Source of the DNA: Meghimatium bilineatum | Lineage: Eukaryota > Mollusca > Gastropoda > Stylommatophora > Philomycidae | Reading direction: 5' to 3' | Length of the DNA stretch: 64,000 bases | Assembly (NCBI GenBank): GCA_034231615.1 | Contig: CM067315.1 | Span: forward strand, 17,649,513-17,713,512 | Shown here: piece by piece, positions 1 to 64,000 of the stretch | How positions within the stretch are numbered: position 1 is the first letter of the stretch | How the letters are laid out: every line of letters begins with the position of its first letter | The notes under the pieces: generated by a model | Seen by the model: only the letters and a program-made list of their open reading frames with translations | The model's database searches: none | What the model was told of the DNA's origin: nothing | Translations under genes and position numbers: made by a program

Positions 1-23
1 TAATACGACAATTCTGAAGTAGT

Positions 24-74
24 AAGCTACAATAGACCAAATTCGTGTGTCCAGAATACAATTTCTGGTGTAGT
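24..74 (+). repeat. Subrepeat 1 (51 bp)
   Basis: Opens AAGCTACAATAGACC and is a short-class subrepeat. Compared with the 60-bp form it lacks about 9 bp between GTGTG and CCAGAATAC. It is nearly identical to subrepeat 6 (306-354), differing mainly by GTGTGTCC versus GTGTGC. That similarity is the substrate for the 217/219-bp short units elsewhere in the array. The tail is either CTGGTGTAGT or CTGTTCTAGT in different monomers. Confidence 0.9.
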
Positions 75-134
75 AAGCTGCAGTACACTCAATTTGTTAG
101 TTATATGCCAGAATACAACGAGATCTGACATACT
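75..134 (+). repeat. Subrepeat 2 (60 bp)
   Basis: Long-class subrepeat opening AAGCTGCAGTACACTC, closely related to subrepeat 5 (246-305). It holds the monomer's BglII site and a PstI site. Subrepeats 2 and 5 share GCCAGAATACAACGAG, the point of exchange in the 612-bp unit at 58294. Confidence 0.9.
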
Positions 135-186
135 AAACAGCAAGAGACCTAATTTGTGTGTAGTACGCCAGTTTTCTGACGTCTCT
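135..186 (+). repeat. Subrepeat 3 (52 bp)
   Basis: Short-class subrepeat opening AAACAGCAAGAGACC. It lacks about 8 bp between GCCAG and TTTTCTGACG compared with the 60-bp form. Its end carries the most useful diagnostic site of the array: GACGTCTCTAG, GACGTCTTAAG or GACGTTTCTAG, which defines three monomer families. Confidence 0.88.
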
Positions 187-245
187 AGCTGCAATACATC
201 AAATTAGTGTGTAAATTGCCAGGATATACAGAGTTCTGTTGTAGA
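187..245 (+). repeat. Subrepeat 4 (59 bp)
   Basis: Opens AGCTGCAATACATC. Variable positions are GCCAGGATATAC versus GCCAGTATATAC, CATCAAATTAG versus CATAAATTTG (one base shorter, in the 498-bp units), and TTGTAGAAAG versus TTGTAGAATG versus TTTTAGAAAG. These covary with the family-defining site in subrepeat 3. Confidence 0.88.
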
Positions 246-305
246 AAGCTGCAGTACACTCAATTTGTGAGTAATATGCCAGAATACAACGAGTTCTAAC
301 GTAGT
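246..305 (+). repeat. Subrepeat 5 (60 bp)
   Basis: Opens AAGCTGCAGTACACTC and is the closest relative of subrepeat 2. It contains an imperfect dyad ACTCA-ATTTG-TGAGT. In the 492- and 497-bp units the end reads CTAACGGTAAGC, two bases shorter than CTAACGTAGTAAGC. Confidence 0.88.
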
Positions 306-354
306 AAGCTACTATACACCAAATTCGTGTGCAGAATACAATTTCTGGTGTAGT
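306..354 (+). repeat. Subrepeat 6 (49 bp)
   Basis: Short-class subrepeat, near-identical to subrepeat 1 but with GTGTGCAGAATAC in the middle. It starts 282 bp after subrepeat 1. Variants include CTACTATACACC versus CTACAATACACC and, from about 40.6 kb rightward, CACAAAATTCG. Confidence 0.9.
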
Positions 355-414
355 AAGCTGCAATACAACGAAATCACGTGTAATAGACCAGAATACACTC
401 AATTCTAGTGTAGA
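355..414 (+). repeat. Subrepeat 7 (60 bp) with CACGTG and a short dyad
   Basis: Opens AAGCTGCAATACAACG. It carries CACGTG (375-380), which is CACGAG in many monomers and CACGCG in a few. Its end holds a perfect 6-bp dyad, TACACT (394-399) and AGTGTA (407-412), around the 7-base loop CAATTCT. This is the most regular hairpin-capable element in the monomer; whether it matters is unknown. Confidence 0.85.
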
Positions 415-473
415 AAGCTTCAGTACAATGGGTTTGTGAGTAATATGCTAGAATAACAGAGTTTTGGCGTACT
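415..473 (+). repeat. Subrepeat 8 (59 bp) with HindIII site
   Basis: Opens AAGCTTCAGTACAATGGG and carries the HindIII site kept in nearly every unit, including the short ones (lost for example at 34764, 37259, 49605 and 53759). The variant GGTTATATGAG adds one base and makes the 500-bp units found only between about 4 and 27 kb. AATAACAGAG versus AATCACAGAG is a second family marker. Confidence 0.88.
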
Positions 474-522
474 AAACTGCAATAGACCCAATTCGTGCGT
501 AATACGACAATTCTGAAGTAGT
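474..522 (+). repeat. Subrepeat 9 (49 bp)
   Basis: Opens AAACTGCAATAGACCC. It is the most CpG-rich subrepeat (TTCGTGCGTAATACGAC) and short-class, lacking about 11 bp before ACAATTCTGAAG. Most of it is deleted in the 441-bp units right of 40 kb. Confidence 0.88.
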
Positions 523-1021
523 AAGCTACAATAGACCAAATTCGTGTGTCCAGAATACAATTTCTGTTCTAGTAAGCTGCAGTACACTCAATTTGTTAGT
601 TATATGCCAGAATACAACGGGATCTGACATACTAAACAGCAAGAGACCTAATTTGTGTGTAGTACGCCAGTTTTCTGACGTCTTAAGCTGCAATACATCA
701 AATTAGTGTGTAAAGTGCCAGGATATACAGAGTTCTGTTGTAGAAAGCTGCAGTACACTCAATTTGTGAGTAATATGCCAGAATACAACGAGTTCTAACG
801 TAGTAAGCTACAATACACCAAATTCGTGTGCAGAATACAATTTCTGGTGTAGTAAGCTGCAATACAACGAAATCACGTGTAATAGACCAGAATACACTCA
901 ATTCTAGTGTAGAAAGCTTCAGTACAATGGGTTTGTGAGTAATATGCTAGAATAACAGAGTTTTGGCGTACTAAACTGCAATAGACCCAATTCGTGCGTA
1001 ATACGACAATTCTGAAGTAGT

Positions 1022-1240
1022 AAGCTACAATAGACCAAATTCGTGTGTCCAGAATACAATTTCTGGTGTAGTAAGCTGCAATACAACGAAATCACGTGTA
1101 ATAGACCAGAATACACTCAATTCTAGTGTAGAAAGCTTCAGTACAATGGGTTTGTGGGTAATATGCTAGAATAACAGAGTTTTGGCGTACTAAACTGCAA
1201 TAGACCCAATTCGTGCGTTATACGACAATTCTGAAGTAGT
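1022..1240 (+). repeat. 219-bp short unit (subrepeats 1-7-8-9)
   Basis: Subrepeat 1 runs straight into subrepeat 7; subrepeats 2-6 are missing. The middle keeps the GTGTGTCC form of subrepeat 1. The loss of 280 bp equals an exchange between subrepeats 1 and 6 to the right of their distinguishing bases. Confidence 0.92.
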
Positions 1241-2230
1241 AAGCTACAATACACCAAATTCGTGTGTCCAGAATACAATTTCTGTTCTAGTAAGCTGCAG
1301 TACACTCAATTTGTTAGTTATATGCCAGAATACAACGAGATCTGACATACTACACAACAAGAGACCTAATTTGTGTGTAGTACGCCAGTTTTCTGACGTC
1401 AAGCTGCAATACATCAAATTAGTGTGTAAATTGCCAGGATATACAGAGTTCTGTTTTAGAAAGCTGCAGTACACTCAATTTGTGAGTAATATGCCAGATT
1501 ACAACGAGTTCTAACGGTAAGCTACAATACACCAAATTCGTGTGCAAAATACAATTTCTGGCGCAGTAAGCTGCAATACAACGAAATCACGTGTAATAGA
1601 CGAGAATACACTCAATTCTAGTGTAGAAAGCTTCAGTACAATGGGTTTGTGAGTAATATGCTAGAATAACAGAGTTTTGGCGTACTAAACTGCAATAGAC
1701 CCAATTCGTGCGTTATACGACAATTCTGAAGTAGTAAGCTACAATAGACCAAATTCGTGTGTCCAGAATACAATTTCTGTTCTAGTAAGCTGCAGTACAC
1801 TCAATTTGTTATATGCCAGAATACAACGAGATCTGACATACTAAACAGCAAGAGACCTAATTTGTGTGTAGTACGCCAGTTTTCTGACGTCTCTAGCTGC
1901 AATACATCAAATTAGTGTGTAAATTGCCAGGATATACAGAGTTCTGTTGTAGAAAGCTGCAGTACACTCAATTTGTGAGTAATATGCCAGAATACAACGA
2001 GTTCTAACGTAGTAAGCTACTATACACCAAATTCGTGTGCAGAATACAATTTCTGGTGTAGTAAGCTGCAATACAACGAAATCACGTGTAATAGACCAGA
2101 ATACACTCAATTCTAGTGTAGAAAGCTTCAGTACAATGGGTTTGTGAGTAATATGCTTGAATAACAGAGTTTTGGCGTACTAAACTGCAATAGACCCAAT
2201 TCGTGCGTAATACGACAATTCTGAAGTAGT

Positions 2231-2449
2231 AAGCTACAATAGACCAAATTCGTGTGTCCAGAATACAATTTCTGGTGTAGTAAGCTGCAATACAACGAAA
2301 TCACGTGTAATAGACCAGAATACACTCAATTCTAGTGTAGAAAGCTTCAGTACAATGGGTTTGTGGGTAATATGCTAGAATAACAGAGTTTTGGCGTACT
2401 AAACTGCAATAGACCCAATTCGTGCGTTATACGACAATTCTGAAGTAGT
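2231..2449 (+). repeat. 219-bp short unit
   Basis: Same structure as the unit at 1022, from which it lies 1,209 bp away. It is part of the same higher-order repeat. Confidence 0.92.
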
Positions 2450-3441
2450 AAGCTACAATACACCAAATTCGTGTGTCCAGAATACAATTTCTGTTCTAGT
2501 AAGCTGCAGTACACTCAATTTGTTAGTTATATGCCAGAATACAACGAGATCTGACATACTACACAACAAGAGACCTAATTTGTGTGTAGTACGCCAGTTT
2601 TCTGACGTCAAGCTGCAATACATCAAATTAGTGTGTAAATTGCCAGGATATACAGAGTTCTGTTTTAGAAAGCTGCAGTACACTCAATTTGTGTAATATG
2701 CCAGATTACAACGAGTTCTAACGGTAAGCTACAATACACCAAATTCGTGTGCAAAATACAATTTCTGGCGCAGTAAGCTGCAATACAACGAAATCACGTG
2801 TAATAGACGAGAATACACTCAATTCTAGTGTAGAAAGCTTCAGTACAATGGGTTTGTGAGTAATATGCTAGAATAACAGAGTTTTGGCGTACTAAACTGC
2901 AATAAACCCAATTCGTGCGTAATACGACAATTCTGAAGTAGTAAGCTACAATAGACCAAATTCGTGTGTCCAGAATATAATTTCTGTTCTAGTAAGCTGC
3001 AGTACACTCAATTTACTAGTTATATGCCAGAATACAACGAGATCTGACATACTAAACAGCAAGAGACCTAATTTGTGTGTAGTACGCCAGTTTTCTGACG
3101 TCTCTAGCTGCAATACATCAAATTAGTGTGTAAATTGCCAGGATATACAGAGTTCTGTTGTAGAAAGCTGCAGTACACTCAATTTGTGAGTAATATGCCA
3201 GAATACAACGAGTTCTAACGTAGTAAGCTACAATACACCAAATTCGTGTGCAGAATACAATTTCTGGTGTAGTAAGCTGCAATACAACGAAATCACGTGT
3301 AATAGACCAGAATACACTCAATTCTAGTGTAGAAAGCTTCAGTACAATGGGTTTGTGAGTAATATGCTACAATAACAGAGTTTTGGCGTACTAAACTGCA
3401 ATAGACCCAATTCGTGCGTAATACGACAATTCTGAAGTAGT

Positions 3442-3658
3442 AAGCTACAATAGACCAAATTCGTGTGCAGAATACAATTTCTTTGGTAGTAAGCTGCAAT
3501 ACAACGAAATCACGTGTAATAGACCAGAATACACTCAATTCTAGTGTAGAAAGCTTCAGTACAATGGGTTTGTGAGTAATATGCTAGAATAACAGAGTTT
3601 TGGCGTAGTAAACTGCAATAGACCCAATTCGTGCGTTATACGACAATTCTGAAGTAGT
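3442..3658 (+). repeat. 217-bp short unit (subrepeats 6-7-8-9)
   Basis: The unit opens with the ACAATAGACC of subrepeat 1 but continues with GTGTGCAGAATAC of subrepeat 6. The exchange therefore lay to the left of the distinguishing bases, and the loss is 282 bp. It also carries the rare CTTTGGTAGT tail shared with the unit at 7867. Confidence 0.92.
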
Positions 3659-5652
3659 AAGCTACAATATACCAAATTCGTGTGTCCAGAATACAATTTC
3701 TGTTCTAGTAAGCTGCAGTACACTCAATCTGTTAGTTATATGCCAGAATACAACGAGATCTGACATACTAAACAGCAAGAGACCTAATTTGTGTGTAGTA
3801 CGCCAGTTTTCTGACGTCTTAAGCTGCAATACATCAAATTAGTGTGTAAATTGCCAGGATATACAGAGTTCTGTTGTAGAATGCTGCAGTACACTCAATT
3901 TGTGAGTAATATGCCAGAATACAACGAGTTCTAACGTAGTAAGCTACAATACACCAAATTCGTGTGCAGAATACAATTTCTGGTGTAGTAAGCTGCAATA
4001 CAACGAAATCACGTGTAATAGACCAGAATACACTCAATTCTAGTGTAGAAAGCTTCAGTACAATGGGTTTGTGAGTAATATGCTAGAATCACAGAGTTTT
4101 GGCGTAGTAAACTGCAATAGACCCAATTCGTGCGTAATACGACAATTCTGAAGTAGTAAGCTACAATAGACCAAATTCGTGTGTCCAGAATACAATTTCT
4201 GTTCTAGTAAGCTGCAGTACACTCAATTTGTTAGTTATATGCCAGAATACAACGAGATCTAACATACTAAACAGCAAGAGACCTAATTTGTGTGTAGTAC
4301 GCCAGTTTTCTGACGTTTCTAGCTGCAATACATCAAATTAGTGTGTAAATTGCCAGGATATACAGAGTTCTGTTGTAGAATGCTGCAGTACACTCAATTT
4401 GTGAGTAATATGCCAGAATACAACGAGTTCTAACGTAGTAAGCTACAATACACCAAATTCGTGTGCAGAATACAATTTCTGGTGTAGTAAGCTGCAATAC
4501 AACGAAATCACGTGTAATAGACCAGAATACACTCAATTCTAGTGTAGAAAGCTTCAGTACAATGGGTTATATGAGTAATATGCTAGAATAACAGAGTTTT
4601 GGCGTACTAAACTGCAATAGACCCAATTCGTGCGTTATACGACAATTCTGAAGTAGTAAGCTACAATACACCAAATTCGTGTGTCCAGAATACAATTTCT
4701 GTTCTAGTAAGCTGCAGTACACTCAATTTGTTAGTTATATGCCAGAATACAACGAGATCTGACATACTAAACAGCAAGAGACCTAATTTGTGTGTAGTAC
4801 GCCAGTTTTCTGACGTCTCTAGCTGCAATACATAAATTTGTGTGTAAATTGCCAGGATATACAGAGTTCTGTTGTAGAAAGCTGCAGTACACTCAATTTG
4901 TGAGTAATATGCCAGAATACAACGAGTTCTAACATAGTAAGCTACTATACACCAAATTCGTGTGCAGAATACAATTTCTGGTGTAGTAAGCTGCAATACA
5001 ACGAAATCACGTGTAATAGACCAGAATACACTCAATTCTAGTGTAGAAAGCTTCAGTACAATGGGTTTGTGAGTAATATGCTAGAATAACAGAGTTTTGG
5101 CGTAGTAAACTGCAATAGACCCAATTCGTGCGTAATACGACAATTCTGAAGTAGTAAGCTACAATAGACCAAATTCGTGTGTCCAGAATACAATTTCTGT
5201 TCTAGTAAGCTGCAGTACACTCAATTTGTTAGTTATATGCCAGAATACAACGAGATCTGACATACTAAACAGCAAGAGACCTAATTTGTATGTAGTACGC
5301 CAGTTTTCTGACGTCTCTAGCTGCAATACATCAAATTAGTGTGTAAATTGCCAGGATATACAGAGTTCTGTTGTAGAAAGCTGCAGTACACTCAATTTGT
5401 GAGTAATATGCCAGAATACAACGAGTTCTAACGGTAAGCTACAATACACCAAATTCGTGTGCAGAATACAATTTCTGGCGTAGTAAGCTGCAATACAACG
5501 AAATCACGTGTAATAGACCAGAATACACTCAATTCTAGTGTAGAAAGCTTCAGTACAATGGGTTTGTGAGTAATATGCTAGAATAACAGAGTTTTGGCGT
5601 ATTAAACTGCAATAGACCCAATTCGTGCGTAATACGACAATTCTGAAGTAGT

Positions 5653-5869
5653 AAGCTACAATAGACCAAATTCGTGTGCAGAATACAATTTCTGGTGTAG
5701 TAAGCTGCAATACAACGAAATCACGTGTAATAGACCAGAATACACTCAATTCTAGTGTAGAAAGCTTCAGTACAATGGGTTTGTGAGTAATATGCTAGAA
5801 TAACAGAGTTTTGGCGTACTAAACTGCAATAGACCCAATTCGTGCGTTATACGACAATTCTGAAGTAGT
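5653..5869 (+). repeat. 217-bp short unit
   Basis: Subrepeat 1/6 hybrid with GTGTGCAGAATAC, then subrepeats 7-9. It follows a 497-bp unit with the CTAACGGTAAGC deletion, as most 217-bp units do. Confidence 0.92.
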
Positions 5870-8800
5870 AAGCTACAATAGACCAAATTCGTGTGTCCAG
5901 AATACAATTTCTGGTGTAGTAAGCTGCAGTACACTCAATTTGTTAGTTATATGCCAGAATACAACGAGATCTGACATACTAAACAGCAAGAGACCTAATT
6001 TGTGTGTAGTACGCCAGTTTTCTGACGTCTCTAGCTGCAATACATCAAATTAGTGTGTAAATTGCCAGTATATACAGAGTTCTGTTGTAGAAAGCTGCAG
6101 TACACTCAATTTGTGAGTAATATGCCAGAATACAACGAGTTCTAACGTAGTAAGCTACTATACACCAAATTCGTGTGCAGAATACAATTTCTGGTGTAGT
6201 AAGCTGCAATACAACGAAATCACGTGTAATAGACCAGAATACACTCAATTCTAGTGTAGAAAGCTTCAGTACAATGGGTTATATGAGTAATATGCTAGAA
6301 TAACAGAGTTTTGGCGTACTAAACTGCAATAGACCCAATTCGTGCGTTATACGACAATTCTGAAGTAGTAAGCTACAATACACCAAATTCGTGTGTCCAG
6401 AATACAATTTCTGTTCTAGTAAGCTGCAGTACACTCAATTTGTTAGTTATATGCCAGAATACAACGAGATCTGACATACTAAACAGCAAGAGACCTAATT
6501 TGTGTGTAGTACGCCAGTTTTCTGACGTCTCTAGCTGCAATACATAAATTTGTGTGTAAATTGCCAGGATATACAGAGTTCTGTTGTAGAAAGCTGCAGT
6601 ACACTCAATTTGTGAGTAATATGCCAGAATACAACGAGTTCTAACGTAGTAAGCTACAATACACCAAATTCGTGTGCAGAATACAATTTCTGGTGTAGTA
6701 AGCTGCAATACAACGAAATCACGTGTAATAGACCAGAATACACTCAATTCTTGTGTAGAAAGCTTCAGTACAATGGGTTTGTGAGTAATATGCTAGAATA
6801 ACAGAGTTTTGGCGTAGTAAACTGCAATAGACCCAATTCGTGCGCAATACGACAATTCTGAAGTAGTAAGCTACAATAGACCAAATTCGTGTGTCCAGAA
6901 TACAATTTCTGTTCTAGTAAGCTGCAGTACACTCAATTTGTTAGTTATATGCCAGAATACAACGAGATCTGACATACTAAACAGCAAGAGACCTAATTTG
7001 TGTGTAGTACGCCAGTTTTCTGACGTCTTAAGCTGCAATACATCAAATTAGTGTGTAAATTGCCAGGATATACAGAGTTCTGTTGTAGAATGCTGCAGTA
7101 CACTCAATTTGTGAGTAATATGCCAGAATACAACGAGTTCTAACGTAGTAAGCTACAATACACCAAATTCGTGTGCAGAATACAATTTCTGGTGTAGTAA
7201 GCTGCAATACAACGAAATCACGTGTAATAGACCAGAATACACTCAATTCTAGTGTAGAAAGCTTCAGTACAATGGGTTTGTGAGTAATATGCTAGAATAA
7301 CAGAGTTTTGGCGTAGTAAACTGCAATAGACCCAATTCGTGCGTAATACGACAATTCTGAAGTAGTAAGCTACAATAGACCAAATTCGTGTGTCCAGAAT
7401 ACAATTTCTGGTGTAGTAAGCTGCAGTACACTCAATTTGTTAGTTATATGCCAGAATACAACGAGATCTGACATACTAAACAGCAAGAGACCTAATTTGT
7501 GTGTAGTACGCCAGTTTTCTGACGTCTCTAGCTGCAATACATCAAATTAGTGTGTAAATTGCCAGTATATACAGAGTTCTGTTGTAGAAAGCTGCAGTAC
7601 ACTCAATTTGTGAGTAATATGCCAGAATACAACGAGTTCTAACGTAGTAAGCTACTATACACCAAATTCGTGTGCAGAATACAATTTCTGGTGTAGTAAG
7701 CTGCAATACAACGAAATCACGTGTAATAGACCAGAATACACTCAATTCTAGTGTAGAAAGCTTCAGTACAATGGGTTATATGAGTAATATGCTAGAATAA
7801 CAGAGTTTTGGCGTACTAAACTGCAATAGACCCAATTCGTGCGTTATACGACAATTCTGAAGTAGTAAGCTACAATACACCAAATTCGTGTGTCCAGAAT
7901 ACAATTTCTGTTCTAGTAAGCTGCAGTACACTCAATTTGTTAGTTATATGCCAGAATACAACGAGATCTGACATACTAAACAGCAAGAGACCTAATTTGT
8001 GTGTAGTACGCCAGTTTTCTGACGTCTCTAGCTGCAATACATAAATTTGTGTGTAAATTGCCAGGATATACAGAGTTCTGTTGTAGAAAGCTGCAGTACA
8101 CTCAATTTGTGAGTAATATGCCAGAATACAACGAGTTCTAACATAGTAAGCTACTATACACCAAATTCGTGTGCAGAATACAATTTCTTTGGTAGTAAGC
8201 TGCAATACAACGAAATCACGTGTAATAGACCAGAATACACTCAATTCTAGTGTAGAAAGCTTCAGTACAATGGGTTTGTGAGTAATATGCTAGAATAACA
8301 GAGTTTTGGCGTACTAAACTGCAATAGACCCAATTCGTGCGTTATACGACAATTCTGAAGTAGTAAGCTACAATAGACCAAATTCGTGTGTCCAGAATAC
8401 AATTTCTGTTCTAGTAAGCTGCAGTACACTCAATCTGTTAGTTATATGCCAGAATACAACGAGATCTGACATACTAAACAGCAAGAGACCTAATTTGTGT
8501 GTAGTACGCCAGTTTTCTGACGTCTTAAGCTGCAATACATCAAATTAGTGTGTAAATTGCCAGGATATACAGAGTTCTGTTGTAGAAAGCTGCAGTACAC
8601 TCAATTTGTGAGTAATATGCCAGAATACAACGAGTTCTAACGTAGTAAGCTACAATACACCAAATTCGTGTGCAGAATACAATTTCTGGTGTAGTAAGCT
8701 GCAATACAACGAAATCACGTGTAATAGACCAGAATACACTCAATTCTTGTGTAGAAAGCTTCAGTACAATGGGTTTGTGAGTAATATGCTAGAATAACAG

Positions 8801-11800
8801 AGTTTTGGCGTAGTAAACTGCAATAGACCCAATTCGTGCGCAATACGACAATTCTGAAGTAGTAAGCTACAATAGACCAAATTCGTGTGTCCAGAATACA
8901 ATTTCTGTTCTAGTAAGCTGCAGTACACTCAATTTGTTAGTTATATGCCAGAATACAACGAGATCTGACATACTAAACAGCAAGAGACCTAATTTGTGTG
9001 TAGTACGCCAGTTTTCTGACGTCTTAAGCTGCAATACATCAAATTAGTGTGTAAATTGCCAGGATATACAGAGTTCTGTTGTAGAATGCTGCAGTACACT
9101 CAATTTGTGAGTAATATGCCAGAATACAACGAGTTCTAACGTAGTAAGCTACAATACACCAAATTCGTGTGCAGAATACAATTTCTGGTGTAGTAAGCTG
9201 CAATACAACGAAATCACGTGTAATAGACCAGAATACACTCAATTCTAGTGTAGAAAGCTTCAGTACAATGGGTTTGTGAGTAATATGCTAGAATCACAGA
9301 GTTTTGGCGTAGTAAACTGCAATAGACCCAATTCGTGCGTAATACGACAATTCTGAAGTAGTAAGCTACAATAGACCAAATTCGTGTGTCCAGAATACAA
9401 TTTCTGTTCTAGTAAGCTGCAGTACACTCAATTTGTTAGTTATATGCCAGAATACAACGAGATCTAACATACTAAACAGCAAGAGACCTAATTTGTGTGT
9501 AGTACGCCAGTTTTCTGACGTTTCTAGCTGCAATACATCAAATTAGTGTGTAAATTGCCAGGATATACAGAGTTCTGTTGTAGAATGCTGCAGTACACTC
9601 AATTTGTGAGTAATATGCCAGAATACAACGAGTTCTAACGTAGTAAGCTACAATACACCAAATTCGTGTGCAGAATACAATTTCTGGTGTAGTAAGCTGC
9701 AATACAACGAAATCACGTGTAATAGACCAGAATACACTCAATTCTAGTGTAGAAAGCTTCAGTACAATGGGTTTGTGAGTAATATGCTAGAATAACAGAG
9801 TTTTGGCGTACTAAACTGCAATAGACCCAATTCGTGCGTAATACGACAATTCTGAAGTAGTAAGCTACAATAGACCAAATTCGTGTGTCCAGAATACAAT
9901 TTCTGGTGTAGTAAGCTGCAGTACACTCAATTTGTTAGTTATATGCCAGAATACAACGAGATCTGACATACTAAACAGCAAGAGACCTAATTTGTGTGTA
10001 GTACGCCAGTTTTCTGACGTCTCTAGCTGCAATACATCAAATTAGTGTGTAAATTGCCAGTATATACAGAGTTCTGTTGTAGAAAGCTGCAGTACACTCA
10101 ATTTGTGAGTAATATGCCAGAATACAACGAGTTCTAACGTAGTAAGCTACTATACACCAAATTCGTGTGCAGAATACAATTTCTGGTGTAGTAAGCTGCA
10201 ATACAACGAAATCACGTGTAATAGACCAGAATACACTCAATTCTAGTGTAGAAAGCTTCAGTACAATGGGTTATATGAGTAATATGCTAGAATAACAGAG
10301 TTTTGGCGTACTAAACTGCAATAGACCCAATTCGTGCGTTATACGACAATTCTGAAGTAGTAAGCTACAATACACCAAATTCGTGTGTCCAGAATACAAT
10401 TTCTGTTCTAGTAAGCTGCAGTACACTCAATTTGTTAGTTATATGCCAGAATACAACGAGATCTGACATACTAAACAGCAAGAGACCTAATTTGTGTGTA
10501 GTACGCCAGTTTTCTGACGTCTCTAGCTGCAATACATAAATTTGTGTGTAAATTGCCAGGATATACAGAGTTCTGTTGTAGAAAGCTGCAGTACACTCAA
10601 TTTGTGAGTAATATGCCAGAATACAACGAGTTCTAACATAGTAAGCTACTATACACCAAATTCGTGTGCAGAATACAATTTCTGGTGTAGTAAGCTGCAA
10701 TACAACGAAATCACGTGTAATAGACCAGAATACACTCAATTCTAGTGTAGAAAGCTTCAGTACAATGGGTTTGTGAGTAATATGCTAGAATAACAGAGTT
10801 TTGGCGTAGTAAACTGCAATAGACCCAATTCGTGCGTAATACGACAATTCTGAAGTAGTAAGCTACAATAGACCAAATTCGTGTGTCCAGAATACAATTT
10901 CTGTTCTAGTAAGCTGCAGTACACTCAATTTGTTAGTTATATGCCAGAATACAACGAGATCTGACATACTAAACAGCAAGAGACCTAATTTGTATGTAGT
11001 ACGCCAGTTTTCTGACGTCTCTAGCTGCAATACATCAAATTAGTGTGTAAATTGCCAGGATATACAGAGTTCTGTTGTAGAAAGCTGCAGTACACTCAAT
11101 TTGTGAGTAATATGCCAGAATACAACGAGTTCTAACGGTAAGCTACAATACACCAAATTCGTGTGCAGAATACAATTTCTGGCGTAGTAAGCTGCAATAC
11201 AACGAAATCACGTGTAATAGACCAGAATACACTCAATTCTAGTGTAGAAAGCTTCAGTACAATGGGTTTGTGAGTAATATGCTAGAATAACAGAGTTTTG
11301 GCGTATTAAACTGCAATAGACCCAATTCGTGCGTTATACGACAATTCTGAAGTAGTAAGCTACAATACACCAAATTCGTGTGTCCAGAATACAATTTCTG
11401 TTCTAGTAAGCTGCAGTACACTCAATTTGTTAGTTATATGCCAGAATACAACGAGATCTGACATACTAAACAGCAAGAGACCTAATTTGTGTGTAGTACG
11501 CCAGTTTTCTGACGTCTCTAGCTGCAATACATAAATTTGTGTGTAAATTGCCAGGATATACAGAGTTCTGTTGTAGAAAGCTGCAGTACACTCAATTTGT
11601 GAGTAATATGCCAGAATACAACGAGTTCTAACATAGTAAGCTACTATACACCAAATTCGTGTGCAGAATACAATTTCTGGTGTAGTAAGCTGCAATACAA
11701 CGAAATCACGTGTAATAGACCAGAATACACTCAATTCTAGTGTAGAAAGCTTCAGTACAATGGGTTATATGAGTAATATGCTAGAATAACAGAGTTTTGG

Positions 11801-11855
11801 CGTACTAAACTGCAATAGACCCAATTCGTGCGTTATACGACAATTCTGAAGTAGT

Positions 11856-12561
11856 AAGCTACAATACACCAAATTCGTGTGTCCAGAATACAATTTCTGT
11901 TCTAGTAAGCTGCAGTACACTCAATTTGTTAGTTATATGCCAGAATACAACGAGATCTGACATACTAAACAGCAAGAGACCTAATTTGTGTGTAGTACGC
12001 CAGTTTTCTGACGTCTCTAGCTGCAATACATAAATTTGTGTGTAAATTGCCAGGATATACAGAGTTCTGTTGCAGAAAGCTGCAGTACACTCAATTTGTG
12101 AGTAATATGCCAGAATACAACGAGTTCTAACATAGTAAGCTACTATACACCAAATTCGTGTGCAGAATACATACTAAACAGCAAGAGACCTAATTTGTGT
12201 GTAGTACGCCAGTTTTCTGACGTCTTAAGCTGCAATACATCAAATTAGTGTGTAAATTGCCAGGATATACAGAGTTCTGTTGTAGAAAGCTGCAGTACAC
12301 TCAATTTGTGAGTAATATGCCAGAATACAACGAGTTCTAACGGTAAGCTACAATACACCAAATTCGTGTGCAGAATACAATTTCTGGCGTAGTAAGCTGC
12401 AATACAACGAAATCACGTGTAATAGACCAGAATACACTCAATTCTAGTGTAGAAAGCTTCAGTACAATGGGTTTGTGAGTAATATGCTAGAATAACAGAG
12501 TTTTGGCGTATTAAACTGCAATAGACCCAATTCGTGCGTAATACGACAATTCTGAAGTAGT
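11856..12561 (+). repeat. 706-bp chimeric expanded unit
   Basis: A CATAAATTTG-type unit runs as far as the middle of subrepeat 6. It then switches at 12169-12171 (shared ACA) to the last bases of a subrepeat 2 (ACATACTAAAC) and repeats subrepeats 3-9 from a CTTAAG-family copy. The join is not at matching subrepeat positions, so it looks like microhomology joining and not homologous exchange. Confidence 0.9.
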
Positions 12562-12778
12562 AAGCTACAATAGACCAAATTCGTGTGCAGAATACAATTT
12601 CTGGTGTAGTAAGCTGCAATACAACGAAATCACGTGTAATAGACCAGAATACACTCAATTCTAGTGTAGAAAGCTTCAGTACAATGGGTTTGTGAGTAAT
12701 ATGCTAGAATAACAGAGTTTTGGCGTAGTAAACTGCAATAGACCCAATTCGTGCGTAATACGACAATTCTGAAGTAGT
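12562..12778 (+). repeat. 217-bp short unit
   Basis: Subrepeat 1/6 hybrid followed by subrepeats 7-9. Its counterpart in the segmental duplicate is at 22612. Confidence 0.92.
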
Positions 12779-13275
12779 AAGCTACAATAGACCAAATTCG
12801 TGTGTCCAGAATACAATTTCTGTTCTAGTAAGCTGCAGTACACTCAATTTGTTAGTTATATGCCAGAATACAACGAGATCTGACATACTAAACAGCAAGA
12901 GACCTAATTTGTATGTAGTACGCCAGTTTTCTGACGTCTCTAGCTGCAATACATCAAATTAGTGTGTAAATTGCCAGGATATACAGAGTTCTGTTGTAGA
13001 AAGCTGCAGTACACTCAATTTGTGAGTAATATGCCAGAATACAACGAGTTCTAACGGTAAGCTACAATACACCAAATTCGTGTGCAGAATACAATTTCTG
13101 GCGTAGTAAGCTGCAATACAACGAAATCACGTGTAATAGACCAGAATACACTCAATTCTAGTGTAGAAAGCTTCAGTACAATGGGTTTGTGAGTAATATG
13201 CTAGAATAACAGAGTTTTGGCGTATTAAACTGCAATAGACCCAATTCGTGCGTAATACGACAATTCTGAAGTAGT

Positions 13276-13492
13276 AAGCTACAATAGACCAAATTCGTGT
13301 GCAGAATACAATTTCTGGTGTAGTAAGCTGCAATACAACGAAATCACGAGTAATAGACCAGAATACACTCAATTCTAGTGTAGAAAGCTTCAGTACAATG
13401 GGTTTGTGAGTAATATGCTAGAATCACAGAGTTTTGGCGTACTAAACTGCAATAGACCCAATTCGTGCGTTATACGACAATTCTGAAGTAGT
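13276..13492 (+). repeat. 217-bp short unit with CACGAG
   Basis: Same hybrid structure. Unlike its duplicate at 23326 it carries CACGAG and AATCACAGAG, which suggests later conversion by another monomer family. Confidence 0.9.
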
Positions 13493-14987
13493 AAGCTACA
13501 ATAGACCAAATTCGTGTGTCCAGAATACAATTTCTGGTGTAGTAAGCTGCAGTACACTCAATTTGTTAGTTATATGCCAGAATACAACGAGATCTGACAT
13601 ACTAAACAGCAAGAGACCTAATTTGTGTGTAGTACGCCAGTTTTCTGACGTCTCTAGCTGCAATACATCAAATTAGTGTGTAAATTGCCAGTATATACAG
13701 AGTTCTGTTGTAGAAAGCTGCAGTACACTCAATTTGTGAGTAATATGCCAGAATACAACGAGTTCTAACGTAGTAAGCTACTATACACCAAATTCGTGTG
13801 CAGAATACAATTTCTGGTGTAGTAAGCTGCAATACAACGAAATCACGTGTAATAGACCAGAATACACTCAATTCTAGTGTAGAAAGCTTCAGTACAATGG
13901 GTTATATGAGTAATATGCTAGAATAACAGAGTTTTGGCGTACTAAACTGCAATAGACCCAATTCGTGCGTTATACGACAATTCTGAAGTAGTAAGCTACA
14001 ATACACCAAATTCGTGTGTCCAGAATACAATTTCTGTTCTAGTAAGCTGCAGTACACTCAATTTGTTAGTTATATGCCAGAATACAACGAGATCTGACAT
14101 ACTAAACAGCAAGAGACCTAATTTGTGTGTAGTACGCCAGTTTTCTGACGTCTCTAGCTGCAATACATAAATTTGTGTGTAAATTGCCAGGATATACAGA
14201 GTTCTGTTGTAGAAAGCTGCAGTACACTCAATTTGTGAGTAATATGCCAGAATACAACGAGTTCTAACATAGTAAGCTACTATACACCAAATTCGTGTGC
14301 AGAATACAATTTCTGGTGTAGTAAGCTGCAATACAACGAAATCACGTGTAATAGACCAGAATACACTCAATTCTAGTGTAGAAAGCTTCAGTACAATGGG
14401 TTTGTGAGTAATATGCTAGAATAACAGAGTTTTGGCGTAGTAAACTGCAATAGACCCAATTCGTGCGTAATACGACAATTCTGAAGTAGTAAGCTACAAT
14501 AGACCAAATTCGTGTGTCCAGAATACAATTTCTGTTCTAGTAAGCTGCAGTACACTCAATTTGTTAGTTATATGCCAGAATACAACGAGATCTGACATAC
14601 TAAACAGCAAGAGACCTAATTTGTATGTAGTACGCCAGTTTTCTGACGTCTCTAGCTGCAATACATCAAATTAGTGTGTAAATTGCCAGGATATACAGAG
14701 TTCTGTTGTAGAAAGCTGCAGTACACTCAATTTGTGAGTAATATGCCAGAATACAACGAGTTCTAACGGTAAGCTACAATACACCAAATTCGTGTGCAGA
14801 ATACAATTTCTGGCGTAGTAAGCTGCAATACAACGAAATCACGTGTAATAGACCAGAATACACTCAATTCTAGTGTAGAAAGCTTCAGTACAATGGGTTT
14901 GTGAGTAATATGCTAGAATAACAGAGTTTTGGCGTATTAAACTGCAATAGACCCAATTCGTGCGTAATACGACAATTCTGAAGTAGT

Positions 14988-15204
14988 AAGCTACAATAGA
15001 CCAAATTCGTGTGCAGAATACAATTTCTGGTGTAGTAAGCTGCAATACAACGAAATCACGTGTAATAGACCAGAATACACTCAATTCTAGTGTAGAAAGC
15101 TTCAGTACAATGGGTTTGTGAGTAATATGCTAGAATAACAGAGTTTTGGCGTACTAAACTGCAATAGACCCAATTCGTGCGTTATACGACAATTCTGAAG
15201 TAGT
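14988..15204 (+). repeat. 217-bp short unit
   Basis: Subrepeat 1/6 hybrid followed by subrepeats 7-9. Its duplicate is at 25038. Confidence 0.92.
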
Positions 15205-17192
15205 AAGCTACAATAGACCAAATTCGTGTGTCCAGAATACAATTTCTGTTCTAGTAAGCTGCAGTACACTCAATTTGTTAGTTATATGCCAGAATACAAC
15301 GAGATCTGACATACTAAACAGCAAGAGACCTAATTTGTGTGTAGTACGCCAGTTTTCTGACGTCTCTAGCTGCAATACATAAATTTGTGTGTAAATTGCC
15401 AGGATATACAGAGTTCTGTTGTAGAAAGCTGCAGTACACTCAATTTGTGAGTAATATGCCAGAATACAACGAGTTCTAACGTAGTAAGCTACAATACACC
15501 AAATTCGTGTGCAGAATACAATTTCTGGTGTAGTAAGCTGCAATACAACGAAATCACGTGTAATAGACCAGAATACACTCAATTCTAGTGTAGAAAGCTT
15601 CAGTACAATGGGTTTGTGAGTAATATGCTACAATAACAGAGTTTTGGCGTACTAAACTGCAATAGACCCAATTCGTGCGTAATACGACAATTCTGAAGTA
15701 GTAAGCTACAATAGACCAAATTCGTGTGTCCAGAATAAAATTTCTGGTGTAGTAAGCTGCAGTACACTCAATTTGTTAGTTATATGCCAGAATACAACGA
15801 GATCTGACATACTAAACAGCAAGAGACCTAATTTGTGTGTAGTACGCCAGTTTTCTGACGTCTCTAGCTGCAATACATCAAATTAGTGTGTAAATTGCCA
15901 GTATATACAGAGTTCTGTTGTAGAAAGCTGCAGTACACTCAATTTGTGAGTAATATGCCAGAATACAACGAGTTCTAACGTAGTAAGCTACTATACACCA
16001 AATTCGTGTGCAGAATACAATTTCTGGTGTAGTAAGCTGCAATACAACGAAATCACGTGTAATAGACCAGAATACACTCAATTCTAGTGTAGAAAGCTTC
16101 AGTACAATGGGTTATATGAGTAATATGCTAGAATAACAGAGTTTTGGCGTACTAAACTGCAATAGACCCAATTCGTGCGTTATACGACAATTCTGAAGTA
16201 GTAAGCTACAATACACCAAATTCGTGTGTCCAGAATACAATTTCTGTTCTAGTAAGCTGCAGTACACTCAATTTGTTAGTTATATGCCAGAATACAACGA
16301 GATCTGACATACTAAACAGCAAGAGACCTAATTTGTGTGTAGTACGCCAGTTTTCTGACGTCTCTAGCTGCAATACATATATTTGTGTGTAAATTGCCAG
16401 GATATACAGAGTTCTGTTGTAGAAAGCTGCAGTACACTCAATTTGTGAGTAATATGCCAGAATACAACGAGTTCTAACATAGTAAGCTACTATACACCAA
16501 ATTCGTGTGCAGAATACAATTTCTGGTGTAGTAAGCTGCAATACAACGAAATCACGTGTAATAGACCAGAATACACTCAATTCTAGTGTAGAAAGCTTCA
16601 GTACAATGGGTTTGTGAGTAATATGCTAGAATAACAGAGTTTTGGCGTAGTAAACTGCAATAGACCCAATTCGTGCGTAATACGACAATTCTGAAGTAGT
16701 AAGCTACAATAGACCAAATTCGTGTGTCCAGAATACAATTTCTGTTCTAGTAAGCTGCAGTACACTCAATTTGTTAGTTATATGCCAGAATACAACGAGA
16801 TCTGACATACTAAACAGCAAGAGACCTAATTTGTATGTAGTACGCCAGTTTTCTGACGTCTTAAGCTGCAATACATTAAATTAGTGTGTAAATTGCCAGG
16901 ATATACAGTTTTGTTGTAGAAAGCTGCAGTACACTCAATTTGTGAGTAATATGCCAGAATACAACGAGTTCTAACGGTAAGCTACAATACACCAAATTCG
17001 TGTGCAGAATACAATTTCTGGCGTAGTAAGCTGCAATACAACGAAATCACGTGTAATAGACCAGAATACACTCAATTCTAGTGTAGAAAGCTTCAGTACA
17101 ATGTGTTTGTGAGTAATATGCTAGAATAGAGTTTTGGCGTACTAAACTGCAATAGACCCAATTCGTGCGTAATACGACAATTCTGAAGTAGT

Positions 17193-17411
17193 AAGCTACA
17201 ATAGACCAAATTCGTGTGTCCAGAATACAATTTCTGGTGTAGTAAGCTGCAATACAACGAAATCACGTGTAATAGACCAGAATACACTCAATTCTAGTGT
17301 AGAAAGCTTCAGTACAATGGGTTTGTGGGTAATATGCTAGAATAACAGAGTTTTAGCGTACTAAACTGCAATAGACCCAATTCGTGCGTTATACGACAAT
17401 TCTGAAGTAGT
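17193..17411 (+). repeat. 219-bp short unit
   Basis: Subrepeat 1 joined to subrepeat 7, inside the first copy of the 3,206-bp repeat. It follows a 492-bp unit with AGAATAGAGTTTT. Confidence 0.92.
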
Positions 17412-20398
17412 AAGCTACAATACACCAAATTCGTGTGTCCAGAATACAATTTCTGTTCTAGTAAGCTGCAGTACACTCAATTTGTTAGTTATATGCCAGA
17501 ATACAACGAGATCTGACATACTAAACAACAAGAGACCTAATTTGTGTGTAGTACGCCAGTTTTCTGACGTCTTAAGCTGCAATACATCAAATTAGTGTGT
17601 AAATTGCCAGGATATACAGAGTTCTGTTTTAGAAAGCTGCAGTACACTCAATTTGTGAGTAATATGCCAGATTACAACGAGTTCTAACGTAGTAAGCTAC
17701 AATACACCAAATTCGTGTGCAGAATACAATTTCTGGTGTAGTAAGCTGCAATACAACGAAATCACGTGTAATAGACCAGAATACACTCAATTCTAGTGTA
17801 GAAAGCTTCAGTACAATGGGTTTGTGAGTAATATGCTAGAATAACAGAGTTTTGGCGTACTAAACTGCAATAGACCCAATTCGTGCGTTATACGACAATT
17901 CTGAAGTAGTAAGCTACAATAGACCAAATTCGTGTGTCCAGAATACAATTTCTGTTCTAGTAAGCTGCAGTACACTCAATTTGTTAGTTATATGCCAGAA
18001 TACAATGAGATCTGACATACTAAACAGCAAGAGACCTAATTTGTGTGTAGTACGCCAGTTTTCTGACGTCTTAAGCTGCAATACATCAAATTAGTGTGTA
18101 AATTGCCAGGATATACAGAGTTCTGTTGTAGAAAGCTGCAGTACACTCAATTTGTGAGTAATATGCCAGAATACAACGAGTTCTAACGTAGTAAGCTACA
18201 ATACACCAAATTCGTGTGCAGAATACAATTTCTGGTGTAGTAAGCTGCAATACAACGAAATCACGAGTAATAGACCAGAATACACTCAATTCTAGTGTAG
18301 AAAGCTTCAGTACAATGGGTTTGTGAGTAATATGCTAGAATCACAGAGTTTTGGCGTAGTAAACTGCAATAGACCCAATTCGTGCGTAATACGACAATTC
18401 TGAAGTAGTAAGCTACAATAGACCAAATTCGTGTATCCAGAATACAATTTCTGTTCTAGTAAGCTGCAGTACACTCAATTTGTTAGTTATATGCCAGAAT
18501 ACAACGAGATCTGACATACTAAACAGCAAGAGACCTAATATGTGTGTAGTACGCCAGTTTTCTGACGTCTTAAGCTGCAATACATCAAATTAGTGTGTAA
18601 ATTGCCAGGATATACAGAGTTCTGTTGTAGAAAGCTGCAGTACACTCAATTTGTGAGTAATTTGCCAGAATACAACGAGTTCTAACGTAGTAAGCTACAA
18701 TACACCAAATTCGTGTGCAGAATACAATTTCTGGTGTAGTAAGCTGCAATACAACGAAATCACGAGTAATAGACCAGAATACACTCAATTCTAGTGTAGA
18801 AAGCTTCAGTACAATGGGTTTGTGAGTAATATGCTAGAATCACAGAGTTTTGGCGTACTAAACTGCAATAGACCCAATTCGTGCGTAATACGACAATTCT
18901 GAAGTAGTAAGCTACAATAGACCAAATTCGTGTGTCCAGAATAAAATTTCTGGTGTAGTAAGCTGCAGTACACTCAATTTGTTAGTTATATGCCAGAATA
19001 CAACGAGATCTGACATACTAAACAGCAAGAGACCTAATTTGTGTGTAGTACGCCAGTTTTCTGACGTCTCTAGCTGCAATACATCAAATTAGTGTGTAAA
19101 TTGCCAGTATATACAGAGTTCTGTTGTAGAAAGCTGCAGTACACTCAATTTGTGAGTAATATGCCAGAATACAACGAGTTCTAACGTAGTAAGCTACTAT
19201 ACACCAAATTCGTGTGCAGAATACAATTTCTGGTGTAGTAAGCTGCAATACAACGAAATCACGTGTAATAGACCAGAATACACTCAATTCTAGTGTAGAA
19301 AGCTTCAGTACAATGGGTTATATGAGTAATATGCTAGAATAACAGAGTTTTGGCGTACTAAACTGCAATAGACCCAATTCGTGCGTTATACGACAATTCT
19401 GAAGTAGTAAGCTACAATACACCAAATTCGTGTGTCCAGAATACAATTTCTGTTCTAGTAAGCTGCAGTACACTCAATTTGTTAGTTATATGCCAGAATA
19501 CAACGAGATCTGACATACTAAACAGCAAGAGACCTAATTTGTGTGTAGTACGCCAGTTTTCTGACGTCTCTAGCTGCAATACATATATTTGTGTGTAAAT
19601 TGCCAGGATATACAGAGTTCTGTTGTAGAAAGCTGCAGTACACTCAATTTGTGAGTAATATGCCAGAATACAACGAGTTCTAACATAGTAAGCTACTATA
19701 CACCAAATTCGTGTGCAGAATACAATTTCTGGTGTAGTAAGCTGCAATACAACGAAATCACGTGTAATAGACCAGAATACACTCAATTCTAGTGTAGAAA
19801 GCTTCAGTACAATGGGTTTGTGAGTAATATGCTAGAATAACAGAGTTTTGGCGTAGTAAACTGCAATAGACCCAATTCGTGCGTAATACGACAATTCTGA
19901 AGTAGTAAGCTACAATAGACCAAATTCGTGTGTCCAGAATACAATTTCTGTTCTAGTAAGCTGCAGTACACTCAATTTGTTAGTTATATGCCAGAATACA
20001 ACGAGATCTGACATACTAAACAGCAAGAGACCTAATTTGTATGTAGTACGCCAGTTTTCTGACGTCTTAAGCTGCAATACATTAAATTAGTGTGTAAATT
20101 GCCAGGATATACAGTTTTGTTGTAGAAAGCTGCAGTACACTCAATTTGTGAGTAATATGCCAGAATACAACGAGTTCTAACGGTAAGCTACAATACACCA
20201 AATTCGTGTGCAGAATACAATTTCTGGCGTAGTAAGCTGCAATACAACGAAATCACGTGTAATAGACCAGAATACACTCAATTCTAGTGTAGAAAGCTTC
20301 AGTACAATGTGTTTGTGAGTAATATGCTAGAATGGAGTTTTGGCGTACTAAACTGCAATAGACCCAATTCGTGCGTAATACGACAATTCTGAAGTAGT

Positions 20399-20617
20399 AA
20401 GCTACAATAGACCAAATTCGTGTGTCCAGAATACAATTTCTGGTGTAGTAAGCTGCAATACAACGAAATCACGTGTAATAGACCAGAATACACTCAATTC
20501 TAGTGTAGAAAGCTTCAGTACAATGGGTTTGTGGGTAATATGCTAGAATAACAGAGTTTTAGCGTACTAAACTGCAATAGACCCAATTCGTGCGTTATAC
20601 GACAATTCTGAAGTAGT
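20399..20617 (+). repeat. 219-bp short unit
   Basis: Second-copy counterpart of the unit at 17193, 3,206 bp away. The preceding unit reads AGAATGGAGTTTT, one base different. Confidence 0.92.
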
Positions 20618-22611
20618 AAGCTACAATACACCAAATTCGTGTGTCCAGAATACAATTTCTGTTCTAGTAAGCTGCAGTACACTCAATTTGTTAGTTATAT
20701 GCCAGAATACAACGAGATCTGACATACTAAACAACAAGAGACCTAATTTGTGTGTAGTACGCCAGTTTTCTGACGTCTTAAGCTGCAATACATCAAATTA
20801 GTGTGTAAATTGCCAGGATATACAGAGTTCTGTTTTAGAAAGCTGCAGTACACTCAATTTGTGAGTAATATGCCAGATTACAACGAGTTCTAACGTAGTA
20901 AGCTACAATACACCAAATTCGTGTGCAGAATACAATTTCTGGTGTAGTAAGCTGCAATACAACGAAATCACGTGTAATAGACCAGAATACACTCAATTCT
21001 AGTGTAGAAAGCTTCAGTACAATGGGTTTGTGAGTAATATGCTAGAATAACAGAGTTTTGGCGTACTAAACTGCAATAGACCCAATTCGTGCGTTATACG
21101 ACAATTCTGAAGTAGTAAGCTACAATAGACCAAATTCGTGTGTCCAGAATACAATTTCTGTTCTAGTAAGCTGCAGTACACTCAATTTGTTAGTTATATG
21201 CCAGAATACAATGAGATCTGACATACTAAACAGCAAGAGACCTAATTTGTGTGTAGTACGCCAGTTTTCTGACGTCTTAAGCTGCAATACATCAAATTAG
21301 TGTGTAAATTGCCAGGATATACAGAGTTCTGTTGTAGAAAGCTGCAGTACACTCAATTTGTGAGTAATATGCCAGAATACAACGAGTTCTAACGTAGTAA
21401 GCTACAATACACCAAATTCGTGTGCAGAATACAATTTCTGGTGTAGTAAGCTGCAATACAACGAAATCACGAGTAATAGACCAGAATACACTCAATTCTA
21501 GTGTAGAAAGCTTCAGTACAATGGGTTTGTGAGTAATATGCTAGAATCACAGAGTTTTGGCGTAGTAAACTGCAATAGACCCAATTCGTGCGTAATACGA
21601 CAATTCTGAAGTAGTAAGCTACAATAGACCAAATTCGTGTATCCAGAATACAATTTCTGTTCTAGTAAGCTGCAGTACACTCAATTTGTTAGTTATATGC
21701 CAGAATACAACGAGATCTGACATACTAAACAGCAAGAGACCTAATATGTGTGTAGTACGCCAGTTTTCTGACGTCTTAAGCTGCAATACATCAAATTAGT
21801 GTGTAAATTGCCAGGATATACAGAGTTCTGTTGTAGAAAGCTGCAGTACACTCAATTTGTGAGTAATTTGCCAGAATACAACGAGTTCTAACGTAGTAAG
21901 CTACAATACACCAAATTCGTGTGCAGAATACAATTTCTGGTGTAGTAAGCTGCAATACAACGAAATCACGAGTAATAGACCAGAATACACTCAATTCTAG
22001 TGTAGAAAGCTTCAGTACAATGGGTTTGTGAGTAATATGCTAGAATCACAGAGTTTTGGCGTAGTAAACTGCAATAGACCCAATTCGTGCGTAATACGAC
22101 AATTCTGAAGTAGTAAGCTACAATAGACCAAATTCGTGTGTCCAGAATACAATTTCTGTTCTAGTAAGCTGCAGTACACTCAATTTGTTAGTTATATGCC
22201 AGAATACAACGAGATCTGACATACTAAACAGCAAGAGACCTAATTTGTATGTAGTACGCCAGTTTTCTGACGTCTCTAGCTGCAATACATCAAATTAGTG
22301 TGTAAATTGCCAGGATATACAGAGTTCTGTTGTAGAAAGCTGCAGTACACTCAATTTGTGAGTAATATGCCAGAATACAACGAGTTCTAACGGTAAGCTA
22401 CAATACACCAAATTCGTGTGCAGAATACAATTTCTGGCGTAGTAAGCTGCAATACAACGAAATCACGTGTAATAGACCAGAATACACTCAATTCTAGTGT
22501 AGAAAGCTTCAGTACAATGGGTTTGTGAGTAATATGCTAGAATAACAGAGTTTTGGCGTATTAAACTGCAATAGACCCAATTCGTGCGTAATACGACAAT
22601 TCTGAAGTAGT

Positions 22612-22828
22612 AAGCTACAATAGACCAAATTCGTGTGCAGAATACAATTTCTGGTGTAGTAAGCTGCAATACAACGAAATCACGTGTAATAGACCAGAAT
22701 ACACTCAATTCTAGTGTAGAAAGCTTCAGTACAATGGGTTTGTGAGTAATATGCTAGAATAACAGAGTTTTGGCGTAGTAAACTGCAATAGACCCAATTC
22801 GTGCGTAATACGACAATTCTGAAGTAGT
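22612..22828 (+). repeat. 217-bp short unit
   Basis: Subrepeat 1/6 hybrid; duplicate of the unit at 12562. Confidence 0.92.
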
Positions 22829-23325
22829 AAGCTACAATAGACCAAATTCGTGTGTCCAGAATACAATTTCTGTTCTAGTAAGCTGCAGTACACTCAATTT
22901 GTTAGTTATATGCCAGAATACAACGAGATCTGACATACTAAACAGCAAGAGACCTAATTTGTATGTAGTACGCCAGTTTTCTGACGTCTCTAGCTGCAAT
23001 ACATCAAATTAGTGTGTAAATTGCCAGGATATACAGAGTTCTGTTGTAGAAAGCTGCAGTACACTCAATTTGTGAGTAATATGCCAGAATACAACGAGTT
23101 CTAACGGTAAGCTACAATACACCAAATTCGTGTGCAGAATACAATTTCTGGCGTAGTAAGCTGCAATACAACGAAATCACGTGTAATAGACCAGAATACA
23201 CTCAATTCTAGTGTAGAAAGCTTCAGTACAATGGGTTTGTGAGTAATATGCTAGAATAACAGAGTTTTGGCGTATTAAACTGCAATAGACCCAATTCGTG
23301 CGTAATACGACAATTCTGAAGTAGT

Positions 23326-23542
23326 AAGCTACAATAGACCAAATTCGTGTGCAGAATACAATTTCTGGTGTAGTAAGCTGCAATACAACGAAATCACGTG
23401 TAATAGACCAGAATACACTCAATTCTAGTGTAGAAAGCTTCAGTACAATGGGTTTGTGAGTAATATGCTAGAATAACAGAGTTTTGGCGTACTAAACTGC
23501 AATAGACCCAATTCGTGCGTTATACGACAATTCTGAAGTAGT
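23326..23542 (+). repeat. 217-bp short unit
   Basis: Duplicate of the unit at 13276, but with CACGTG and AATAACAGAG. Confidence 0.92.
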
Positions 23543-25037
23543 AAGCTACAATAGACCAAATTCGTGTGTCCAGAATACAATTTCTGGTGTAGTAAGCTGC
23601 AGTACACTCAATTTGTTAGTTATATGCCAGAATACAACGAGATCTGACATACTAAACAGCAAGAGACCTAATTTGTGTGTAGTACGCCAGTTTTCTGACG
23701 TCTCTAGCTGCAATACATCAAATTAGTGTGTAAATTGCCAGTATATACAGAGTTCTGTTGTAGAAAGCTGCAGTACACTCAATTTGTGAGTAATATGCCA
23801 GAATACAACGAGTTCTAACGTAGTAAGCTACTATACACCAAATTCGTGTGCAGAATACAATTTCTGGTGTAGTAAGCTGCAATACAACGAAATCACGTGT
23901 AATAGACCAGAATACACTCAATTCTAGTGTAGAAAGCTTCAGTACAATGGGTTATATGAGTAATATGCTAGAATAACAGAGTTTTGGCGTACTAAACTGC
24001 AATAGACCCAATTCGTGCGTTATACGACAATTCTGAAGTAGTAAGCTACAATACACCAAATTCGTGTGTCCAGAATACAATTTCTGTTCTAGTAAGCTGC
24101 AGTACACTCAATTTGTTAGTTATATGCCAGAATACAACGAGATCTGACATACTAAACAGCAAGAGACCTAATTTGTGTGTAGTACGCCAGTTTTCTGACG
24201 TCTCTAGCTGCAATACATAAATTTGTGTGTAAATTGCCAGGATATACAGAGTTCTGTTGTAGAAAGCTGCAGTACACTCAATTTGTGAGTAATATGCCAG
24301 AATACAACGAGTTCTAACATAGTAAGCTACTATACACCAAATTCGTGTGCAGAATACAATTTCTGGTGTAGTAAGCTGCAATACAACGAAATCACGTGTA
24401 ATAGACCAGAATACACTCAATTCTAGTGTAGAAAGCTTCAGTACAATGGGTTTGTGAGTAATATGCTAGAATAACAGAGTTTTGGCGTAGTAAACTGCAA
24501 TAGACCCAATTCGTGCGTAATACGACAATTCTGAAGTAGTAAGCTACAATAGACCAAATTCGTGTGTCCAGAATACAATTTCTGTTCTAGTAAGCTGCAG
24601 TACACTCAATTTGTTAGTTATATGCCAGAATACAACGAGATCTGACATACTAAACAGCAAGAGACCTAATTTGTATGTAGTACGCCAGTTTTCTGACGTC
24701 TCTAGCTGCAATACATCAAATTAGTGTGTAAATTGCCAGGATATACAGAGTTCTGTTGTAGAAAGCTGCAGTACACTCAATTTGTGAGTAATATGCCAGA
24801 ATACAACGAGTTCTAACGGTAAGCTACAATACACCAAATTCGTGTGCAGAATACAATTTCTGGCGTAGTAAGCTGCAATACAACGAAATCACGTGTAATA
24901 GACCAGAATACACTCAATTCTAGTGTAGAAAGCTTCAGTACAATGGGTTTGTGAGTAATATGCTAGAATAACAGAGTTTTGGCGTATTAAACTGCAATAG
25001 ACCCAATTCGTGCGTAATACGACAATTCTGAAGTAGT

Positions 25038-25254
25038 AAGCTACAATAGACCAAATTCGTGTGCAGAATACAATTTCTGGTGTAGTAAGCTGCAATACAA
25101 CGAAATCACGTGTAATAGACCAGAATACACTCAATTCTAGTGTAGAAAGCTTCAGTACAATGGGTTTGTGAGTAATATGCTAGAATAACAGAGTTTTGGC
25201 GTACTAAACTGCAATAGACCCAATTCGTGCGTTATACGACAATTCTGAAGTAGT
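25038..25254 (+). repeat. 217-bp short unit (last of this class)
   Basis: Duplicate of the unit at 14988. No 217-bp unit occurs to the right of this point in the window. Confidence 0.92.
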
Positions 25255-27741
25255 AAGCTACAATAGACCAAATTCGTGTGTCCAGAATACAATTTCTGTT
25301 CTAGTAAGCTGCAGTACACTCAATTTGTTAGTTATATGCCAGAATACAACGAGATCTGACATACTAAACAGCAAGAGACCTAATTTGTGTGTAGTACGCC
25401 AGTTTTCTGACGTCTCTAGCTGCAATACATAAATTTGTGTGTAAATTGCCAGGATATACAGAGTTCTGTTGTAGAAAGCTGCAGTACACTCAATTTGTGA
25501 GTAATATGCCAGAATACAACGAGTTCTAACATAGTAAGCTACTATACACCAAATTCGTGTGCAGAATACAATTTCTGGTGTAGTAAGCTGCAATACAACG
25601 AAATCACGTGTAATAGACCAGAATACACTCAATTCTAGTGTAGAAAGCTTCAGTACAATGGGTTTGTGAGTAATATGCTAGAATAACAGAGTTTTGGCGT
25701 AGTAAACTGCAATAGACCCAATTCGTGCGTAATACGACAATTCTGAAGTAGTAAGCTACAATAGACCAAATTCGTGTGTCCAGAATACAATTTCTGTTCT
25801 AGTAAGCTGCAGTACACTCAATTTGTTAGTTATATGCCAGAATACAACGAGATCTGACATACTAAACAGCAAGAGACCTAATTTGTGTGTAGTACGCCAG
25901 TTTTCTGACGTCTTAAGCTGCAATACATCAAATTAGTGTGTAAATTGTCAGGATATACAGAGTTCTGTTTTAGAAAGCTGCAGTACACTCAATTTGTGAG
26001 TAATATGCCAGAATACAACGAGTTCTAACGTAGTAAGCTACAATACACCAAATTCGTGTGCAGAATACAATTTCTGGTGTAGTAAGCTGCAATACAACGA
26101 AATCACGTGTAATAGACCAGAATACACTCAATTCTAGTGTAGAAAGCTTCAGTACAATGGGTTTGTGAGTAATATGCTACAATAACAGAGTTTTGGCGTA
26201 CTAAACTGCAATAGACCCAATTCGTGCGTAATACGACAATTCTGAAGTAGTAAGCTACAATAGACCAAATTCGTGTGTCCAGAATAAAATTTCTGGTGTA
26301 GTAAGCTGCAGTACACTCAATTTGTTAGTTATATGCCAGAATACAACGAGATCTGACATACTAAACAGCAAGAGACCTAATTTGTGTGTAGTACGCCAGT
26401 TTTCTGACGTCTCTAGCTGCAATACATCAAATTAGTGTGTAAATTGCCAGTATATACAGAGTTCTGTTGTAGAAAGCTGCAGTACACTCAATTTGTGAGT
26501 AATATGCCAGAATACAACGAGTTCTAACGTAGTAAGCTACTATACACCAAATTCGTGTGCAGAATACAATTTCTGGTGTAGTAAGCTGCAATACAACGAA
26601 ATCACGTGTAATAGACCAGAATACACTCAATTCTAGTGTAGAAAGCTTCAGTACAATGGGTTATATGAGTAATATGCTAGAATAACAGAGTTTTGGCGTA
26701 CTAAACTGCAATAGACCCAATTCGTGCGTTATACGACAATTCTGAAGTAGTAAGCTACAATACACCAAATTCGTGTGTCCAGAATACAATTTCTGTTCTA
26801 GTAAGCTGCAGTACACTCAATTTGTTAGTTATATGCCAGAATACAACGAGATCTGACATACTAAACAGCAAGAGACCTAATTTGTGTGTAGTACGCCAGT
26901 TTTCTGACGTCTCTAGCTGCAATACATATATTTGTGTGTAAATTGCCAGGATATACAGAGTTCTGTTGTAGAAAGCTGCAGTACACTCAATTTGTGAGTA
27001 ATATGCCAGAATACAACGAGTTCTAACATAGTAAGCTACTATACACCAAATTCGTGTGCAGAATACAATTTCTGGTGTAGTAAGCTGCAATACAACGAAA
27101 TCACGTGTAATAGACCAGAATACACTCAATTCTAGTGTAGAAAGCTTCAGTACAATGGGTTTGTGAGTAATATGCTAGAATAACAGAGTTTTGGCGTAGT
27201 AAACTGCAATAGACCCAATTCGTGCGTAATACGACAATTCTGAAGTAGTAAGCTACAATAGACCAAATTCGTGTGTCCAGAATACAATTTCTGTTCTAGT
27301 AAGCTGCAGTACACTCAATTTGTTAGTTATATGCCAGAATACAACGAGATCTGACATACTAAACAGCAAGAGACCTAATTTGTATGTAGTACGCCAGTTT
27401 TCTGACGTCTTAAGCTGCAATACATTAAATTAGTGTGTAAATTGCCAGGATATACAGTTTTGTTGTAGAAAGCTGCAGTACACTCAATTTGTGAGTAATA
27501 TGCCAGAATACAACGAGTTCTAACGGTAAGCTACAATACACCAAATTCGTGTGCAGAATACAATTTCTGGCGTAGTAAGCTGCAATACAACGAAATCACG
27601 TGTAATAGACCAGAATACACTCAATTCTAGTGTAGAAAGCTTCAGTACAATGTGTTTGTGAGTAATATGCTAGAATAGAGTTTTGGCGTACTAAACTGCA
27701 ATAGACCCAATTCGTGCGTAATACGACAATTCTGAAGTAGT

Positions 27742-27960
27742 AAGCTACAATAGACCAAATTCGTGTGTCCAGAATACAATTTCTGGTGTAGTAAGCTGCA
27801 ATACAACGAAATCACGTGTAATAGACCAGAATACACTCAATTCTAGTGTAGAAAGCTTCAGTACAATGGGTTTGTGGGTAATATGCTAGAATAACAGAGT
27901 TTTAGCGTACTAAACTGCAATAGACCCAATTCGTGCGTTATACGACAATTCTGAAGTAGT
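27742..27960 (+). repeat. 219-bp short unit
   Basis: First of three 219-bp units spaced 2,208 bp apart (27742, 29950, 32158). Each follows a 492-bp unit. Confidence 0.92.
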
Positions 27961-29949
27961 AAGCTACAATACACCAAATTCGTGTGTCCAGAATACAATT
28001 TCTGTTCTAGTAAGCTGCAGTACACTCAATTTGTTAGTTATATGCCAGAATACAACGAGATCTGACATACTAAACAACAAGAGACCTAATTTGTGTGTAG
28101 TACGCCAGTTTTCTGACGTCTTAAGCTGCAATACATCAAATTAGTGTGTAAATTGCCAGGATATACAGAGTTCTGTTTTAGAAAGCTGCAGTACACTCAA
28201 TTTGTGAGTAATATGCCAGATTACAACGAGTTCTAACGTAGTAAGCTACAATACACCAAATTCGTGTGCAGAATACAATTTCTGGTGTAGTAAGCTGCAA
28301 TACAACGAAATCACGTGTAATAGACCAGAATACACTCAATTCTAGTGTAGAAAGCTTCAGTACAATGGGTTTGTGAGTAATATGCTAGAATAACAGAGTT
28401 TTGGCGTACTAAACTGCAATAGACCCAATTCGTGCGTTATACGACAATTCTGAAGTAGTAAGCTACAATAGACCAAATTCGTGTGTCCAGAATACAATTT
28501 CTGTTCTAGTAAGCTGCAGTACACTCAATTTGTTAGTTATATGCCAGAATACAATGAGATCTGACATACTAAACAGCAAGAGACCTAATTTGTGTGTAGT
28601 ACGCCAGTTTTCTGACGTCTTAAGCTGCAATACATCAAATTAGTGTGTAAATTGCCAGGATATACAGAGTTCTGTTGTAGAAAGCTGCAGTACACTCAAT
28701 TTGTGAGTAATATGCCAGAATACAACGAGTTCTAACGTAGTAAGCTACAATACACCAAATTCGTGTGCAGAATACAATTTCTGGTGTAGTAAGCTGCAAT
28801 ACAACGAAATCACGAGTAATAGACCAGAATACACTCAATTCTAGTGTAGAAAGCTTCAGTACAATGGGTTTGTGAGTAATATGCTAGAATCACAGAGTTT
28901 TAGCGTAGTAAACTGCAATAGACCCAATTCGTGCGTAATACGACAATTCTGAAGTAGTAAGCTACAATAGACCAAATTCGTGTGTCCAGAATACAATTTC
29001 TGTTCTAGTAAGCTGCAGTACACTCAATTTGTTAGTTATATGCCAGAATACAACGAGATCTGACATACTAAACAGCAAGAGACCTAATTTGTGTGTAGTA
29101 CGCCAGTTTTCTGACGTCTTAAGCTGCAATACATCAAATTAGTGTGTAAATTGCCAGGATATACAGAGTTCTGTTGTAGAAAGCTGCAGTACACTCAATT
29201 TGTGAGTAATTTGCCAGAATACAACGAGTTCTAACGTAGTAAGCTACAATACACCAAATTCGTGTGCAGAATACAATTTCTGGTGTAGTAAGCTGCAATA
29301 CAACGAAATCACGAGTAATAGACCAGAATACACTCAATTCTAGTGTAGAAAGCTTCAGTACAATGGGTTTGTGAGTAATATGCTAGAATCACAGAGTTTT
29401 GGCGTAGTAAACTGCAATAGACCCAATTCGTGCGTAATACGACAATTCTGAAGTAGTAAGCTACAATAGACCAAATTCGTGTGTCCAGAATACAATTTCT
29501 GTTCTAGTAAGCTGCAGTACACTCAATTTGTTAGTTATATGCCAGAATACAACGAGATCTGACATACTAAACAGCAAGAGACCTAATTTGTATGTAGTAC
29601 GCCAGTTTTCTGACGTCTTAAGCTGCAATACATCAAATTAGTGTGTAAATTGCCAGGATATACAGTTCTGTTGTAGAAAGCTGCAGTACACTCAATTTGT
29701 GAGTAATATGCCAGAATACAACGAGTTCTAACGGTAAGCTACAATACACCAAATTCGTGTGCAGAATACAATTTCTGGTGTAGTAAGCTGCAATACAACG
29801 AAATCACGTGTAATAGACCAGAATACACTCAATTCTAGTGTAGAAAGCTTCAGTACAATGTGTTTGTGAGTAATATGCTAGAATAGAGTTTTGGCGTACT
29901 AAACTGCAATAGACCCAATTCGTGCGTAATACGACAATTCTGAAGTAGT

Positions 29950-30168
29950 AAGCTACAATAGACCAAATTCGTGTGTCCAGAATACAATTTCTGGTGTAGT
30001 AAGCTGCAATACAACGAAATCACGTGTAATAGACCAGAATACACTCAATTCTAGTGTAGAAAGCTTCAGTACAATGGGTTTGTGGGTAATATGCTAGAAT
30101 AACAGAGTTTTAGCGTACTAAACTGCAATAGACCCAATTCGTGCGTTATACGACAATTCTGAAGTAGT
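29950..30168 (+). repeat. 219-bp short unit
   Basis: Second of the 2,208-bp-spaced series. The preceding 492-bp unit reads ATACAGTTCTG rather than ATACAGTTTTG. Confidence 0.92.
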
Positions 30169-32157
30169 AAGCTACAATACACCAAATTCGTGTGTCCAGA
30201 ATACAATTTCTGTTCTAGTAAGCTGCAGTACACTCAATTTGTTAGTTATATGCCAGAATACAACGAGATCTGACATACTAAACAACAAGAGACCTAATTT
30301 GTGTGTAGTACGCCAGTTTTCTGACGTCTTAAGCTGCAATACATCAAATTAGTGTGTAAATTGCCAGGATATACAGAGTTCTGTTTTAGAAAGCTGCAGT
30401 ACACTCAATTTGTGAGTAATATGCCAGATTACAACGAGTTCTAACGTAGTAAGCTACAATACACCAAATTCGTGTGCAGAATACAATTTCTGGTGTAGTA
30501 AGCTGCAATACAACGAAATCACGTGTAATAGACCAGAATATACTCAATTCTAGTGTAGAAAGCTTCAGTACAATGGGTTTGTGAGTAATATGCTAGAATA
30601 ACAGAGTTTTGGCGTACTAAACTGCAATAGACCCAATTCGTGCGTTATACGACAATTCTGAAGTAGTAAGCTACAATAGACCAAATTCGTGTGTCCAGAA
30701 TACAATTTCTGTTCTAGTAAGCTGCAGTACACTCAATTTGTTAGTTATATGCCAGAATACAATGAGATCTGACATACTAAACAGCAAGAGACCTAATTTG
30801 TGTGTAGTACGCCAGTTTTCTGACGTCTTAAGCTGCAATACATCAAATTAGTGTGTAAATTGCCAGGATATACAGAGTTCTGTTGTAGAAAGCTGCAGTA
30901 CACTCAATTTGTGAGTAATATGCCAGAATACAACGAGTTCTAACGTAGTAAGCTACAATACACCAAATTCGTGTGCAGAATACAATTTCTGGTGTAGTAA
31001 GCTGCAATACAACGAAATCACGAGTAATAGACCAGAATACACTCAATTCTAGTGTAGAAAGCTTCAGTACAATGGGTTTGTGAGTAATATGCTAGAATCA
31101 CAGAGTTTTGGCGTAGTAAACTGCAATAGACCCAATTCGTGCGTAATACGACAATTCTGAAGTAGTAAGCTACAATAGACCAAATTCGTGTGTCCAGAAT
31201 ACAATTTCTGTTCTAGTAAGCTGCAGTACACTCAATTTGTTAGTTATATGCCAGAATACAACGAGATCTGACATACTAAACAGCAAGAGACCTAATTTGT
31301 GTGTAGTACGCCAGTTTTCTGACGTCTTAAGCTGCAATACATCAAATTAGTGTGTAAATTGCCAGGATATACAGAGTTCTGTTGTAGAAAGCTGCAGTAC
31401 ACTCAATTTGTGAGTAATATGCCAGAATACAACGAGTTCTAACGTAGTAAGCTACAATACACCAAATTCGTGTGCAGAATACAATTTCTGGTGTAGTAAG
31501 CTGCAATACAACGAAATCACGAGTAATAGACCAGAATACACTCAATTCTAGTGTAGAAAGCTTCAGTACAATGGGTTTGTGAGTAATATGCTAGAATCAC
31601 AGAGTTTTGGCGTAGTAAACTGCAATAGACCCAATTCGTGCGTAATACGACAATTCTGAAGTAGTAAGCTACAATAGACCAAATTCGTGTGTCCAGAATA
31701 CAATTTCTGTTCTAGTAAGCTGCAGTACACTCAATTTGTTAGTTATATGCCAGAATACAACGAGATCTGACATACTAAACAGCAAGAGACCTAATTTGTA
31801 TGTAGTACGCCAGTTTTCTGACGTCTTAAGCTGCAATACATCAAATTAGTGTGTAAATTGCCAGGATATACAGTTCTGTTGTAGAAAGCTGCAGTACACT
31901 CAATTTGTGAGTAATATGCCAGAATACAACGAGTTCTAACGGTAAGCTACAATACACCAAATTCGTGTGCAGAATACAATTTCTGGTGTAGTAAGCTGCA
32001 ATACAACGAAATCACGTGTAATAGACCAGAATACACTCAATTCTAGTGTAGAAAGCTTCAGTACAATGTGTTTGTGAGTAATATGCTAGAATAGAGTTTT
32101 GGCGTACTAAACTGCAATAGACCCAATTCGTGCGTAATACGACAATTCTGAAGTAGT

Positions 32158-32376
32158 AAGCTACAATAGACCAAATTCGTGTGTCCAGAATACAATTTCT
32201 GGTGTAGTAAGCTGCAATACAACGAAATCACGTGTAATAGACCAGAATACACTCAATTCTAGTGTAGAAAGCTTCAGTACAATGGGTTTGTGGGTAATAT
32301 GCTAGAATAACAGAGTTTTAGCGTACTAAACTGCAATAGACCCAATTCGTGCGTTATACGACAATTCTGAAGTAGT
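32158..32376 (+). repeat. 219-bp short unit
   Basis: Third of the 2,208-bp-spaced series. After it the array changes to nearly uniform 499-bp units. Confidence 0.92.
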
Positions 32377-35300
32377 AAGCTACAATACACCAAATTCGTG
32401 TGTCCAGAATACAATTTCTGTTCTAGTAAGCTGCAGTACACTCAATTTGTTAGTTATATGCCAGAATACAACGAGATCTGACATACTAAACAACAAGAGA
32501 CCTAATTTGTGTGTAGTACGCCAGTTTTCTGACGTCTTAAGCTGCAATACATCAAATTAGTGTGTAAATTGCCAGGATATACAGAGTTCTGTTGTAGAAA
32601 GCTGCAGTACACTCAATTTGTGAGTAATATGCCAGAATACAACGAGTTCTAACGTAGTAAGCTACAATACACCAAATTCGTGTGCAGAATACAATTTCTG
32701 GTGTAGTAAGCTGCAATACAACGAAATCACGAGTAATAGACCAGAATACACTCAATTCTAGTGTAGAAAGCTTCAGTACAATGGGTTTGTGAGTAATATG
32801 CTAGAATCACAGAGTTTTGGCGTAGTAAACTGCAATAGACCCAATTCGTGCGTAATACGACAATTCTGAAGTAGTAAGCTACAATAGACCAAATTCGTGT
32901 GTCCAGAATAAAATTTCTGTTCTAGTAAGCTGCAGTACACTCAATTTGTTAGTTATATGCCAGAATACAACGAGATCTGACATACTAAACAGCAAGAGAC
33001 CTAATTTGTGTGTAGTACGCCAGTTTTCTGACGTTTCTAGCTGCAATACATCAAATTAATGTGTAAATTGCCAGGATATACAGAGTTTTGTTGTAGAATG
33101 CTGCAGTACACTCAATTTGTGAGTAATATGCCAGAATACAATGAGTTCTAACGTAGTAAGCTACAATACACCAAATTCGTGTGCAGAATACAATTTCTGG
33201 TGTAGTAAGCTGCAATACAACGAAATCACGTGTAATAGACCAGAATACACTCAATTCTAGTGTAGAAAGCTTCAGTACAATGGGTTTGTGAGTAATATGC
33301 TAGAATAACAGAGTTTTGGCGTACTAAACTGCAATAGACCCAATTCGTGCGTAATACGACAATTCTGAAGTAGTAAGCTACAATAGACCAAATTCGTGTG
33401 TCCAGAATACAATTTCTGGTGTAGTAAGCTGCAGTACACTCAATTTGTTAGTTATATGCCAGAATACAACGAGATCTGACATACTAAACAGCAAGAGACC
33501 TAATTTGTGTGTAGTACGCCAGTTTTCTGACGTCTTAAGCTGCAATACATCAAATTAGTGTGTAAATTGCCAGGATATACAGAGTTCTGTTGTAGAAAGC
33601 TGCAGTACACTCAATTTGTGAGTAATATGCCAGAATACAACGAGTTCTAACGTAGTAAGCTACAATACACCAAATTCGTGTGCAGAATACAATTTCTGGT
33701 GTAGTAAGCTGCAATACAACGAAATCACGAGTAATAGACCAGAATACACTCAATTCTAGTGTAGAAAGCTTCAGTACAATGGGTTTGTGAGTAATATGCT
33801 AGAATCACAGAGTTTTGGCGTAGTAAACTGCAATAGACCCAATTCGTGCGTAATACGACAATTCTGAAGTAGTAAGCTACAATAGACCAAATTCGTGTGT
33901 CCAGAATACAATTTCTGTTCTAGTAAGCTGCAGTACACTCAATTTGTTAGTTATATGCCAGAATACAACGAGATCTGACATACTAAACAGCAAGAGACCT
34001 AATTTGTGTGTAGTACGCCAGTTTTCTGACGTTTCTAGCTGCAATACATCAAATTAGTGTGTAAATTGCCAGGATATACAGAGTTTTGTTGTAGAATGCT
34101 GCAGTACACTCAATTTGTGAGTAATATGCCAGAATACAACGAGTTCTAACGTAGTAAGCTACAATACACCAAATTCGTGTGCAGAATACAATTTCTGGTG
34201 TAGTAAGCTGCAATACAACGAAATCACGTGTAATAGACCAGAATACACTCAATTCTAGTGTAGAAAGCTTCAGTACAATGGGTTTGTGAGTAATATGCTA
34301 GAATAACAGAGTTTTGGCGTACTAAACTGCAATAGACCCAATTCGTGCGTAATAGGACAATTCTGAAGTAGTAAGCTACAATAGACCAAATTCGTGTGTC
34401 CAGAATACAATTTCTGGTGTAGTAAGCTGCAGTACACTCAATTTGTTAGTTATATGCCAGAATACAACAAGATCTGACATACTAAACAGCAAGAGACCTA
34501 ATTTGTGTGTAGTACGCCAGTTTTCTGACGTCTTAAGCTGCAATACATCAAATTAGTGTGTAAATTGCCAGGATATACAGAGTTCTGTTGTAGAAAGCTG
34601 CAGTACACTCAATTTGTGAGTAATATGCCAGAATACAACGAGTTCTAACGTAGTAAGCTACAATACACCAAATTCGTGTGCAGAATACAATTTCTGGTGT
34701 AGTAAGCTGCAATACAACGAAATCACGAGTAATAGACCAGAATACACTCAATTCTAGTGTAGAAAGTTTCAGTACAATGGGTTTGTGAGTAATATGCTAG
34801 AATCACAGAGTTTTGGCGTAGTAAACTGCAATAGACCCAATTCGTGCGTAATACGACAATTCTGAAGTAGTAAGCTACAATAGATCAAATTCGTGTGTCC
34901 AGAATACAATTTCTGTTCTAGTAAGCTGCAGTACACTCAATTTGTTAGTTATATGCCAGAATACAACGAGATCTGACATACTAAACAGCAAGAGACCTAA
35001 TTTGTGTGTAGTACGCCAGTTTTCTGACGTCTTAAGCTGCAATACATCAAATTAGTGTGTAAATTGCCAGGATATACAGAGTTCTGTTTTAGAAAGCTGC
35101 AGTACACTCAATTTGTGAGTAATATGCCAGAATACAACGAGTTCTAACGTAGTAAGCTACAATACACCAAATTCGTGTGCAGAATACAATTTCTGGTGTA
35201 GTAAGCTGCAATACAACGAAATCACGAGTAATAGACCAGAATACACTCAATTCTAGTGTAGAAAGCTTCAGTACAATGGGTTTGTGAGTAATATGCTAGA

Positions 35301-38300
35301 ATAACAGAGTTTTGGCGTACTAAACTGCAATAGACCCAATTCGTGCGTAATACGACAATTCTGAAGTAGTAAGCTACAATAGACCAAATTCGTGTGTCCA
35401 GAATACAATTTCTGGTGTAGTAACCTGCAGTACACTCAATTTGTTAGTTATATGCCAGAATACAACGAGATCTGACATACTAAACAGCAAGAGACCTAAT
35501 TTGTGTGTAGTACGCCAGTTTTCTGACGTCTCTAGCTGCAATACATCAAATTAGTGTGTAAATTGCCAGTATATACAGAGTTCTGTTGTAGAAAGCTGCA
35601 GTACACTCAATTTGTGAGTAATATGCCAGTATACAACGAGTTCTAACGTAGTAAGCTACAATACACCAAATTCGTGTGCAGAATACAATTTCTGGTGTAG
35701 TAAGCTGCAATACAACGAAATCACGTGTAATAGACCAGAATACACTCAATTCTAGTGTAGAAAGCTTCAGTACAATGGGTTTGTGAGTAATATGCTAGAA
35801 TAACAGAGTTTTGGCGTAATAAACTGCAATAGACCCAATTCGTGCGTAATACGACAATTCTGAAGTAGTAAGCTACAATAGACCAAATTCGTGTGTCCAG
35901 AATACAATTTCTGTTCTAGTAAGCTGCAGTACACTCAATTTGTTAGTTATATGCCAGAATACAACGGGATCTGACATACTAAACAGCAAGAGACCTAATT
36001 TGTGTGTAGTACGCCAGTTTTCTGACGTCTTAAGCTGCAATACATCAAATTAGTGTGTAAATTGCCAGGATATACAGAGTTCTGTTGTAGAAAGCTGCAG
36101 TACACTCAATTTGTGAGTAATATGCCAGAATACAACGAGTTCTAACGTAGTAAGCTACAATACACCAAATTCGTGTGCAGAATACAATTTCTGGTGTAGT
36201 AAGCTGCAATACAACGAAATCACGTGTAATAGACCAGAATACACTCAATTCTAGTGTAGAAAGCTTCAGTACAATGGGTTTGTGAGTAATATGCTAGAAT
36301 CACAGAGTTTTGGCGTAGTAAACTGCAATAGACCCAATTCGTGCGTAATACGACAATTCTGAAGTAGTGAGCTACAATAGACCAAATTCGTGTGTCCAGA
36401 ATACAATTTCTGGTGTAGTAAGCTGCAGTACACTCAATTTGTTAGTTATATGCCAGAATACAACGAGATCTGACATACTAAACAGCAAGAGACCTAATTT
36501 GTGTGTAGTACGCCAGTTTTCTGACGTTTCTAGCTGCAATACATCAAATTAGTGTGTAAATTGCCAGGATATACAGAGTTTTGTTGTAGAATGCTGCAGT
36601 ACACTCAATTTGTGAGTAATATGCCAGAATACAACGAGTTCTAACGTAGTAAGCTACAATACACCAAATTCGTGTGCAGAATACAATTTCTGGTGTAGTA
36701 AGCTGCAATACAACGAAATCACGTGTAATAGACCAGAATACACTCAATTCTAGTGTAGAAAGCTTCAGTACAATGGGTTTGTAAGTAATATGCTAGAATA
36801 ACAGAGTTTTGGCGTACTAAACTGCAATAGACCTAATTCGTGCGTAATACGACAATTCTGAAGTAGTAAGCTACAATAGACCAAATTCGTGTGTCCAGAA
36901 TACAATTTCTGTTCTAGAAAGCTGCAGTACACTCAATTTGTTAGTTATATGCCAGAATACAACGAGATCTGACATACTAAACAACAAGAGACCTAATTTG
37001 TGTGTAGTACGCCAGTTTTCTGACGTCTTAAGCTGCAATACATCAAATTAGTGTGTAAATTGCCAGGATATACAGAGTTCTGTTTTAGAAAGCTGCAGTA
37101 CACTCAATTTGTGAGTAATATGCCAGATTACAACGAGTTCTAACGTAGTAAGCTACAATACACCAAATTCGTGTGCAGAATACAATTTCTGGTGTAGTAA
37201 GCTGCAATACAACGAAATCACGAGTAATAGACCAGAATACACTCAATTCTAGTGTAGAAAGTTTCAGTACAATGGGTTTGTGAGTAATATGCTAGAATCA
37301 CAGAGTTTTGGCGTAGTAAACTGCAATAGACCCAATTCGTGCGTAATACGACAATTCTGAAGTAGTAAGCTACAATAGATCAAATTCGTGTGTCCAGAAT
37401 ACAATTTCTGTTCTAGTAAGCTGCAGTACACTCAATTTGTTAGTTATATGCCAGAATACAACGAGATCTGACATACTAAACAGCAAGAGACCTAATTTGT
37501 GTGTAGTACGCCAGTTTTCTGACGTCTTAAGCTGCAATACATCAAATTAGTGTGTAAATTGCCAGGATATACAGAGTTCTGTTTTAGAAAGCTGCAGTAC
37601 ACTCAATTTGTGAGTAATATGCCAGAATACAACGAGTTCTAACGTAGTAAGCTACAATACACCAAATTCGTGTGCAGAATACAATTTCTGGTGTAGTAAG
37701 CTGCAATACAACGAAATCACGAGTAATAGACCAGAATACACTCAATTCTAGTGTAGAAAGCTTCAGTACAATGGGTTTGTGAGTAATATGCTAGAATAAC
37801 AGAGTTTTGGCGTACTAAACTGCAATAGACCCAATTCGTGCGTAATACGACAATTCTGAAGTAGTAAGCTACAATAGACCAAATTCGTGTGTCCAGAATA
37901 CAATTTCTGGTGTAGTAACCTGCAGTACACTCAATTTGTTAGTTATATGCCAGAATACAACGAGATCTGACATACTAAACAGCAAGAGACCTAATTTGTG
38001 TGTAGTACGCCAGTTTTCTGACGTCTCTAGCTGCAATACATCAAATTAGTGTGTAAATTGCCAGTATATACAGAGTTCTGTTGTAGAAAGCTGCAGTACA
38101 CTCAATTTGTGAGTAATATGCCAGTATACAACGAGTTCTAACGTAGTAAGCTACAATACACCAAATTCGTGTGCAGAATACAATTTCTGGTGTAGTAAGC
38201 TGCAATACAACGAAATCACGTGTAATAGACCAGAATACACTCAATTCTAGTGTAGAAAGCTTCAGTACAATGGGTTTGTGAGTAATATGCTAGAATAACA

Positions 38301-40801
38301 GAGTTTTGGCGTAATAAACTGCAATAGACCCAATTCGTGCGTAATACGACAATTCTGAAGTAGTAAGCTACAATAGACCAAATTCGTGTGTCCAGAATAC
38401 AATTTCTGTTCTAGTAAGCTGCAGTACACTCAATTTGTTAGTTATATGCCAGAATACAACGGGATCTGACATACTAAACAGCAAGAGACCTAATTTGTGT
38501 GTAGTACGCCAGTTTTCTGACGTCTTAAGCTGCAATACATCAAATTAGTGTGTAAATTGCCAGGATATACAGAGTTCTGTTGTAGAAAGCTGCAGTACAC
38601 TCAATTTGTGAGTAATATGCCAGAATACAACGAGTTCTAACGTAGTAAGCTACAATACACCAAATTCGTGTGCAGAATACAATTTCTGGTGTAGTAAGCT
38701 GCAATACAACGAAATCACGTGTAATAGACCAGAATACACTCAATTCTAGTGTAGAAAGCTTCAGTACAATGGGTTTGTGAGTAATATGCTAGAATCACAG
38801 AGTTTTGGCGTAGTAAACTGCAATAGACCCAATTCGTGCGTAATACGACAATTCTGAAGTAGTGAGCTACAATAGACCAAATTCGTGTGTCCAGAATACA
38901 ATTTCTGGTGTAGTAAGCTGCAGTACACTCAATTTGTTAGTTATATGCCAGAATACAACGAGATCTGACATACTAAACAGCAAGAGACCTAATTTGTGTG
39001 TAGTACGCCAGTTTTCTGACGTTTCTAGCTGCAATACATCAAATTAGTGTGTAAATTGCCAGGATATACAGAGTTTTGTTGTAGAATGCTGCAGTACACT
39101 CAATTTGTGAGTAATATGCCAGAATACAACGAGTTCTAACGTAGTAAGCTACAATACACCAAATTCGTGTGCAGAATACAATTTCTGGTGTAGTAAGCTG
39201 CAATACAACGAAATCACGTGTAATAGACCAGAATACACTCAATTCTAGTGTAGAAAGCTTCAGTACAATGGGTTTGTAAGTAATATGCTAGAATAACAGA
39301 GTTTTGGCGTACTAAACTGCAATAGACCTAATTCGTGCGTAATACGACAATTCTGAAGTAGTAAGCTACAATAGACCAAATTCGTGTGTCCAGAATACAA
39401 TTTCTGTTCTAGAAAGCTGCAGTACACTCAATTTGTTAGTTATATGCCAGAATACAACGAGATCTGACATACTAAACAACAAGAGACCTAATTTGTGTGT
39501 AGTACGCCAGTTTTCTGACGTCTTAAGCTGCAATACATCAAATTAGTGTGTAAATTGCCAGGATATACAGAGTTCTGTTTTAGAAAGCTGCAGTACACTC
39601 AATTTGTGAGTAATATGCCAGATTACAACGAGTTCTAACGTAGTAAGCTACAATACACCAAATTCGTGTGCAGAATACAATTTCTGGTGTAGTAAGCTGC
39701 AATACAACGAAATCACGTGTAATAGACCAGAATACACTCAATTCTAGTGTAGAAAGCTTCAGTACAATGGGTTTGTGAGTAATATGCTAGAATAACAGAG
39801 TTTTGGCGTACTAAACTGCAATAGACCCAATTCGTGCGTTATACGACAATTCTGAAGTAGTAAGCTACAATAGACCAAATTCGTGTGTCCAGAATACAAT
39901 TTCTGTTCTAGTAAGCTGCAGTACACTCAATTTGTTAGTTATATGCCAGAATACAACGAGATCTGACATACTAAACAGCAAGAGACCTAATTTGTGTGTA
40001 GTACGCCAGTTTTCTGACGTCTTAAGCTGCAATACATCAAATTAGTGTGTAAATTGCCAGGATATACAGAGTTCTGTTGTAGAAAGCTGCAGTACACTCA
40101 ATTTGTGAGTAATATGCCAGAATACAACGAGTTCTAACGTAGTAAGCTACAATAGACCAAATTCGTGTGCAGAATACAATTTCTGGTGTAGTAAGCTGCA
40201 ATACAACGAAATCACGTGTAATAGACCAGAATACACTCAATTCTAGTGTAGAAAGCTTCAGTACAATGGGTTTGTGAGTAATATGCTAGAATAACAGAGT
40301 TTTAGCGTAGTAAACTGCAATAGACCCAATTCGTGCGTAATACGACAATTCTGAAGTAGTAAGCTACAATAGACCAAATTCGTGTGTCCAGAATACAATT
40401 TCTGTTCTAGTAAGCTGCAGTACACTCAATTTGTTAGTTATATGCCAGAATACAACGAGATCTGACATACTAAACAGCAAGAGACCTAATTTGTGTGTAG
40501 TACGCCAGTTTTCTGACGTCTTAAGCTGCAATACATCAAATTAGTGTGTAAATTGCCAGGATATACAGAGTTCTGTTGTAGAAAGCTGCAGTACACTCAA
40601 TTTGTGAGTAATATGCCAGAATACAACGAGTTCTAACGTAGTAAGCTACAATACACAAAATTCGTGTGCAGAATACAATTTCTGGTGTAGTAAGCTGCAA
40701 TACAACGAAATCACGAGTAATAGACCAGAATACACTCAATTCTAGTGTAGAAAGCTTCAGTACAATGGGTTTGTGAGTAATATGCTAGAATCACAGAGTT
40801 T
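32377..40801 (+). repeat. Array block 5: 499-bp units with a 2,495-bp tandem duplication
   Basis: Unit starts: 32377, 32876, 33375, 33874, 34373, 34872, 35371, 35870, 36369, 36868, 37367, 37866, 38365, 38864, 39363, 39862, 40361. All are 499 bp except the last (441). From 32377 to 34372 two monomer families alternate as a 998-bp dimer. Private variants recur exactly 2,495 bp apart: AGAAAGTTTC at 34761 and 37256, TAACCTGCAG at 35421 and 37916, GTTCTAGAAA at 36911 and 39406. Confidence 0.9.
40361..40801 (+). repeat. 441-bp deletion unit
   Basis: GTTTTGG is joined directly to CTACAATAGACC, removing 58 bp that span the end of subrepeat 8, all of subrepeat 9 and the first bases of the next unit. 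The unit also carries CACAAAATTCG, CACGAG and AATCACAGAG. It is the leftmost of this class. Confidence 0.93.
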
Positions 40802-43800
40802 TGGCTACAATAGACCAAATTCGTGTGTCCAGAATACAATTTCTGTTCTAGTAAGCTGCAGTACACTCAATTTGTTAGTTATATGCCAGAATACAACGAG
40901 ATCTGACATACTAAACAACAAGAGACCTAATTTGTGTGTAGTACGCCAGTTTTCTGACGTCTTAAGCTGCAATACATCAAATTAGTGTGTAAATTGCCAG
41001 GATATACAGAGTTCTGTTTTAGAAAGCTGCAGTACACTCAATTTGTGAGTAATATGCCAGTATACAACGAGTTCTAACGTAGTAAGCTACAATACACCAA
41101 ATTCGTGTGCAGAATACAATTTCTGGTGTAGTAAGCTGCAATACAACGAAATCACGTGTAATAGACCAGAATACACTCAATTCTAGTGTAGAAAGCTTCA
41201 GTACAATGGGTTTGTGAGTAATATGCTAGAATAACAGAGTTTTGGCGTACTAAACTGCAATAGACCCAATTCGTGCGTTATACGACAATTCTGAAGTAGT
41301 AAGCTACAATAGACCAAATTCGTGTGTCCAGAATACAATTTCTGTTCTAGTAAGCTGCAGTACACTCAATTTGTTAGTTATATGCCAGAATACAACGAGA
41401 TCTGACATACTAAACAGCAAGAGACCTAATTTGTGTGTAGTACGCCAGTTTTCTGACGTCTTAAGCTGCAATACATCAAATTAGTGTGTAAATTGCCAGG
41501 ATATACAGAGTTCTGTTGTAGAAAGCTGCAGTACACTCAATTTGTGAGTAATATGCCAGAATACAACGAGTTCTAACGTAGTAAGCTACAATAGACCAAA
41601 TTCGTGTGCAGAATACAATTTCTGGTGTAGTAAGCTGCAATACAACGAAATCACGTGTAATAGACCAGAATACACTCAATTCTAGTGTAGAAAGCTTCAG
41701 TACAATGGGTTTGTGAGTAATATGCTAGAATAACAGAGTTTTAGCGTAGTAAACTGCAATAGACCCAATTCGTGCGTAATACGACAATTCTGAAGTAGTA
41801 AGCTACAATAGACCAAATTCGTGTGTCCAGAATACAATTTCTGTTCTAGTAAGCTGCAGTACACTCAATTTGTTAGTTATATGCCAGAATACAACGAGAT
41901 CTGACATACTAAACAGCAAGAGACCTAATTTGTGTGTAGTACGCCAGTTTTCTGACGTCTCTAGCTGCAATACATCAAATTAGTGTGTAAATTGCCAGTA
42001 TATACAGAGTTCTGTTGTAGAAAGCTGCAGTACACTCAATTTGTGAGTAATATGCCAGTATACAACGAGTTCTAACGTAGTAAGCTTTACAATACACCAA
42101 ATTCGTGTGCAGAATACAATTTCTGGTGTAGTAAGCTGCAATACAACGAAATCACGTGTAATAGACCAGAATACACTCAATTCTAGTGTAGAAAGCTTCA
42201 GTACAATGGGTTTGTGAGTAATATGCTAGAATAACAGAGTTTTGGCGTACTAAACTGCAATAGACCCAATTCGTGCGTAATACTACAATTCTGAAGTAGT
42301 AAGCTACAATAGACCAAATTCGTGTGTCCAGAATACAATTTCTGTTCTAGTAAGCTGCAGTACACTCAATTTGTTAGTTATATGCCAGAATACAACGAGA
42401 TCTGACATACTAAACAGCAAGAGACCTAATTTGTGTGTAGTACGCCAGTTTTCTGACGTTTCTAGCTGCAATACATCAAATTAGTGTGTAAATTGCCAGG
42501 ATATACAGAGTTCTGTTGTAGAATGCTGCAGTACACTCAATTTGTGAGTAATATGCCAGAATACAACGAGTTCTAACGTAGTAAGCTACAATACACCAAA
42601 TTCGTGTGCAGAATACAATTTCTGGTGTAGTAAGCTGCAATACAACGAAATCACGTGTAATAGACCAGAATACACTCAATTCTAGTGTAGAAAGCTTCAG
42701 TACAATGGGTTTGTGAGTAATATGCTAGAATAACAGAGTTTTGGCGTACTAAACTGCAATAGACCCAATTCGTGCGTAATACGACAATTCTGAAGTAGTA
42801 AGCTACAATAGACCAAATTCGTGTGTCCAGAATACAATTTCTGGTGTAGTAAGCTGCAGTACACTCAATTTGTTAGTTATATGCCAGAATACAACGAGAT
42901 CTGACATACTAAACAGCAAGAGTCCTAATTTGTGTGTAGTACGCCAGTTTTCTGACGTCTCTAGCTGCAATACATCAAATTAGTGTGTAAATTGCCAGTA
43001 TATACAGAGTTCTGTTGTAGAAAGCTGCAGTACACTCAATTTGTGAGTAATATGCCAGTATACAACGAGTTCTAACGTAGTAAGCTTTACAATACACCAA
43101 ATTCGTGTGCAGAATACAATTTCTGGTGTAGTAAGCTGCAATACAACGAAATCACGTGTAATAGACCAGAATACACTCAATTCTAGTGTAGAAAGCTTCA
43201 GTACAATGGGTTTGTGAGTAATATGCTAGAATAACAGAGTTTTGGCGTACTAAACTGCAATAGACCCAATTCGTGCGTAATACTACAATTCTGAAGTAGT
43301 AAGCTACAATAGACCAAATTCGTGTGTCCAGAATACAATTTCTGTTCTAGTAAGCTGCAGTACACTCAATTTGTTAGTTATATGCCAGAATACAACGAGA
43401 TCTGACATACTAAACAGCAAGAGACCTAATTTGTGTGTAGTACGCCAGTTTTCTGACGTTTCTAGCTGCAATACATCAAATTAGTGTGTAAATTGCCAGG
43501 ATATACAGAGTTCTGTTGTAGAATGCTGCAGTACACTCAATTTGTGAGTAATATGCCAGAATACAACGAGTTCTAACGTAGTAAGCTACAATACACCAAA
43601 TTCGTGTGCAGAATACAATTTCTGGTGTAGTAAGCTGCAATACAACGAAATCACGTGTAATAGACCAGAATACACTCAATTCTAGTGTAGAAAGCTTCAG
43701 TACAATGGGTTTGTGAGTAATATGCTAGAATAACAGAGTTTTGGCGTACTAAACTGCAATAGACCCAATTCGTGCGTAATACGACAATTCTGAAGTAGTA

Positions 43801-44795
43801 AGCTACAATAGACCAAATTCGTGTGTCCAGAATACAATTTCTGGTGTAGTAAGCTGCAGTACACTCAATTTGTTAGTTATATGCCAGAATACAACGAGAT
43901 CTGACATACTAAACAGCAAGAGTCCTAATTTGTGTGTAGTACGCCAGTTTTCTGACGTCTCTAGCTGCAATACATCAAATTAGTGTGTAAATTGCCAGTA
44001 TATACAGAGTTCTGTTGCAGAAAGCTGCAGTACACTCAATTTGTGAGTAATATGCCAGAATACAACGAGTTCTAACGTAGTAAGCTACTATACACCAAAT
44101 TCGTGTGCAGAATACAATTTCTGGTGTAGTAAGCTGCAATACAACGAAATAACGTGTAATAGACCAGAATACACTCAATTCTAGTGTAGAAAGCTTCAGT
44201 ACAATGGGTTTGTGAGTAATATGCTAGAATAACAGAGTTTTGGCGTACTAAACTGCAATAGACCCAATTCGTGCGTTATACGACAATTCTGAAGTAGTAA
44301 GCTACAATACACCAAATTCGTGTGTCCAGAATACAATTTCTGTTCTAGTAAGCTGCAGTACACTCAATTTGTTAGTTATATGCCAGAATACAACGAGATC
44401 TGACATACTAAACAGCAAGAGACCTAATTTGTGTGTAGTACGCCAGTTTTCTGACGTCTCTAGCTGCAATACATCAAATTAGTGTGTAAATTGTCAGGAT
44501 ATACAGAGCTGTTGTAGAAAGCTGCAGTACACTCAATTTGTGAGTAATACGCCAGAATACAACGAGTTCTAACGTAGTAAGCTACAATACACCAAATTCG
44601 TGTGCAGAATACAATTTCTGGTGTAGTAAGCTGCAATACAACGAAATCACGTGTAATAGACCAGAATACACTCAATTCTAGTGTAGAAAGCTTCAGTACA
44701 ATGGTTTTGTGAGTAATATGCTAGAATAACAGAGTTTTGGCGTACTAAACTGCAATAGACCCAATTCGTGCGTAATACGACAATTCTGAAGTAGT

Positions 44796-45014
44796 AAGCT
44801 ACAATAGACCAAATTCGTGTGTCCAGAATACAATTTCTGGTGTAGTAAGCTGCAATACAACGAAATCACGTGTAATAGACCAGACTACACTCAATTCTAG
44901 TGTAGAAAGCTTCAGTACAATGGGTTTGTGGGTAATATGCTAGAATAACAGAGTTTTGGCGTACTAAACTGCAATAGACCCAATTCGTGCGTTATACGAC
45001 AATTCTGAAGTAGT
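44796..45014 (+). repeat. 219-bp short unit with GACTACACTC
   Basis: Subrepeat 1 joined to subrepeat 7, with the private variant GACTACACTC. The preceding unit ends in ATGGTTTTGTG. The same pair recurs at 47450 and 50210. Confidence 0.92.
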
Positions 45015-45455
45015 AAGCTACAATAGACCAAATTCGTGTGTCCAGAATACAATTTCTGTTCTAGTAAGCTGCAGTACACTCAATTTGTTAGTTATATGCC
45101 AGAATACAACGAGATCTGACATACTAAACAGCAAGAGACCTAATTTGTGTGTAGTACGCCAGTTTTCTGACGTCTTAAGCTGCAATACATCAAATTAGTG
45201 TGTAAATTGCCAGGATATACAGAGTTCTGTTGTAGAAAGCTGCAGTACACTCAATTTGTGAGTAATATGCCAGAATACAACGAGTTCTAACGTAGTAAGC
45301 TACAATACACAAAATTCGTGTGCAGAATACAATTTCTGGTGTAGTAAGCTGCAATACAACGAAATCACGAGTAATAGACCAGAATACACTCAATTCTAGT
45401 GTAGAAAGCTTCAGTACAATGGGTTTGTGAGTAATATGCTAGAATCACAGAGTTT
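45015..45455 (+). repeat. 441-bp deletion unit
   Basis: Identical 58-bp deletion junction and the same linked variants as the unit at 40361, so it is a copy and not an independent deletion. Confidence 0.93.
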
Positions 45456-47449
45456 TGGCTACAATAGACCAAATTCGTGTGTCCAGAATACAATTTCTGT
45501 TCTAGTAAGCTGCAGTACACTCAATTTGTTAGTTATATGCCAGAATACAACGAGATCTGACATACTAAACAGCAAGAGACCTAATTTGTGTGTAGTACGC
45601 CAGTTTTCTGACGTCTCTAGCTGCAATACATCAAATTAGTGTGTAAATTGCCAGTATATACAGAGTTCTGTTGTAGAAAGCTGCAGTACACTCAATTTGT
45701 GAGTAATATGCCAGTATACAACGAGTTCTAACGTAGTAAGCTACAATACACCAAATTCGTGTGCAGAATACAATTTCTGGTGTAGTAAGCTGCAATACAA
45801 CGAAATCACGTGTAATAGACCAGAATACACTCAATTCTAGTGTAGAAAGCTTCAGTACAATGGGTTTGTGAGTAATATGCTAGAATAACAGAGTTTTGGC
45901 GTACTAAACTGCAATAGACCCAATTCGTGCGTAATACTACAATTCTGAAGTAGTAAGCTACAATAGACCAAATTCGTGTGTCCAGAATACAATTTCTGTT
46001 CTAGTAAGCTGCAGTACACTCAATTTGTTAGTTATATGCCAGAATACAACGAGATCTGACATACTAAACAGCAAGAGACCTAATTTGTGTGTAGTACGCC
46101 AGTTTTCTGACGTTTCTAGCTGCAATACATCAAATTAGTGTGTAAATTGCCAGGATATACAGAGTTCTGTTGTAGAATGCTGCAGTACACTCAATTTGTG
46201 AGTAATATGCCAGAATACAACGAGTTCTAACGTAGTAAGCTACAATACACCAAATTCGTGTGCAGAATACAATTTCTGGTGTAGTAAGCTGCAATACAAC
46301 GAAATCACGTGTAATAGACCAGAATACACTCAATTCTAGTGTAGAAAGCTTCAGTACAATGGGTTTGTGAGTAATATGCTAGAATAACAGAGTTTTGGCG
46401 TACTAAACTGCAATAGACCCAATTCGTGCGTAATACGACAATTCTGAAGTAGTAAGCTACAATAGACCAAATTCGTGTGTCCAGAATACAATTTCTGGTG
46501 TAGTAAGCTGCAGTACACTCAATTTGTTAGTTATATGCCAGAATACAACGAGATCTGACATACTAAACAGCAAGAGACCTAATTTGTGTGTAGTACGCCA
46601 GTTTTCTGACGTCTCTAGCTGCAATACATCAAATTAGTGTGTAAATTGCCAGTATATACAGAGTTCTGTTGCAGAAAGCTGCAGTACACTCAATTTGTGA
46701 GTAATATGCCAGAATACAACGAGTTCTAACGTAGTAAGCTACTATACACCAAATTCGTGTGCAGAATACAATTTCTGGTGTAGTAAGCTGCAATACAACG
46801 AAATAACGTGTAATAGACCAGAATACACTCAATTCTAGTGTAGAAAGCTTCAGTACAATGGGTTTGTGAGTAATATGCTAGAATAACAGAGTTTTGGCGT
46901 ACTAAACTGCAATAGACCCAATTCGTGCGTTATACGACAATTCTGAAGTAGTAAGATACAATACACCAAATTCGTGTGTCCAGAATACAATTTCTGTTCT
47001 AGTAAGCTGCAGTACACTCAATTTGTTAGTTATATGCCAGAATACAACGAGATCTGACATACTAAACAGCAAGAGACCTAATTTGTGTGTAGTACGCCAG
47101 TTTTCTGACGTCTCTAGCTGCAATACATCAAATTAGTGTGTAAATTGCCAGGATATACAGAGCTGTTGTAGAAAGCTGCAGTACACTCAATTTGTGAGTA
47201 ATACGCCAGAATACAACGAGTTCTAACGTAGTAAGCTACAATACACCAAATTCGTGTGCAGAATACAATTTCTGGTGTAGTAAGCTGCAATACAACGAAA
47301 TCACGTGTAATAGACCAGAATACACTCAATTCTAGTGTAGAAAGCTTCAGTACAATGGTTTTGTGAGTAATATGCTAGAATAACAGAGTTTTGGCGTACT
47401 AAACTGCAATAGACCCAATTCGTGCGTAATACGACAATTCTGAAGTAGT

Positions 47450-47668
47450 AAGCTACAATAGACCAAATTCGTGTGTCCAGAATACAATTTCTGGTGTAGT
47501 AAGCTGCAATACAACGAAATCACGTGTAATAGACCAGACTACACTCAATTCTAGTGTAGAAAGCTTCAGTACAATGGGTTTGTGGGTAATATGCTAGAAT
47601 AACAGAGTTTTGGCGTACTAAACTGCAATAGACCCAATTCGTGCGTTATACGACAATTCTGAAGTAGT
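47450..47668 (+). repeat. 219-bp short unit with GACTACACTC
   Basis: Counterpart of the unit at 44796, with the same private variant. Confidence 0.92.
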
Positions 47669-48167
47669 AAGCTACAATAGACCAAATTCGTGTGTCCAGA
47701 ATACAATTTCTGTTCTAGTAAGCTGCAGTACACTCAATTTGTTAGTTATATGCCAGAATACAACGAGATCTGACATACTAAACAGCAAGAGACCTAATTT
47801 GTGTGTAGTACGCCAGTTTTCTGACGTCTTAAGCTGCAATACATCAAATTAGTGTGTAAATTGCCAGGATATACAGAGTTCTGTTGTAGAAAGCTGCAGT
47901 ACACTCAATTTGTGAGTAATATGCCAGAATACAACGAGTTCTAACGTAGTAAGCTACAATACACCAAATTCGTGTGCAGAATACAATTTCTGGTGTAGTA
48001 AGCTGCAATACAACGAAATCACGTGTAATAGACCAGAATACACTCAATTCTAGTGTAGAAAGCTTCAGTACAATGGGTTTGTGAGTAATATGCTAGAATA
48101 ACAGAGTTTTAGCGTAGTAAACTGCAATAGACCCAATTCGTGCGTAATACGACAATTCTGAAGTAGT

Positions 48168-48608
48168 AAGCTACAATAGACCAAATTCGTGTGTCCAGAA
48201 TACAATTTCTGTTCTAGTAAGCTGCATTACACTCAATTTGTTAGTTATATGCCAGAATACAACGAGATCTGACATACTAAACAGCAAGAGACCTAATTTG
48301 TGTGTAGTACGCCAGTTTTCTGACGTCTTAAGCTGCAATACATCAAATTAGTGTGTAAATTGCCAGGATATACAGAGTTCTGTTGTAGAAAGCTGCAGTA
48401 CACTCAATTTGTGAGTAATAGGCCAGAATACAACGAGTTCTAACGTAGTAAGCTACAATACACAAAATTCGTGTGCAGAATACAATTTCTGGTGTAGTAA
48501 GCTGCAATACAACGAAATCACGAGTAATAGACCAGAATACACTCAATTCTAGTGTAGAAAGCTTCAGTACAATGGGTTTGTGAGTAATATGCTAGAATCA
48601 CAGAGTTT
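48168..48608 (+). repeat. 441-bp deletion unit
   Basis: Same deletion, with private changes GCTGCATTAC and AATAGGCCAG. AATAGGCCAG is shared with the unit at 50930. Confidence 0.93.
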
Positions 48609-49211
48609 TGGCTACAATAGACCAAATTTGTGTGTCCAGAATACAATTTCTGTTCTAGTAAGCTGCAGTACACTCAATTTGTTAGTTATATGCCAGAATA
48701 CAACGAGATCTGACATACTAAACAGCAAGAGACCTAATTTGTGTGTAGTACGCCAGTTTTCTGACGTCTCTAGCTGCAATACATCAAATTAGTGTGTAAA
48801 TTGCCAGTATATACAGAGTTCTGTTGTAGAAAGCTGCAGTACACTCAATTTGTGAGTAATATGCCAGTATACAACGAGTTCTAACGTAGTAAGCTACAAT
48901 ACACCAAATTCGTGTGCAGAATACAATTTCTGGTGTAGTAAGCTGCAATACAACGAAATCACGTGTAATAGACCAGACTACACTCAATTCTAGTGTAGAA
49001 CTCGTTGTATTCTGGCATATTACTCACAAATTGAGTGTACTGCAGCTTTCTACAACAGAACTCTGTATATCCTGGCAATTTACACACTAATTTGATGTAT
49101 TGCAGCTTAAGACGTCAGAAAACTGGCGTACTACACACAAATTAGGTCTCTTGCTGTTTAGTATGTCAGATCTCGTTGTATTCTGGCATATAACTAACAA
49201 ATTGAGTTAGT
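48609..49211. repeat. Array block 7: unit with an inverted segment (603 bp)
   Basis: This unit has normal subrepeats 1-7 up to 49000. In place of subrepeats 8 and 9 (about 108 bp) it has 207 bp of satellite on the opposite strand, and the array then resumes in normal orientation at 49212. Subrepeat 7 here carries GACTACACTC at 48976, a variant otherwise seen in the 219-bp units at 44796, 47450 and 50210. Confidence 0.93.
49001..49207 (-). repeat. Inverted 207-bp satellite fragment
   Basis: This is the only strand switch in the window. Read on the minus strand it runs from inside subrepeat 2 (ACTCAATTTG) through subrepeats 3 and 4 into subrepeat 5 (ending AACAACGAG-type sequence). By eye its reverse complement matches 49774-49980 exactly, including the CTTAAG and GCCAGGATATAC family markers. 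The adjacent upstream unit belongs to a different family. At the left edge TAGAA (48996-49000) fits both strands, giving 5 bp of microhomology; the right edge looks blunt. An assembly or chimeric-read artefact is possible. Confidence 0.93.
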
Positions 49212-50209
49212 AAGCTACAATAGACCATATTCGTGTGTCCAGAATACAATTTCTGGTGTAGTAACCTGCAGTACACTCAATTTGTTAGTTATATGCCAGA
49301 ATACAACGAGATCTGACATACTAAACAGCAAGAGACCTAATTTGTGTGTAGTACGCCAGTTTTCTGACGTCTCTAGCTGCAATACATCAAATTAGTGTGT
49401 AAATTGCCAGTATATACAGAGTTCTGTTGTAGAAAGCTGCAGTACACTCAATTTGTGAGTAATATGCCAGTATACAACGAGTTCTAACGTAGTAAGCTAC
49501 AATACACCAAATTCGTGTGCAGAATACAATTTCTGGTGTAGTAAGCTGCAATACAACGAAATCACGTGTAATAGACCAGAATACACTCAATTCTAGTGTA
49601 GAAAGCATCAGTACAATGGGTTTGTGAGTAATATGCTAGAATAACAGAGTTTTGGCGTACTAAACTGCAATAGACCCAATTCGTGCGTAATACGACAATT
49701 CTGAAGTAGTAAGCTACAATAGACCAAATTCGTGTGTCCAGAATACAATTTCTGTTCTAGTAAGCTGCAGTACACTCAATTTGTTAGTTATATGCCAGAA
49801 TACAACGAGATCTGACATACTAAACAGCAAGAGACCTAATTTGTGTGTAGTACGCCAGTTTTCTGACGTCTTAAGCTGCAATACATCAAATTAGTGTGTA
49901 AATTGCCAGGATATACAGAGTTCTGTTGTAGAAAGCTGCAGTACACTCAATTTGTGAGTAATATGCCAGAATACAACGAGTTCTAACGTAGTAAGCTACA
50001 ATACACCAAATTCTTGTGCAGAATACAATTTCTGGTGTAGTAAGCTGCAATACAACGAAATCACGTGTAATAGACCAGAATACACTCAATTCTAGTGTAG
50101 AAAGCTTCAGTACAATGGTTTTGTGAGTAATATGCTAGAATAACAGAGTTTTGGCGTACTAAACTGCAATAGACCCAATTCGTGCGTAATACGACAATTC
50201 TGAAGTAGT

Positions 50210-50430
50210 AAGCTACAATAGACCAAATTCGTGTGTCCAGAATACAATTTCTGGTGTAGTAAGCTGCAATACAACGAAATCACGTGTAATAGACCAGACT
50301 ACACTCAATTCTAGTGTATAGAAAGCTTCAGTACAATGGGTTTGTGGGTAATATGCTAGAATAACAGAGTTTTGGCGTACTAAACTGCAATAGACCCAAT
50401 TCGTGCGTTATACGACAATTCTGAAGTAGT
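50210..50430 (+). repeat. 221-bp short unit (TA insertion)
   Basis: Same as the units at 44796 and 47450 but with a two-base duplication (GTGTATAGAAAGC) near 50318, making it 221 bp. Confidence 0.92.
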
Positions 50431-50929
50431 AAGCTACAATAGACCAAATTCGTGTGTCCAGAATACAATTTCTGTTCTAGTAAGCTGCAGTACACTCAAT
50501 TTGTTAGTTATATGCCAGAATACAACGAGATCTGACATACTAAACAGCAAGAGACCTAATTTGTGTGTAGTACGCCAGTTTTCTGACGTCTTAAGCTGCA
50601 ATACATCAAATTAGTGTGTAAATTGCCAGGATATACAGAGTTCTGTTGTAGAAAGCTGCAGTACACTCAATTTGTGAGTAATATGCCAGAATACAACGAG
50701 TTCTAACGTAGTAAGCTACAATACACCAAATTCGTGTGCAGAATACAATTTCTGGTGTAGTAAGCTGCAATACAACGAAATCACGTGTAATAGACCAGAA
50801 TACACTCAATTCTAGTGTAGAAAGCTTCAGTACAATGGGTTTGTGAGTAATATGCTAGAATAACAGAGTTTTAGCGTAGTAAACTGCAATAGACCCAATT
50901 CGTGCGTAATACGACAATTCTGAAGTAGT

Positions 50930-51370
50930 AAGCTACAATAGACCAAATTCGTGTGTCCAGAATACAATTTCTGTTCTAGTAAGCTGCAGTACACTCAATT
51001 TGTTAGTTATATGCCAGAATACAACGAGATCTGACATACTAAACAGCAAGAGACCTAATTTGTGTGTAGTACGCCAGTTTTCTGACGTCTTAAGCTGCAA
51101 TACATCAAATTAGTGTGTAAATTGCCAGGATATACAGAGTTCTGTTGTAGAAAGCTGCAGTACACTCAATTTGTGAGTAATAGGCCAGAATACAACGAGT
51201 TCTAACGTAGTAAGCTACAATACACAAAATTCGTGTGCAGAATACAATTTCTGGTGTAGTAAGCTGCAATACAACGAAATCACGAGTAATAGACCAGAAT
51301 ACACTCAATTCTAGTGTAGAAAGCTTCAGTACAATGGGTTTGTGAGTAATATGCTAGAATAACAGAGTTT
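50930..51370 (+). repeat. 441-bp deletion unit
   Basis: Same deletion junction. It shares AATAGGCCAG with the unit at 48168 but has AATAACAGAG instead of AATCACAGAG. Confidence 0.93.
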
Positions 51371-54300
51371 TGGCTACAATAGACCAAATTCGTGTGTCCA
51401 GAATACAATTTCTGTTCTAGTAAGCTGCAGTACACTCAATTTGTTAGTTATATGCCAGAATACAACGAGATCTGACATACTAAACAGCAAGAGACCTAAT
51501 GTGTGTGTAGTACGCCAGTTTTCTGACGTTTCTAGCTGCAATACATTAAATTAGTGTGTAAATTGCCAGGATATACAGAGTTTTGTTGTAGAATGCTGCA
51601 GTACACTCAATTTGTGAGTAATATGCCAGAATACAACGAGTTCTAACGTAGTAAGCTACAATACACCAAATTCGTGTGTAGAATACAATTTCTGGTGTAG
51701 TAAGCTGCAATACAACGAAATCACGCGTAATAGACCAGAATACACTCAATTCTAGTGTAGAAAGCTTCAGTACAATGGGTTTGTGAGTAATATGCTAGAA
51801 TAACAGAGTTTTGGCGTACTAAACTGCAATAGACCCAATTCGTGCGTAATACGACAATTCTGAAGTAGTAAGCTACAATAGACCAAATTCGTGTGTCCAG
51901 AATACAATTTCTGTTCTAGTAAGCTGCAGTACACTCAATTTGTTAGTTATATGCCAGAATACAACGAGATCTGACATACTAAACAGCAAGAGACCTAATT
52001 TGTGTGTAGTACGCCAGTTTTCTGACGTCTTAAGCTGCAATACATCAAATTAGTGTGTAAATTGCCAGGATATACAGAGTTCTGTTGTAGAAAGCTGCAG
52101 TACACTCAATTTGTGAGTAATATGCCAGAATACAACGAGTTCTAACGTAGTAAGCTACAATACACCAAATTCGTGTGCAGAATACAATTTCTGGTGTAGT
52201 AAGCTGCAATACAACGAAATCACGAGTAATAGACCAGAATACACTCAATTCTAGTGTAGAAAGCTTCAGTACAATGGGTTTGTGAGTAATATGCTAGAAT
52301 CACAGAGTTTTGGCGTAGTAAACTGCAATAGACCCAATTCGTGCGTAATACGACAATTCTGAAGTAGTAAGCTACAATAGACCATATTCGTGTGTCCAGA
52401 ATACAATTTCTGGTGTAGTAACCTGCAGTACACTCAATTTGTTAGTTATATGCCAGAATACAACGAGATCTGACATACTAAACAGCAAGAGACCTAATTT
52501 GTGTGTAGTACGCCAGTTTTCTGACGTCTCTAGCTGCAATACATCAAATTAGTGTGTAAATTGCCAGTATATACAGAGTTCTGTTGTAGAAAGCTGCAGT
52601 ACACTCAATTTGTGAGTAATATGCCAGTATACAACGAGTTCTAACGTAGTAAGCTACAATACACCAAATTCGTGTGCAGAATACAATTTCTGGTGTAGTA
52701 AGCTGCAATACAACGAAATCACGTGTAATAGACCAGAATACACTCAATTCTAGTGTAGAAAGCTTCAGTACAATGGGTTTGTGAGTAATATGCTAGAATA
52801 ACAGAGTTTTGGCGTACTAAACTGCAATAGACCCAATTCGTGCGTAATACGACAATTCTGAAGTAGTAAGCTACAATAGACCAAATTCGTGTGTCCAGAA
52901 TACAATTTCTGTTCTAGTAAGCTGCAGTACACTCAATTTGTTAGTTATATGCCAGAATACAACGAGATCTGACATACTAAACAGCAAGAGACCTAATTTG
53001 TGTGTAGTACGCCAGTTTTCTGACGTCTTAAGCTGCAATACATCAAATTAGTGTGTAAATTGCCAGGATATACAGAGTTCTGTTGTAGAAAGCTGCAGTA
53101 CACTCAATTTGTGAGTAATATGCCAGAATACAACGAGTTCTAACGTAGTAAGCTACAATACACCAAATTCGTGTGCAGAATACAATTTCTGGTGTAGTAA
53201 GCTGCAATACAACGAAATCACGAGTAAAAGACCAGAATACACTCAATTCTAGTGTAGAAAGCTTCAGTACAATGGGTTTGTGAGTAATATGCTAGAATCA
53301 CAGAGTTTTGGCGTAGTAAACTGCAATAGACCCAATTCGTGCGTAATACGACAATTCTGAAGTAGTAAGTTACAATAGACCAAATTCGTGTGTCCAGAAT
53401 ACAATTTCTGTTCTAGTAAGCTGCAGTACACTCAATTTGTTAGTTATATGCCAGAATACAACGAGATCTGACATACTAAACAGCAAGAGACCTAATTTGT
53501 GAGTAGTACGCCAGTTTTCTGACGTCTCTAGCTGCAATACATCAAATTAGTGTGTAAATTGCCAGTATATACAGAGTTCTGTTGTAGAAAGCTGCAGTAC
53601 ACTCAATTTGTGAGTAATATGCCAGTATACAACGAGTTCTAACGTAGTAAGCTACAATACACCAAATTCGTGTGCAGAATACAATTTCTGGTGTAGTAAG
53701 CTGCAATACAACGAAATCACGTGTAATAGACCAGAATACACTCAATTCTAGTGTAGAAAGCGTCAGTACAATGGGTTTGTGAGTAATATGCTAGAATAAC
53801 AGAGTTTTGGCGTACTAAACTGCAATAGACCCAATTCGTGCGTAATACGACAATTCTGAAGTAGTAAGCTACAATAGACCAAATTCGTGTGTCCAGAATA
53901 CAATTTCTGTTCTAGTAAGCTGCAGTACACTCAATTTGTTAGTTATATGCCAGAATACAACGAGATCTGACATACTAAACAGCAAGAGACCTAATTTGTG
54001 TGTAGTACGCCAGTTTTCTGACGTCTCTAGCTGCAATACATCAAATTAGTGTGTAAATTGCCAGTATATACAGAGTTCTGTTGTAGAAAGCTGCAGTACA
54101 CTCAATTTGTGAGTAATATGCCAGTATACAACGAGTTCTAACGTAGTAAGCTACAATACACCAAATTCGTGTGCAGAATACAATTTCTGGTGTAGTAAGC
54201 TGCAATACAACGAAATCACGTGTAATAGACCAGAATACACTCAATTCTAGTGTAGAAAGCTTCAGTACAATGGGTTTGTGAGTAATATGCTAGAATAACA

Positions 54301-56357
54301 GAGTTTTGGCGTACTAAACTGCAATAGACCCAATTCGTGCGTAATACGACAATTCTGAAGTAGTAAGCTACAATAGACCAAATTCGTGTGTCCAGAATAC
54401 AATTTCTGTTCTAGTAAGCTGCAGTACACTCAATTTGTTAGTTATATGCCAGAATACAACGAGATCTGACATACTAAACAGCAAGAGACCTAATTTGTGT
54501 GTAGTACGCCAGTTTTCTGACGTCTTAAGCTGCAATACATCAAATTAGTGTGTAAATTGCCAGGATATACAGAGTTCTGTTGTAGAAAGCTGCAGTACAC
54601 TCAATTTGTGAGTAATATGCCAGAATACGAGTTCTAACGTAGTAAGCTACAATACACCAAATTCGTGTGCAGAATACAATTTCTGGTGTAGTAAGCTGCA
54701 ATACAACGAAATCACGTGTAATAGACCAGAATACACTCAATTCTAGTGTAGAAAGCTTCAGTACAATGGGTTTGTGAGTAATATGCTAGAATAACAGAGT
54801 TTTGGCGTACTAAACTGCAATAGACCCAATTCGTGCGTAATACGACAATTCTGAAGTAGTAAGCTACAATAGACCATATTCGTGTGTCCAGAATACAATT
54901 TCTGGTGTAGTAACCTGCAGTACACTCAATTTGTTAGTTATATGCCAGAATACAACGAGATCTGACATACTAAACAGCAAGAGACCTAATTTGTGTGTAG
55001 TACGCCAGTTTTCTGACGTCTCTAGCTGCAATACATCAAATTAGTGTGTAAATTGCCAGTATATACAGAGTTCTGTTGTAGAAAGCTGCAGTACACTCAA
55101 TTTGTGAGTAATATGCCAGTATACAACGAGTTCTAACGTAGTAAGCTACAATACACCAAATTCGTGTGCAGAATACAATTTCTGGTGTAGTAAGCTGCAA
55201 TACAACGAAATCACGTGTAATAGACCAGAATACACTCAATTCTAGTGTAGAAAGCTTCAGTACAATGGGTTTGTGAGTAATATGCTAGAATAACAGAGTT
55301 TTGGCGTACTAAACTGCAATAGACCCAATTCGTGCTTAATACGACAATTCTGAAGTAGTAAGCTACAATAGACCAAATTCGTGTGTCCAGAATACAATTT
55401 CTGTTCTAGTAAGCTGCAGTACACTCAATTTGTTAGTTATATGCCAGAATACAACGAGATCTGACATACTAAACAGCAAGAGACCTAATTTGTGTGTAGT
55501 ACGCCAGTTTTCTGACGTCTTAAGCTGCAATACATCAAATTAGTGTGTAAATTGCCAGGATATACAGAGTTCTGTTGTAGAAAGCTGATGTACACTCAAT
55601 TTGTGAGTAATATGCCAGAATACAACGAGTTCTAACGTAGTAAGCTACAATACACCAAATTCGTGTGCAGAATACAATTTCTGGTGTAGTAAGCTGCAAT
55701 ACAACGAAATCACGAGTAATAGACCAGAATACACTCAATTCTAGTGTAGAAAGCTTCAGTACAATGGGTTTGTGAGTAATATGCTAGAATCACAGAGTTT
55801 TGGCGTAGTAAACTGCAATAGACCCAATTCGTGCGTAATACGACAATTCTGAAGTAGTAAGCTACAATAGACCAAATTCGTGTGTCCAGAATACAATTTC
55901 TGTTCTAGTAAGCTGCAGTACACTCAATTTGTTAGTTATATGCCAGAATACAACGAGATCTGACATACTAAACAGCAAGAGACCTAATTTGTGTGTAGTA
56001 CGCCAGTTTTCTGACGTTTCTAGCTGCAATACATCAAATTAGTGTGTAAATTGCCAGGATATACAGAGTTCTGTTGTAGAATGCTGCAGTACACTCAATT
56101 TGTGAGTAATATGCCAGAATACAACGAGTTCTAACGTAGTAAGCTACAATACACCAAATTCGTGTGCAGAATACAATTTCTGGTGTAGTAAGCTGCAATA
56201 CAACGAAATCACGTGTAATAGACCAGAATACACTCAATTCTAATGTAGAAAGCTTCAGTACAATGGGTTTGTGAGTAATATGCTAGAATAACAGAGTTTT
56301 GGCGTACTAAACTGCAATAGACCCAATTCGTGCGTAATACGACAATTCTGAAGTAGT

Positions 56358-56798
56358 AAGCTACAATAGACCAAATTCGTGTGTCCAGAATACAATTTCT
56401 GTTCTAGTAAGCTGCAGTACACTCAATTTGTTAGTTATATGCCAGAATACAACGAGATCTGACATACTAAACAGCAAGAGACCTAATTTGTGTGTAGTAC
56501 GCCAGTTTTCTGACGTCTTAAGCTGCAATACATCAAATTAGTGTGTAAATTGCCAGGATATACAGAGTTCTGTTGTAGAAAGCTGCAGTACACTCAATTT
56601 GTGAGTAATATGCCAGAATACAACGAGTTCTAACGTAGTAAGCTACAATACACAAAATTCGTGTGCAGAATACAATTTCTGGTGTAGTAAGCTGCAATAC
56701 AACGAAATCACGAGTAATAGACCAGAATACACTCAATTCTAGTGTAGAAAGCTTCAGTACAATGGGTTTGTGAGTAATATGCTAGAATCACAGAGTTT
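56358..56798 (+). repeat. 441-bp deletion unit
   Basis: Same deletion junction and linked variants. It is followed by a unit with CCTAATGTGTG, as at 58906 and 62059. Confidence 0.93.
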
Positions 56799-58293
56799 TG
56801 GCTACAATAGACCAAATTCGTGTGTCCAGAATACAATTTCTGTTCTAGTAAGCTGCAGTACACTCAATTTGTTAGTTATATGCCAGAATACAACGAGATC
56901 TGACATACTAAACAGCAAGAGACCTAATGTGTGTGTAGTACGCCAGTTTTCTGACGTTTCTAGCTGCAATACATTAAATTAGTGTGTAAATTGCCAGGAT
57001 ATACAGAGTTTTGTTGTAGAATGCTGCAATACACTCAATTTGTGAGTAATATGCCAGAATACAACGAGTTCTAACGTAGTAAGCTACAATACACCAAATT
57101 CGTGTGTAGAATACAATTTCTGGTGTAGTAAGCTGCAATACAACGAAATCACGTGTACTAGACCAGAATACACTCAATTCTAGTGTAGAAAGCTTCAGTA
57201 CAATGGGTTTGTGAGTAATATGCTAGAATAACAGAGTTTTGGCGTACTAAACTGCAATAGACCCAATTCGTGCGTAATACGACAATTCTGAAGTAGTAAG
57301 CTACAATAGACCATATTCGTGTGTCCAGAATACAATTTCTGGTGTAGTAACCTGCAGTACACTCAATTTGTTAGTTATATGCCAGAATACAACGAGATCT
57401 GACATACTAAACAGCAAGAGACCTAATTTGTGTGTAGTACGCCAGTTTTCTGACGTCTTAAGCTGCAATACATCAAATTAGTGTGTAAATTGCCAGGATA
57501 TACAGAGTTCTGTTGTAGAAAGCTGCAGTACACTCAATTTGTGAGTAATATGCCAGAATACAACGAGTTCTAACGTAGTAAGCTACAATACACCAAATTC
57601 GTGTGCAGAATACAATTTCTGGTGTAGTAAGCTGCAATACAACGAAATCACGAGTAATAGACCAGAATACACTCAATTCTAGTGTAGAAAGCTTCAGTAC
57701 AATGGGTTTGTGAGTAATATGCTAGAATCACAGAGTTTTGGCGTAGTAAACTGCAATAGACCCAATTCGTGCGTAATACGACAATTCTGAAGTAGTAAGC
57801 TACAATAGACCATATTCGTGTCCAGAATACAATTTCTGGTGTAGTAACCTGCAGTACACTCAATTTGTTAGTTATATGCCAGAATACAACGAGATCTGAC
57901 ATACTAAACAGCAAGAGACCTAATTTGTGTGTAGTACGCCAGTTTTCTGACGTCTCTAGCTGCAATACATCAAATTAGTGTGTAAATTGCCAGTATATAC
58001 AGAGTTCTGTTGTAGAAAGCTGCAGTACACTCAATTTGTGAGTAATATGCCAGTATACAACGAGTTCTAACGTAGTAAGCTACAATACACCAAATTCGTG
58101 TGCAGAATACAATTTCTGGTGTAGTAAGCTGCAATACAACGAAATCACGAGTAATAGACCAGAATACACTCAATTCTAGTGTAGAAAGCTTCAGTACAAT
58201 GGGTTTGTGAGTAATATGCTAGAATCACAGAGTTTTGGCGTAGTAAACTGCAATAGACCCAATTCGTGCGTAATACGACAATTCTGAAGTAGT

Positions 58294-58905
58294 AAGCTAC
58301 AATAGACCAAATTCGTGTGTCCAGAATACAATTTCTGTTCTAGTAAGCTGCAGTACACTCAATTTGTTAGTTATATGCCAGAATACAACGAGATCTGACA
58401 TACTAAACAGCAAGAGACCTAATTTGTGTGTAGTACGCCAGTTTTCTGACGTTTCTAGCTGCAATACATCAAATTAGTGTGTAAATTGCCAGGATATACA
58501 GAGTTCTGTTGTAGAATGCTGCAGTACACTCAATTTGTGAGTAATATGCCAGAATACAACGAGATCTGACATACTAAACAGCAAGAGACCTAATTTGTGT
58601 GTAGTACGCCAGTTTTCTGACGTCTTAAGCTGCAATACATCAAATTAGTGTGTAAATTGCCAGGATATACAGAGTTCTGTTGTAGAAAGCTGCAGTACAC
58701 TCAATTTGTGAGTAATATGCCAGAATACAACGAGTTCTAACGTAGTAAGCTACAATACACAAAATTCGTGTGCAGAATACAATTTCTGGTGTAGTAAGCT
58801 GCAATACAACGAAATCACGAGTAATAGACCAGAATACACTCAATTCTAGTGTAGAAAGCTTCAGTACAATGGGTTTGTGAGTAATATGCTAGAATCACAG
58901 AGTTT
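58294..58905 (+). repeat. 612-bp expanded unit
   Basis: The unit starts as a GTTTCTAG-family monomer. Inside subrepeat 5 it jumps back at GCCAGAATACAACGAG to the matching place in subrepeat 2 (around 58545-58565), so subrepeats 3-5 occur twice (+171 bp = 52+59+60). The second pass is CTTAAG-family and ends with the 58-bp deletion of the 441-bp class: 441+171=612. Confidence 0.92.
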
Positions 58906-61398
58906 TGGCTACAATAGACCAAATTCGTGTGTCCAGAATACAATTTCTGTTCTAGTAAGCTGCAGTACACTCAATTTGTTAGTTATATGCCAGAATACAA
59001 CGAGATCTGACATACTAAACAGCAAGAGACCTAATGTGTGTGTAGTACGCCAGTTTTCTGACGTTTCTAGCTGCAATACATTAAATTAGTGTGTAAATTG
59101 CCAGGATATACAGAGTTTTGTTGTAGAATGCTGCAGTACACTCAATTTGTGAGTAATATGCCAGAATACAACGAGTTCTAACGTAGTAAGCTACAATACA
59201 CCAAATTCGTGTGTAGAATACAATTTCTGGTGTAGTAAGCTGCAATACAACGAAATCACGTGTACTAGACCAGAATACACTCAATTCTAGTGTAGAAAGC
59301 TTCAGTACAATGGGTTTGTGAGTAATATGCTAGAATAACAGAGTTTTGGCGTACTAAACTGCAATAGACCCAATTCGTGCGTAATACGACAATTCTGAAG
59401 TAGTAAGCTACAATAGACCATATTCGTGTGTCCAGAATACAATTTCTGGTGTAGTAACCTGCAGTACACTCAATTTGTTAGTTATATGCCAGAATACAAC
59501 GAGATCTGACATACTAAACAGCAAGAGACCTAATTTGTGTGTAGTACGCCAGTTTTCTGACGTCTTAAGCTGCAATACATCAAATTAGTGTGTAAATTGC
59601 CAGGATATACAGAGTTCTGTTGTAGAAAGCTGCAGTACACTCAATTTGTGAGTAATATGCCAGAATACAACGAGTTCTAACGTAGTAAGCTACAATACAC
59701 CAAATTCGTGTGCAGAATACAATTTCTGGTGTAGTAAGCTGCAATACAACGAAATCACGAGTAATAGACCAGAATACACTCAATTCTAGTGTAGAAAGCT
59801 TCAGTACAATGGGTTTGTGAGTAATATGCTAGAATCACAGAGTTTTGGCGTAGTAAACTGCAATAGACCCAATTCGTGCGTAATACGACAATTCTGAAGT
59901 AGTAAGCTACAATAGACCAAATTCGTGTGTCCAGAATACAATTTCTGTTCTAGTAAGCTGCAGTACACTCAATTTGTTAGTTATATGCCAGAATACAACG
60001 AGATCTGACATACTAAACAGCAAGAGACCTAATTTGTGTGTAGTACGCCAGTTTTCTGACGTTTCTAGCTGCAATACATCAAATTAGTGTGTAAATTGCC
60101 AGGATATACAGAGTTCTGTTGTAGAATGCTGCAGTACACTCAATTTGTGAGTAATATGCCAGAATACAACGAGTTCTAACGTAGTAAGCTACAATACACC
60201 AAATTCGTGTGCAGAATACAATTTCTGGTGTAGTAAGCTGCAATACAACGAAATCACGTGTAATAGACCAGAATACACTCAATTCTAGTGTAGAAAGCTT
60301 CAGTACAATGGGTTTGTGAGTAATATGCTAGAATAACAGAGTTTTGGCGTACTAAACTGCAATAGACCCAATTCGTGCGTAATACGACAATTCTGAAGTA
60401 GTAAGCTACAATAGACCAAATTCGTGTGTCCAGAATACAATTTCTGGTGTAGTAAGCTGCAGTACACTCAATTTGTTAGTTATATGCCAGAATACAACGA
60501 GATCTGACATACTAAACAGCAAGAGACCTAATTTGTGTGTAGTACGCCAGTTTTCTGACGTCTCTAGCTGCAATACATCAAATTAGTGTGTAAATTGCCA
60601 GTATATACAGAGTTCTGTTGCAGAAAGCTGCAGTACACTCAATTTGTGAGTAATATGCCAGAATACAACGAGTTCTAACGTAGTAAGCTACTATACACCA
60701 AATTCGTGTGCAGAATACAATTTCTGGTGTAGTAAGCTGCAATACAACGAAATAACGTGTAATAGACCAGAATACACTCAATTCTAGTGTAGAAAGCTTC
60801 AGTACAATGGGTTTGTGAGTAATATGCTAGAATAACAGAGTTTTGGCGTACTAAACTGCAATAGACCCAATTCGTGCGTTATACGACAATTCTGAAGTAG
60901 TAAGCTACAATACACCAAAGTCGTGTGTCCAGAATACAATTTATGTTCTAGTAAGCTGCAGTACACTCAATTTGTTAGTTATATGCCAGAATACAACGAG
61001 ATCTGACATACTAAACAGCAAGAGACCTAATTTGTGTGTAGTACGCCAGTTTTCTGACGTCTCTAGCTGCAATACATCAAATTAGTGTGTAAATTGCCAG
61101 GATATACAGAGCTGTTGTAGAAAGCTGCAGTACACTCAATTTGTGAGTAATATGCCAGAATACAACGAGTTATAACGTAGTAAGCTACAATACACCAAAT
61201 TCGTGTGCAGAATACAATTTCTGGTGTAGTAAGCTGCAATACAACGAAATCACGTGTAATAGACCATAATACACTCAATTCTAGTGTAGAAAGCTTCAGT
61301 ACAATGGTTTTGTGAGTAATATGCTAGAATAACAGAGTTTTGGCGTACTAAACTGCAATAGACCCAATTCGTGCGTAATACGACAATTCTGAAGTAGT

Positions 61399-61617
61399 AA
61401 GCTACAATAGACCAAATTCGTGTGTCCAGAATACAATTTCTGGTGTAGTAAGCTGCAATACAAGGAAATCACGTGTAATAGACCAGAATACACTCAATTC
61501 TAGTGTAGAAAGCTTCAGTACAATGGGTTTGTGAGTAATATGCTAGAATAACAGAGTTTTAGCGTAGTAAACTGCAATAGACCCAATTCGTGCGTAATAC
61601 GACAATTCTGAAGTAGT
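61399..61617 (+). repeat. 219-bp short unit
   Basis: Subrepeat 1 joined to subrepeat 7, preceded by a unit with ATGGTTTTGTG. It has GAATACACTC rather than GACTACACTC, and a private AAGGAAATC. Confidence 0.92.
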
Positions 61618-62058
61618 AAGCTACAATAGACCAAATTCGTGTGTCCAGAATACAATTTCTGTTCTAGTAAGCTGCAGTACACTCAATTTGTTAGTTATAT
61701 GCCAGAATACAACGAGATCTGACATACTAAACAGCAAGAGACCTAATTTGTGTGTAGTACGCCAGTTTTCTGACGTCTTAAGCTGCAATACATCAAATTA
61801 GTGTGTAAATTGCCAGGATATACAGAGTTCTGTTGTAGAAAGCTGCAGTACACTCAATTTGTGAGTAATATGCCAGAATACAACGAGTTCTAACGTAGTA
61901 AGCTACAATACACAAAATTCGTGTGCAGAATACAATTTCTGGTGTAGTAAGCTGCAATACAACGAAATCACGAGTAATAGACCAGAATACACTCAATTCT
62001 AGTGTAGAAAGCTTCAGTACAATGGGTTTGTGAGTAATATGCTAGAATCACAGAGTTT
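61618..62058 (+). repeat. 441-bp deletion unit
   Basis: Same deletion junction. The distance to the junction at 58906 is 3,153 bp, the same spacing as between 45456 and 48609. Confidence 0.93.
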
Positions 62059-64000
62059 TGGCTACAATAGACCAAATTCGTGTGTCCAGAATACAATTTC
62101 TGTTCTAGTAAGCTGCAGTACACTCAATTTGTTAGTTATATGCCAGAATACAACGAGATCTGACATACTAAACAGCAAGAGACCTAATGTGTGTGTAGTA
62201 CGCCAGTTTTCTGACGTTTCTAGCTGCAATACATTAAATTAGTGTGTAAATTGCCAGGATATACAGAGTTTTGTTGTAGAATGCTGCAGTACACTCAATT
62301 TGTGAGTAATATGCCAGAATACAACGAGTTCTAACGTAGTAAGCTACAATACACCAAATTCGTGTGTAGAATACAATTTCTGGTGTAGTAAGCTGCAATA
62401 CAACGAAATCACGTGTACTAGACCAGAATACACTCAATTCTAGTGTAGAAAGCTTCAGTACAATGGGTTTGTGAGTAATATGCTAGAATAACAGAGTTTT
62501 GGCGTACTAAACTGCAATAGACCCAATTCGTGCGTAATACGACAATTCTGAAGTAGTAAGCTACAATAGACCATATTCGTGTGTCCAGAATACAATTTCT
62601 GGTGTAGTAACCTGCAGTACACTCAATTTGTTAGTTATATGCCAGAATACAACGAGATCTGACATACTAAACAGCAAGAGACCTAATTTGTGTGTAGTAC
62701 GCCAGTTTTCTGACGTCTCTAGCTGCAATACATCAAATTAGTGTGTAAATTGCCAGTATATACAGAGTTCTGTTGTAGAAAGCTGCAGTACACTCAATTT
62801 GTGAGTAATATTCCAGTATACAACGAGTTCTAACGTAGTAAGCTACAATACACCAAATTCGTGTGCAGAATACAATTTCTGGTGTAGTAAGCTGCAATAC
62901 AACGAAATCACGCGTAATAGACCAGAATACACTCAATTCTAGTGTAGAAAGCTTCAGTACAATGGGTTTGTGAGTAATATGCTAGAATAACAGAGTTTTG
63001 GCGTACTAAACTGCAATAGACCCAATTCGTGCGTAATACGACAATTCTGAAGTAGTAAGCTACAATAGACCAAATTCGTGTGTCCAGAATACAATTTCTG
63101 TTCTAGTAAGCTGCAGTACACTCAATTTGTTAGTTATATGCCAGAATACAACGAGATCTGACATACTAAACAGCAAGAGACCTAATTTGTGTGTAGTACG
63201 CCAGTTTTCTGACGTCTTAAGCTGCAATACATCAAATTAGTGTGTAAATTGCCAGGATATACAGAGTTCTGTTGTAGAAAGCTGCAGTACACTCAATTTG
63301 TGCGTAATATGCCAGAATACAACGAGTTCTAACGTAGTAAGCTACAATACACCAAATTCGTGTGCAGAATACAATTTCTGGTGTAGTAAGCTGCAATACA
63401 ACGAAATCACGAGTAATAGACCAGAATACACTCAATTCTAGTGTAGAAAGCTTCAGTACAATGGGTTTGTGAGTAATATGCTAGAATCACAGAGTTTTGG
63501 CGTAGTAAACTGCAATAGACCCAATTCGTGCGTAATACGACAATTCTGAAGTAGTAAGCTACAATAGACCAAATTCGTGTGTCCAGAATACAATTTCTGT
63601 TCTAGTAAGCTGCAGTACACTCAATTTGTTAGTTATATGCCAGAATACAACGAGATCTGACATACTAAACAGCAAGAGACCTAATTTGTGTGTAGTACGC
63701 CAGTTTTCTGACGTTTCTAGCTGCAATACATCAAATTAGTGTGTAAATTGCCAGGATATACAGAGTTCTGTTGTAGAATGCTGCAGTACACTCAATTTGT
63801 GAGTAATATGCCAGAATACAACGAGTTCTAACGTAGTAAGCTACAATACACCAAATTCGTGTGCAGAATACAATTTCTGGTGTAGTAAGCTGCAATACAA
63901 CGAAATCACGTGTAATAGACCAGAATACACTCAATTCTAGTGTAGAAAGCTTCAGTACAATGGGTTTGTGAGTAATATGCTAGAATAACAGAGTTTTGGC

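Follow-up and report, generated by a model that had tools for sequence, protein, structure and literature searches.

Short reversed pieces of DNA have been described in several settings. Human disease offers examples of deletion-inversion-deletion, among them the CEP78 case (PMC6286558), and template-switch fragments surveyed in great apes had a median length of 12 and a maximum of 128, with patterns that create inverted repeats forming the majority and commoner in that survey than a single inverted fragment (PMC7954356). Templated insertions linked to MMBIR were described in human cells (PMC8421209), and human-chimpanzee microinversions of 17-33 nt carry inverted repeats at their edges (PMC8755829). 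For satellite DNA, a review gives few examples of inversions inside alpha-satellite higher-order units (PMC9859433), and inversions of the dodder satellite CUS-TR24 were reported from dot-plots (PMC8091179). Satellite arrays keep a single orientation with strong regularity, and internal switches with clean boundaries are seldom described.

Here we analysed a 64-kb stretch of satellite DNA, hereafter the window (C18:17,649,513-17,713,512, in a 1.61-Gb assembly of 32 contigs), which holds one reversed block of 207 bp. With the deletion-inversion-deletion cases of PMC6286558 this block shares a reversed piece, microhomology at an edge, the lack of extra small changes near the edges and, if the event happened in place, loss on both sides; it differs from them in sitting in a satellite array, in involving hundreds of bases in all, in having one edge without microhomology and in an ancestral state that is inferred from sister loci. 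As in the four-point template-switch model (PMC7954356), the fragment is an exact reverse complement of nearby template, present as 15 exact 212-bp copies in the window, and near-perfect inverted repeats are created, whereas its 207 bp lie above the 128 maximum, a limit of that survey rather than of the mechanism, and the comparison is made without an ancestral sequence. The insertions of PMC8421209 likewise have a templated piece begun at a microhomology, but those come from human cells, and here we deal with one assembled eukaryote in which any of many identical copies could have been the donor. The microinversions of PMC8755829 are also exact reversed pieces; they measure tens of bases with inverted repeats at both edges, and the block, at 207 bp, has such a pair at the left edge only and an overlap of 0 at the right, which sets it outside that class. 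The alpha-satellite inversions reviewed in PMC9859433 share the strand switch within an otherwise one-way array and belong to another satellite and another genome. In the literature searched, a limited collection, we found no prior report of this event and no match to the sequence words of the satellite. The block is a new instance of a known event type in a setting where it is seldom described, with no new mechanism shown. Its base-exact edges, sister loci without the block and placement in time after the local spread of a nearby deletion make it a usable case on the origin of satellite variants.

A single reversed block in a one-directional array

The whole window is one satellite array of ~37% G+C, made of a 499-bp unit that is itself composed of ~49-60 bp subrepeats, and its units differ from their own consensus by 1.1%. 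The low-divergence array starts on the left at ~17.21-17.22 Mb and is still array at 17.7335 Mb. At the left margin (C18:17,200,001-17,220,000), unit divergence in 10-kb steps was 14.8% and 4.3%, with 1.0% in the third step and ~1% inside. Typing at 31 variable positions resolved A-type and B-type units, which follow each other in varying order and switch unit by unit. The order of unit lengths recurs 10,050 bp apart (window 12550-15690 and 22600-25740), and a series of 2,208 bp is tandemly repeated at window 27730, 29938 and 32146, which suggests segment duplications within the array. A 124-aa open reading frame on the minus strand is present in 12 units from window 4661 to 27129, a mechanical recurrence. 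The core word of the satellite was unmatched in viral and genome contig collections, from which records of the source genome may be absent.

Orientation was scanned by aligning the window to its own 499-bp unit with a cyclic, strand-aware jump alignment, free to move between any unit positions and either strand. Exactly two strand switches emerged, after 48995 and after 49207. Across 94 kb (C18:17.6395-17.7335 Mb, the window with 10 kb to the left and 20 kb to the right) the minus-strand bases numbered 212 with no further switches, and a further 200 kb of the same array (C18:17.20-17.40 Mb) contained 0 bases of minus-strand satellite. Within these 294 kb of array, 49001-49207 is the sole antisense satellite. 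In 762 of the 764 antisense self-alignments of the window, one of the two sides is made up of the block alone; the remaining two alignments overlap the block. The longest exact reverse-complement match spans 212 bp (48996-49207), which exceeds chance; full-length exact forward copies of these 212 bp number 15 in the window and make up 25 of the 176 forward copies in 94 kb. The reverse orientation of the block and, for the 294 kb analysed, its standing as the lone strand switch, both proposed in an earlier sequence-only reading, hold, with two switches bounding one block.

The block (49001-49207, minus strand) is an A-type variant running from unit position 282 down to 76. To its left, a plus-strand B-type unit (48611-49000, positions 15-404) is cut short at the block; to its right, a plus-strand B-type unit begins at position 9 and carries a variant run at positions 29-66 (49208-49698). 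Measured against one standard unit, 207 bp stand in place of 103 bp, a net gain of 104. The ~108 bp previously given as replaced suits the 212-bp count, but for the 207-bp block the figure is 103 bp.

Edges of the block and their uniqueness

At the left edge, the 5-bp overlap TAGAA (48996-49000) reads as unit positions 400-404 in the forward direction and 287-283 in the reversed one, so that the junction slides by 5 bp. At the right edge (49207-49208), reversed position 76 meets forward position 9 with a 0-bp overlap and no slide. The fit of TAGAA to both strands and the blunt right edge had been noticed in the sequence-only reading, and our alignment bears out both. Microhomology at each junction, the mark of MMBIR/FoSTeS, is found at one of the two edges (5 bp left, 0 right). 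An overlap of at least 5 bp arose in 0.9% of random forward/reverse unit cut pairs and in 0.2% of distinct junctions.

Pattern searches of the 1.61-Gb assembly, allowing up to 2 mismatches and giving repeat counts that are lower bounds, returned one match for the left junction and one for the right, both at the block, and each pattern is single within the window; a junction search of the rest of the array had been suggested and was here carried out assembly-wide. As a control we used the junction of a 58-bp deletion that lies beside the block (48610-48611, position 455 joined to 15, 2-bp overlap). This pattern gave at least 8 matches, all within the 27 kb of C18:17,690,308-17,717,242 and 7 of them in the window, the number also counted in the unit alignment, with junctions at window 40803, 45457, 48610, 51372, 56800, 58907 and 62060, and also at 67708 in window numbering. 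The 58-bp deletion is a variant that has spread locally. Of its eight junctions one is followed by the inversion, and the other seven sister loci are without it; if the deletion arose once and then spread, the inversion would be younger than that spread.

An error of the assembly consensus or a foldback read could also leave junctions that occur once in the whole assembly and are known from one assembly alone, and near-identical arrays are hard to assemble. A foldback, however, yields one switch and a long mirror image, whereas here two clean switches are separated by 207 bp and flanked on either side by forward array, and a 5-bp overlap is typical of repair. Rare bases, defined as those with at most 2 occurrences at their own unit position in 94 kb, do not cluster near the edges either: from 48497 to 49707 the only two are 48629 and 49607, and by these counts the block itself and the 365 bp next to each of its edges have none. 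We consider such an artefact improbable.

A probable non-homologous event with microhomology at one edge

On sequence grounds, the block is best read as the product of one recent non-homologous event, probably template switching primed by microhomology in the course of replication or repair. In this model, a 3' end being extended at unit position 404 (TAGAA) would re-anneal to the opposite strand through TAGAA, an A-type unit would then be copied backwards from position 282 to 76, and synthesis would resume, without homology, on the original strand at position 9 of a B-type unit. Inversion by homologous recombination is unlikely, since neither edge has long homology and the window offers no antisense match independent of the block.

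The direct junctions in the 94 kb fall into two groups, one with overlaps of 14-20 bp and one with overlaps of 2-3 bp. The first comprises the short units and a single event at 58543 (20 bp), and its overlaps resemble those of unequal exchange between subrepeats; the second comprises the 58-bp deletion (2 bp) and a single event at 12168 (3 bp). The inversion, with overlaps of 5 and 0 bp, goes with the low-overlap group. The single events at window 12168 and 58543 are both direct rearrangements.

Template switching from TAGAA would explain the exact copy and the left edge, and the blunt return is less typical of it. Against this reading, the right edge has no microhomology, whereas all eight junctions in the human cases given in PMC6286558 have at least 3 bp, and the block exceeds in length the maximum of 128 for template-switch fragments in the survey of PMC7954356. 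A blunt right edge would suit instead a cut-and-rejoin origin, in which two double-strand breaks free an A-type fragment whose ends are trimmed before end joining reinserts it flipped, or in which a stray fragment is captured in reverse. Sequence loss on both sides, if the event was in place, fits such an origin as well, and end joining could also produce 5 bp of overlap at one of the two edges, yet an overlap of that length is uncommon by chance (the 0.9% of cut pairs above), and two breaks within ~600 bp together with re-use of a 207-bp piece would be required. Template switching and cut-and-rejoin are indistinguishable by sequence alone; we regard breakage and rejoining as the less likely of the two, though as a more serious contender than an artefact.

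Source of the reversed block

The block is A-type and both flanks are B-type. The forward match at 49774-49980 (plus strand), which the sequence-only reading singled out as identical base for base, is indeed exact and is the nearest downstream exact forward copy, but it has no special status, being one of 15 in the window and of the 25 among 176 in 94 kb. As single donor it was rejected in view of these 25 copies. The nearest direct copy is likewise an unlikely donor on this haplotype, where both neighbours share four differences from the block. It had also been argued that in-place inversion is unlikely, given that the block belongs to a monomer family other than that of the unit around it. 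This argument does not hold: types change from unit to unit, an A unit may have stood between two B units, and the two best sister loci have an exact forward block in that very slot.

These sister loci emerged when the flanks were compared with every combination of a left and a right anchor in the 94 kb that are separated by less than 700 bp. With flanks of 1400 bp on the left and 980 bp on the right, the two best of 375 pairs needed 21 and 25 edits, and both have the spacing of one extra unit, a 602-bp slot, and an exact forward copy of the block, whereas the best pairs with 103-bp spacing needed 31 edits. The best slot (51763-52364, plus strand; left flank to 51762, right flank from 52365) contains the forward block at 51933-52139, and the second-best (41194-41795, plus strand; left flank to 41193, right flank from 41796) contains it at 41364-41570. 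With 900 bp on the left and 980 bp on the right (377 pairs), the same 602-bp-slot pair was again best at 21 edits, a pair with 103-bp spacing came second at 23, and three pairs tied at 24 edits: the first has an extra unit that contains the exact block, another has an extra unit that lacks it, and the third has short spacing. A comparison with 1500-bp flanks was spoiled by short units within the flanks and was discarded.

The slot at 51763-52364 has the arrangement that would be expected before an in-place event; if such a 602-bp slot is taken as ancestor, 170 and 225 bp would have been lost, 395 bp in total. An exact block lies two units past the 58-bp deletion at 4 of 7 sister loci, against 18 of 67 regionally, a weak signal as other unit offsets gave from 0 to 5 of 7, with 5 of 7 at offset 0. 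The arrangement needed for an insertion also exists, since a B-type unit stands directly before the B type of the right flank once, at 71904-72900. Moreover, an insertion would create inverted repeats, the majority pattern among the great-ape cases of PMC7954356, which counts against an in-place origin.

Taken on these flank comparisons, an in-place deletion-inversion-deletion with 395 bp lost is no less likely than a templated insertion with 104 bp gained. As source we mildly favour an A-type unit that would have stood in place between the two B-type flanks; the lean is slight, the lead over the 103-bp-spacing pair shrinking to 21 against 23 edits with 900-bp left flanks, and another nearby A-type unit, copied as a templated insertion replacing 103 bp, is nearly as probable. 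Of the earlier proposal of templated insertion by strand switching, the non-homologous, microhomology-type event stands, but its preference over in-place inversion does not.

Inverted repeats and predicted hairpin

The block forms inverted repeats with plus-strand direct copies on either side, at 48672-48878 and 49275-49481, with spacers of 122 and 67 bp measured to the 207-bp block. Each copy differs from the block at 4 of 207 positions, and the four positions are identical in the two. The single-stranded DNA of the block together with the right-hand copy (48996-49486) has a predicted fold of -253.6 kcal/mol, compared with a shuffle mean of -49.5 (n=100), in agreement with the hairpin capacity suggested for these repeats from the letters alone. 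So strong a predicted hairpin might suggest that the block is retained because it has a function, such as that of a cruciform-forming site, but any such inversion gives a hairpin, which we read as a predicted consequence of the event. Each junction is, furthermore, single copy, the seven sister loci behind the same 58-bp deletion are without the block, and 44-54 kb of the window had no Rfam match, all of which makes retention for function highly improbable.

Neighbouring junctions and other orientation changes

The 58-bp deletion junction with its 2-bp overlap and the inversion with overlaps of 5 and 0 bp lie less than 400 bp apart. It is doubtful that non-homologous junctions have a local hotspot in the 27-kb patch around the block; if they did, further breaks could be promoted by the new 207-bp inverted repeats, and satellite arrays would gain structural variants through clustered template switching as well as through unequal exchange.

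The block is not the only place in this genome where the strand switches, as a large orientation change is found in the same satellite family on C23. There, at C23:39,653,587-39,653,588, a related array changes orientation at array scale, minus strand to the left and plus strand to the right, with a similarity of up to 98% over 3.2 kb between the two sides; C23:39,584,001-39,594,000 is minus strand throughout. Related arrays occur on C2, C16 and C23, and the stretches analysed lie on the minus strand on C16 and on the plus strand on C2 and C23.
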